From the IMG/VR virus record IMGVR_UViG_3300005399_000078, positions 1-26,793 of that record: a stretch of DNA of 26,793 bases. The stretch is one strand, 5' to 3'. This document shows, in pieces, positions 1 to 26,793 of the stretch (position 1 is the stretch's first letter; each line of letters starts with the position of its first letter). The DNA comes from a virus. The position numbers were made by a program, and so were the translations under genes. The notes under the pieces were generated by a model, which saw only the letters and a program-made list of their open reading frames with translations, had not been told where the DNA came from and searched no databases.

Positions 1-57
1 GTCGTCCAGGCGGATGGTCAGGCGGTTGTCGCGCACTCGTTTCTGGTCGGCGTACAT
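1..57 (-). CDS. Partial small early-region protein (5' end only)
   Basis: Only the first 19 codons lie in the window; the gene runs off the left edge. The visible start reads MYADQKRVRDNRLTIRLDD. The basic stretch followed by an alternating hydrophobic 'RLTIRLDD' strand resembles the N-terminal beta strand of ribbon-helix-helix DNA-binding proteins, but far too little is visible to assign a family. Its ATG lies 4 bp after the stop of the leftward gene at 62-283, so the two are probably co-transcribed, away from the repressor, as the beginning of the early lytic operon. Confidence 0.45.
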   Translation of the reverse strand, partial: MYADQKRVRDNRLTIRLDD

Positions 58-61
58 GGCG

Positions 62-283
62 TCATACCTCCGCCGCACCGGCCTCGGTCGCGGCCTGGTA
101 CTGCTGCATGCCCTGCACAATGAGCAGGCGCGCGGTAGCGGACAGCGAGCGCATTTCCAGGGAGGCGATCTGCTCCAGCTGGCGGCGCTCTGGTTGAGTG
201 AGATGGGTCATCAAGGGTTTGTTGCAGCCCTTGGGGGATGGGGAGCGGCTAATGGGCTCGGCGGTGGTGCTGTGCTGGGTCAT
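62..283 (-). CDS. Small putative ribbon-helix-helix-like protein, first gene of leftward early operon
   Basis: This is a 73-aa protein. The N-terminal 24 residues are Ser/Pro rich. Residues 25-65 (MTHLTQPERRQLEQIASLEM onward, then RSLSATARLLIVQGMQQY) have the strand/helix/turn/helix pattern of Arc/MetJ-type ribbon-helix-helix proteins. An internal ATG at 211 would give a 49-aa form containing only that domain; neither start has a convincing Shine-Dalgarno. It is divergent from the repressor at 466 and is the first gene on the lytic side, the place where P2-like phages carry cox-like or other early regulators. No cox homology is claimed. The fold is inferred from pattern only. Confidence 0.5.
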   Translation of the reverse strand: MTQHSTTAEPISRSPSPKGCNKPLMTHLTQPERRQLEQIASLEMRSLSATARLLIVQGMQQYQAATEAGAAEV

Positions 284-302
284 GGCTTATAGTCCCTTGC
301 AT

Positions 303-443
303 TGTGTAAGACTGATTGCAGGTGCAAGCAAACGCGCGGCGCCCGGTGGTGATGAGGTGTTGCGGTGCATGGGGCTCTCTCCTGTGGGGTATTGGGTGGC
401 GTTGCCGCGCCAGACCAATACAGAGTCATTAACTGTGTAAGAC
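303..443. promoter_or_regulatory. Putative immunity operators: direct repeat TGTGTAAGAC x2
   Basis: The decamer TGTGTAAGAC occurs at 303-312 and again at 434-443, in the same orientation, in the gap between the divergent early gene (62-283) and the XRE repressor (466). The left copy lies about 20 bp upstream of the leftward gene. The right copy lies about 23 bp upstream of the repressor start and would overlap the -35 region of its promoter. P2-type C repressors bind directly repeated half-sites, so these are reasonable operator candidates. No footprint or repressor specificity can be read from sequence. Confidence 0.45.
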
Positions 444-453
444 GAATATAGGA

Positions 454-465
454 CATATATGCACC
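454..465 (+). promoter_or_regulatory. Possible repressor promoter -10 with leaderless start
   Basis: CATATATG at 454-461 gives a TATATG-like -10 box. Its predicted start point falls at or next to the repressor ATG at 466, and there is no Shine-Dalgarno upstream of that ATG. This matches the leaderless maintenance transcripts known for some phage repressors. The -35 is poor and overlaps the TGTGTAAGAC copy at 434-443, which would suit autoregulation. Confidence 0.3.
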
Positions 466-822
466 ATGAACAAGTCTGATGAGACAGATTTGTCTGGTCG
501 GTTACGCATCGAACGGCAAAGCCTGGGGCTCAGTCAGTTCGACGTGGCGGATTTATTGGGGGTGAACCAAAAGACGGTTGCCCGCTGGGAGAAGGAAACA
601 GCGATACCAAGCGACAAGCTGCAGAGCCTTCACGCACATGGATTTGACGTGGTTTATGTACTCACAGGGCAACGGATGCCGAGACCAGCGGAGGGACTCA
701 GCGAACGGGAATCAGCGGTACTTGATAACTTTCGGTCCCTCCCTGAGGAGGACCGGGCGGCGGTACAGCGCCTGACCAATGCGCTTGCGCAATCAGCGGT
801 GAACCAAAAACAAACTGGCTGA
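466..822 (+). CDS. XRE/Cro-C1 family helix-turn-helix repressor (probable prophage immunity repressor)
   Basis: This 118-aa protein has an N-terminal HTH_XRE domain at about residues 10-65. The pattern LRIERQSLGLSQFDVADLLG followed by VNQKTVARWEKETAIPS is a classic scaffold helix, helix 2 and recognition helix. The C-terminal part (FDVVYVLTGQRM, then a charged helix with SERESAVLDNFRSLPEEDRAAV) resembles the dimerisation tail of small Pseudomonas phage regulators; there is no LexA/S24 peptidase domain. It is divergent from the early genes with repeated decamers in the gap, so it probably maintains lysogeny by shutting off the leftward operon. It is also the first gene of a rightward run leading into the accessory cassette. 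Without a protease domain, induction would not use classical RecA-stimulated self-cleavage. Confidence 0.8.
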   Translation: MNKSDETDLSGRLRIERQSLGLSQFDVADLLGVNQKTVARWEKETAIPSDKLQSLHAHGFDVVYVLTGQRMPRPAEGLSERESAVLDNFRSLPEEDRAAVQRLTNALAQSAVNQKQTG

Positions 823-850
823 CCAGCCAGAACAGACAAGGATGCCACCT

Positions 851-1396
851 ATGGCCATGACGCAATGTAAAGAGTGCAAGCACGACGTAGCTACGAGCGC
901 AAAGACCTGCCCGAACTGTGGCGCCATTAATGGCGCTGCCTACAAAGGAATTCGCATCGCCGGCTTGATCTACCTTGCCTTCCTGGCGCTTATCGGCTGG
1001 GGAATCTGGAGCCTGCTCTCCGGACCATCAGATAACAGTACCGCCAACGCCGACACCCAAGCTCCGGCAGCGCCGCAATGGTATGAAGGTGGCACGCTAC
1101 ATGATGCTACTGGGCTTGATTGGCAGAAGGCTGCCTACGCTGACAAGCTGGCCACCGCCGGCGACATTTTGGCCAGGCTCAACAATGTTGGCAGCCTTAG
1201 CCCGCAGATCGCTGGGCGCGTCAATGAAATTGACGATTACAAGCCGCTAGCTGCCGAGCTGGTGACCCAGCTGGATGACGCCTTCGCGCCCGACCCAGAC
1301 TCCGCACAGAATGAACGCATGTTCGCCAATCAGAGCGTGAAGGAAACCAGCGTCATGGTCATGGCAATGATGGGCTGGGTACAGATAGGGGGCTAG
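851..1396 (+). CDS. Zinc-ribbon, single-TM protein with conserved C-terminal domain (accessory cassette gene 1)
   Basis: This is a 181-aa protein. The start at 851 is preferred over the ATG at 842 because AAGG at 838-841 is correctly spaced for it. Residues 6-23 form a zinc ribbon (CKEC, ten residues, CPNC). A transmembrane helix spans about residues 36-56 (IAGLIYLAFLALIGWGIWSLL). After a Ser/Thr/Pro-rich linker comes a domain beginning WYEGGTLHDATGLDWQKA and ending VMVMAMMGW, a pattern I have met in uncharacterised proteobacterial and phage proteins. The zinc ribbon should be cytoplasmic and the C-terminal domain periplasmic. It follows the repressor by 28 bp in the same direction, so it may be expressed in the lysogen. 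Function is unknown; an envelope exclusion or conversion role is inference only. Confidence 0.8.
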   Translation: MAMTQCKECKHDVATSAKTCPNCGAINGAAYKGIRIAGLIYLAFLALIGWGIWSLLSGPSDNSTANADTQAPAAPQWYEGGTLHDATGLDWQKAAYADKLATAGDILARLNNVGSLSPQIAGRVNEIDDYKPLAAELVTQLDDAFAPDPDSAQNERMFANQSVKETSVMVMAMMGWVQIGG

Positions 1397-1400
1397 GTCC

Positions 1401-1703
1401 ATGCGCTTTGCAATGCTGTTGGTCACCCTAATGGCCCTGGCCAGTCACGGGCAGGCTGCCAACACACCCTGTTCTGGCAGTAAGGGCGGGATCTCCCACT
1501 GTGAAGGTGCAACGTTTGTGTGCAACGACGGCACCGCCAGCGGCTCGCGTAGAGACTGCCGCAGCTACTTTGGTGGCAGCAGCCAGCAGACAATTCAGCC
1601 CGCCACTGGCTCTGCCTGCCCATGTAGCGGCAACCAGCTGTGCACAGGCCCACGCGGCGGGCGCTACTGCCTGACCTCGGGCGGGAACAAGAGTTACAAG
1701 TGA
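1401..1703 (+). CDS. Secreted cysteine-rich small protein (accessory cassette gene 2)
   Basis: This 100-aa protein has a clear signal peptide (MRFAMLLVTLMALASHGQA), with cleavage likely before ANTPCSG. The mature part has eight cysteines, suggesting disulfides and a periplasmic or extracellular location. The first half (PCSGSKGGISHCEGATFVCN through RRDC) resembles a short Cys-rich domain seen in many uncharacterised proteobacterial secreted proteins. The last part (CTGPRGGRYCLTSGGNKSYK) matches the general 'TGPRGG-Y ... G-K-Y' motif found at the end of several small adaptor-like proteins. It starts 4 bp after the zinc-ribbon gene. No enzymatic motif is visible. Partner or target is unknown. 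Confidence 0.75.
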   Translation: MRFAMLLVTLMALASHGQAANTPCSGSKGGISHCEGATFVCNDGTASGSRRDCRSYFGGSSQQTIQPATGSACPCSGNQLCTGPRGGRYCLTSGGNKSYK

Positions 1704-1738
1704 AACACCCAACCAACCCGCAATAAAAAGGAGCAACC

Positions 1739-1909
1739 ATGGCTGACGATAAGAAGCCTCAGAACACACCGAGTCCAAGACCTAGCAACGATTCCCGCGA
1801 TGGCGGCAGCCATCACCGCAGCGATGATTCGAGCGGGAGGATACAAACCAATAAAGACACTACAATCATGGAAAGCAGACCAACACCAAGGCCCGGCCCC
1901 AAAAAATGA
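1739..1909 (+). CDS. 56-aa disordered basic/proline-rich protein (accessory cassette gene 3)
   Basis: This short gene starts with ATG at 1739 and ends with TGA at 1907-1909. It is preceded by a strong Shine-Dalgarno (AAAAGGAG at about 1727-1734) at good spacing. Its stop overlaps the start of the next gene as ATGA at 1906-1909, a typical translational coupling. The product (starting MADDKKPQNTPSPRPSNDSR, ending RPTPRPGPKK) has no hydrophobic core and is rich in Pro, Ser, Asp, Lys and Arg, so it is probably disordered. It could be a small partner of the downstream membrane protein or mainly a coupling leader. Evidence for it being real is the ribosome-binding site and the ATGA junction; no homologue is recognised. 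Confidence 0.6.
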   Translation: MADDKKPQNTPSPRPSNDSRDGGSHHRSDDSSGRIQTNKDTTIMESRPTPRPGPKK

Positions 1910-2499
1910 CTGACTCCACGCTAGACGACGACCTTTACGACCTGCGCTTCTATCTGCAGCGGTGTGTGCGTTATCACATGCGCCGTTCTGCCTATTTTTT
2001 GAAGTGGCAGCGCATAACGTCGTTTGTTGGCGTGGTGTTTGGATCTGCAGCACTAACCAGCTTGATTAACCAGGCTGACCCAAGGTTGAGCATCGCTTTT
2101 GCCCTGGTGGTGACGGTGATGTCTGCCTTTGACCTGGTGGTGGGTACCGGCCAACACGCCTGGCTGCACAACGACTTGCGCAAGCGGTTTTTGGAGCAGC
2201 TGGGTGTGCTGGACGCCCAGCAGGTAACACCAGAGCTGCTGGCCGACGTGCGGCACCAGATACGGCGCATTGAGGCAGACGAACCAGCAGACCGCGTGAT
2301 GGTTAACCTGATTGCCACCAATGATGTGATTCGCTCTACCTTTGACAGGGACGAGGTGGAAGAGCACGTCTATGACATAGGCTGGTGCAAGCGCGTGACC
2401 GCCAACCTGATTGACTGGGGCATTGACCAGTACCGCACCAAGGCACAAGCCAAAGAAGACGCAGAGGCCGCGAGCCATAGCACCACAACGGTGGCTTGA
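1906..2499 (+). CDS. SLATT-like two-TM membrane protein (accessory cassette gene 4)
   Basis: This is a 197-aa protein. An N-terminal amphipathic segment (DDLYDLRFYLQRCVRYHMRR, then WQR) leads into a hydrophobic hairpin at about residues 38-83 (ITSFVGVVFGSAALTSLI, a short DPRLS turn, then IAFALVVTVMSAFDLVVGT). A cytoplasmic helical region follows (LHNDLRKRFLEQLG to residue 180). This layout, with a charged helix before a TM hairpin and a long C-terminal helix bundle, is that of the SLATT/DUF4231 superfamily. SLATT proteins are predicted pore-forming effectors associated with SMODS nucleotidyltransferases and SLOG proteins in defence systems. No SMODS or SLOG partner is present here. It is translationally coupled to the 56-aa gene and ends 8 bp from the convergent end of D. 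A phage-exclusion role is inferred, not shown. Confidence 0.65.
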   Translation: MTDSTLDDDLYDLRFYLQRCVRYHMRRSAYFLKWQRITSFVGVVFGSAALTSLINQADPRLSIAFALVVTVMSAFDLVVGTGQHAWLHNDLRKRFLEQLGVLDAQQVTPELLADVRHQIRRIEADEPADRVMVNLIATNDVIRSTFDRDEVEEHVYDIGWCKRVTANLIDWGIDQYRTKAQAKEDAEAASHSTTTVA

Positions 2500-2507
2500 C
2501 CGCGCCA

Positions 2508-3701
2508 CTACTCCAGGTTTAGCCGCTCCCACTCCCGCTTCACGGCCCGCTCTGCGCTAGCCTTGCTCGCATAGAGGTGAGTCAGGCGTAGCGGGCTTGC
2601 CTGATCCCCTTCGGTTACCTTCTGTTGTGCTCCATCCTCATCGCGGTACCAGGCCACTACGCCGGTGTACTGCTCATCTACCAGTGCAGCCAGGTCATCA
2701 TCGCTGGCCAGCTGCTGTTCCAGCTCCAGGCTGTTGGTGTACCCGCTGTCGGTCAGGTTGTGGATGACGCGGCTACACAGCCACACCACGTCGCTGATCT
2801 GCTGCTTGATGCCGTGCAGGCTGTAGGTCATTTCGGGCAGCAGATCGGGGCGGCCACGGGCCAGCGTATACGACAGGGTGGCGGACCCGCGCTGCAGGCG
2901 CTGCCACTCGCTGCGGGCGGCCTGCAGGGCGCTGCTCTGGTCGGCTGCAATGTGGCGCAGGGTTTTGAGGTTGTCCTCTGTGCCGATGATCGCTTCCAGC
3001 CGCTCGGCGCTGTTGGGGTTGTAGTAGTACACCCGCACGCCGGTGTAGCTGTTGCGGTCTGCAGCCAGCCAGCGGTGGCCGTCGCCGTCTTTGCGGGTGA
3101 GGTTGATGTGCGGCAGGGCCAGCCCGCTGGCGGTTTGGCTGGCCCCAACAGGCAGCAGCAACAGGCGCCCCGCTTTGACGCTGGCAATGGCGTCATGCTC
3201 GGTTGCCAGGCGGGTGAGCAGGTTGGCGTCTGATTCGTTGGCTTGATCCTGGTGTGCCAGGCCCACCGCGCCCAGCACCAAATCAATAACTGGCTGCAGG
3301 CTGTAGGCCTGGGCAATGGTACGCACCACGTCTGCCAGGGTAACGCCGTGCCATGAGCGTTCCCGCTTGCGGGTGAAGCCTGCGCGCAAGTCTGCCGAGC
3401 GGGCGCGCAGGGTGAGCACGTCGGGGGTGCCGCTGTGCTCGGTTTCATCCACGGTGTAGGTGCCTTTGTTGACCAGGCCGGTGTCGCTCCAGCCCAGCCA
3501 CAGGTTGATGATGGCACCGCGCGGCGGGATGCTGAGGCGGCCGTCGTGGTCTGACAGGCTGATGTCTAGCTGGTCCGCCTCTAGCCCCCGGTTGTCGGTC
3601 AGGGTGAGGCTGATCAGGCGGTTGTTGACCTTGGGGGTGATGTCTACGCCATCCACCGCCAGGCGAAAGGCTGGGGCCGGGTGCCGGGGTGCGGTGATCA
3701 T
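2508..3701 (-). CDS. D: Tail hub protein gpD (phage late control gene D protein)
   Basis: This 397-aa protein belongs to the phage GPD/late control D family, the gp27-like hub joining the tail tube to the V spike in contractile tails. Family signatures include PAFRLAVDGVDITPKVNNRL near the N-terminus, the SLTLTDNRG...DQLDISLSDHDGRL block, LRARSADLRAGFTRKRERSWHG, and the DQANESDANLLTRLATEHDAI block mid-protein. Length is close to P2 D (387 aa). It is the last gene of the FI-FII-E-T-U-D operon. Its ATG overlaps the U stop (ATGA at 3698-3701). It converges on the accessory cassette with an 8-bp gap and no obvious terminator between. Confidence 0.95.
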   Translation of the reverse strand: MITAPRHPAPAFRLAVDGVDITPKVNNRLISLTLTDNRGLEADQLDISLSDHDGRLSIPPRGAIINLWLGWSDTGLVNKGTYTVDETEHSGTPDVLTLRARSADLRAGFTRKRERSWHGVTLADVVRTIAQAYSLQPVIDLVLGAVGLAHQDQANESDANLLTRLATEHDAIASVKAGRLLLLPVGASQTASGLALPHINLTRKDGDGHRWLAADRNSYTGVRVYYYNPNSAERLEAIIGTEDNLKTLRHIAADQSSALQAARSEWQRLQRGSATLSYTLARGRPDLLPEMTYSLHGIKQQISDVVWLCSRVIHNLTDSGYTNSLELEQQLASDDDLAALVDEQYTGVVAWYRDEDGAQQKVTEGDQASPLRLTHLYASKASAERAVKREWERLNLE

Positions 3702-4129
3702 CGGATGATGTCCAGCACGGTGCTGAGCAGGCTACCCAGCAGCTCGATCTGGGTGTCGTCAGCGCGCTGCAGGGTAAGGGTGAACTCAATACGGCGCGGG
3801 GCCCCATCTTTAAAAAACAGGGTGGCGGTTTCGCTGATGCTCTCGATAACCCACACGCCGTAAATGCGTCCGGTGCCCTCCACCAGCGGCCAGGCGTGGC
3901 CGGTGTCTGCCATGAGCCGCAGGGCGTCGAGCGACAGCCGTTCGCCGGCTATCTCGGGCACGATGAGGCCAGACAACGTGATGGTGTCTTCGCCTTTGCC
4001 GACGTACTGCCGGGCAGGTGCCGCGCCCACTCTGGAGCTGCTGGGGTGGCGCCAGTTGGTTTGCCGTTGAAAGTCTTGATAGGCAGCGGTGTGCAGGCTG
4101 AACACATACAGCCCCAGGGCCATCATCAT
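3698..4129 (-). CDS. U: Tail completion/terminator protein gpU
   Basis: This 143-aa protein is homologous to P2 gpU, which caps the tail and is needed to finish tail assembly. Features are the start MMMALGLYVFSLHTAAYQ, then TNWRHPSSSRVGAAPARQYVG, an LSGLIVPE block, and VWVIESISETATLFFKDGAP followed by IEFTLTLQR, all typical of the family. The open frame extends far upstream (to 4489) inside T, but the first ATG of the triple at 4121-4129 is preceded by GAGG at suitable spacing and sits 11 bp after the T stop, so that start is chosen. It overlaps the D start by ATGA. Confidence 0.93.
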   Translation of the reverse strand: MMMALGLYVFSLHTAAYQDFQRQTNWRHPSSSRVGAAPARQYVGKGEDTITLSGLIVPEIAGERLSLDALRLMADTGHAWPLVEGTGRIYGVWVIESISETATLFFKDGAPRRIEFTLTLQRADDTQIELLGSLLSTVLDIIR

Positions 4130-4139
4130 GGTGTGTGCC

Positions 4140-6869
4140 TCAGTCGTAATCTGACAGAGCCGAGCGGACGCGCGCGGCCTTGTGGCGCTCGCGCTGATCC
4201 AGCAGGCGGTTGAATAGCTGCTCAATCTGGGCCAGGTCGGCCCCGGCCGGGGCGGTGAGCTGAATGTGCAGGGTGTCGCCCTGGACAACCACGGACGGGC
4301 CGCCGCCGGCGCTAATCGGTGGGCGGCTATCAATGGCAACAGCCTGCCCTGCCCCGCCAATACCCAGGGCCAACGCACCGGCCTTGACCATGGCCTGCCC
4401 TGCGCCCAGCACGGCGTTGAGCGGGCCGCCCTGGCTGCGCTGCAGGCCGCGCTGCAGCCCGGCCATAGTGTCGTCACCCAGGCTGGCAAACACGCGGCTT
4501 GGTGAGTGAATGCCCAGCTTGTCTTTAAACCAGCCGATCATCTGCCCGCCGGCGTTGGTGATGGCTGACTTGACTGCGCCCAGCCCATTGGTGATGCCGT
4601 TGACCAAACCGGCCAGCATCTGGCGGCCGTAGTCGGTGAAGCGCTCGGGCATTTCTACCCCGAAGTAGCGCATCACGGCAGAAAAGGCGCGATAGAACAG
4701 CCCCACCGGGGAGAAGTTGACAATCAGCTCGGCGATGCCGGCAAAGCCGCCGTTAAACCCGGCTTTGATCTCTGCCCACAGGCCTTTGAAGTAAGGGACG
4801 ATTTTGTCCCAGTGCTTGTAAATCAGGTAGGCGCCCAGGGCGATGGCGGTGATCGCCAGGCCAATGGGGTTGAGCATGAGCGCCCGGCCCAGCCACAGCA
4901 CGGCACGGCCTGCCCAGGTGAGCGCACCGCCCAGGCCCTTGATGATGCCGATGGCTGAGCCGCCCTTAACGCCCAGAATGGTGAGCCCGTAACGCAGTAG
5001 GGCAAACGGGCCGATGATTGACGACAGCACCACCAGAAGCGACCCGCCAACGGCAACCAGCCCGGCAATAACGGCGGCAGCAGTGGCTAGCTTGGCTACC
5101 AACTCTGGGTTCTCCTTGATCCACTGGCCCACACCGCGCAAGACGGAAGTGAGGTTCTGAATCAGTTCGCGTAGGGGCCCATCGTTGGTGTCGGTCAGGC
5201 TGATGCCTATCTCCTGCCATGCGCTGCTCAGGCCCTTGAGGTCGCCGCCGGCGTTGTCCGCTAGAGTTTCAGCCATGCGTGCATTCTCGCCCTGCACGTT
5301 GTGCAGCTGGGCCAGCAGCCGATCTAGCCCGCCATCCGACATGAGGCTCACGAGCTCAGCGCTACCTGAGCCCGCCTCAACACCAAAAATCCGGGTGAGG
5401 ATGTCTTGGCGCTGGACGTTGCCCATGTCACGGGTGGCGTTGTTAATGTCCCGCAGGATGGATGGCAACTCGCGCATGTTGCCCTCTGCGTCGGCCACCT
5501 GCAGACCAAGCTCTTCCATGGCCTCCCGGCCCGCCTTGGCGGGAGCGGTCAGCCGGTTAATCAAGCCCCTTGTTGTTGTACCTGCTTGGCTGCCTTGAAT
5601 GCCAATATTGCCGAGCAAGCCGGCCATGGTGGCGGCCTGCTCCAGAGTAAGGCCCAGATCAGACTTGCCACCCAGATACTTCATGGTGTCGCCGAGCATT
5701 TCCAGGTCAACGTTGGCCCGCGATGCAGTACCGGACAACACGTCCGCTACGCGGGTGATGTTGCCCTCGACCTCTGGGTCGATCTTGAAGGCACTGCTGA
5801 TGTTACTGGCAATATCCGCGGTGCGCGCCAGGTCGGTATTGTTGGCCAGCGCAAGGTTGAGGATGTCAGCCATTGACGCGCTGATCGCCTCCGGCGTGAA
5901 GCCAGCACGCGCCAGGAAGGTTTGCCCTGCACCCACCTCACTGGCGCTGAACGCGGTGGATGCGCCCAGCCCGCGCGCCTGGTCTTTGAGCATCTGGAAT
6001 CGCGGGTCATCCTTGCTGAGCCGGGCGATAGCCTGCAGCTCGCTCATCTGGGCGCCGTACTCAATACCAGGGGCCAGCAGGCGGGCTGCGCCGTAGATAC
6101 TGGCCCCTCCTACTGCTACACCCCGCGCGCCAGCGCCTGCCAGGTTGCCCCGCAACTGATTAGCGCGGTCGTATGAACTACGAGCACGAGCCATACGGGC
6201 CTGCTGCTGAGCTACACGCTTGAGGGCGTCTTCCTGCTGTTTAAGCGTGGTGTTAAGTCGCTCTTGGTCGGTACGCAGGCGTCGAGACTTGGCCCCCAAG
6301 CCTTCGGTGCCTACGCCTGCAGCATCAAGTTTGGTTTTCAGCGTGGTCAATCGGTCCTGAGTGCCACGTTGCGCCTTGGTCAAATTGTCCGTCTCGCGGC
6401 CGGCATTGCGGATCCGCGTCTGGTAAGTGCGGATAGATGAAGATGACCGTTCAAAGGCCTGGCGGGCGCTGGTGAGGCGGATGTTGGCCTTTTCGAGCTC
6501 GCGCTGAAACTCCGCTGTATTGCCCTTACCGTCGATCAGCGCTTTGGCCAGTTTGTTGTACTGGGTTTGGGCAGACTTGAGATTACTACGCAGGTTGGTA
6601 TGCACCCGGCGTTGATCTTCCAGAGCCTGGGTGTAACCTCGGGACTTGGTTGCCAGATCGCGCAGGGCTCGCGCCTGTTTTACCGACTCGATGTTGGCTT
6701 GACGGTAGGACCGGATGTCACTCTGCTGTTTGTGCAGTTGCTTGATCTGGTCGCGGGTGGCTTTGAAGGCGGCAGCCGCTTCCTTGTTGCGGCCGGTGAT
6801 TGCTTTCAGTGGCTTGGTCACCTTGTCGATGGTGGATAGCACCAATTGCAGCTTGAGATCACGCGCCAT
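4140..6869 (-). CDS. T: Tail tape measure protein gpT
   Basis: This 909-aa protein sets tail length and is ejected ahead of the DNA. The N-terminal 240 residues are a long Lys/Arg/Gln-rich coiled coil (KEAAAAFKATRDQIKQLHKQ onward). A TP901-type tape-measure core follows (GIEYGAQMSELQAIARLSKD, with FSASEVGAGQTFLARAGFTP and TMAGLLGNIGIQGSQAGTTT). Hydrophobic segments lie at about residues 600-690 (LATAAAVIAGLVAVGGSLLV and later). The C-terminal region has the widespread tape-measure motif GIHSPSRVFASLGDDTMAGL. Length is comparable to P2 T (815 aa) but somewhat longer, so the tail may be slightly longer. Its start overlaps the end of E' by 11 bp. Confidence 0.96.
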   Translation of the reverse strand: MARDLKLQLVLSTIDKVTKPLKAITGRNKEAAAAFKATRDQIKQLHKQQSDIRSYRQANIESVKQARALRDLATKSRGYTQALEDQRRVHTNLRSNLKSAQTQYNKLAKALIDGKGNTAEFQRELEKANIRLTSARQAFERSSSSIRTYQTRIRNAGRETDNLTKAQRGTQDRLTTLKTKLDAAGVGTEGLGAKSRRLRTDQERLNTTLKQQEDALKRVAQQQARMARARSSYDRANQLRGNLAGAGARGVAVGGASIYGAARLLAPGIEYGAQMSELQAIARLSKDDPRFQMLKDQARGLGASTAFSASEVGAGQTFLARAGFTPEAISASMADILNLALANNTDLARTADIASNISSAFKIDPEVEGNITRVADVLSGTASRANVDLEMLGDTMKYLGGKSDLGLTLEQAATMAGLLGNIGIQGSQAGTTTRGLINRLTAPAKAGREAMEELGLQVADAEGNMRELPSILRDINNATRDMGNVQRQDILTRIFGVEAGSGSAELVSLMSDGGLDRLLAQLHNVQGENARMAETLADNAGGDLKGLSSAWQEIGISLTDTNDGPLRELIQNLTSVLRGVGQWIKENPELVAKLATAAAVIAGLVAVGGSLLVVLSSIIGPFALLRYGLTILGVKGGSAIGIIKGLGGALTWAGRAVLWLGRALMLNPIGLAITAIALGAYLIYKHWDKIVPYFKGLWAEIKAGFNGGFAGIAELIVNFSPVGLFYRAFSAVMRYFGVEMPERFTDYGRQMLAGLVNGITNGLGAVKSAITNAGGQMIGWFKDKLGIHSPSRVFASLGDDTMAGLQRGLQRSQGGPLNAVLGAGQAMVKAGALALGIGGAGQAVAIDSRPPISAGGGPSVVVQGDTLHIQLTAPAGADLAQIEQLFNRLLDQRERHKAARVRSALSDYD

Positions 6870-6984
6870 GTTTATCCGCTCCTGTCCGTTTGCGCGCCTG
6901 CTCCCGCCATTCCATCAGCTCCGTCAGGGTGAGGTGGTCCATGTCTGACGGGGCCCAATGAAACACGACGGCCAGATCGGCCAT
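6859..6984 (-). CDS. E': Tail protein gpE' (GpE family), -1 frameshift extension of E
   Basis: This 41-aa reading frame (starting MADLAVVFHWAPSDMDHLTL, with ELMEWREQARKRTG) is a clear GpE-family sequence, equivalent to the E' part of P2 E+E'. In P2 it is made mainly as an extension of E by -1 frameshifting, like lambda gpG-T. The frame stays open upstream from the ATG at 6984 back to the slippery heptamer at 7035-7041, so an E-E' fusion can be made here too. The product acts as a tail assembly chaperone binding the tape measure. It overlaps T by 11 bp. Free initiation at the internal ATG is possible but not needed. Confidence 0.88.
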   Translation of the reverse strand: MADLAVVFHWAPSDMDHLTLTELMEWREQARKRTGADKHGA

Positions 6985-7010
6985 CGCGTCTTCTACCCTG
7001 GCCGGCAGGC

Positions 7011-7301
7011 CTACTCCGTTACTGCTTTCGGTGCCAAAAAACCGGCCACCACTAGGCCCATCTGAATGGCGTCTGCGGGGTCCATCTTGGCGACGTCTTG
7101 CTCGGTGAGCGTCGGGTCAGAGATACGCGGAATGACGCGACTGAGGCTGCTGACATCCAGCTGAATCAGCTCGGCCAGGTGAACGCCGCGCAGTTCACCA
7201 GTAGCAGGCTTGCGCAAGGTAACTTTGGTGATGGTCTGCTCGCCGCGCTGCAGCGGGGTTTCAAGCGTGACCACTTCGGTAGTTGGGGCAGCTTTTGCCA
7301 T
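7011..7301 (-). CDS. E: Tail assembly chaperone gpE
   Basis: This 96-aa protein is equivalent to P2 gpE (phage tail protein E family): MAKAAPTTEVVTLETPLQRG, ITKVTLRKPATGELRGVHLA, then a C-terminal VVAGFLAPKAVTE. The start at 7301 is chosen over the upstream in-frame start at 7364 because AAAGGAG lies 9 nt before it and the upstream segment is proline-rich and unlike the family. The C-terminal codons GGT TTT TTG contain the slippery site that gives E+E'. It sits between the tail tube gene FII and the tape measure T, the standard chaperone position in long-tailed phages. Confidence 0.92.
   Translation of the reverse strand: MAKAAPTTEVVTLETPLQRGEQTITKVTLRKPATGELRGVHLAELIQLDVSSLSRVIPRISDPTLTEQDVAKMDPADAIQMGLVVAGFLAPKAVTE
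7035..7041 (-). promoter_or_regulatory. -1 programmed ribosomal frameshift site (T_TTT_TTG) joining E and E'
   Basis: On the minus strand the E codons read GGT TTT TTG GCA, giving the canonical slippery heptamer T_TTT_TTG. After a -1 slip the frame reads TTT GGC ACC GAA AGC AGT and continues without a stop through GCG ATG GCC GAT into E'. The P2 E/E' frameshift is established knowledge; the type of heptamer and its position near the E 3' end agree. A fusion product would span 6859-7301. Confidence 0.85.
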
Positions 7302-7325
7302 GGGGGTTGCTCCTTTGCTGGGTGG

Positions 7326-7345
7326 CCCCGGCATGCGCGCCGGGG
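7326..7345 (-). other. GC-rich RNA hairpin between FII and E
   Basis: CCCCGGC at 7326-7332 pairs with GCCGGGG at 7339-7345 around a 6-nt loop, in the FII-E gap of the leftward tail operon. There is no U-run, so it is not a classic terminator. It may stabilise or process mRNA, or partially attenuate expression, to set the high FI/FII to low E/T ratio. Confidence 0.5.
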
Positions 7346-7364
7346 GTGTGTTGTTGCTGACCAC

Positions 7365-7880
7365 TTACAGGCCGATGGCGGCGCGCTGCTCGGCCAGGCG
7401 GTCTACCCCGTCGACCATCTCAATCATGTTCATGATGTCGATCTCGACCAGGACTTCGTTGTCCACCGTCAGCTTGTAGTAGCTGCAGGTGGTGGTGATG
7501 GACTGCTCGGAGTCTTCACCGGGGGCGCTGTCGCCGGTGCCGAGCTCTTCATGACGGCCGCGCACAACCACCTCAACGGCGGAGACTTCACCGGTGTCAT
7601 CACGCTGGTAGGCGCCGGCAAAGCGCAGCAGTACGCCATCTACGGTGGTGATGCCCCACTGGCGATACACCTGCAGGTCCAGTCCGCCGCACGTCCATTC
7701 AAGCTGGATGCCGTCATCAGACAGGCCCATGTCGCTTTTCACCGGGCCGTTCATGCCGCCGGCGCGATAGCCTTCCATCTTGCGGCTGAGCGGCGGCAGG
7801 GTGACGTTTTTGACCACGCCCGCGTAGCTGACGCCGTCGTTAAACAGGTTCATGTTTTTCAATTTGCGGGTCATTGCCAT
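7365..7880 (-). CDS. FII: Major tail tube protein gpFII
   Basis: This 171-aa protein, P2 FII family, forms the inner tube of the contractile tail. It starts MAMTRKLKNMNLFNDGVSYA and continues VVKNVTLPPLSRKMEGYRAG; these match the conserved N-terminus of the family, and later GIQLEWTCGGLDLQVYRQWG fits. Length equals the usual 170-172 aa. The ATG at 7880 is served by GGAG about 10 nt upstream. It lies downstream of the sheath gene in the same operon and is flanked on both sides by GC-rich hairpins. Confidence 0.96.
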   Translation of the reverse strand: MAMTRKLKNMNLFNDGVSYAGVVKNVTLPPLSRKMEGYRAGGMNGPVKSDMGLSDDGIQLEWTCGGLDLQVYRQWGITTVDGVLLRFAGAYQRDDTGEVSAVEVVVRGRHEELGTGDSAPGEDSEQSITTTCSYYKLTVDNEVLVEIDIMNMIEMVDGVDRLAEQRAAIGL

Positions 7881-7908
7881 GGCGGCGCTCTCCAGTAATT
7901 AAGCCAGG

Positions 7909-7927
7909 GCCCCGGCGTGGCCGGGGC
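7909..7927 (-). other. GC-rich RNA hairpin between FI and FII
   Basis: GCCCCGGC at 7909-7916 and GCCGGGGC at 7920-7927 form a perfect 8-bp stem with a 3-nt loop in the FI-FII gap. There is no U-run. Its core stem sequence (CCCCGGC/GCCGGGG) is the same as that of the hairpin after FII at 7326-7345. Confidence 0.5.
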
Positions 7928-7934
7928 GTGGTGA

Positions 7935-9104
7935 TCAGGCGTTGATGCGGCTGGCGAAGTCGGCCAGATAGGTGCTGGTAATGCGCTGGCGGAAGGTGAG
8001 GTCTTCCAGCGGCGGCACGGGGGTGTAGTCGTAGTCGAGCTGCAGGCGCCCCGCTGCCAGGGTTTCCGGCGTGTTCATGGCCGGGTCATACCAGCAGTTG
8101 GCGTCGATGACGTAGCCCAGCGCCTTGAGCTGGCGGAACTTGGCGTTAGCGCCTTCAACGATGTCTTTGACCAGGCTGGGGTGCAGCGGCTTATCCACGG
8201 CCCACATGTGCGCCTCGGCGATGGTGTCGGCCAGCACCTGGGCGGTGCGGGTGGCGGACTCAAAGGCGAACAGCGGGTCATCCGAGCAGGTGCGCGAGCC
8301 CCAGAAGCGGAAGCCGTCTTGCTGAATCAGCGTGGTGATGTCGTTCTCGTTGAGGTAGCCGGCATCAGTGCTGCTGCTTTGCAGATCCCAGAACACGTCC
8401 TTGTTGATGCCAATGACGCCATTCACGGCCACGTTGGACAGGGTTTTGTGCCAGCCGACCTGCTGGTCGATCTTGGCGCGCAGGCCCAGCGCGTAGGCCA
8501 CGGCATGGGCTGCTGCCTCTTGGTTGGTGGTGGTATCCCAGCGGGTGAACTCGGGCCAGATGAGCATCAGCTCGCGGGCGGCGAAGGTGTCGCGGTAAGC
8601 GACGGCGGCTTCTTTGTCTTCGCAGTCGTGGCAATAGGCGTAACCAAAGGCGCGCAGCTGCTGCAGGATGGTGACCATCTCAGCGGTCACGGCGGCGGTG
8701 TCCAGCCCTGGCACACCGATAATGCGCGGGGTAACGCCCAGGCGCGCTTTGGCGGCCAGTAGGGCTTTCAGGCCGGTGTATTGGCCGGCGGTGACGGTGC
8801 CGATGACGTTGGTGGTGGTGGCCGCTTCGTCTGCGCCTTCTGCCACGCGCACCACCACCACCAGCGGGCTGGCCTGGGCGGCGATGGCAGCCAGGGCAAT
8901 TGCGAGGGTGCCCTCGGTGCCGGCATCACTGATGGCGCTCAGCGGGTCGGTGATCAACACCGGGGTGTTGAGCGGGAATTTGGCTGCGTCGGCGTCTTCT
9001 GCAGTGCAGACCATACCGATGACAGCGGTGGCGATGGTACGAATCGGGCGCGTGCCCTGGTTGACTTCGATGACGCGCACGCCGTGATGATATGAATCGG
9101 GCAT
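7935..9104 (-). CDS. FI: Tail sheath protein gpFI
   Basis: This 389-aa protein is the contractile tail sheath, homologous to P2 FI (396 aa). Signatures are the start MPDSYHHGVRVIEVNQGTRP, the IATAVIGMVCTAEDADAAKF block, PLNTPVLITDPLSAISDAG, and in the C-terminal half FWGSRTCSDDPLFAFESATR plus the terminal FRQRITSTYLADFASRINA. Hundreds of copies surround the FII tube and drive contraction. The start has GGGAG about 8 nt upstream. It is the first gene of its operon, and a late-activator dyad lies 78-97 bp upstream (9182-9201). Confidence 0.97.
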   Translation of the reverse strand: MPDSYHHGVRVIEVNQGTRPIRTIATAVIGMVCTAEDADAAKFPLNTPVLITDPLSAISDAGTEGTLAIALAAIAAQASPLVVVVRVAEGADEAATTTNVIGTVTAGQYTGLKALLAAKARLGVTPRIIGVPGLDTAAVTAEMVTILQQLRAFGYAYCHDCEDKEAAVAYRDTFAARELMLIWPEFTRWDTTTNQEAAAHAVAYALGLRAKIDQQVGWHKTLSNVAVNGVIGINKDVFWDLQSSSTDAGYLNENDITTLIQQDGFRFWGSRTCSDDPLFAFESATRTAQVLADTIAEAHMWAVDKPLHPSLVKDIVEGANAKFRQLKALGYVIDANCWYDPAMNTPETLAAGRLQLDYDYTPVPPLEDLTFRQRITSTYLADFASRINA

Positions 9105-9181
9105 GACCTGCTCCCTGCGCTGTGTAATGGCTGACAGGTGACATGCTGTCGCGTGGGCGCGGGAATCGGTAGCGGTGGGGG

Positions 9182-9201
9182 TTGTAGCGGGTGGGCGTAC
9201 A
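9182..9201 (-). promoter_or_regulatory. Late-promoter activator site (TTGTA-N11-TACA), FI operon
   Basis: TTGTA at 9182-9186 and TACA at 9198-9201 are separated by 11 bp. The same dyad at the same spacing stands upstream of V and between O and P. P2 late promoters are activated by Ogr/Delta zinc-finger proteins at a TGT...ACA dyad centred about 55 bp upstream of the transcript start; this would place the start near 9137, giving a leader of about 33 nt before FI. Confidence 0.7.
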
Positions 9202-9220
9202 GGGTGCGGGCTGCGCGGGG

Positions 9221-9532
9221 CTAGCGCGGTGGTGCTTCTGGTATGACCGTCAGGGCCTGAATTCTGCCCTCGATCCGCTCCAGCAGCAGGGCCAGGCTGT
9301 AGTCTGCCGGGTCTGTATTTTCATCCGCTGGCAGCAGCACGCCGGTCTCTTTTATGTAGTTTGCCAGGGCGCGCAGCTCTTCAATGGCGTCGCCTCCCTC
9401 GGTTGACTGCTCGGCGAGCTCCAGCCAGTTGCGGGTGGCTGTGCTCGGGGCTGAGCCCGCCGCCAAGTTGTACGCGAACACATGGTGCATGAGCCTCAAA
9501 CCGGCAATGTGGGTTCTGTTGGGTTTGATCAT
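9221..9532 (-). CDS. Hypothetical protein at the P2 fun(Z) accessory position
   Basis: This 103-aa protein starts MIKPNRTHIAGLRLMHHVFA and is rich in alpha-helix-forming, acidic residues (NWLELAEQSTEGGDAIEELR, ENTDPADYSLALLLERIEGR). No signal peptide, TM segment or catalytic motif is seen. I do not recognise the family. It is isolated between the terminator closing the fibre operon (9557-9575) and the FI late promoter, exactly where P2 carries fun(Z), the gene that excludes phage T5. It shows no evident similarity to fun. It may be an accessory gene or a small structural/regulatory protein. The start lacks a strong Shine-Dalgarno. Confidence 0.65.
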   Translation of the reverse strand: MIKPNRTHIAGLRLMHHVFAYNLAAGSAPSTATRNWLELAEQSTEGGDAIEELRALANYIKETGVLLPADENTDPADYSLALLLERIEGRIQALTVIPEAPPR

Positions 9533-9556
9533 CTTGCGTTCACATGTTGATAAGCC

Positions 9557-9575
9557 AAAACCCCGCCAGGCGGGG
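9557..9575 (-). terminator. Terminator of the V-fibre operon
   Basis: On the minus strand CCCCGCC-T-GGCGGGG is followed by TTTT. It lies between the last gene of the V-to-fibre operon (9607-9843) and the accessory gene 9221-9532, and would separate the two late transcripts. Confidence 0.65.
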
Positions 9576-9606
9576 TGCTTACTTCGACCTAAGCGCCTTG
9601 ATGCTA

Positions 9607-9843
9607 TCAGGCTTTGATGATGTAGGGCAGTGATTCGCCACTGCGATCTGGCAGCAGCGGATCTGCACCGGACACGCCAAAGGGGTTGCCGTTGGCGATC
9701 AGCAGGTCGCGCAGGTTGTCGGCGGTGCCAGCGGCCAGCGGAGAACCATCGGGGACCAGCCAGCCCTGCGGCGGTGTGGCGCTGACGGCATAGACCACTT
9801 CAACGCCGGGCATGTGCTCCCACATTTCCAGAACCTTGCTCAT
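9607..9843 (-). CDS. Short protein resembling a stand-alone tail-collar domain
   Basis: This 78-aa protein starts at the ATG 9843, preceded by GAGGAG at good spacing and overlapping the upstream gene by ATGA. Its middle (SATPPQGWLVPDGSPLAAGT, then NPFGVSGADPLLPDRSGE) lines up by eye with the collar segment of the tail fibre at 10137-11513 (MATPPAGWLKANGALISRTA, then ESFGAGDGFNTFKLPDLRGE). It therefore looks like a shortened, diverged copy of the phage tail-collar domain. It is the last gene of the fibre module, so it could be a fibre tip or assembly factor, or a decaying fragment. The intact reading frame and ribosome-binding site favour a used gene. Confidence 0.6.
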   Translation of the reverse strand: MSKVLEMWEHMPGVEVVYAVSATPPQGWLVPDGSPLAAGTADNLRDLLIANGNPFGVSGADPLLPDRSGESLPYIIKA

Positions 9844-10127
9844 TGCTGTTGCTCCTCGATCAGGGCGGCGACGTCTGGGTTGTTGGCCAGGAAGCTGGCC
9901 AGCTTGGCCGCTGCGCTGGTTTGCTCGGGTTGGCGCGGGCGGTTGACCAGGGCCCAGGCGGCACCGGTCCAGCGGGGCCACTTATCGTCCGGCCATTCAT
10001 CCGGCGGCGGGGTTTCTACCGCCCCGGCCGGGAGCAGGTAAACGCCGGGTTCCAGCGGGGATTCATCGGCCTCAACAGGCCCCAGCAGCAGGCCGGCGCG
10101 GTTTGTTTGGTAGACGGTTTTGGTCAT
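9840..10127 (-). CDS. Putative tail fibre assembly/chaperone-like protein
   Basis: This 95-aa protein begins MTKTVYQTNRAGLLLGPVEA and continues ESPLEPGVYLLPAGAVETPP and DKWPRWTGAAWALVNRP. The 'Y-T---G-L-G---A-ESPLEPGV--LPAGAV---PP' pattern is typical of small proteins encoded right after tail fibre genes in Pseudomonas and related phages, usually called tail fibre assembly or tail proteins. It starts 9 bp after the fibre gene with a GAGG ribosome site and overlaps the next gene by ATGA. Its position as a fibre chaperone like P2 gpG is inferred from context. Confidence 0.7.
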   Translation of the reverse strand: MTKTVYQTNRAGLLLGPVEADESPLEPGVYLLPAGAVETPPPDEWPDDKWPRWTGAAWALVNRPRQPEQTSAAAKLASFLANNPDVAALIEEQQQ

Positions 10128-10136
10128 TGGCGGGCC

Positions 10137-11513
10137 TCAGAACTTGATGCAGGCGAGTAGCGCGACGTTGCGGGGGCGGGTTTCATTGCCGCCGGTGGCA
10201 TCGGTTGATGAATGGTCCTGCCGCGGGCCGACGTAGTCCTGCCGATCCTGCACGGGGTGCAGCGCTGAGCGCAGGTACTTGGCCGCTTCTGCGGTGCCTC
10301 CCACGCGGGGCGGTGAGACGTAAAAGTCGGTGGCGTGCCAGTGGCTTTTCAGGGCGTCGGCTTGGGTGGTGCCAAACACTCGGCCAATGTCCACGCCGCG
10401 CCCGTCGTCATGCCCCCGAACAAACTCGCCGCGCAGATCCGGCAGCTTGAAGGTGTTAAAGCCGTCGCCGGCGCCAAACGACTCGCCCAGGGCGGCGAAC
10501 AGGCGTGCATAAGCGGTACGGCTGATCAGTGCGCCGTTGGCCTTGAGCCAGCCGGCTGGGGGTGTGGCCATTGCGAAGTACGCAATCTGGCCCGCTGGGG
10601 CAAGCAGATCAGATTCCTCTTTGCTGTACACGCCCAGGTTTGTGCGGCCTGCGGCCTTGTCTGGCACGTCGGCCAGATTGCGGTCGCGCTCCAGCGGGGG
10701 CGAGGCCATGTTGCTGGGCTCATTCTGAACCATCAGCACCTTGGTAGCGGCGGGCCAGCTCTTGCCGAGAATGATTGATGCGTCCTCGTCTGCGGGGTTC
10801 TTCTCCCACTCGGCCGCCAGCAGGCCCTGGTTGATGCGGACGCCTTCGATGTACACCGCCAGCCCGCGTGTGGTGCAGACGGCCAGGTCGATTTGCGTTT
10901 GGCCTGCAGCGAGGGTCTGGCGCTCTTCGATCATATCAACGGTGACGTTGGCGGCGTCTGGATCCTCCCAGTCAACATCGCCGTCAGCATTGCTCTGTTT
11001 TGTGAGCACTTGGCCCGTGTTGCCGCCGGGCAGCAGCTGGGCGCTGGTGACGTTGTTCATGATCCAGGTGCGGGTGGCGATGATGGCGGACGGGTCAATC
11101 TGGAACGTGATGTCGTCCGCGTTGGTGACCAGAAACTCCATGCGCACCACGGTATCGCTGTAGGCGCCGTCGGCCTCGGCGGGCTTTTGCGCGTCTGGCA
11201 GGTTGGCCACGGCAAACAGGGTGCCGTTGCTGTCGAAGACGCCCGCTTCACGCATCACAAAACCGCCAACAGACACTGGAATAACCAGCTCTACTGTCCA
11301 GCGGTTTGGCTCGCCCGGGTGCTGAGTGGCGCTGTTGATCTCGGCCCGGTAGCGCTCACGAACCAGGCCGGTGGTGAGGTCTTCGGGTGCAACGGGGTTG
11401 CCGTTGCCATCACCCACGGCCATTTCCACCAGGTTGATGGGCGAGCCGCTGGCTTGCGCTGCGGCCATCATGGCCAGGCCGGCGGGGGTGTGGACTGTGC
11501 GGTATGGGTTCAT
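10137..11513 (-). CDS. H: Tail fibre protein (gpH-like, with tail-collar domain)
   Basis: This is a 458-aa protein. The N-terminal 150 residues (YRTVHTPAGLAMMAAAQASG, then LVEMAVGDGNGNPV, RERYRAEINS, VGGFVMREAGVFD) are the DUF3751-type baseplate-attachment domain of P2 H fibres. The central part holds the GQVLTKQSNADGDVDWEDPD element seen in fibre shafts. The C-terminal part has a collar domain (PPAGWLKANGALISRTAYAR, FKLPDLRGEFVRGHDDGRG) ending in H-W-H. It is shorter than P2 H (669 aa), so the shaft is reduced. It should bind the receptor on the host surface. Start at 11513 with an AGG ribosome site. Confidence 0.9.
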   Translation of the reverse strand: MNPYRTVHTPAGLAMMAAAQASGSPINLVEMAVGDGNGNPVAPEDLTTGLVRERYRAEINSATQHPGEPNRWTVELVIPVSVGGFVMREAGVFDSNGTLFAVANLPDAQKPAEADGAYSDTVVRMEFLVTNADDITFQIDPSAIIATRTWIMNNVTSAQLLPGGNTGQVLTKQSNADGDVDWEDPDAANVTVDMIEERQTLAAGQTQIDLAVCTTRGLAVYIEGVRINQGLLAAEWEKNPADEDASIILGKSWPAATKVLMVQNEPSNMASPPLERDRNLADVPDKAAGRTNLGVYSKEESDLLAPAGQIAYFAMATPPAGWLKANGALISRTAYARLFAALGESFGAGDGFNTFKLPDLRGEFVRGHDDGRGVDIGRVFGTTQADALKSHWHATDFYVSPPRVGGTAEAAKYLRSALHPVQDRQDYVGPRQDHSSTDATGGNETRPRNVALLACIKF

Positions 11514-11521
11514 GATGTTAC

Positions 11522-12082
11522 CTACGGCTTGCGAATGCGACGGCAGGGAATGACGCGGGTTGAGGTTGTTTTTGCTACAGATTGGTATGTGCCCGGATCA
11601 CTGGACGGTGGGTAATCAGCGATCAGAAACCAGCGCCGATAATTTGTCACCTGCTGCTGCAGCGATGTGGAGACGTAAGTCGTCATGTTGTATGCGGGTA
11701 GCATGCCACGATTTAGCCATACGAGCTTGACCTCTTCGGGAGCAGGCAGATACCAGTCTTCGTACCCCTCCCGCGAGTAGTTCACGCAAAACTCAGCGGC
11801 GGGATAGGCGCCAATCCCATCAGCGATGATTGCAGCGGTATTGCTCGCACCATTGCGCTCACTATCTGCGCCCGGGGTAGCCGTTGCGCTGGTCTTGTAT
11901 GGCAAGCTGACGGCGGGTGTTGGCGGGGCAAAAATGATGGCGTACACCCCGGCGTCGGGACCATCCACAAGGGTTAGATCGCCGACGTAGTAGCCGCCCC
12001 CGACCGCCTCCCCTATGGTCTCTGGCAGCTCTATAGGGGGTGCCAGTGGCGGTGCTGACGCCGCAATAGTGCCCCTGATCAT
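11522..12082 (-). CDS. Fibre-module protein with Lcl/DUF1566-like C-terminal domain
   Basis: This is a 186-aa protein. The start at 12082 (MIRGTIAASAPPLAPPIELP) overlaps the upstream stop by ATGA. After a proline-rich linker comes GGGYYVGDLTLVDGPDAGVY and then a block with NGASNTAAIIADGIGAYPAA, CVNYSREGYEDWYLPAPEE and LVWLNRG. The 'G--DWYLPA-EE---' signature with nearby Cys/Trp/Tyr residues is characteristic of DUF1566/Lcl-type domains, which adopt C-type-lectin-like folds and occur in phage adhesion proteins. Placed between gpI and the H fibre, it is likely a second receptor-binding or decoration protein. No transmembrane segment. The domain call is by motif only. Confidence 0.65.
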   Translation of the reverse strand: MIRGTIAASAPPLAPPIELPETIGEAVGGGYYVGDLTLVDGPDAGVYAIIFAPPTPAVSLPYKTSATATPGADSERNGASNTAAIIADGIGAYPAAEFCVNYSREGYEDWYLPAPEEVKLVWLNRGMLPAYNMTTYVSTSLQQQVTNYRRWFLIADYPPSSDPGTYQSVAKTTSTRVIPCRRIRKP

Positions 12083-12600
12083 TCCGCTGCCTCCAACGAA
12101 CCGAACAACGTCCACAGGTCTGCGCCAAGGCGCTTGAGGGTAACGGGCGCGCCTTTCTTGCGTGTTTTCAACGTCTCTTCGGTGATGATGGTGACGGCGC
12201 TGGCGTCGATGGTGACTTGGCCGTCGCCGATCTGCTGAATGTAGATCTCGGCGTTATCCGGCCAGGCGACGGTTGCCTGGGCCGGCAGGGTTAGGGTGAT
12301 GGCGGTGGCGCTGTCTACTGCCAAATACCGGCTGGCGTCGGCCAGCACCAGGGCGCGGCTGACGTTGACCGTTTGCACGGGCACCGGTGCCGGTTTGGAC
12401 TCCAGCGCAGTGAGGCGGTGCATGATTGCAGCGGCGTCGAACTCTTCACCGACGCTGGCGCGCAGCTCGGCCATCAGCTTGGCAAAGCTGGCAACGGGGC
12501 CGCCCTCGGTCTCGGCGGTGGTGTTCTCGTCGCCGTGGATGATCTGGTGCGCCAGAGCGACGTCTGCCTCAAATTGTTCAACGCTGTTGTACAGGCTCAT
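12079..12600 (-). CDS. Putative tail fibre/spike-associated structural protein
   Basis: This is a 173-aa protein. The N-terminal helical part (YNSVEQFEADVALAHQIIHG, then FAKLMAELRASVGEEFDAAA) is followed by a predicted beta-rich C-terminal half (RYLAVDSATAITLTLPAQAT, IYIQQIGDGQVTIDASAVTI, and a final LKRLGADLWTLFGSL). The beta half has the pattern of fibre beta-sandwich or beta-prism units found in several phage tail proteins. It lies between gpI and the Lcl-like gene, 4 bp after the I stop. It is presumably a short fibre or an adaptor that holds the Lcl-like protein. Exact function not recognised. Confidence 0.6.
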   Translation of the reverse strand: MSLYNSVEQFEADVALAHQIIHGDENTTAETEGGPVASFAKLMAELRASVGEEFDAAAIMHRLTALESKPAPVPVQTVNVSRALVLADASRYLAVDSATAITLTLPAQATVAWPDNAEIYIQQIGDGQVTIDASAVTIITEETLKTRKKGAPVTLKRLGADLWTLFGSLEAAE

Positions 12601-12604
12601 GTGG

Positions 12605-13258
12605 TTACCAGTAGCCGGCGGCCGGCATTGTTTGGTTGATAAGGGTGTGCAGCCGGTCGGCAGCGTTCTGCGTTTGCGTTTGGCCGTTGGCTTGCGCCTC
12701 CATGAGCAGAGCCAGACTGCTGACGGCGTAGGTGACGCCGACGTCGTGCCCGCTGACGCTGACGGCAGCGCTGCGCAGCGTGGCCACAGTGGTGGCGCTG
12801 AGCTGGGCCAGGGTCATGTGGCTGCGCAGGTTTTTGGACTGCTCCAGCACTGCGATGACGCGGTGCAGGTTCTCCAGGGTGACCGGGTACTGGCTCGCGT
12901 TGATCAGCAAGTGGAACGTGCCCGGCTCGCCCTGCGGGATCTGCGCGAACCACTCTTGCACGCGCACGTTGATGCCGATGCCGGCCAAACCGGCGCGCAC
13001 GGCGCCAATGGTGCCTTTGTGCCGGTGCACGGCAATGGCGGCGGCAATAGCGCCGCGCCGCTGGTCTTCTGCCCAGCTGGTGTCCCACTCGTCTACGGAG
13101 TACTCCCAGGCTAACCAAGGCAACAACGCCTCGGGGGCGGTGTCTGCGTCGTGCAGGGTGCGGTGTGGTACTGGCAGTGCGGTCAGCCGCGCAGCACTGG
13201 CAGCAAGCGCACGCTCGGCGGCGCTGGCGTTGGGTGGTAGCAGCGAGGCATCAGACAT
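12605..13258 (-). CDS. I: Baseplate/tail protein gpI
   Basis: This 217-aa protein belongs to the phage tail protein I family, a baseplate component linking the wedge to the tail fibre. Signatures are MSDASLLPPNASAAERALAA at the N-terminus, then PEALLPWLAWEYSVDEWDTS and AIAVHRHKGTIGAVRAGLA, all strongly conserved. It is longer than P2 I (176 aa) because of an extended C-terminal tail. The start at 13258 overlaps the J stop (13251) by 8 bp; the longer upstream frame lies within J and is rejected. Confidence 0.94.
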   Translation of the reverse strand: MSDASLLPPNASAAERALAASAARLTALPVPHRTLHDADTAPEALLPWLAWEYSVDEWDTSWAEDQRRGAIAAAIAVHRHKGTIGAVRAGLAGIGINVRVQEWFAQIPQGEPGTFHLLINASQYPVTLENLHRVIAVLEQSKNLRSHMTLAQLSATTVATLRSAAVSVSGHDVGVTYAVSSLALLMEAQANGQTQTQNAADRLHTLINQTMPAAGYW

Positions 13259-14171
13259 CGGGCACCTCGGCCAGGGTGATGTTGATGGCAGTGCAATAGG
13301 CGGCCTCGGCATCGCTGATGGCCAGCAGCCTGCCCTCGGCATCAGCTGCCGGGGTGGCGCCGATCAGGCGCACGCGCTGAGCGCCAGGCTTATGCAGTGC
13401 GGCCAGCACGCCGGACAGGGTCACGTCGTAGCCCAGGCGGTGAACGCTATCGACGTAGGTTTGCAGGGCGGCATGCGCAGCAGCCACAACCAGGCCGGCG
13501 TCAGGGCCTGGGTAGGGCGTGAGCTCTGCCTCGATCTGGTATTCAACGATGGACGCCGACAGCACAGTGACCAGGTCTGTCATGGGCCGCACTTGTTCTG
13601 CGTTGAGCGCGGCCAGCACGTCGGCCAACAGAAACTCATCGGCAGCGCCGTCAGCAGTGCGGGACAGCACATAGACAGTTACCTGCGTAGGTGCAGGGCT
13701 GGTGGCGGATGCGTCGCGCACTTGGCCGCTGGCAGACAGCGCGTGATAGATGTAACTGCCGGTTGAGCCTGCCGTGGTGAACGCCTCAAAGCTGAGCTGA
13801 ATGCGCCGGCGGAAGTCGTCGTTGGGCTCCAGGGTGGCCGGCACCGGCGGAATGGCGTTGGCGTCGCCGGGATCCACCACCAAGCGGGCGACATCGTAGC
13901 GGGCGCCGATGTGATCCAGATCGGCATCGTCGGCAAAGGCGAGCATTGTGGCAAGCGCGGATTCGTTAATGCGTTGCCGCAGGTGCAGCTCACGATAGGC
14001 CAGCACCTCGGCGACTTTATAGGCCGGGTCGGACTCGACCAGCGCGTCGAACTCTGGATACACCCCCTGCAGATCCGCCAACACGTTGGCCAGTATGGTT
14101 TCAAAGTCCAGCTGCTCGATGACATCGGGCGGCGGCAGCTGCGATAGATCAACCCCTGTAAACGCGCTCAT
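13251..14171 (-). CDS. J: Baseplate wedge protein gpJ
   Basis: This 306-aa protein is homologous to P2 gpJ (302 aa; gp6-like baseplate wedge). Signatures are SQLPPPDVIEQLDFETILAN, ESDPAYKVAEVLAYRELHLR, RINESALATMLAFADDADLD and the central IQLSFEAFTTAGSTGSYIYH block, followed by VTVYVLSRTADGAADEFLLA. Start at 14171 has GGGGG upstream and overlaps the W stop by ATGA. It belongs to the V-W-J-I operon. Confidence 0.96.
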   Translation of the reverse strand: MSAFTGVDLSQLPPPDVIEQLDFETILANVLADLQGVYPEFDALVESDPAYKVAEVLAYRELHLRQRINESALATMLAFADDADLDHIGARYDVARLVVDPGDANAIPPVPATLEPNDDFRRRIQLSFEAFTTAGSTGSYIYHALSASGQVRDASATSPAPTQVTVYVLSRTADGAADEFLLADVLAALNAEQVRPMTDLVTVLSASIVEYQIEAELTPYPGPDAGLVVAAAHAALQTYVDSVHRLGYDVTLSGVLAALHKPGAQRVRLIGATPAADAEGRLLAISDAEAAYCTAINITLAEVPDV

Positions 14172-14512
14172 GCGGCCCCCAGTTGCAGCGGCACCTGCAG
14201 GCTGACTGCGTTGCCGGTTTCAGTGTTTTCACCCTCAAGATCCAGCACGGCGGCGCCGGCGGCGGTGTGGGTGATAGCCACCCGGCTGAGGCGCACACGC
14301 GGCTCCCATCGCATCAGCGCGCTGGTGATGGCGCTGTACAGGCGCACGGTGGTGGCGTTGTTCTGGGGCGCGTCGATCAGCGAGGGCGCAAGGCTGCCGT
14401 AGTCGCGGCGCATGACGCGGGTACCGATGGGCGTGGTGATGATGTCGGCAATGGACTGGCGCAGATGCTCCAGGCCGCTGATGGGCTTGCCGGTGGTGCT
14501 CATGCCGTTCAC
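14168..14512 (-). CDS. W: Baseplate protein gpW (gp25-like)
   Basis: This 114-aa protein belongs to the P2 gpW/T4 gp25-like family that nucleates the sheath on the baseplate. HLRQSIADIITTPIGTRVMR followed by RDYGSLAPSLIDAP is the diagnostic motif. A GTG at 14512 overlaps the V stop as GTGA and is spaced correctly from AGGTGG, so it is preferred; the ATG at 14503 would remove three residues. Confidence 0.94.
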   Translation of the reverse strand: MNGMSTTGKPISGLEHLRQSIADIITTPIGTRVMRRDYGSLAPSLIDAPQNNATTVRLYSAITSALMRWEPRVRLSRVAITHTAAGAAVLDLEGENTETGNAVSLQVPLQLGAA

Positions 14513-15060
14513 TGCGGGCCACCTGTTGGGCCAGGCGCAGAGCTGCCACCGGTGATGGGGTGTTTATGCGTGTTGCCGATGTTTACGCCGCCATGGGCGA
14601 CCTGCAGGCCGTTGAAGAAAATGCCCGACTCGTTGATGACGATGGAGCTGCCGTTGCTGACCAGGCTGATGGCGGTGCGGTCTGCGCTGATCTCGGTAGG
14701 GCCGTTCACAAAGCGCATGCGGTGGGTGCCTTCGTCGTAGCCAAACCATGCGCCGTCCGCAAAGTGGCTGCTGTGCAGTGCCGGGTTGCTGTGTGGCGCG
14801 GGGTACTGATCAGAGTTGATGCCGACAAGTACCAGGCCTGCGGACATTTCACCGCTGGGGCTGAGTACAAGGCACTGTTCGCCGGTGGTTGGGTGCTCGA
14901 CATCGCGGCGAGATCCGGCGCGGTGCACAAAGTACGGCAGCCAGTCGGTCAGCAGGGCGCCGGATTTGACGCGGCAGCGGGCCTTGGCTGGGTCGGTGGC
15001 GTAGACCGTACCCTGGCGCAGCAGGTTATCAAGGCGGCGGGTGATGTCGGTGGTGTTCAT
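14509..15060 (-). CDS. V: Baseplate spike protein gpV
   Basis: This 183-aa protein is the trimeric tail spike/membrane-piercing tip (P2 gpV, 211 aa). The N-terminal OB-fold region has RQGTVYATDPAKARCRVKSG and TDWLPYFVHRAGSRR; the middle is a beta-helix; near the C-terminus NTHKHP supplies the HxH pair that binds iron at the tip of the P2 spike. It is first in the V-W-J-I-fibre operon, with a late-activator dyad at 15106-15125. No clear Shine-Dalgarno precedes the ATG. Confidence 0.94.
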   Translation of the reverse strand: MNTTDITRRLDNLLRQGTVYATDPAKARCRVKSGALLTDWLPYFVHRAGSRRDVEHPTTGEQCLVLSPSGEMSAGLVLVGINSDQYPAPHSNPALHSSHFADGAWFGYDEGTHRMRFVNGPTEISADRTAISLVSNGSSIVINESGIFFNGLQVAHGGVNIGNTHKHPITGGSSAPGPTGGPQ

Positions 15061-15105
15061 ACCCGGATGGTGTCGCGTGTGCGCGAGGTTGCCGAGGGCT
15101 GGGGC

Positions 15106-15125
15106 TTGTAGCCGCGGGGGTTACA
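15106..15125 (-). promoter_or_regulatory. Late-promoter activator site (TTGTA-N11-TACA), V operon
   Basis: TTGTA at 15106-15110 and TACA at 15122-15125, with an 11-bp spacer, overlap the stop codon of S. The centre is only about 56 bp from the V start codon. If activation follows the P2 rule of about -55, the transcript would begin at or very near the V ATG. Confidence 0.7.
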
Positions 15126-15579
15126 GGCCCTGGCTGAGCTGGGCCAGCAGCTCGTCGCGGATCAGATCAAGATCTGCTGCAGTAAAGCCGAGCAATTCGC
15201 GGCGCTGGTACTGCACGGGCTGGGCGTTGCGGTTGGGGCGGTCGCGCAGGCCGTACTGGTGCACCCTGGCAATGCGAGCAGCACGGGACAGGAACACAAC
15301 GGCCAGGCTGTTGGCGTCGCTGCGGGCCTTGAGGTACTTGGCGGCCTTGAGGCGAGTGAACATTTTGCGCCTGATGCTGCCCTGCTTGCCGCGCAGATCG
15401 CGCTGTTTGCGGGGTGCATAAGCGGTGCCGTCGGGGTTGCGCTGGGCTGTGATGCGCTGCTGCTGGCTGCGGCGCAGCTTGCGGGCGATGCCGGCGGTCA
15501 GCTTGCGGCGCTCTGCTGGCTGCAGGCTGGCGAGCAGCGGGCCGGCCCAGTCTTCCAGGGCGGTGAGTTTATCGGTCAT
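15121..15579 (-). CDS. S: Tail completion protein gpS (virion morphogenesis family)
   Basis: This 152-aa protein is homologous to P2 gpS (150 aa), needed with R for tail completion and head joining. It starts MTDKLTALEDWAGPLLASLQ and has ERRKLTAGIARKLRRSQQQR, RNPDGTAYAPRKQRDLRGKQ and ARVHQYGLRDRP, a strongly conserved set in the family. The start at 15579 overlaps the R stop by ATGA and is preferred to the ATG six codons upstream. It is the last gene of the O operon. Confidence 0.95.
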   Translation of the reverse strand: MTDKLTALEDWAGPLLASLQPAERRKLTAGIARKLRRSQQQRITAQRNPDGTAYAPRKQRDLRGKQGSIRRKMFTRLKAAKYLKARSDANSLAVVFLSRAARIARVHQYGLRDRPNRNAQPVQYQRRELLGFTAADLDLIRDELLAQLSQGL

Positions 15580-16058
15580 GGGGCTGGGGTGTTCCACTCG
15601 GCCAGCAGCTCGCCGCCAGCGTACAACTGCCAGCTGTCAGCGGTGTAGGGCTCTTCAAGCTGCGGCTCTGGCGGGTGCTCGATGGTGAGCTCGCCGCCCT
15701 GCCCTTGCTTGACGATGACGCGCTCGGTCAGCGGCAGGGTGACGGCTAGATCCACCATCTTGTTGCTGAGCAGTTCGGCCTCAAAGCGCACCGCTTGCTT
15801 GGCCTGATCAAGGTTCTGCAGCAGCTCCAGCTGGTGCACTCGCAACCAGGCGAACAGGGCAACGGCGATGACGTCCGGCTCGCCGGCGTAATCGGTAAAC
15901 GTGAGATTGAGGGTGTAGCCCCATTCAAACGACAGGCCAGCGGCTGCGGTGCAGCGCATGGTGCCCTCTTCGATAAAGATCAGCAGACGCTCAGGGTTCT
16001 GGCGCAGGCCCGGCACGGCTGCCAACAGGTGCGCTCTGAGGGATTCCGGTTTGTACAT
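15576..16058 (-). CDS. R: Tail completion protein gpR
   Basis: This 160-aa protein is homologous to P2 gpR (155 aa). The start MYKPESLRAHLLAAVPGLRQ followed by NPERLLIFIEEGTMRCTAAA and FEWGYTLNLTFTDYAGEPDV is typical. It is preceded by a strong AGGAGG ribosome site. Its 5' end overlaps the 3' end of the o-spanin gene by 68 bp, and its stop overlaps the S start. Confidence 0.94.
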   Translation of the reverse strand: MYKPESLRAHLLAAVPGLRQNPERLLIFIEEGTMRCTAAAGLSFEWGYTLNLTFTDYAGEPDVIAVALFAWLRVHQLELLQNLDQAKQAVRFEAELLSNKMVDLAVTLPLTERVIVKQGQGGELTIEHPPEPQLEEPYTADSWQLYAGGELLAEWNTPAP

Positions 16059-16311
16059 GCTGCGCCTCCTGGTGCTCGATAATGGCATCGACTTTGGCCG
16101 CGCACTGGGCCCAGTCGCTTTCGATGACTTCGGTGTCAGTCAGCAGCTGGCCGTTGGTCTGGGGCTGCGCCGCTGACAGGGTGCAGGGCGTCACGGCGGG
16201 ACAGCCAATCTTGATAACTGGCGGCGCCTGTGATTGCGGGTCGCTCGCGCAGCCGGCGAGCAACAACAGGCAACTCAGTATCAAACCAATCGCGTAGCTC
16301 TTCATTTTCAC
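15991..16311 (-). CDS. lysC: Rz1-like outer-membrane spanin lipoprotein (LysC)
   Basis: This 106-aa protein has a lipoprotein signal (MKMKSYAIGLILSCLLLLAG followed by Cys at the lipobox) and a short periplasmic chain (PVIKIGCPAVTPCTLSAA). That is the pattern of LysC/Rz1 o-spanins, including the conserved CPxVTxC. It starts inside the Rz gene in another reading frame, as in P2 lysB/lysC, and runs on 68 bp into R. GTG at 16311 is chosen because GAGG lies 9 nt upstream; ATG 16305 is the alternative. It pairs with the i-spanin across the periplasm to fuse inner and outer membranes in the last step of lysis. Confidence 0.85.
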   Translation of the reverse strand: MKMKSYAIGLILSCLLLLAGCASDPQSQAPPVIKIGCPAVTPCTLSAAQPQTNGQLLTDTEVIESDWAQCAAKVDAIIEHQEAQHVQTGIPQSAPVGSRAGPAPEP

Positions 16312-16597
16312 GGGTCAGTGCCTCGATTTTCAGTTGACGGTTGCGCAGCGTTTGGCGCAGCTGCTGCTGTGTGGTCTGCAGCTGCTGCTGTGCGGCGCGT
16401 TCGGTGATGAGGCTTGCGTGCAGTTCATTGATTACCAGCTGGCTGCGCTCGCTTTCCTGCTCTGCAGTTGCGGCGCGCTGGCTGGCCAGTTTGGTGTCGC
16501 CCTGGGCGAGCTCTACGCGCTGCTGCTGGATGAATACCAGGGCAGCGAGCGCGCCGAGTAGCACTAGGCCAAGGATGGTTTGGCGGATGGTGCTCAT
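16136..16597 (-). CDS. lysB: Rz-like inner-membrane spanin (LysB)
   Basis: This 153-aa protein has one N-terminal TM helix (TILGLVLLGALAALVFIQQ) and a long coiled coil (ASQRAATAEQESERSQLVIN through LRQTLRNRQLKIEALTRENE) reaching into the periplasm. This is the i-spanin architecture, with the o-spanin gene embedded in its 3' half. The start MSTIRQTI at 16597 overlaps the previous gene by ATGA. Confidence 0.88.
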   Translation of the reverse strand: MSTIRQTILGLVLLGALAALVFIQQQRVELAQGDTKLASQRAATAEQESERSQLVINELHASLITERAAQQQLQTTQQQLRQTLRNRQLKIEALTRENEELRDWFDTELPVVARRLRERPAITGAASYQDWLSRRDALHPVSGAAPDQRPAAD

Positions 16598-16809
16598 TTG
16601 CGATACCACCCGGCGGCGTTCATTTGAGCCTCACTGATTTGTTCTATCTGGCAGCAGGCAACGGTCACGTTTTTCGGCGCGGGTTCCAGCTCTCTCAGCC
16701 GCCCCATAAACTCGCTGAGCGTGGCGTGATCAACGTGATCGGGCAGGATCAGGACGTCGCCGTCTTGAATCTGCAGCTTGCGCACGTCTGCCAGGTTCAG
16801 GCCGCTCAT
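16594..16809 (-). CDS. Small conserved phage protein between endolysin and spanins
   Basis: This is a 71-aa protein (MSGLNLADVRKLQIQDGDVL, with LPDHVDHATLSEFMGRLREL and a tail with CCQIEQISEAQMNAAGWYRK). No TM or signal. Both ends overlap neighbours by ATGA (lysin upstream, LysB downstream), so it is translated within the lysis cassette. Similar small proteins occur in Pseudomonas phage lysis regions; function is not known to me. Confidence 0.65.
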   Translation of the reverse strand: MSGLNLADVRKLQIQDGDVLILPDHVDHATLSEFMGRLRELEPAPKNVTVACCQIEQISEAQMNAAGWYRK

Positions 16810-17636
16810 GCTGCCGCCTTCTCGCCGGCCAGCTCCAGATGGCGGGCGTAGGCCTGCTGCAGCTTGGCGTCATACAGGTTGCGGGCGTAGGCCGGGCCGT
16901 TATAGCCCTTGGCAAAGGCCTGCCACTTGCGCGCCTTGAGGGCTTTATGCAGCTCCGGGTCTGCCTCGATAAAGCGCACGAATGCGTCCAGCTGATTGGC
17001 TTCGCTCTGCTGCATGGCCTCGGCCATGGCCTGGGCGCTGGCATAGCCGAGGCGCACGGCATGAAAGCCCATGATCTGGTACAGCCCCCAGCTACAGGCG
17101 CCTGCGGCGGCCTCGGCGTCGATCATGCTGGCACGGGCAAGGCGCGGGTATTCATGCAGGCCGCCGGCATAGCCGCCGGGCTTGGTGTTGATCAAGCCGG
17201 GGTGAATGGCGGCGAGTTCGGCCACCTGCTGGGCGGTGGCGTCTGCGTCGTCGCCCTGAGCGAGCAGTAGGCGGTGCATGATGTGACGCTCGTACAGAAT
17301 GACCGCCTTGCCGTTGGACAGGAAGCCAGCGCCGTTGCTCTCTACTTCATTGACAGCCTTCATGGTAGGCAGATCGGTGCCCAGGCGCTCGGCGCCGGCG
17401 AGCAGGTCGGACTCTTTCAGCAGCCTGCTGCAGTCTTGACCGCTGAGGGCGGCCAGCGTTTTAGGGCCGGCGATGCCGTCAACAACTAGGCCGCGTTCGG
17501 TTTGCAGTGCGATGACCGCGGCTTCGGTTTTGGGCCCGAAGTCGCCGTCCAGCTCGACGGCGTATCCGGCGCGCTTGAGGGCGGCCTGCAGGTCGCGCAC
17601 GGCATGGCCTTTGCTGCCAACAATCAACAATTTCAT
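16806..17636 (-). CDS. Endolysin: peptidoglycan-binding domain plus N-acetylmuramidase
   Basis: This is a 276-aa protein. Residues 1-65 form a PG_binding_1 domain (GSKGHAVRDLQAALKRAGYA, then LDGDFGPKTEAAVIALQTER). Residues 90-270 match the N-acetylmuramidase (DUF3380) family: AVNEVESNGAGFLSNGKAVI, LYERHIMHRLL, then GGYAGGLHEYPRLARASMID and ACSWGLYQIMGFHAVRLGYA. The Glu in VESNGAGF is the likely catalytic acid. It has no signal peptide, so export needs the holin upstream. It replaces the P2 K-type lysozyme at the same position. The longer upstream frame is rejected; the start at 17636 overlaps the holin stop. Confidence 0.9.
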   Translation of the reverse strand: MKLLIVGSKGHAVRDLQAALKRAGYAVELDGDFGPKTEAAVIALQTERGLVVDGIAGPKTLAALSGQDCSRLLKESDLLAGAERLGTDLPTMKAVNEVESNGAGFLSNGKAVILYERHIMHRLLLAQGDDADATAQQVAELAAIHPGLINTKPGGYAGGLHEYPRLARASMIDAEAAAGACSWGLYQIMGFHAVRLGYASAQAMAEAMQQSEANQLDAFVRFIEADPELHKALKARKWQAFAKGYNGPAYARNLYDAKLQQAYARHLELAGEKAAA

Positions 17637-17893
17637 GGTGTGAACCTCATGAGGGCGGCGACGTTGCCGCGTGAGCGATAGACCAGCACGCACAGCACCA
17701 GGGCCAGCAGGGCCTGCCATGGGCTGACTGGGTGGCGGTACAGGATTTGGTCGAATGCGGCGCATAGCAGCGCGCCGATCAGCAGGCTGGCCAGCAGTGA
17801 CACGCCCCAGCGGTAGCGGTAGCCATTGCGGTTGAAACAAACCAGGCGCAGGGCGGCGAGCAGGTAGGCCAGAACAATGATGGTTGTGAGCAT
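17633..17893 (-). CDS. Putative phage holin (86 aa, 3 TM)
   Basis: This 86-aa protein has three hydrophobic segments: TTIIVLAYLLAALRLVCF, GVSLLASLLIGALLCAAF and PWQALLALVLCVLVYRSRG. The basic FNRNGYRYRWGVS loop and the final Y-SRGNVA motif resemble the small 3-TM holin family (Phage_holin_3_7-like). It lies directly before the endolysin (overlap ATGA) and after a second membrane protein. One of the two is the holin and the other may be an antiholin; which is which cannot be told from sequence. Start at 17893. Confidence 0.75.
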   Translation of the reverse strand: MLTTIIVLAYLLAALRLVCFNRNGYRYRWGVSLLASLLIGALLCAAFDQILYRHPVSPWQALLALVLCVLVYRSRGNVAALMRFTP

Positions 17894-17894
17894 G

Positions 17895-18251
17895 TCAGCC
17901 TCCGTTACCACGCTTAAACAGCGTTGCAATCTCCAGCTTGTCCACCCACTCCATGAGCTTGAGCGCCAGGGGGACAATGACAATGGCGCCGATGAAGGCC
18001 CCGGCGCCGGTGTCTTTGATTGGGGTCTGGTTGACCGTTTCGGTGGCCATCAGATAGCCGACCAGAGCAGAGAAACAGAGCCCGCCCAGGCGCTGCCATG
18101 GCTTGAGCTCTTTACGGGCGTAGGCGACCAGCGCGGCGCCCAGCAGGGCACCCATCAGGGCGTTACCGTCTACGCCGGGCAGCAAGCTGGCCGCGCCAAT
18201 GCCCGTGCCTACTACGACGGCGGCGGCTGTGCTGGTGGTTGGTTCCGGCAT
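17895..18251 (-). CDS. Putative holin/antiholin membrane protein (P2 Y position)
   Basis: This 118-aa protein has about three hydrophobic segments (TAAAVVVGTGIGAASLLPGV, ALMGALLGAALVAYA, LGGLCFSALVGYLMA and GAGAFIGAIVIVPLALKLM) and a charged C-terminus (EWVDKLEIATLFKRGNGG). It occupies the place of P2 Y, the holin, between X and the lysin. The start MPEPTTST at 18251 is preferred over the upstream in-frame ATG that falls in the X gene. Confidence 0.75.
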   Translation of the reverse strand: MPEPTTSTAAAVVVGTGIGAASLLPGVDGNALMGALLGAALVAYARKELKPWQRLGGLCFSALVGYLMATETVNQTPIKDTGAGAFIGAIVIVPLALKLMEWVDKLEIATLFKRGNGG

Positions 18252-18265
18252 GTGGTGACCTCCTG

Positions 18266-18475
18266 TCAGTCCCAAAGGTTGATTGCGGTTTGTTGTTCGG
18301 CCTGCTCGCTAACCTCGGGCATGGCGACCAGCTGCCCGGTGGGCAGGATGGGGCCAAGGTCGGCCAGGCCGGGGTTGGCTGTGAGCACGGCCTCGGTCAC
18401 GCCAGCGGTGCGGCCGTAGTAGCGCCAACAGATGGCGTCTACGGTGTCGCCCTGAATGGCGCGCACGGTGTCCAT
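18266..18475 (-). CDS. X: Tail protein gpX (LysM-like)
   Basis: This 69-aa protein is homologous to P2 gpX (67 aa), essential for tail formation. MDTVRAIQGDTVDAICWRYY, then GVTEAVLTANPGLADLGPIL and LPTGQLVAMP show the LysM-like fold pattern. Its ATG shares one base with the L stop. Confidence 0.95.
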   Translation of the reverse strand: MDTVRAIQGDTVDAICWRYYGRTAGVTEAVLTANPGLADLGPILPTGQLVAMPEVSEQAEQQTAINLWD

Positions 18476-18933
18476 CAGATCAGCGCCACGGTTGAGCGGC
18501 GTTTGCCCAGCAGATCCCGAATGGCCCAGCGGGCGTCGCGGCGCAGTTCGTCAATGCTGGGGTTTAGTTGGTCGGCGTCTTTGTGGCCGGTGTTGCTGGT
18601 GTCATAACTGCGGTAGCGCTCGACCAGCTCGGCGCCGGCGGTGCAGACCACGGCGCGGGTGTAGAGCACGACCAAGCGGCTGTTGCTGTTGATTTGGGCG
18701 GCGGGCACGTTGGCCAGGCTGGAGTACTGCTGCAGGCGGTCTGCCTTGAACTCGGCCAGCTCGGCGTTGACGCTGAGCATGGCGTTTACCAGGGCGGATT
18801 CCAGCCGGGTATCGGTAACGGTGCCGTCCAGGCGCAGGGACTCACGGGCGGCGCTGGCGTCGATGTCGGGGAACCAGCCGTCATTCGTGAGGTTGAAGGG
18901 GGTGCCGCTGCCGGTGGCAATGAATGCGCTCAT
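18475..18933 (-). CDS. L: Head completion protein gpL
   Basis: This 152-aa protein belongs to the phage GPL head completion/stabilisation family (P2 L, 169 aa). INDWFP-type motif here reads NDGWFPDIDASAARESLRLD, followed by DTRLESALVNAMLSVNAELA, QYSSLANVPA, VLYTRAVVCTAGAELVERYR and a C-terminal ELRRDARWAIRDLLGKRRST. It acts at the portal vertex to join head and tail. Ribosome site GAGG upstream of 18933. Confidence 0.95.
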   Translation of the reverse strand: MSAFIATGSGTPFNLTNDGWFPDIDASAARESLRLDGTVTDTRLESALVNAMLSVNAELAEFKADRLQQYSSLANVPAAQINSNSRLVVLYTRAVVCTAGAELVERYRSYDTSNTGHKDADQLNPSIDELRRDARWAIRDLLGKRRSTVALI

Positions 18934-19029
18934 GCTTGGGCCTCAGATCGCCGGTGGGCGAGGCGCTGCAGTGGGGAAAAGGAATAACCCTGCTGCAGCA
19001 CCCCGCGCCGGCGGGTGCGTGGGGTACGC

Positions 19030-19728
19030 TCAGGTAGCGGCCGGCGGGGCCGCGTGTTTCTTCAACAGGGATTCGGTTTTCTCCAAATCCTTTTTACCGC
19101 CGCAGCTGTCGTGCAGCTTGATGGCAGTGGCCAGATGGTCCTTGGCCAGCTCCAGTGCGGCGATGTTGGTGTCGTCGTTGCTGATGCGCACGGCGCGGCC
19201 AATGGCCAGGTGCAGCTTGGCGCGCACCTGGTCGGGCATATCGTGCTTAGCGGTCAGCGCGAGGGTGCGCAGCAAGATCTCTACGTCGAACTGCTCGTCA
19301 GCCTTGAGCGCGGACAGCGCGGCGTTGGCGACCTCTTCGGCCACCATGGTTGCCGGGGTACGGCTGAAACGGTCGGGCAGTTTCATGCCAAAGGCGAGAA
19401 TATACTCGGCAATGTCCAGTGCGCGGCCGTAGTTGGCGGCGTCCAGCGTCCAGATCATCAGGGTGGTGATGACGTCATCCTGGGCGCCTTTACCTGCCGA
19501 CAAAACGCCGTCGATATAGGGGGCGTAGGTTGGCAACAGTTGCGCCTTGAGCAGCCCTTTTGCCTTCTCCGATTGCACGCTTTTCAGGCGCAAGTGGTCA
19601 TGCTGGAGCTTGGCGAGGTGCTGCTCGTAAACGGTAGCGTTAGCCATGGTTTGGGTCGGTGCAGCGGCAGCGGCCGCGAGGGCGGCGCGCTTACGCTGTT
19701 GTACCTGTTGTGCTGGAGACAGGGCCAC
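19030..19728 (-). CDS. M: Terminase small (endonuclease) subunit gpM
   Basis: This is a 232-aa protein with a GTG start at 19728 served by GAGG. It is homologous to P2 gpM (247 aa), which with gpP forms the terminase cutting at cos. It starts MALSPAQQVQQRKRAALAAA and has LKSVQSEKAKGLLKAQLLPT, TTLMIWTLDAANYGRALDIA and EYILAFGMKLPDRFSRTPAT. It lies between capsid N and head completion L as in P2. The 96-bp gap down to L holds only a short GC-rich inverted repeat. Confidence 0.95.
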   Translation of the reverse strand: MALSPAQQVQQRKRAALAAAAAAPTQTMANATVYEQHLAKLQHDHLRLKSVQSEKAKGLLKAQLLPTYAPYIDGVLSAGKGAQDDVITTLMIWTLDAANYGRALDIAEYILAFGMKLPDRFSRTPATMVAEEVANAALSALKADEQFDVEILLRTLALTAKHDMPDQVRAKLHLAIGRAVRISNDDTNIAALELAKDHLATAIKLHDSCGGKKDLEKTESLLKKHAAPPAAT

Positions 19729-19731
19729 GGG

Positions 19732-20742
19732 TTACACCTCAACGATGTTTTCGACCAGGGCGACTTTGGTCAGATCTTCAATGACGTAAGCGTCATTGGA
19801 AGACTGATAGTCAGCCACGCGGTTGTATTCGGGCTCTTCCTTGATGTGACGGCGGCGGCCGCCTTCCTGCCAGTAGATAGACAGGTTGTTCAGCGAGGTG
19901 ACCAGCACGGTGCCATCAGGGAAGTACGGCGCATCGTAGATCGGCAAACCACCCAGGCGCGCCTTGGTGACAATCTCGTCTGCGGCCAGCTCTTCCTGGT
20001 TGGACGCTGCGCCCTTCTCCACCGCCTTCAACAGCTTGTTGTTCATCAGGTTGCGGGAGACCATAACCACCAGGTCGGGGGCGTTTTTGTGCTGTTCGGC
20101 CAGCAGGTTTTTGGCATCGGTGACCAGACCGTCCAGGGTCTTGTAGTCACCGGCGGCGCCGATGGTGACTTCGCCCGATGCGTCGACCACTTCGTCGATC
20201 ACGCGGTCAGGTGCGCCGAGGCGGATCTTCTGCAACCAGCCGACGTTCACGTCTTCACCCAGCGGATTGGCCACCGGGTCGGTTTCCACTTCGGCAGTGA
20301 TGCCGTTAAAGCCAACCATGATGCGGTCAAGGCCTTGGCGGTGCGCGATGGCGTTGGTCAGGCGCACCTGGAAGTCGTCGAACTTGGCCCACTGGTCCAG
20401 CAGCGAATAGGCGAAGGCCGCGTCAAACTCGGTGAGCTTGCAAACGTAGGTGTCTTTGGTCAGAGCGTGGCGGTCTTTCGGCTGGCGACGGTTGCCCGCT
20501 CCAGTGTTGGTACGGCTGGCCAGCGGGCCGTTGACATCCAACAGCAGCGCTTCACCGCTCTGATCGTCAACGCCGATGACGTTGATCATCTGCAGCATGG
20601 AGTTGGACTCCTGAATCGCTGTTTCAAGCGACTGCTGCACGGTCGGCTCTACGTTGAACTTGTGCACTGCCTCGGCCACGCCGTTGAGCTGTGCAACGTG
20701 GCTCAGGTAGCCGTTAAAAATGAGTCGGGTAGTGTTGCGCAT
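19732..20742 (-). CDS. N: Major capsid protein gpN
   Basis: This 336-aa protein is the P2 gpN family major capsid protein (357 aa in P2), of the HK97 fold, processed by the gpO protease. It starts MRNTTRLIFNGYLSHVAQLN and contains LDQWAKFDDFQVRLTNAIAH, DRIMVGFNGITA, VNVGWLQKIRLGAPD and the C-terminal GNLSIYWQEGG-like segment LNNLSIYWQEGGRRRHIKEE. It lies between scaffold O and terminase M. Confidence 0.97.
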   Translation of the reverse strand: MRNTTRLIFNGYLSHVAQLNGVAEAVHKFNVEPTVQQSLETAIQESNSMLQMINVIGVDDQSGEALLLDVNGPLASRTNTGAGNRRQPKDRHALTKDTYVCKLTEFDAAFAYSLLDQWAKFDDFQVRLTNAIAHRQGLDRIMVGFNGITAEVETDPVANPLGEDVNVGWLQKIRLGAPDRVIDEVVDASGEVTIGAAGDYKTLDGLVTDAKNLLAEQHKNAPDLVVMVSRNLMNNKLLKAVEKGAASNQEELAADEIVTKARLGGLPIYDAPYFPDGTVLVTSLNNLSIYWQEGGRRRHIKEEPEYNRVADYQSSNDAYVIEDLTKVALVENIVEV

Positions 20743-20783
20743 GTGATGCTCCGTGCGTGAGTGTGATCAGGTGGTGCCGTCGA

Positions 20784-21653
20784 TCAGAAAGTCGCCAGCT
20801 GCTTTCCATCGCCGCCGGTCGCTGCCGGGCGCTGGCGGTGCTGGTGGTTGGGTTCGCCTTCGAGCTTGGTTTTCAGGGCGGTGAAATCGGTGCTCAGCTG
20901 GTCGAGCGTGGCTTTCAACGCCTGGAAGCTGCGCACCTGCTCCATGGCGCTGGCGTGCTCGGCCTGCTGCTTGGTGAAGGTTTCGGCCTGCTCGCCCAGG
21001 GCGGTGGCAATCTGGGTGACCGCTTCGTGCAGGTCGCTGAATTGGGCGTCATCCTTGACGGACTTGTCCTTGCTCTTGCCGATCAGGGCGAGAACGGTGT
21101 CGGACAGCTTTTTCATGCCGCTGACAGGATCCTCTACCTCGTCGAATTCGAGTTGCACCTCTACCAGCTCGGAGAACAGGTTCTCGGGGTTCTCTTTGCG
21201 CTGCTTGAGCGGGCTGGCGTCGGGGTTTTTGGCGGAAAACTGCAACATCTCAGTGCTGAGGCTGGCCGGGGTGTCGGTCACGCCCAGGCCCATCAGATAG
21301 GCCTTGCCGGTGTCGGCGAACTTCTCGCGCACTTCGATGCTGGTGTAGACCTTCTGGCGCGCCTTGTTCAGGGCGATAAGCTCGGCGGTGGGCTCGATTT
21401 GCACATACAGGCCCATGCGCTGCTTGCCGTTGTCGTCGAACTCTTCGGCCTTGACGGCCAGGACGTCGCCGTAGGCCTTGAACGGGCTGTCGGGCAACAC
21501 ACCCCGGATGTGTTCCATCCAAACGCGGGCACCGTACTTGGCCGGCGAGTAGGTGCTCGCCATTTGCTCGATCCAGCTCCGTTCGATGGTGCGGCCGTCA
21601 GTGGTCATGCCTTCGGCTGCTACACGGAACCACTTGGATTTGAACTTGCTCAT
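20784..21653 (-). CDS. O: Capsid scaffold/maturation protease gpO
   Basis: This 289-aa protein is homologous to P2 gpO (284 aa). The N-terminal half is a serine protease that cleaves itself and the capsid. Reported P2 catalytic residues are Asp19, His48 and Ser107; counting here gives Asp19 (EGMTTD) and His48 (VWMEH) at identical positions and the serine of VYTSIEV at 105, so the triad is present. The C-terminal half (ALGEQAETFTKQQAEHASAM, SFQALKATLDQLSTDFTALK) is a coiled-coil scaffold. Start at 21653; a longer frame upstream is rejected. It is first in the O-to-S operon. Confidence 0.96.
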   Translation of the reverse strand: MSKFKSKWFRVAAEGMTTDGRTIERSWIEQMASTYSPAKYGARVWMEHIRGVLPDSPFKAYGDVLAVKAEEFDDNGKQRMGLYVQIEPTAELIALNKARQKVYTSIEVREKFADTGKAYLMGLGVTDTPASLSTEMLQFSAKNPDASPLKQRKENPENLFSELVEVQLEFDEVEDPVSGMKKLSDTVLALIGKSKDKSVKDDAQFSDLHEAVTQIATALGEQAETFTKQQAEHASAMEQVRSFQALKATLDQLSTDFTALKTKLEGEPNHQHRQRPAATGGDGKQLATF

Positions 21654-21747
21654 GCTGTGCCCTCGGTCTGATTGCTTTGCCTGGTCTGTTTGGCAGTGCG
21701 ATGAAGGCATGGTCGGCACCCGGCGCGCGGGCGGCAATCTGGCGGGG

Positions 21748-21767
21748 TTGTAGGCGGATTGGTTACA
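21748..21767. promoter_or_regulatory. Late-promoter activator site (TTGTA-N11-TACA) shared by O and P operons
   Basis: TTGTA at 21748-21752 and TACA at 21764-21767, with an 11-bp spacer, lie in the divergent gap between O and P; the flanks extend the dyad to GTTGTA...TACAAC. A single site may serve both directions. Toward O the predicted start (55 bp away) is near 21703, leaving a 50-nt leader. Toward P it is near 21813, at the start of the gene. Confidence 0.68.
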
Positions 21768-21805
21768 ACGTGCGGGGCGAGTTAAGGGCGTGGCCGGGCT
21801 GCAAC

Positions 21806-23578
21806 ATGGCGGGCATGAATACCGCCTTGAACGCCACCAACATGGACAGCCGCCGCCTGGGGAAATTTCTCTATTGGCAGGGCTGGCGCGTCACTGAAAT
21901 TGCCGAGTACGTGGGCGAGAAAGAGCCCACAGTGCACAGCTGGAAAAAGCGCGACGCATGGGACAGGGCCGATACCGTTGAGCGCGTTGGGGGCGCCCTT
22001 GAGGCCCGACTTGTACAACTGATTTTGAAGGATGGCAAGAGCGGCGGCGACTTCAAGGAAATCGACCTATTGCACCGCCAGCTGGAGCGCCAGGCGCGCA
22101 TTCAGCGCTACCAGGGCGGCGGCACGGAAACCGACCTAAACCCCAAAATAGCCAACCGCAACACCGCAGAGCGCAAGCGCAAAGCGCGCAACGACTACAG
22201 CGAGGAACAGGCAGAACGGCTGATGGAAGCCTTCCGCGATTCGCTGTTCGAGTATCAACATGACTGGTTCATGGCTCGGCATGAGCGCACCAGGGCCATT
22301 CTGAAAAGTCGGCAGATCGGGGCCACGTTCTATTTTGCCCGCGAGGCGTTAATCGACGCGATGGAAACCGGGCGCAATCAGATATTTCTGAGTGCGTCGA
22401 AGAGCCAGGCGCACCTGTTCAAACAGTACATTCAGTCGTTTGCCCGCGAGGCGGCAGACCTTGAGCTGTCTGGGGATCCTATCGTGCTGCCAAACGGGGC
22501 CCATATCTACTTTCTGGGCACCAACGCGCGCACCGCCCAGGGCTACCACGGAAACTTCTACTTTGACGAATTCTTCTGGACGTTCCGGTTTGAAGAGCTC
22601 AACAAGGTGGCCAGCGGCATGGCCATGCAGAAGCAATACCGGAAAACCTATTTCAGCACCCCCAGCTCGATGGCGCACCAGGCGTACCCCTTCTGGACGG
22701 GCGAGCGGTTCAACAAGCGGCGAGCCAAAAAGGACCGGGTAGACATTGACGTGTCCCACTCGACGCTGCAGATGGGGCACCGGGGCGAGGATAAGATCTG
22801 GCGCCAGATTGTGACCATTCTGGATGCAGAGGCGCGCGGCTGCGATCTGTTCGACGTTGAAGAACTGCGCATGGAGTACAGCGCAGAGGCGTTTGAAAAC
22901 TTGCTGATGTGCCAGTTTGTGGACGACGGCGCGAGCATCTTCCCGCTGGCCATGCTGCAACCGTGCATGGTCGATACCTGGGACGTTTGGGCAGAGGATT
23001 ACAAGCCCCACGCCATACGCCCATTCGGTGATCGCCAGGTGTGGATCGGGTACGACCCGGCAGAGTCTGGCGACAGTGCGGGCCTGATCGTGGTCGCTCC
23101 GCCTGCTGTGCCGGGTGGCAAATTCCGGGTGCTGGAGCGCCACCAGTTCCGGGGCATGGACTTTGCCGCCCAGGCCGAATTCATCCACTCAATCACAAAG
23201 CGCTATTGGGTCACCTATATCGGCATCGACGCCACCGGCATGGGTTCGGGCGTGGCGCAGTTGGTGAAACAGTTCTTCCCGGGCGTTACCACCTTCAACT
23301 ACTCGCCAGAGATCAAAACGCGCCTGGTGCTCAAAGCCTATGACGTGATCAACAAAGGCCGGCTGGAGTTCGACGCCGGCTGGACTGACCTGGCGCAATC
23401 GCTGATGGCGATACGCAAAACCATGACCGCCAGCGGGCGGCAGTACACCTACACCGCCAGCCGTACCGATGAAATCGGCCACGCGGATCTGGCTTGGGCC
23501 CTGTTCCACGCCCTGCAAAACGAACCCCTTGAAGGCCAGACCGTGCGCAACACCGGCCGGATCGTCCTTTCTTCCTGA
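21806..23578 (+). CDS. P: Terminase large subunit (ATPase/motor) gpP
   Basis: This is a 590-aa protein, equal in length to P2 gpP. An N-terminal HTH region (FLYWQGWRVTEIAEYVGEKE, PTVHSWKKRDAWDR) is followed by ATPase motifs: Walker A-like KSRQIGATFYFAREALID and Walker B FYFDEFFW. The C-terminal nuclease-type fold shows acidic residues in VWIGYDPAESGD and YIGIDATGMGSG. It powers DNA packaging with gpM. The start is uncertain: ATGs at 21806, 21815 and 21842 all lack a good ribosome site; 21806 is chosen because it gives the P2 length, but the late-promoter position favours 21815 or later. Confidence 0.95.
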   Translation: MAGMNTALNATNMDSRRLGKFLYWQGWRVTEIAEYVGEKEPTVHSWKKRDAWDRADTVERVGGALEARLVQLILKDGKSGGDFKEIDLLHRQLERQARIQRYQGGGTETDLNPKIANRNTAERKRKARNDYSEEQAERLMEAFRDSLFEYQHDWFMARHERTRAILKSRQIGATFYFAREALIDAMETGRNQIFLSASKSQAHLFKQYIQSFAREAADLELSGDPIVLPNGAHIYFLGTNARTAQGYHGNFYFDEFFWTFRFEELNKVASGMAMQKQYRKTYFSTPSSMAHQAYPFWTGERFNKRRAKKDRVDIDVSHSTLQMGHRGEDKIWRQIVTILDAEARGCDLFDVEELRMEYSAEAFENLLMCQFVDDGASIFPLAMLQPCMVDTWDVWAEDYKPHAIRPFGDRQVWIGYDPAESGDSAGLIVVAPPAVPGGKFRVLERHQFRGMDFAAQAEFIHSITKRYWVTYIGIDATGMGSGVAQLVKQFFPGVTTFNYSPEIKTRLVLKAYDVINKGRLEFDAGWTDLAQSLMAIRKTMTASGRQYTYTASRTDEIGHADLAWALFHALQNEPLEGQTVRNTGRIVLSS

Positions 23579-23592
23579 TGGAGAACCACCCC

Positions 23593-24597
23593 ATGGATCA
23601 GCAAGCAACCGCCGCAACGCCCTCAAAGGCTACCTGTTTCAGCTTCGGCGACCCGATGCCAGTGATGGAAGGGCGCGATATTCTGGATTATGCCGAGTGT
23701 TGGTTGAACGGTCGCTGGTATGAGCCGCCTGTCAGCTTTAACGGGCTGGCCAAGGCGTTTCGCGCGGGGATCCACCACAGCAGCGCAATCTATTTCAAAC
23801 GCAACCTGCTGTCGGGCACCTTCATTCCGCACAAGCACCTCAGCCGCCAGGCCTTCGACCGCTACGCGCTGGAGACGCTGACCTTTGGCAATGGCTACCT
23901 GGAGCGCAAGGAATCGCGGATCGGCACCACCATGACGCTGGAACCGATGCTGTCCAAGTACATGCGGGTGGGCAAGGATCCGGGGCAATACTTCATGGTG
24001 CACGGCTGGAAAAAGGAACATGAATTCACGGCCGGTTCGGTGTTCCACCTGCTTGAGCCGGACGTTAACCAGGAAATCTACGGCCTACCCGAATACCTCA
24101 GCGCCCTGCAGTCAGCCTGGTTGAATGAAGGTGCGACGCTGTTCCGCCGCAAGTATTACAACAACGGCAGTCACGCCGGGTTCATCCTCTACATGACCGA
24201 TGCGGCGCAAAACGAAGAGGATATCGACGCCTTGCAACTGGCCATGCAGAGCGCCAAGGGGCCGGGCAACTTCCGCAACCTGTTCGTCTACGCCCCGAAC
24301 GGCAAAAAAGACGGGCTGCAGCTGATCCCGGTCAGCGAGGTGGCGGCCAAAGATGACTTTTTCAATATCAAAAACGTCTCGCGCGATGACCAGTTGGCAG
24401 CTCACCGGATCCCGCCCCAACTGATGGGCGTGGTGCCCAGCAACGCCGGCGGCTTCGGCAGCATCACCCAAGCCGCCACGGTGTTTGCTATCAATGAGCT
24501 GCAGCCCCTGCAGCGGCGCCTGGCCCAGGTGAACGAATGGCTCGGCGAAGAGGTGGTCAGGTTCAAAGACTATGAAATCCCGAACCTGGGCAGCTGA
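23593..24597 (+). CDS. Q: Portal protein gpQ
   Basis: This 334-aa protein is homologous to the P2 portal gpQ (344 aa), the dodecamer at the packaging vertex. Conserved blocks are WYEPPVSFNGLAKAFRAGIH, VFHLLEPDVNQEIYGLPEYL, GATLFRRKYYNNGSHAGFIL, SAKGPGNFRNLFVYAPNGKK and KNVSRDDQLAAHRIPPQLMG. The ATG at 23593 has GGAG 9 nt upstream; the ATG at 23578, overlapping the P stop, has none. It is the last gene of the rightward P-Q operon and is followed by a terminator. Confidence 0.97.
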   Translation: MDQQATAATPSKATCFSFGDPMPVMEGRDILDYAECWLNGRWYEPPVSFNGLAKAFRAGIHHSSAIYFKRNLLSGTFIPHKHLSRQAFDRYALETLTFGNGYLERKESRIGTTMTLEPMLSKYMRVGKDPGQYFMVHGWKKEHEFTAGSVFHLLEPDVNQEIYGLPEYLSALQSAWLNEGATLFRRKYYNNGSHAGFILYMTDAAQNEEDIDALQLAMQSAKGPGNFRNLFVYAPNGKKDGLQLIPVSEVAAKDDFFNIKNVSRDDQLAAHRIPPQLMGVVPSNAGGFGSITQAATVFAINELQPLQRRLAQVNEWLGEEVVRFKDYEIPNLGS

Positions 24598-24613
24598 TCC
24601 AGCCACCCAAACC

Positions 24614-24638
24614 AAGGCCGCCCAGCGCGGCCTTTTTT
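24614..24638 (+). terminator. Terminator after the P-Q operon
   Basis: AAGGCCGC at 24614-24621 pairs with GCGGCCTT at 24627-24634 around a 5-nt loop, followed by a T run to 24638. It lies 17 bp after the Q stop and is a standard rho-independent terminator. Confidence 0.9.
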
Positions 24639-25062
24639 GTGCCCACGCGGTCGAAGATGAAGCCGTTACCAGCCGATAACGCCCCAGCAAATCATAACAT
24701 TTCAGACCTTCAACCACTACCAAAAACGGCACGCAGCCCAGTATCCACGCGGGTTCCAGACGAGTGGCACCGCCTGAGCTGGGCGCGCCGCCCGGATCCG
24801 CTCGCCTCGACCAGGACAGCCCCACCCGCACCCCCGCCACCCCCTCCCTCGACCCGCCGCGCGCCCTCGTCCCCACACCTCACCTGCGGTCTAAACCTGT
24901 TGGTTTTGTTGCACCCATGCAGCCCCCTGCAGGCCGCACAGGCGCTGCGCTTCCGGCAGGCAAAGCATCGGGCCGGATTCATGCGGAATCATGCGCAGAG
25001 CGCGTTTTAGAGCGCCCCCTTTCCATCAGCAGCAGCACAAAAGTAGACGGGGGTCGGAAAAC
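24639..25062. other. Gene-free GC-rich segment, candidate cos region
   Basis: No convincing gene is seen. Open frames here have no ribosome sites and low-complexity products. Around 24800-24890 the plus strand is strongly C-rich and G-poor (runs such as CACCCGCACCCCCGCC). In P2 the cos site lies just outside Q, at this location, and P2 cohesive ends are G-rich on one strand, so cos is likely in this segment. No exact match to a known cos sequence could be made from memory. Confidence 0.3.
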
Positions 25063-25338
25063 GGTAATCCGGTAATTTCGGGGGCAGAATAAAATGCAAG
25101 ACATTGTTTTATATTGCTTTTTTCGATTACCGAAGCGCGGTAATAGACGGTGATTTAAAGGGTAATTTTTACGCAAGTCATTGATTTTAAAGGGATCACG
25201 AAAGCCAAATTATTACCAAGTAATAAGGTCATTTTCTAACCTCTGATAACCGTTTTATTACCTTCCAGTAATTCTGGTTAACAGACTGATATATATAGGA
25301 ATACTTCTGCTTTTTATCGCTATCTAACTTTTATTACC
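25063..25338. repeat. Array of eight GGTAAT/ATTACC hexamers in an AT-rich segment
   Basis: GGTAAT occurs on the plus strand at 25063, 25071, 25139 and 25161 and as ATTACC at 25126, 25212, 25257 and 25333. The copies at 25126-25144 form an inverted repeat (ATTACCG...CGGTAAT). Chance expectation for one hexamer on both strands in 276 bp is about 0.13. The segment is AT-rich against a GC-rich background and contains no gene. It lies between Q/cos and the host gene, where integrase arm sites, accessory-protein sites or iterons are plausible. Near-copies (GATAACC at 25245, AGTAAT at 25268) suggest a slightly looser consensus. Confidence 0.75.
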
Positions 25339-25532
25339 ACTTCCCGATGCCCGAAATTCTGAGCGGGCAGGCGCGCCCGCCGGCGGCAGTATCGAAGGCG
25401 CTGCGCAGATCCACACAGGCACAAAAAAAGCCGCTCTCGCGGCCTTCTCTGCAGACTCTGTCACCTCAAACGTATGGTTAACGGACGTATCGGGCCCCCG
25501 CAACCAGTTTCAAAACCGCTGATTGGTTAACG
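25275..25532 (+). repeat. Three direct copies of TGGTTAAC
   Basis: TGGTTAAC occurs at 25275-25282, 25475-25482 and 25524-25531; the last two share TGGTTAACG. The third lies in the loop of the terminator at 25512-25550. They are inside the junction region, so they may be integrase- or host-factor-related, but the repeat is short. Confidence 0.45.
25423..25443 (-). terminator. Leftward rho-independent terminator near the prophage edge
   Basis: On the minus strand GCCGC, loop GAGA and GCGGC (25430-25443) are followed by seven Ts (25423-25429). No leftward gene is seen immediately upstream of it, so it may insulate the prophage from host transcription, or belong to a host locus split by integration. 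Confidence 0.65.
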
Positions 25533-25550
25533 CCGATCAGCGGTTTTTTT
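25512..25550 (+). terminator. Orphan rightward rho-independent terminator at the junction
   Basis: AAAACCGCTGAT at 25512-25523 pairs perfectly with ATCAGCGGTTTT at 25536-25547 around a 12-nt loop and ends in a T run to 25550. No gene ends just before it; the nearest rightward gene, Q, has its own terminator 900 bp upstream. It is probably the terminator of a host gene or RNA whose body was separated by prophage insertion, which would place the att core to its left. Confidence 0.75.
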
Positions 25551-25614
25551 ATTGCCTGATATTCAGGCTTTCAAGCCCTGCCCTGCACGCATTTTTCTCC
25601 CCCTCCCTCTCCCC

Positions 25615-25667
25615 TATACTGCGACACCATATCTCATCGCACGACTGCGGTTACTTCGTCGTGTGAT
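25615..25667 (+). promoter_or_regulatory. Possible promoter and operator of the host hydrolase gene
   Basis: TATACT at 25615-25620 is a fair -10 box, with a weak -35. Just downstream, ATCGCACGAC (25636-25645) and GTCGTGTGAT (25658-25667) form a 10-bp inverted repeat with one mismatch and a 12-bp spacer. A repressor bound there would block early elongation. It could instead be a leader hairpin. No T run follows, so it is not a terminator. Confidence 0.35.
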
Positions 25668-25734
25668 CCGCCTCAGTCGCCCGGTCAACCATCGACAATA
25701 GTCCCGCGCGGCCGCCACCTGAAAGGAGATCCGC

Positions 25735-26793
25735 ATGCCGGACACACCTGCGCCGCTGGTGCTGATCGAACGCCGGGGCCGCATTGGCCAGCTCACTCTC
25801 AACCGCCCTGCCGGGCTGAACGCGCTGAATCTGCACATGGTGCGCATGCTGCACCAGCAGCTGGAAGCCTGGGCGCACGACCCGCAGGTCGAGGCCGTGG
25901 TGCTGCGCGGCGCTGGTCAGCGGGCCTTCTGTGCCGGCGGCGACATTCGCTACATGTACGACAGCTATCTGGCCGGACGCAGCCATGAGCCAGAAACCTT
26001 CTTCAGCGAAGAGTACGATCTGGACGCTTACATTCACGCCTATCAGAAGCCCATCCTGGCCCTGATGGACGGCATTGTACTGGGTGGCGGCATGGGGCTG
26101 GCACAGGGGTCGAGCATCCGCCTGTTGACCGAGCGCTCACGTCTGGGCATGCCGGAAACCGGCATTGGTTACTTCCCCGATGTCGGCGGCAGCTGCTTCC
26201 TGTCCCGCTTGCCCGGTCAGCTTGGCATGTATCTGGGCATCACCGGCAACCACATTGGCAGCAGCGACGCCCTGTATGCCGGTCTTGGCGATCTGTGCCT
26301 CAACAGCGCCAGACTGGGCGAGCTGGACAGCCTGATCGACAGCTTCAACCCGGCCGACGGCAGCCTGCGCGATCAGGTCTCCGCACTGGCCGACTGCACC
26401 CTGCCCGCCGCCGAGCTGGAGGCGCTGCAACCGGCCATCGATCTGCACTTTGCCCAGCCCGACATCGCTGCGATCCGCGCGTCACTGGCCGGCGAACAAC
26501 GCCCCGAGTACCGTGACTGGGCCGAGCGCACCATCGAGATCATCGACAACCGCTCGCCGCTGGCCATGGCCGTCACCCAGGCCATGCTGCAGCGCGGTCG
26601 CTCACTGCCACTGGCCGACTGTTTTGCCATGGAGCTGCATGTCGGTCGTCAGTGGTTCGAGAAGGGCAACATCATGGAAGGCGTGCGCGCGCTGATTGTG
26701 GATAAGGACAAGCAGCCGCGCTGGCAGCCGGCGCATATCGACCAGCTTGATCCGGCGCAGGTCGAGGCTTTCTTCGAGGGCTTTCAGCGGTAA
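25735..26793 (+). CDS. 3-hydroxyisobutyryl-CoA hydrolase / enoyl-CoA hydratase-isomerase family protein (host)
   Basis: This 352-aa protein is of the crotonase superfamily, ECH_2/HIBCH branch. An N-terminal beta strand and LTLNRPAGLNALNLHMVRML are followed by the oxyanion-hole segment AFCAGGDIRYMYD, the second hole segment DGIVLGGGMGLAQGSSIRLL, and the catalytic region LGMPETGIGYFPDVGGS with the conserved Glu. The C-terminal half is extended as in HIBCH (about 350-385 aa). It would hydrolyse 3-hydroxyisobutyryl-CoA in valine breakdown, or hydrate a related enoyl-CoA. Strong GAAAGGAG ribosome site upstream. It is chromosomal, beyond the prophage edge, and ends exactly at the window end. Confidence 0.9.
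   Translation: MPDTPAPLVLIERRGRIGQLTLNRPAGLNALNLHMVRMLHQQLEAWAHDPQVEAVVLRGAGQRAFCAGGDIRYMYDSYLAGRSHEPETFFSEEYDLDAYIHAYQKPILALMDGIVLGGGMGLAQGSSIRLLTERSRLGMPETGIGYFPDVGGSCFLSRLPGQLGMYLGITGNHIGSSDALYAGLGDLCLNSARLGELDSLIDSFNPADGSLRDQVSALADCTLPAAELEALQPAIDLHFAQPDIAAIRASLAGEQRPEYRDWAERTIEIIDNRSPLAMAVTQAMLQRGRSLPLADCFAMELHVGRQWFEKGNIMEGVRALIVDKDKQPRWQPAHIDQLDPAQVEAFFEGFQR

What the first reader, a model, noticed from the sequence alone, without database searches (positions are those of the whole stretch)
25063..25338. Eight GGTAAT hexamers clustered in 276 bp at the prophage edge
Four copies on each strand, including one inverted pair, lie in an AT-rich non-coding segment in an otherwise GC-rich window. 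This is far above chance. Candidate roles: integrase arm-type sites for an attP arm left on this side, binding sites of a phage excision or partition protein, or an origin-like iteron set. Irregular spacing favours arm sites or a nucleoprotein complex rather than classic iterons.
Basis: partly seen in the sequence, partly recalled or inferred. Interest (0 to 1): 0.6.

Follow-up and report, generated by a model that had tools for sequence, protein, structure and literature searches.

The report
Probable replication origin of P2-like phages
The cluster of short repeats beside the packaging site of this P2-like bacterial virus is most likely its DNA replication start site: a 13-position array whose geometry is kept across many related phages while the repeated DNA "word" is replaced as a set together with the replication protein.

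Summary
In detail: eight exact GGTAAT, four per strand, span 25063-25338 (0.29 expected in 276 bp; none of 3000 shuffles reaches 8). The segment is 66% AT between about 40% AT flanks. It lies between a P2-type cosN (24866-24884) and the attR core in a tRNA-Met 3' end (25494-25507).

The "irregular" spacing is a conserved scaffold: 13 positions with fixed order, orientation and distances (0, 8/9, 63, 75, 85, 97, IHF site at about 110, 148, 163, 172, 183, 194, 259, 268). Divergent Peduoviridae share it. Other phages carry a different word at the same positions (CCTAAC 13 of 13; TGTCAG 9 of 10).

Integrase arm sites are not supported: integrases of different families sit beside the same array, and in one prophage an int gene lies between array and tRNA. 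Terminase sites are unlikely: phi3 and JFK share about 99% identical late regions but have different words beside diverged rep genes; all 25 gpA-type relatives tested lack the array.

The array tracks a Toprim primase-helicase (PHROG 1139). Its C-terminal half resembles SCCmec Cch and SaPI Rep, which bind iteron origins. Best reading: a SaPI/PICI-like replication origin. This is inferred, not tested; the window lacks its own rep gene.

The parts
25054..25349 (.). Whole array: 13-position scaffold bounded by an imperfect inverted repeat (TCGGAAAACGGTAAT ... ATTACCACTTCCCGATG; consensus in relatives TCGGAAAAAGGTAAT ... ATTACCTTTTTCCGATG). Probable replication origin.
   Evidence: function inferred
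25063..25068 (+). GGTAAT, scaffold position 0
25071..25076 (+). GGTAAT, position 8
25126..25131 (-). GGTAAT, position 63
25139..25144 (+). GGTAAT, position 76
25149..25154 (+). GGTGAT, one-mismatch site at position 86, where relatives have GGTAAT
25161..25166 (+). GGTAAT, position 98
25174..25186 (-). IHF-consensus site AATCAATGACTTG (WATCAANNNNTTR), part of the element AAGTCATTGATTT shared with relatives
   Evidence: binding inferred
25212..25217 (-). GGTAAT, position 149
25257..25262 (-). GGTAAT, position 194
25333..25338 (-). GGTAAT, position 270
25090..25129 (.). Most AT-rich 40 bp of the array (78% AT), flanked by sites: candidate melting region
   Evidence: role inferred
24866..24884 (-). 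cosN-like site (reverse complement GGTGAGGTGTGGGGACGAG; compare Smp131 GGCGTGGCGGGGAGACGAG, P2 GGCGAGGCGGGGAAAGCAC), 19/19 identical in L083
24910..24995 (.). TGCACCCATGCA and CATGCGGAATCATGCG repeats between cosN and array; similar CATGCA pairs occur near cos in gpA-type relatives that lack the array, so candidate terminase sites
   Evidence: inference
24734..24759 (-). Conserved hairpin-like element AACCCGCGTGGATACTGGGCTG, left of cos here but inside the array in Dobby, G042, G068
   Evidence: role unknown
25494..25507 (+). attR core GCCCCCGCAACCAG = 3' end of tRNA-Met(CAT)
23578..24597 (+). portal protein gene (Q)

Best explanation
The array is the replication origin of a P2-like prophage that replicates with a fused Toprim primase-helicase (PHROG 1139) instead of P2 gpA. 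The initiator, most likely that Rep through a C-terminal winged-helix-like domain, binds the hexamers. IHF probably bends the centre, and an AT-rich stretch flanked by sites melts so that the helicase can load, as in SaPI/PICI rep-ori modules. The partly mirrored sites would suit two helicase rings facing apart. Shown here: the array, its conserved geometry, word switching, association with Rep, and the fold resemblance. Inferred: Rep binding, melting, IHF binding and origin activity.
For: (1) In complete phages the array is the strongest clustered hexamer of the genome: Dobby GGTAAT x12, Smp131 AGGTAA x9, phi3 GGAACA x16, JFK CTTCCA x11. (2) It lies directly after rep in phi3 and JFK. (3) phi3 and JFK are about 99% identical over the late region (P 99.6%, N 100%, M 94%), but Rep is 57% identical and the word differs. 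(4) UFJF_PfPro is a natural recombinant: terminase phi3-like (P 72%, M 63%), Rep Dobby-like (51%), and its TGTCAG array sits on the Dobby scaffold. (5) All 25 gpA-type (PF05840) records lack array and element; Toprim-Rep records that contain cosN have the array. (6) Among 37 Halopseudomonas genomes the same five carry Rep and the cos-array region. (7) Rep's C-terminal half models onto SCCmec Cch (5DGK, Z 9.0) and SaPIBov1 Rep (8TCH, Z 6.4), its last domain weakly onto PriRep1 with DNA (7PDS, Z 3.7). SaPI Rep binds iteron origins by its C-terminal domain (PMC7581432); PICI origins have two iteron sets flanking an AT-rich region (PMC6092414). (8) Window versus L083: 47/48 site bases identical against 190/228 between sites (P=0.003).
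Against: No binding or replication data. The window and L083 contain no rep gene; it is inferred from relatives. No residue set or region of Rep clearly tracks the word, so another protein of the module could bind. In most phages the array sits about 175-220 bp from cosN, which also fits a packaging role. Rep models have modest confidence (mean pLDDT 65) and the SaPI Rep Z-scores are middling. Associations are partly phylogenetic. Raw cumulative GC skew was uninformative. L089's array word could not be placed on the scaffold.
Confidence: 0.77

Rival explanations
1. Terminase-binding cosB: the small subunit gpM binds the hexamers with IHF next to cosN, as lambda gpNu1 does at its R sites.
For: Array about 175-220 bp from cosN in most phages; an IHF-type site between repeats, as in lambda cosB (own knowledge).
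Against: phi3 and JFK have near-identical terminases but different words and arrays beside rep. UFJF has a phi3-like terminase with a Dobby-scaffold array. 25 gpA-type relatives with homologous packaging genes lack the array. Separate TGCA repeats lie between cosN and array.
Confidence: 0.1
2. Integrase arm-type sites (or Xis/Cox sites) of the attP arm.
For: Array 155 bp from the attR core; IHF site; arm sites are short and repeated.
Against: Integrases with Arm-DNA-bind_2 and Arm-DNA-bind_3 arm domains sit beside the same GGTAAT array. In G037 the int gene lies between array and tRNA-Pro. G027/G028 appear to share G042's integrase by N-terminal sequence yet have a degenerate array. Other repeats near the core fit arm sites better: TGGGAAC pairs in several relatives, CGTAAC x7 in Dobby.
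Confidence: 0.04
3. Another replication-linked complex bound by a different early protein: copy control, partition or immunity, not the origin itself.
For: No word-determining region found in Rep; other early genes also diverge between phi3 and JFK.
Against: Rep is the one shared large protein, with a fold related to iteron-binding initiators; array directly after rep in phi3 and JFK as in PICIs.
Confidence: 0.09

Closest known systems
SaPI / PICI pri-rep-ori module (SaPIBov1 Rep, PriRep1, E. coli PICIs)
   Same: Primase plus self-loading helicase; multiple short iterons; AT-rich segment flanked by iterons; iteron sequence differs between elements; directly 3' of rep in phi3 and JFK
   Different: In the window's type the array lies next to cos, about 6 kb past rep on the circular map in Dobby; Toprim primase; one 13-position scaffold of about 275 bp with IHF-type sites; found in full P2-like phages. 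[quoted passage not shown]
Satellite phage P4 alpha protein with ori/crr iterons
   Same: One protein with primase and helicase that acts at short repeats (own knowledge; PMC7145576 for the two activities)
   Different: Primase type, iteron word and layout differ; not compared by alignment here
Phage lambda cosB (R sites with IHF site I1)
   Same: Short repeats around an IHF site near cosN (own knowledge)
   Different: Lambda has three R sites in about 120 bp; here 8-13 sites that track Rep rather than terminase
Phage P2 gpA rolling-circle origin
   Same: Same virion and packaging gene family
   Different: gpA-type relatives have no such array; gpA and Toprim Rep did not co-occur in 38 records

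Membership tests
SaPI/PICI-type iteron origin | Multiple short iterons in sets flanking an AT-rich region | tested here: met
   8-13 sites; most AT-rich 40 bp (78-85% AT) lies between site groups in window, Dobby, Smp131, phi3
SaPI/PICI-type iteron origin | Located immediately 3' of the rep gene | tested here: not met
   Met in phi3 and JFK, not in the window's type, where the array is beside cos. So it works like one, with a moved origin; not filed as a member
SaPI/PICI-type iteron origin | Rep is a Cch/SaPI-Rep-like helicase with a C-terminal DNA-binding domain | tested here: inconclusive
   Predicted fold: 5DGK Z 9.0, 8TCH Z 6.4, 7PDS Z 3.7 for the last domain, modest model confidence
SaPI/PICI-type iteron origin | rep plus ori drives autonomous replication | not testable with these tools
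   needs the bench
Integrase arm-type sites | Motif goes with the integrase and lies on the arms next to the core | tested here: not met
   Different integrase families with the same motif; int gene between array and core in G037
Terminase cosB | Motif goes with the terminase small subunit | tested here: not met
   phi3/JFK and UFJF comparisons
Terminase cosB | Lies close to cosN | tested here: met
   173-218 bp in 17 aligned loci; no P2-type cosN detected in phi3, JFK or UFJF

The most novel reading that the evidence does not exclude
A fixed 13-position origin scaffold on which the whole recognition word has been exchanged in concert several times (GGTAAT, AGTAAT, CCTAAC, CCTGAT, TGTCAG) together with the initiator. 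This would give each phage lineage a private replication code, and would mean that the rep-ori organisation described as exclusive to PICIs is also used by a large group of P2-like phages.
Probability: 0.5. Interest if true: 0.75.

Novelty: new variant of a known kind. Interest (0 to 1): 0.6.

Why it matters
It proposes a replication origin for a large group of P2-like phages (Citexvirus, Smp131-like, Halopseudomonas prophages and others) that lack gpA, a group for which I found no described origin in the literature searched. It links their replication to SaPI/PICI satellites. The same geometry with different words makes co-evolution of an initiator and all its sites directly testable, and gives a marker for predicting phage replication compatibility and for finding initiators and origins in metagenomic phages.

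Tried and rejected
DNA similarity of the region to sequenced phages: no match, because only the sites and spacing are conserved. Raw cumulative GC skew as an origin test: uninformative. Search for a word-determining region or residues in Rep: windowed identities differ by at most 0.09 and only 3 columns separate GGTAAY from CCTRAY phages, no clear cluster. Sequence search of Rep against solved structures: no meaningful hit. The CATGCA count in enteric P2-like phages first looked like another array, but after non-overlapping counting it is at most 5, as in shuffles. Toprim-Rep contigs without an array: those examined have no detectable cosN, so they appear cut before the region rather than true absences. 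KL3 and Milagro have another primase and no such array at cos.

Full report
OBSERVATION. The window is an IMG/VR provirus record of 26,793 bp. Shuffles of the same 276 bp give 0.29 on average and never 8; no hexamer of any kind exceeded 6 copies in 1000 shuffles. The segment is 66% AT between about 40% AT flanks.

CONTEXT. The late genes of a P2-like phage fill the window (P2-type capsid, GpL, tail I, baseplate and portal). To the right of the portal gene come, in order, a P2-type cosN at 24866-24884 (same type as the published Smp131 and P2 ends, PMC3931495), the array, and at 25494-25507 the core GCCCCCGCAACCAG, the 3' end of a tRNA-Met. The empty site is in Pseudomonas abyssi MT5 (L003), and the host gene to the right is 95% identical to that strain's, so the host is a Halopseudomonas. 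The record starts inside the phage, so rep, int and attL are missing.

RELATIVES. A relative in the same site, L083, keeps seven of the eight exact words, and 47 of 48 site bases against 190 of 228 other bases in the array. Five other Halopseudomonas prophages have the array between cos and their attachment site: G042 and G037 with many exact words, G027, G028 and G045 with degenerate ones. Pseudomonas phage Dobby has 12 copies, Smp131 nine AGGTAA, HboP_4908 seven, and many IMG/VR contigs have it.

SCAFFOLD. Aligned to their first site, these arrays use the same positions and orientations: 0>, 8/9>, 63<, 75>, 85>, 97>, (IHF-consensus site at about 110), 148<, 163>, 172<, 183<, 194<, 259<, 268<. 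The first-to-last span is 273-276 bp in most. The outer ends form an inverted repeat, TCGGAAAAAGGTAAT ... ATTACCTTTTTCCGATG. In Dobby 10 of 12 sites are mirror-paired (P=0.00005), in L226 10 of 13 (P=0.0002); the window alone is not significant on this test.

WORD SWITCHING. Phages with another word use the same scaffold: L226 CCTAAC 13 of 13 on template, UFJF_PfPro TGTCAG 9 of 10, L085 CCTGAT 6 of 6, L093 CTAACA 6 of 6, each P<=0.0004 against random placement. The template was derived from Dobby, so these are independent tests. L299 carries an insertion of about 12 bp and fits only in part; L089's word could not be placed.

WHAT RECOGNISES IT. Integrase: G042 has an Arm-DNA-bind_2 integrase and G037 a P4-type Arm-DNA-bind_3 integrase, both with GGTAAT. 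In G037 the int gene lies between array and tRNA-Pro, about 1.5 kb. Terminase: phi3 and JFK are about 99% identical over the late region, yet the early module diverges (Rep 57%) and the array, directly after rep in both, changes from GGAACA to CTTCCA/TGGAAG; L489, with Rep 86% identical to phi3, keeps GGAACA and the spacing. UFJF_PfPro combines a phi3-like terminase with a Dobby-like Rep and has the Dobby scaffold. Among 38 P2-like records, 25 have gpA, 7 have Toprim Rep, none both. The gpA records show no array and no central element; Toprim records with cosN do. Dobby's integrase is 70% identical to UFJF's, so int and rep are not separated by that pair alone, but they are by G037 and G042.

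REP. The protein is PHROG 1139 'DNA primase', about 900 aa. A predicted model shows a DnaG/T7-gp4-like primase part (Z 12-13) and a helicase part like SCCmec Cch (5DGK) and SaPIBov1 Rep (8TCH). The C-terminal half alone gives 5DGK Z 9.0 over 263 residues, 8TCH Z 6.4, and for its last domain weakly 7PDS PriRep1 with dsDNA, Z 3.7. Model confidence is modest. [quoted passage not shown] Here the most AT-rich 40 bp likewise lies between groups of sites.

CONCLUSION. The array is most likely the replication origin, bound by the cognate initiator, probably Rep (0.77). Shown: presence, conserved geometry, word exchange, association with the replication module, and fold resemblance. Inferred: binding, IHF action, melting, and initiation. 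Weak points: no rep gene in the window, no specificity region found in Rep, and the constant closeness to cos in most phages. I found no description of this array in the papers searched, but subscription papers, including the original phiCTX work, were not available.

Noticed in passing
L225 2900-3100, L326 13860-14040, L321 7640-7830, L267, L251: Unrelated phages share another array scaffold around TAAGTCATTGATTTA, lettered GGGTCA, GGTGCA or GGGGCA, beside a small-terminase-like gene and a few kb from a large primase-helicase-like gene: possibly a second word-switched array family.
   Followed up: partly
L235 1336-1560; L230 557-870; L302: Dense arrays (GGGTGA x12, GCGACA x13 and x11) with the same IHF-like element; in L235 next to an AAA_25 helicase gene.
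   Followed up: partly
L485 29662-30013 (KS14); L487 231-582 (FLC5): CCGAGGATCCTCGG-type repeats near the parA gene of plasmid-like Burkholderia phages: candidate parS or iterons.
   Followed up: no
L484 1518-1758 (KL3); L486 29676-29968 (Milagro): GTGGCA x6 next to the other (CHC2) primase: candidate origin of that phage type.
   Followed up: no
window 24734-24759: Conserved hairpin-like element, left of cos here but inside the array in Dobby, G042, G068 and L299; possibly a priming site.
   Followed up: partly
L200, L193, L194, L199, between array and tRNA core: Direct repeats CTGGGAACAC-CTGGGAAC about 60-100 bp from the core: likely the true integrase arm sites of those prophages; Dobby has CGTAAC x7 at 37023-212.
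   Followed up: partly
window 466-2499: HTH repressor, zinc-ribbon membrane protein, and a 197-aa protein with likely membrane segments and no Pfam or PADLOC match, between the repressor region and gene D: probable cargo.
   Followed up: partly
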